Origin: Bryobacterales bacterium
GTDB lineage: Bacteria; Acidobacteriota; Terriglobia; Bryobacterales; Bryobacteraceae
Direction: 5' to 3'
Assembly: GCA_003164075.1 (NCBI GenBank)
Contig: PLRZ01000741.1
Span: forward strand, 1 to 7,801
Length of the DNA stretch: 7,801 nucleotides
A model generated the notes under the pieces. It was not told the origin of the DNA and did not search any database. It saw only the letters and a program-made list of their open reading frames with translations. Position 1 is the stretch's first letter, and each line of letters begins with the position of its first letter. The translations under genes were made by a program, and so were the position numbers. This document shows positions 1 through 7,801 of this stretch, one piece after another.

Positions 1-1248
1 TATCAGGCGGTGGTGTTCGACGAAGCCCACGAGATCGAAGACGTGGCCGGCCAGTATTTCGGCTTCTCGGTGAGCAATTACAAGCTGATGGATCTGCGGC
101 GCGATATCGGCGCGATGGGCCGCATGAAGAAATTCGGCACTCCCGAGCTGGACCGCATTCTGCAGCGACTGGAAGAGCTGACGGGACAGTTTTTCGCCCT
201 CTTCGGCGAGGGCGACAAGCGGGTCAGTTTTCAGGGCCGCGAAGCTTTTCGCGAAGCCAACGAAGAGGCTTACTCGGACCTGCTGGCGGTGCTGGAACTG
301 ATTGGGTCGAACCTGCGGTTGATGCAGAATCCGCCCGAGGAGATCCAGCCGCTGGTGCGCCGCACGGGCGAACTGCTGCTGGCGCTGCGCTTCGTGCTGG
401 AAGAGGACGACGAGCGGTACGTGTATTGGATGGAACGGCGCGGCCGGGGCTGCTTCCTGCAAGCCACACCCATTGAAGTGGCCAGCATCGTGGGGGACCG
501 GCTGTTCGGCAAAGTGGAAACCGTGGTGCTGACTTCGGCGACCCTGGCCGTGGCGGGCGGGTTCGAGTATGTGCAGAAACGGCTGGGAGTGGAAAATCCG
601 CGCACCCTGATTGTCCCCGGCCACTTCGATTATCAGAAGCAGGCGCTGTTTTACGTGCCGCAGCACTTGCCGGAGCCGCGCAGTCCGGCCTTCACGGCGG
701 CGGCGTCCGACGAAGTGATGCGCATTCTGGAGCACAGCCGCGGGCGCGCCTTCGTGCTGTTCACCAGCTATCAACAGATGCGCCTGGTCTACCAGAAAGT
801 GTCGCTGGACCTGGAGTATCCCACGCTGATGCAGGGCACCGGCCCGCGCCACGCGCTGCTGGACGAATTCCGCGCCACGCCGCACTGCGTACTGTTCGCC
901 ACCTCGGCCTTCTGGCAGGGGGTGGACGTGCCGGGTGAACAGTTGAGCTGCGTTATCATAGATAAGTTGCCCTTTGCGGTGCCCAACGACCCGGTGGTGA
1001 ATGCCCGCATCGAGAGCATTCGCCGGGCGGGGGGGAATCCATTCTACGACTACCAGATTCCGCAGGCGGCCATCGCGCTCAAGCAGGGGTTCGGACGGCT
1101 GATTCGCAGTAAGACCGACCGCGGGGTGCTGGTGCTGCTGGATAATCGCATCACCAAACAGCGGTACGGGCAAGTATTTTTCGACAGCCTGCCGGACTAC
1201 GGATTCACCACTCAATTACGGGACGTGGAGAAGTTTTTCGATGTTTGA
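1..1248 (+). CDS. dinG: DinG/XPD-family ATP-dependent DNA helicase, C-terminal part (5' end outside window)
   Basis: This is the 3' part of a superfamily 2 DNA helicase gene of the DinG/XPD (Rad3) type; 415 codons are visible and the frame is open from base 1. The window opens in motif II (VVFDEAHEIED, DEAH at visible residues 7-10). Later motifs follow in the expected order: TSATL near 178-182, the motif IV-like stretch GRAFVLFTSYQQM, motif V FWQGVDVPG (304-312) and motif VI QGFGRLIRS (362-370) with the arginine finger. Family members unwind DNA 5' to 3' using ATP in the cytoplasm, in DNA repair and R-loop or damage processing. Walker A and the iron-sulfur cysteines found in many members lie before motif II, so they are outside the window, and whether this protein carries the cluster cannot be judged. 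The stop overlaps the next start by 8 nt, so it is probably co-transcribed and translationally coupled with queD. Family assignment is firm; DinG rather than another XPD-like helicase is the likely label. Confidence 0.93.
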   Translation, partial: YQAVVFDEAHEIEDVAGQYFGFSVSNYKLMDLRRDIGAMGRMKKFGTPELDRILQRLEELTGQFFALFGEGDKRVSFQGREAFREANEEAYSDLLAVLELIGSNLRLMQNPPEEIQPLVRRTGELLLALRFVLEEDDERYVYWMERRGRGCFLQATPIEVASIVGDRLFGKVETVVLTSATLAVAGGFEYVQKRLGVENPRTLIVPGHFDYQKQALFYVPQHLPEPRSPAFTAAASDEVMRILEHSRGRAFVLFTSYQQMRLVYQKVSLDLEYPTLMQGTGPRHALLDEFRATPHCVLFATSAFWQGVDVPGEQLSCVIIDKLPFAVPNDPVVNARIESIRRAGGNPFYDYQIPQAAIALKQGFGRLIRSKTDRGVLVLLDNRITKQRYGQVFFDSLPDYGFTTQLRDVEKFFDV

Positions 1249-1612
1249 AGTGACCATAGAAGAGACTTTCGCCGCCGGCCATGCGCTGCGCAATTACCGG
1301 GGGAAGTGCGAAAACGTACACGGACACAACTACCGCTGCCAGGTGATGCTGGAAGGCGCGGAGTTGGATTCGATCGGGCTGCTGGTGGATTTCGTGGAGT
1401 TGAAGCGCGTGGTGCACGGCGTGCTGGACCGCATGGACCACCAGTGGCTCAACGAATTTCCGCCGTTCGACGTGCTGAATCCCTCGGCGGAGAACATGGC
1501 GCGGTATATCTACGAACAGGTGGCGGAGGGATTGAAGGTGCGGGACGGAGTACGGGTAGGGCTGGTGCGGCTGTGGGAGACGGACACGGCCCACGCTACC
1601 TACCGGCCGTAG
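1241..1612 (+). CDS. queD: 6-carboxytetrahydropterin synthase (QueD / PTPS family)
   Basis: The 123-aa protein has the usual length for QueD/6-pyruvoyltetrahydropterin synthase. Zinc ligands are His14 (in AAGH), His27 and His29. The catalytic Cys23 sits in the CxxxHGH arrangement (CENVHGH) typical of bacterial QueD. Asp66-His67 in MDHQWLN, the PSAEN motif (81-85) and Glu113 (LWETDTAHATY), which binds the pterin, are all present. QueD converts 7,8-dihydroneopterin triphosphate to 6-carboxy-5,6,7,8-tetrahydropterin, the second step of the route to preQ0, queuosine and other 7-deazaguanines, in the cytosol. No other queuosine gene is visible here. The ATG lies inside the last codons of the helicase gene (8-nt overlap), and the protein begins directly with the conserved FEVTIEETFAAGH strand, which supports this start. 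A PTPS homologue with another pterin role cannot be fully excluded, but the CxxxHGH form favours QueD. Confidence 0.93.
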   Translation: MFEVTIEETFAAGHALRNYRGKCENVHGHNYRCQVMLEGAELDSIGLLVDFVELKRVVHGVLDRMDHQWLNEFPPFDVLNPSAENMARYIYEQVAEGLKVRDGVRVGLVRLWETDTAHATYRP

Positions 1613-1621
1613 GGTCCTGCT

Positions 1622-1650
1622 CCTCCGCCCCCCGGGTGAGGGAGCGGAGG
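1622..1650. terminator. GC-rich hairpin between converging queD and ferredoxin genes
   Basis: A 7-bp perfect stem (CCTCCGC at 1622-1628 with GCGGAGG at 1644-1650) encloses a 15-nt loop. It starts 10 nt after the queD stop and lies 15 nt beyond the end of the converging ferredoxin gene, so it could serve both. On the plus strand a TTTT run follows only after 7 bases, and there is no T run on the minus side, so it is a weak candidate for an intrinsic terminator. Confidence 0.35.
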
Positions 1651-1664
1651 GCTGAAGTTTTCGG

Positions 1665-1925
1665 CTATTTGCCGTAGTAGGCGGCGTTTCGGGCAGTGAA
1701 GTCGGCCCATTTCTCCGGCAGATCGTCCAATGCGAAGATGGCGGAGACCGGGCAGACCGGAACGCAGGCGCCGCAATCGATGCACTCTACCGGATCGATG
1801 TAGAGCAACTCCGCTTCCGCGTAATTGGGTTCATCCTTCTTAGGATGAATGCAATCGACCGGGCAGGCGTCGACACAGGCGGTATCTTTGGTACCAATAC
1901 AGGGTTCTGCTATCACGTAAGCCAT
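1665..1925 (-). CDS. 7Fe-type dicluster ferredoxin ([3Fe-4S]/[4Fe-4S])
   Basis: This 86-aa soluble electron carrier has two cysteine clusters. The first is C9-x7-C17-x3-C21-P-x2-C25 and the second is C48-x2-C51-x2-C54-x3-C58-P. Compared with Azotobacter FdI, the position of the second cysteine in the first cluster is Thr12, the pattern of 7Fe ferredoxins. By that comparison C9, C17 and C58 should hold a [3Fe-4S] cluster, C21, C48, C51 and C54 a [4Fe-4S] cluster, and C25 would be free. The chosen start gives MAYVIAEPC, the normal N-terminus of this family. The in-frame ATG 31 codons upstream would add a non-conserved tail encoded largely by the 26-bp repeat region. No strong Shine-Dalgarno is seen. 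A weak promoter-like pair (TTGTTT 1973-1978, 17 bp, TATTTA 1950-1955, minus strand) would place its -35 inside that repeat. Redox partner unknown. Confidence 0.92.
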   Translation of the reverse strand: MAYVIAEPCIGTKDTACVDACPVDCIHPKKDEPNYAEAELLYIDPVECIDCGACVPVCPVSAIFALDDLPEKWADFTARNAAYYGK

Positions 1926-1967
1926 GGCTGTGGTTGTCCCAGGTACATATAAATAGCACAGCGGACG

Positions 1968-1993
1968 GGGAAAAACAAACGATAGTTGCAAAG
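1968..1993 (+). repeat. 26-bp direct repeat, left copy (candidate attL)
   Basis: These 26 bp are identical to 5603-5628 in the same orientation; the distinctive core is AAACGATAGTTGCAAAG. The match continues on the right as gcGGGG versus cGGGG with one extra base here. It lies 42 bp upstream of the ferredoxin start. Repeat A marks the left edge of the accessory block. A duplicated regulatory site or a dispersed genomic repeat are the alternatives. Confidence 0.85.
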
Positions 1994-2009
1994 GCGGGGT
2001 TCGGAAGGG

Positions 2010-2035
2010 CGGGGCCATTCCGGAAAACGGCCCCG
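2010..2035 (-). terminator. Strong GC hairpin after the cysteine-rich protein gene
   Basis: A 7-bp stem (CGGGGCC at 2010-2016 with GGCCCCG at 2029-2035) has a 12-nt loop that itself contains the palindrome TTCCGGAA. It begins 8 nt past the TAA of the last cargo gene in the direction of transcription, which suits an operon terminator. No T run follows directly on the minus strand, so intrinsic termination is only possible, not shown. Confidence 0.4.
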
Positions 2036-2043
2036 GTCCGAGG

Positions 2044-3267
2044 TTATTTGGCCGTGACGAGTATTACGTCATACGCATAATGGTCGCCCGCGGGCCCGCC
2101 GCCAGCGAAGGCGATCTTGCTGCGGTAGCGGAATTGGTTCCCGTAGACGTCCGTCCAGTTCGAGAACTCGTAGTGAACCGAGATCGATTGGATCCCCGCC
2201 TGCTGAAGGGTCAGCAACTCGCCCGGCTCGGAGATTCCATCGTGGTTCTTGTCTACCCAGACGAGCAGCTTCGAGAACACCGCGTCCCTCTGGTCGATCA
2301 CGCCATCGCCGTTCCCGCCGCTCGCCGGCTGATCGTAGACGGCCAGCGCGCGGAAGCCAAGCTTCGATTCCGTACCGGAGTTCGGTTGCGGCGATACGTT
2401 GCTGAACAGCTCGGTGCCGTTGTCGATTCGTCCGTTACCGTTCCGGTCCAGCGCGAGCCATCCGTCGTGGGAGCCGACGGCAGTCCACGCCATTTGGATC
2501 GGCTTCCCCTTGGCGAAAAAGTCGAACTTGACACCGTTCTGGACGTTCGTGAGGGGGAAGCCGGCACCGCTCAGGTCGACGATTATCGGGTCGCCCTCAG
2601 GCAGTGAGCAACTCCCGGTCACGCAGATGTCGCCTGGGCAACAGTCCCCGTCCCCCATACAATCGACATCACGGTCGTCACACCCTGGTCCGCCCCCGCC
2701 ATTGCCGCACGGGTCGTTGCACGAACCGTCGGACGCGATTAAGCCGCACACACCGCATGAGTTAAGGAGATAAGGACTACAGCACGTACCGGCAAAGCAT
2801 GATCCGGAGCAGCAATCGGCCCCTCCTGAGCAGGACGTCCCGGTATTGAAGCACGTCATGCAGATGCCGGCCGAATTGCACGTGAGCCCACTGCAACAAT
2901 CGTTGTCGTAATCGCATGCTTCTGTCGAGACTTGGCAGCACGTGGAGTCGGTGTATGTAGTCGTGTACTGAAACGAACCGCAAGCGGAGGCGGTACAAGA
3001 CGACGGGGCGCCATTTGCAAGTCCCTGGCAGCTTCCGCTCGCCCAATAGGAACTCGTTTGGCCAGAATCCGTGTCACTGGTACCCGTGATCACGCTGAAG
3101 GAGTCCCAGGAGTCCTTGCAGCATGTCGAATCGCAGTACTGGGATTCCGTATCGAACGATGTGATGCACTCGTGGTTCGTCTGTGCCCTGACCCTTCGTG
3201 TGTCGTGGAGAAGCACAAGGACGCCTGCCGTGAGTATCAGGATCCTGATAAGTCGGAGTTTCTGCAT
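2044..3267 (-). CDS. Exported cysteine-rich protein with C-terminal EF-hand-type calcium-binding region
   Basis: The 407-aa protein starts at the ATG that follows a perfect AGGAGG by 7 nt; an ATG 10 codons upstream lacks such a site. A signal peptide is evident (basic MQKLRLIR, hydrophobic ILILTAGVLVLL, likely cleavage after VRA at about 28). Residues 34-220 hold 31 cysteines, including six CC pairs, and at least three knottin-like units of the form C-x5-CC-x3/4-C-x4/5-C (118-136, 146-163, 203-220). No cysteine occurs after 220. Residues 226-365 match by pattern the EF-hand-like domain common in RTX-associated and other secreted bacterial proteins: DRNGNGRID (274-282), GNGDGVIDQRD (318-328) and DKNHDGISEPGE (339-350). 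The protein is probably secreted or surface-bound, disulfide-rich and calcium-binding. No RTX nonapeptides or enzyme motif are visible, and its molecular role is unknown. It is the last gene of the cargo operon, 36 nt after the preceding gene. Confidence 0.85.
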   Translation of the reverse strand: MQKLRLIRILILTAGVLVLLHDTRRVRAQTNHECITSFDTESQYCDSTCCKDSWDSFSVITGTSDTDSGQTSSYWASGSCQGLANGAPSSCTASACGSFQYTTTYTDSTCCQVSTEACDYDNDCCSGLTCNSAGICMTCFNTGTSCSGGADCCSGSCFAGTCCSPYLLNSCGVCGLIASDGSCNDPCGNGGGGPGCDDRDVDCMGDGDCCPGDICVTGSCSLPEGDPIIVDLSGAGFPLTNVQNGVKFDFFAKGKPIQMAWTAVGSHDGWLALDRNGNGRIDNGTELFSNVSPQPNSGTESKLGFRALAVYDQPASGGNGDGVIDQRDAVFSKLLVWVDKNHDGISEPGELLTLQQAGIQSISVHYEFSNWTDVYGNQFRYRSKIAFAGGGPAGDHYAYDVILVTAK

Positions 3268-3274
3268 TGCCGTT

Positions 3275-3280
3275 CCTCCT
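3275..3280 (-). promoter_or_regulatory. Ribosome binding site deciding the start of the cysteine-rich protein
   Basis: On the minus strand the perfect AGGAGG lies 7 nt before the ATG at 3267. It rules in the 407-aa form over the 417-aa form starting at 3297. Confidence 0.8.
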
Positions 3281-3303
3281 GTAACCTCTATCGCCAAAGA
3301 GAT

Positions 3304-4011
3304 CTACTTACCGTAGCCTGGCGGCCAAACGGGGAGTTTGTCGCCGGGGAAGTACCCCCTTCCCATGTGGTTGAATGTACCGGGTTTGGCCGGGTCCGGA
3401 GTCCAGTATCCCGAAGGATCCCATTTCATCCCATCGTCGAAGTAGAAGGTACCCCGGCGGACGATGCAGTTCGTTAGCTTCTCGATAGGCATGTTGTCGA
3501 CTTGGGCCGCAATCCTGTCAATGTACGCGCCGACGTCAATCAGCAGCGTTTGGTGAGGGGCAAACGAAATGGCTCCCGAGCTCGGATTCTGCGCAATGGC
3601 CTTGCCGGTTCTCCCCGAAAACGCGACGGACGACGGTATCCGTCCCAGAGTTATGTTGTATACCCGCAGGGGAGACTGGTAGCTCCCGTCTCCAGTCTCC
3701 GGGAAGGCAAGCGTGACTTGGCCAAAAGCGATGGTCTTGTCAGTTTGGTTGTAAACATGGATGGTGACATTTCGCAGCCAGTCGTCACTGGCCTCCACAG
3801 GCGTCACGGGTTGGACCCTGCCGGAGCTAACGTACAGTCCGCTTTCCACTTCCGCGCTTCCGAGCACGACTTTGGTTACGACCACCGCGTCCGTTCTGCT
3901 CTGTCTTTCGACCTCAATCCGGTTCTCCCCCGGCGGGGCCGCGGAAAGCAGAAAGGCGTATGCAATCGCGCTGGCTCCAGCCAAGCCTAGTTTTTTGAGT
4001 GACTTGAACAT
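3304..4011 (-). CDS. Exported protein of unknown family
   Basis: The 235-aa protein begins at the ATG preceded by GGAGGAG with a 4-nt spacer; an in-frame ATG at 4062 would run into the upstream gene. The N-terminus is a clear signal peptide (MFKSLKKLGLAGAS, hydrophobic IAYAFLLSA, cleavage near residues 24-26). The mature part alternates short beta-prone stretches and turns. Residues 79-103 (LRNVTIHVYNQTDKTIAFGQV) look like strands of an immunoglobulin-like beta-sandwich, which is an impression only. The C-terminal 50 residues are rich in aromatic residues, Gly and Pro (RRGTFYFDDGMKWDP, GYWTPDP, FNHMGRGYFPGD) and look like a conserved signature. There is one cysteine (C182), so unlike its downstream neighbour it is not a disulfide-rich protein. 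No catalytic motif is recognised. It sits 19 nt after the thioredoxin-like gene and 36 nt before the cysteine-rich gene, so all three should share one transcript. I do not recognise the family. Confidence 0.82.
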   Translation of the reverse strand: MFKSLKKLGLAGASAIAYAFLLSAAPPGENRIEVERQSRTDAVVVTKVVLGSAEVESGLYVSSGRVQPVTPVEASDDWLRNVTIHVYNQTDKTIAFGQVTLAFPETGDGSYQSPLRVYNITLGRIPSSVAFSGRTGKAIAQNPSSGAISFAPHQTLLIDVGAYIDRIAAQVDNMPIEKLTNCIVRRGTFYFDDGMKWDPSGYWTPDPAKPGTFNHMGRGYFPGDKLPVWPPGYGK

Positions 4012-4015
4012 ATAT

Positions 4016-4022
4016 CTCCTCC
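4016..4022 (-). promoter_or_regulatory. Ribosome binding site deciding the start of the 235-aa exported protein
   Basis: GGAGGAG on the minus strand lies 4 nt before the ATG at 4011 and between the stop of the thioredoxin-like gene and this start. It supports the shorter form carrying a clean signal peptide. Confidence 0.75.
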
Positions 4023-4030
4023 AATTCCGG

Positions 4031-4648
4031 TTATCCACGCCGCCCCCTGGCGGGTGCTTCAAGCCCGTCGCCCGGCCGAGTCAACGCAGAGGCTGGCCCC
4101 GGCCGCCCGGGCGCGCCAGCGGCGTGCCTGCCCAGTAAGGTGCTCATCACTTGCTCCTGGCCCTGGGGGTCGAGCTTCCCAACCCAGACCCTTGTTACGA
4201 TGCCACCACGGTCGACAAGAAGCATGGTCGGTGTTCCCCTTACTCCTATGCTCCCAGGCGGGGCCTGCTTGACCTGATCGATATGCACGCCCTCACTGCT
4301 AAGATACTGCTCGGCGTCGGCAATCGATTCGGGCAGCACGGCTACCATCTTCACCTTCTCGCGTGCCTCGTCTCCCAGCCGGCGGAAGAAGGGCGCACTT
4401 TCGGTGCAGAAATGGCAGTGGGTGGAGATAGCCAAGACCAAGGTCTGGCCGTTTCGGTTCCAATCGATTCCGGGAAGCCGGTCCTTCAGGCTCGTGCCAA
4501 TTGCCGCATCCGCCGCTTGCGTGGCTGTCCTCTTTCCCGCCAGCAGGCCGGGGACAAGATAGACCTTGATTAAGACGGCCGACAGCAGAACAGCGGCGCC
4601 AATAGTTGCGATGTTTGCGGTTGTTTCTATCTTGCCGGGCAAGCTCAT
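4031..4648 (-). CDS. Membrane-anchored thioredoxin-like thiol-disulfide protein (TlpA-like)
   Basis: The 205-aa protein has one N-terminal membrane segment (about residues 11-35, ANIATIGAAVLLSAVLIKVY) that should leave the rest outside the cytoplasmic membrane. A thioredoxin fold follows: strand LVLAIST, active site C78-H-F-C81, then the helix SAPFFRRL, a strand MVAVLP, and the cis-proline motif GTPTMLLVD with Pro140. These are the hallmarks of TlpA/thioredoxin-like oxidoreductases that reduce or rearrange periplasmic disulfides. The start follows GAGGAGG with a 7-nt spacer, and its ATG overlaps the stop of a 26-aa upstream ORF (ATGA). The last 30 or so residues (from GRHAAGAPGRPG) form a Gly/Pro/Ala/Arg tail that is not part of the fold. 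It is the first full gene of the cargo operon, followed by two exported proteins, one with 31 cysteines, a plausible substrate. Whether it reduces, oxidises or isomerises cannot be told from CHFC alone. Confidence 0.88.
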   Translation of the reverse strand: MSLPGKIETTANIATIGAAVLLSAVLIKVYLVPGLLAGKRTATQAADAAIGTSLKDRLPGIDWNRNGQTLVLAISTHCHFCTESAPFFRRLGDEAREKVKMVAVLPESIADAEQYLSSEGVHIDQVKQAPPGSIGVRGTPTMLLVDRGGIVTRVWVGKLDPQGQEQVMSTLLGRHAAGAPGRPGPASALTRPGDGLEAPARGRRG

Positions 4649-4725
4649 CTGCTCGCCTCCTCTTCCGCCACACTGTCAACCGGGTACCGCCGGAGCGGAG
4701 CGGTCAGCAGCAAGTACTTTTTCAT
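4645..4725 (-). CDS. 26-aa micro-ORF translationally coupled to the thioredoxin-like gene
   Basis: The ORF opens with ATGAAAAAG and encodes 26 residues (MKKYLLLTAPLRR, then PVDSVAEEEASR). Its TGA overlaps the next ATG as ATGA, a typical coupling arrangement. Its own ribosome binding site is less clear: purine-rich GAGGAGAAGAAG lies upstream but rather far, next to a 6-bp hairpin (4741-4755, CCTCTT/AAGAGG). The start resembles a truncated signal sequence. It could be a regulatory leader peptide, the stump of a decayed gene, or chance. No homologue is recognised. Confidence 0.38.
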   Translation of the reverse strand: MKKYLLLTAPLRRYPVDSVAEEEASR

Positions 4726-4821
4726 AAGAATACTTCTTCTCCTCTTGAAAAGAGGCCCCGCCATCACTCGCCGACGTGCCGGCGCGCCGGGCGGCCTCTG
4801 CACTATCGACTTACAACTAAG

Positions 4822-4850
4822 ATTGTGTGCCCGTGGAATTATCAAGTCAA
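4822..4850 (-). promoter_or_regulatory. Sigma70-like promoter of the cargo operon
   Basis: On the minus strand, TTGACT (4845-4850; five of six consensus bases) is followed by a 17-bp spacer and CACAAT (4822-4827; four of six). It is the best promoter match seen in the region. It lies about 100 bp upstream of the micro-ORF and 175 bp upstream of the thioredoxin-like gene. The leader in between contains the 12-bp palindrome CCGGCGCGCCGG near 4782-4793 and a short hairpin at 4741-4755. Confidence 0.5.
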
Positions 4851-4861
4851 GAAGAAAGCAG

Positions 4862-4879
4862 ATAAAGGGCTCTCTTTAT
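4862..4879 (-). terminator. Small AT-rich hairpin between integrase remnant and cargo promoter
   Basis: A 6-bp stem (ATAAAG/CTTTAT) with a 6-nt loop lies 16 nt past the stop of the integrase remnant. It is followed on the minus strand by a pyrimidine-rich run (CTGCTTTCTTCTT). It may insulate the cargo promoter from upstream reading. The stem is weak. Confidence 0.25.
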
Positions 4880-4895
4880 GTCGCAGTTTCTGACC

Positions 4896-5499
4896 TTATT
4901 TGCTCCACCCAAGGAACGCTAGCGAACGCCCGGCGCTTCCCCGCCTCAATCGGAGCACCGTTGGGCGCCCGTGGATCCGGAAGAACGATATCCGGGCCGA
5001 ATCACCCCCCCCACGGGCGAGATGGAAGCAGACCTCGGTCGAAGCCAGATGCCTGTGGCCGAGCAATCGTTGTAACTCCTTGGGCAGGATGCCATTACGC
5101 GCGGCTGCTGTTGCGAAGGTGTGCCGAAGAGCCTCCGCGCATACCCCCCCGCTCGATGCCGGACCGGGAGACAACCTCCAGCACGACCCGCTCAATAGAT
5201 CGGGCCGACAAACCAAAGGACTGGTGCTTACTAAACCAACTATCGAAAAGCGGCGCGATACGGGGAGTTATGGGGATCTCTCGAAGTCCGCCGGGAGCGT
5301 CGGCGTATAAGTAATGGCTCTCAGGGGCTATTCGCTCCCGAGTAAGATCCCGTAGCTCACTGACGCGTAGCCCCGTATCCAGCAGAGTCCAAATGACTCG
5401 TTTTTCGCGGAGAGTTCGACACGTACTGGCCAGCCGTTCCGCCTCGTCCTGCGTCAAGGGTCTGTGCCTGGGGGTCATAACGCATAATAGACTCCTCAT
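4896..5499 (-). pseudogene. Degenerate tyrosine recombinase (phage-type integrase), frameshifted
   Basis: Two overlapping minus-strand reading frames together give the catalytic domain of a tyrosine recombinase. The first (from 5499 or the ATG at 5478) has PLTQDEAERL and the Arg-I motif TGLRVSELRDL, and runs to about 5150. The second, ending at 4896, carries LRHTFATAAARNGI and LQRLLGHRHLASTE. They join only if one base is added in a run of seven C on the plus strand (5144-5150; G7 in the coding strand). The frameshift is not the only damage. The first His of HxxR is Glu (EALR), and the nucleophilic Tyr position reads Cys (STEVCFHL). An N-terminal core-binding domain is absent, and the 3' end past an eight-base homopolymer (5005-5012) is unlike the family. 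Intact relatives cut and rejoin att sites. This copy should be inactive. It points inward from the right-hand 26-bp repeat, as expected for an integrase next to its att site. Confidence 0.82.
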
Positions 5500-5602
5500 T
5501 TCTTAATTGCGCAAACGGCTTCCAGAAGGGGGACAAAGAAAGTGAGGTTCACCGTTCGTTATCGCACCTTCCCGGGCCGTTCCTGCCGATCCGCCCCGTT
5601 TC

Positions 5603-5628
5603 GGGAAAAACAAACGATAGTTGCAAAG
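5603..5628 (+). repeat. 26-bp direct repeat, right copy (candidate attR)
   Basis: Identical over 26 bp and in the same orientation as 1968-1993. It lies 29 bp upstream of galU and about 100 bp upstream of the integrase remnant's start. With the left copy it brackets the accessory genes. Confidence 0.85.
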
Positions 5629-5657
5629 CGGGGCGGCGGGGCACGAAACTGAAGAGG

Positions 5658-6542
5658 ATGAATGCCAAAGTGCGCAAGGCCGTTTTCCCCGCCGCCGGGT
5701 TGGGTACCCGATTCCTGCCGGCTACCAAGGCGCAGCCCAAGGAAATGCTGCCGATCGTGGACAAGCCCATCATCCAATACGGTGTGGAAGAGGCGATCCA
5801 GTCGGGGATCCAGAACATCATCATGGTCACGGGGCGCGGCAAGAGCGCCATCGAAGATCATTTCGATGTGAGCTTCGAGCTGGAGTACATGCTCGAAAAT
5901 CGCGGCAAGAAGGAGCTGCTGGCGATTGTGCGCAATATCTCCGACATGATCAACGTGTCGTACGTGCGCCAGAAGGAGGCGTTGGGACTGGGCCACGCGG
6001 TGTTGCGCGCGTCGGAACTGGTGGGCGACGAGCCGTTCGCGGTGGTGCTGGCGGACGACGTGATCGAGGCCGAGACCCCCTGCCTGCGACAGTTGCTGGA
6101 CGTGTATGGCTTCTTCGGCGCGCCGGTGCTGGCGGTGATGGAAGTGCCCCCGGAGAGCATCTCGTCCTACGGGGCGATTGACGCCGAACCGGTATCGCAC
6201 AATGGATCGAGCGACCGGGTGTATCGGATCCGCAGCCTGGTGGAAAAACCGAAGACCCAGGATGCCCCGTCGAACCTGGCGATCATTGGGCGCTACGTGC
6301 TGACGCCGGAGATTTTCGAGTCGCTGGAAGCTATCGATCCCGGGTCCGGCGGCGAGATCCAACTGACGGACGCCATGCGGCACCTGTTGCACCGCCGGCC
6401 GATTTACGCGGTGCGATTCGAGGGAACGCGCTACGACGCGGGGGATAAGCTGGGATTTCTGAAAGCCACGGTGGAGTTTGCCTTAAGGCGGGCCGACTTG
6501 GGCGGGCAGTTCCGGGAGTATTTGAAGGGGCTGAAGCTGTAG
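5658..6542 (+). CDS. galU: UTP-glucose-1-phosphate uridylyltransferase
   Basis: The 294-aa protein is of normal length for bacterial GalU, which makes UDP-glucose from UTP and glucose-1-phosphate in the cytosol for envelope polysaccharide, glycogen or trehalose and galactose metabolism. The nucleotide-binding signature AAGLGTRFLPATKAQPKEML (12-31) is intact. So are the metal-binding region LADDV (131-135, Asp133-Asp134), YGAID (171-175), VEKP (195-198), GGEIQLTDA (231-239) and GTRYDAGDKLGF (256-267). The start is slightly uncertain. The purine-rich GAAGAGG directly abuts the ATG at 5658, with no spacer. The GTG at codon 5 would have a better distance, but the encoded MNAKVRKAVFPAAG fits the usual family N-terminus. 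It is transcribed away from the accessory block and converges on fabG. If the block is an insertion, its original upstream neighbour was the ferredoxin gene. Confidence 0.96.
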   Translation: MNAKVRKAVFPAAGLGTRFLPATKAQPKEMLPIVDKPIIQYGVEEAIQSGIQNIIMVTGRGKSAIEDHFDVSFELEYMLENRGKKELLAIVRNISDMINVSYVRQKEALGLGHAVLRASELVGDEPFAVVLADDVIEAETPCLRQLLDVYGFFGAPVLAVMEVPPESISSYGAIDAEPVSHNGSSDRVYRIRSLVEKPKTQDAPSNLAIIGRYVLTPEIFESLEAIDPGSGGEIQLTDAMRHLLHRRPIYAVRFEGTRYDAGDKLGFLKATVEFALRRADLGGQFREYLKGLKL

Positions 6543-6654
6543 GAAGAAAAACTATTGGCCAGTAGAGTAGGACCGCGACGATGGCGTCGAGCGCCTCGCG
6601 CGCCAGAGTTCCGGTACCGGCGGCGCTATGGATCAGCGTAAGGGAGCGTTAGGC

Positions 6655-6868
6655 CAGAACTCCTGATGTCGCCCCGCAATTTGTGCCTCGCGGGGAAAAT
6701 AGGCTGAGCTATTCCTTTCGATGGCGAGAGCTTCGCAGGTGGGGCAGGCGGTGCCGCCTGCCCGCCCGCACTGAATTCGGCCCGCTGCTCGAATCGGATG
6801 GAGGGCAGGCGAGCACCGCCTGCCCCACCCGCGGGCTCACTGCAAATTCCACGACATCAGGAGTTCTG
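6655..6868. mobile_element. MITE-like element, 214 bp, 17-bp terminal inverted repeats
   Basis: CAGAACTCCTGATGTCG at 6655-6671 is the exact inverse complement of 6852-6868. The inverted likeness extends inward loosely (AATTTG in both arms). The interior has no credible gene but holds nested GC-rich palindromes. A related end recurs at 7739. No target-site duplication is obvious. It fills most of the 355-bp gap between converging galU and fabG; outside it, 6543-6654 shows only short GC-rich dyads without a T run. A REP/BIME-type repeat is an alternative name for the same structure. Confidence 0.7.
6738..6829. repeat. Nested GC-rich inverted repeats inside the MITE-like element
   Basis: GGTGGGGCAGGCGGTGC (6738-6754) pairs perfectly with 6813-6829. 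Each arm can instead fold locally: 6742-6751 with 6754-6763 (10 bp, 2-nt centre), and 6803-6811 with 6817-6825 (9 bp, 5-nt loop). One long stem and two short hairpins are therefore mutually exclusive structures. Between two converging genes this may also slow transcription from either side. Confidence 0.8.
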
Positions 6869-6897
6869 AACCTATTCAATCGCCAACTAACGGCTCC

Positions 6898-7632
6898 TTA
6901 CATGTACATGCCGCCGTTGATGGCCAGCACATGGCCGGTGATATAGGAGGCGTCCTCGCTGACCAGAAACTTCACCGCGGCGGCGATGTCTTCTGGCGTG
7001 CCCATGCGTCCCAGGGGCACGGAGGCGAGGATCTTCGCCTTGACTTCGTCGGGCAGCACCTTGGTCATGTCGGTGGCGATGTAACCCGGGGCAACCGCGT
7101 TGACGGTAATGTTACGCGACGCCATTTCCTGCGCCAGGGCTTTCGTGAGGCCGATCAACCCGGCCTTCGACGCGGCGTAGTTGGCCTGTCCCGCGGCGCC
7201 CGCCTGCCCCACCACGGAGGCGATATTGACGATGCGGCCCCAGCGGTTGCGCATCATGCTCGGTAACACTTGTTGCGAGCAAATGAAGGCGCCCTGCAGG
7301 TTGATCTTGAGGACCAGTTCCCAATCGGTCAGCTTCATGCGGACCGCCAGGCCGTCGCGCGTAATGCCGGCGTTATTCACCAGGACGTCGATGCGGGTTT
7401 TGTCGGCCAGCACTTTGGCGAAGCCTTCTTTGACGGATTCCGGCGAGGTCACGTCCAGATTCAAAGTCATCGCCTCGCCGCTGCAGGCGCGAATTTCCTC
7501 GGCCACAGCTTCATTGTTCTCGATTTCGGGCGATGCGACTACGATATCGAAGCCTGCGCGGCACAAGGTCAATGCAATCGACCGGCCAATTCCACGGCTC
7601 GCGCCGGTAACGAATGCAACACGATTGAACAT
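6898..7632 (-). CDS. fabG: 3-oxoacyl-[acyl-carrier-protein] reductase
   Basis: The 244-aa short-chain dehydrogenase/reductase has all FabG marks: the NADP(H)-binding glycine motif TGASRGIG (9-16), NNAG (86-89), and the catalytic tetrad Asn111, Ser139, Tyr152 and Lys156 (YAASK). APGYIATDMT (181-190) and the terminal strand GHVLAINGGMYM are typical of FabG. The enzyme reduces 3-oxoacyl-ACP to (R)-3-hydroxyacyl-ACP with NADPH in type II fatty acid synthesis, as a cytosolic tetramer. The start at 7632 follows GAGGAG with a 5-nt spacer; an out-of-frame ATG lies in the spacer. The gene stands without visible fab neighbours and converges on galU; an acpP or fabF gene could lie outside the window. 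Other SDR roles (for example acetoacetyl-CoA reductase) are possible, but the motif set and length favour FabG. Confidence 0.93.
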   Translation of the reverse strand: MFNRVAFVTGASRGIGRSIALTLCRAGFDIVVASPEIENNEAVAEEIRACSGEAMTLNLDVTSPESVKEGFAKVLADKTRIDVLVNNAGITRDGLAVRMKLTDWELVLKINLQGAFICSQQVLPSMMRNRWGRIVNIASVVGQAGAAGQANYAASKAGLIGLTKALAQEMASRNITVNAVAPGYIATDMTKVLPDEVKAKILASVPLGRMGTPEDIAAAVKFLVSEDASYITGHVLAINGGMYM

Positions 7633-7665
7633 TCCATCTCCTCAAGACTTACTGGTATTAAACTC

Positions 7666-7696
7666 ATCATAACGTAGTGCATTTTGCCGCGTCCAA
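7666..7696 (-). promoter_or_regulatory. Possible fabG promoter
   Basis: On the minus strand TATGAT (7666-7671; five of six -10 bases) lies about 34 bp before the fabG ATG. TTGGAC (7691-7696) lies 19 bp upstream of it, a wider than ideal spacer. It is the best pair seen in the short region between the gene and the repeat at 7739. Confidence 0.3.
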
Positions 7697-7738
7697 GCAC
7701 CAACGCGGCGGGGTGCTGAGACGCTTTGGGGAGGCACG

Positions 7739-7801
7739 TTCAGAACTCCCGACGTCGTGGAATTTGGGATGAGCCCGCTTTCGTGGCGCAGGCACTCCTG
7801 C
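7739..7801 (+). repeat. Second member of the MITE-like repeat family, cut by the window end
   Basis: Read on the plus strand, 7739-7778 matches the inverse complement of 6870-6831 at 35 of 40 positions (TTCAGAACTCC, then GTCGTGGAATTTG, then TGAGCCCGC). A GTGGcGCAGGC stretch then corresponds to GTGGGGCAGGC of the first element. The rest lies outside the window. Confidence 0.7.

Follow-up and report, generated by a model that had tools for sequence, protein, structure and literature searches.

The ferredoxin–galU locus and its direct repeats

We analysed a stretch of 7,801 nt (the window) that holds the end of what our reading of the translation suggests is a dinG-type helicase gene, followed by queD, a ferredoxin gene, galU and fabG. 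Between the ferredoxin gene and galU lies a block of three cargo genes and an integrase gene, enclosed by two copies of a 26-bp sequence. The features of this part of the window are as follows (coordinates, strand, description).

1665–1925, minus: host ferredoxin (FdxA-like), the divergent neighbour of galU in empty sites
1968–1993, plus: left 26-bp direct repeat, ferredoxin side; host sequence lies on its outer side and is conserved across 11 empty sites
2010–2035, minus: hairpin just 3' of the cargo operon, terminator-like without a T run
2044–3267, minus: 407-aa exported protein rich in Cys; its sequence equals P0132, a 407-aa entry with 8 contigs of up to 15,317 bases
3304–4011, minus: exported-looking beta protein, 235 aa, identical to P0001; no Pfam or NCBIfam family
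4031–4648, minus: 205-aa thioredoxin-like protein whose N-terminus includes a hydrophobic stretch; its Redoxin match (E 4.9e-5) does not reach the curated cut-off
4949–5499, minus: single-domain tyrosine recombinase gene, PF00589 in both frame pieces; read in three frames
5603–5628, plus: right 26-bp direct repeat, galU side; its outer flank is host sequence
5658–6542, plus: host galU, TIGR01099 at 383.8 bits (cut-off 326.8)

The initial annotation had described an exact repeat bracketing every gene that is not housekeeping, and both parts of that description are borne out: the two copies are identical at 26/26 bases, and the host genes lie outside them with the three cargo genes and the integrase gene inside. 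Chance is a most unlikely source of the match, since two matches to the 26-mer occurred in 0 of 200 dinucleotide shuffles (mean 0.00) and 300 Markov-1 sequences of equal make-up contained no exact repeat longer than 16 bases, as opposed to 26 in the window. When the copies are extended to 31 bases they are 94% alike, and the window holds no further copy of the 26-mer at up to three mismatches. At the same tolerance the 26-mer is absent from all 237 genomes of the family that were searched; it is therefore not a common dispersed repeat there, which counts in favour of reading it as an island boundary, as the initial annotation did. The 26-mer had no match in viral contigs, and no second island with either the 26-bp site or the window integrase was found in the 237 family genomes and the viral contigs.

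The core motif of integron recombination is GTTRRRY, and we rejected an integron reading after finding this core on neither strand of the 26-mer. A separate repeat, CAGAACTCCTGATGTCG, occurs around fabG at window positions 6655–6671, 6852–6868 and 7741–7757; of these copies one is inverted and another matches at 88%, and the sequence looks like a small dispersed repeat.

The empty site in relatives and the nature of the target

Collapsing the window onto a single repeat leaves a ferredoxin–galU gap of 97 bp, the compact divergent intergenic region that the initial annotation had described, and the junction in relatives has this same form. To reach these relatives we used the best 80 of 590 matches from a galU scan, together with 61 relatives of G001 (a Candidatus Solibacter MAG genome), 44 of which have galU and 30 of whose loci were examined; the ferredoxin gene is near galU in 15 of these 30 loci, and also at L001 and L003 (L227 and L001 are one genome). 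Eleven distinct relatives have an alignable divergent gap of 96–122 bp without the insert: nine of them have 96–98 bp, L233 has 101 bp and L228 has 122 bp. Each gap carries one diverged copy of the site (with an additional duplication in L228), and both outer flanks of the repeat align. Five loci were left out of this alignment, three with divergent gaps that differ in sequence (L238, L243 and L253; 217, 133 and 105 bp) and two with longer gaps (L244 and L245; 892 and 1054 bp). By galU identity G168 is the closest relative (90%), and it too has an empty site (L226).

Three things are observed directly: the repeats are exact, 11 relatives have the empty site, and both outer flanks are conserved. 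The empty sites demonstrate a clean insertion into the ferredoxin–galU gap, and the insertion of a bounded island there is strongly supported. Direct repeats at the ends, a single-copy empty site (in 11 genomes) and an integrase gene inside are the marks of an integrative island, and all are found here. Both repeats are still identical, whereas the gap varies from relative to relative, and the insertion is recent enough to allow this. Neither the cargo proteins nor the integrase appear at any of 58 galU loci (L001–L028 and L224–L253, the latter spanning only about 1.5 kb per side) at E 1e-3, so that none of these loci keeps the cargo without the repeats, and the thioredoxin-like cargo is absent from all 11 galU-bearing genomes searched for it.

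Within the site, 11/11 relatives read TTGCCA where the window has TTGCAA, and the repeat is barely more conserved than its left flank (mean column identity 0.84 vs 0.82; right flank 0.75). The initial annotation had placed the insertion in a promoter region rather than a tRNA gene, and had called this target unusual for the class. The window holds no tRNA or tmRNA gene and no Rfam match, and the tRNA that would mark the boundary of a tRNA-targeting island is accordingly lacking in it; on this point, and on the intergenic location, the annotation stands. No promoter emerged: a sigma-70 scan finds none at the left repeat copy, and a TTGTTT/TATTTA pair on the minus strand, with a spacing of 17 bases, is a candidate by our own reading only. 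The gap must hold the start signals of two divergent genes, and only this position suggests that the repeat may be promoter DNA. As for rarity, PMC12884075 assigns 56.6% of islands to tRNA, tmRNA and intergenic attB sites taken together. Intergenic sequence is a standard integrase target class, and the ferredoxin–galU target is therefore not remarkable, contrary to what had been proposed.

In L228 (G228 C994) the 122-bp gap includes an additional segment that holds another GGTTGCCA copy together with GGCAAC in inverted orientation; an earlier event at this target could have left it as a footprint.

A single-domain recombinase and the route of entry

The integrase gene starts 103 bp inside the right repeat copy, in keeping with the initial annotation, which placed it directly inside that copy and called it a dead remnant. 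As read, it is indeed broken: the frame changes at a run of 7 C (5144–5150) and at a run of 8 C (5005–5012), and a Cys stands at the position of the catalytic Tyr. It is not truncated, however, since its own family is about 175 aa long and consists of the catalytic domain only, so that the gene is full-length for this family and has lost nothing at its N-terminus. In dinG, a G7 run (1029–1035) leaves the frame unbroken, and run-length errors are thus not everywhere; the two changes in the integrase gene might nevertheless stem from an assembly error. An open 183-aa copy, P0012 (seven member sequences, three contigs, the longest of 15,317 bases and so equal in length to the longest contig of P0132), is 98% identical to the window integrase, with 117/118, 46/47 and 21/21 identities to its three frames.

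The family is uniform in length, with exactly 175 aa in 91 of 120 listed relatives and a shared start, and both profile and fold matches begin at the catalytic domain, with the core-binding domain absent. The catalytic set of tyrosine recombinases comprises Arg I, Lys, His II, Arg II, His III and Tyr. Among the 12 proteins nearest to the window integrase, His II is missing from all 12 and Arg I from 9, while Tyr is kept in 12/12; of the 108 further listed members all have Arg I, and 107 have His II. In P0012, Arg I, Arg II, His III and Tyr are retained, Glu stands at His II and the hairpin segment has no Lys. Neither P0012 nor the window copy, which also lacks the Tyr, thus has the catalytic set of a simple tyrosine recombinase. 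Nor does the family have the core-binding domain that, according to PMC8138268, belongs to the simple tyrosine recombinases (the Xer, integron and Brujita groups). Recombinase-fold repressors (MrpR/YopR, SroF) differ in another way: those entries have about 300 residues, whereas the window family has about 175 and keeps Tyr in its nearest relatives.

The integrase pieces matched 0 of 237 family genomes (E 1e-8 and 1e-6, in a search without a known positive), and an alignment query for the single-domain family found 0 of 396 Acidobacteriota genomes at E 1e-25, a weak result with at most 8 candidates scored per listed genome. At E 1e-15, a query with P0111 matches 58 of 297 Acidobacteriota genomes; the open frames listed all have at least 251 aa, and these are therefore ordinary recombinases rather than members of the single-domain family. 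In viral contigs neither P0012 nor the 235-aa cargo family was confirmed, and the relatives there (L114–L118) have no clear island ends among their direct repeats. Titles and the starts of abstracts yielded no description of a single-domain integrase family of about 175 aa.

Taken together, we consider it likely that the 3.6-kb mini-island entered the ferredoxin–galU gap by site-specific recombination, catalysed by the encoded recombinase or a then-active ancestor. The site would span about 26 bp, and recombination there, presumably of the tyrosine-recombinase type and carried out by the single-domain protein or that ancestor, would leave one copy of it at each end of an island whose cargo would be one three-gene operon. 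With the site complete on both sides, regulatory sequence would stay beside each host gene and the insertion would be tolerated. Today the island in the window is probably immobile, as the recombinase frame is broken, its nucleophile is replaced and no transfer genes are seen within the island.

The losses of His II and Arg I in the nearest relatives, and the defects of P0012, mean that the encoded protein itself may not have catalysed this entry; the missing core-binding domain, and the lack of a second island among the genomes and viral contigs searched, also count against it. The island could instead have been inserted in trans by a different recombinase, such as host Xer or an integrase resident in the cell, with the small protein a passenger, either a recombinase-fold DNA-binding protein or a relaxase like MobK, TcpM or MpsA. 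The relaxase is a serious alternative reading of the protein: like the window family it does without a core-binding domain, these three relaxases being given in PMC8152469 as a catalytic domain without core-binding and arm-binding domains, a resemblance in domain make-up. Differently from them, the window protein is found with a repeat-bounded insertion, and no mobilisation gene or oriT is seen or shown there. The integrase gene also sits at the end of the island, where integrase genes usually lie, which argues against a recombinase in trans, and the near-complete retention of Arg I and His II in the 108 further members argues against a mere passenger. We therefore judge entry by a recombinase in trans unlikely.

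Entry catalysed by the encoded recombinase or its ancestor, the reading we prefer, agrees with integrase-borne islands at intergenic sites as catalogued by TIGER/Islander (PMC12884075), which likewise have direct repeats, an integrase near one end, an empty site and an intergenic target; the window island differs in its size of only 3.6 kb and in a recombinase that is the catalytic domain alone. The island is ordinary in kind, and what sets it apart is the single-domain recombinase, with a putative activity. As a tentative and rather doubtful extension, the proteins of about 175 aa may be distinct minimal recombinases rather than broken pieces, inserting small islands at short sites without a core-binding domain, with the clade of the window losing its active site or turning to DNA binding. 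The fixed length, the shared start and the catalytic residues intact outside that clade, and the position of one member next to a clean insertion for which empty sites serve as control, give this suggestion its interest, and on the defined 26-bp substrate one can ask whether DNA integration needs more than a catalytic domain.

The cargo trio

The 235-aa protein has relatives in 11 of 237 family genomes, with several copies in some, usually beside one or both partners. All three cargo proteins are matched in 8 of 19 loci examined (L081, L083–L086 and L092–L094, of which L086 and L094 overlap), in the order thioredoxin-like, 235-aa, Cys-rich; in L082 the 235-aa gene precedes the thioredoxin-like gene. 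A model of the 235-aa protein (mean pLDDT 79.4) has no solved-structure match at E<=0.001 in a fold search, and PADLOC defence profiles give 0 matches for five proteins. Predicted export, richness in Cys and a thioredoxin-like partner suggest that the trio probably makes a disulfide-dependent surface or secreted product, in which the thioredoxin-like protein probably handles the disulfides of the Cys-rich exported protein.

Positions 4649–4948, which separate the thioredoxin-like gene from that of the integrase, are non-coding and contain one sigma-70-like match on the minus strand at 4850–4822 (9/12; 0.4 expected in shuffles of 4640–5680), a candidate promoter of the trio. At the other end of the operon, the hairpin region (2009–2043) has a DNA fold of -10.4 kcal/mol (z -2.23) and is not called by the terminator scan.

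The trio also bears on two further accounts of the island. The repeats could come from a transposon-like or homologous duplication rather than from site-specific recombination, and elsewhere the trio is duplication-associated: in L104 (G168) it lies between 415-bp copies, 98% identical (8572–8986 and 11870–12284), that look like the end of a potassium-channel gene. At the ferredoxin–galU gap the site is single in empty relatives and the integrase gene lies at the island end, and target duplications are usually shorter than 26 bp, all of which makes this origin very improbable. An ancestral island lost by the relatives is more improbable still: we found no support for it, excision too would leave one copy of the site, and 11/11 alignable relatives are empty, the closest included, and the trio of G168 is 39–62% identical to that of the window where galU is 90% identical, so that the cargo is not following host descent. 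GC3, which also speaks for an inserted island, is 0.62–0.74 in the island genes, as compared with 0.79–0.84 for dinG, queD, galU and fabG, though the ferredoxin gene has 0.68.

No PF00589 match is among those listed for contigs bearing relatives of the 235-aa protein; by our own reading, an ORF at the end of L100, some 11 kb away from the trio, resembles the N-terminus of an integrase. In L103 (G045) a 22-bp direct repeat at 86% flanks the trio (12384–12405 and 15071–15092), which might make the trio a repeat-bounded mobile cassette by itself, but one copy is part of a terminator-type hairpin; the gene next to this trio matches in 13 of 40 genomes, at no more than 61% apart from itself. Diverged duplicates of trio genes, in tandem or nearby, occur in L105, L107 and L111, for example over 1.77 kb at 82% in L105.
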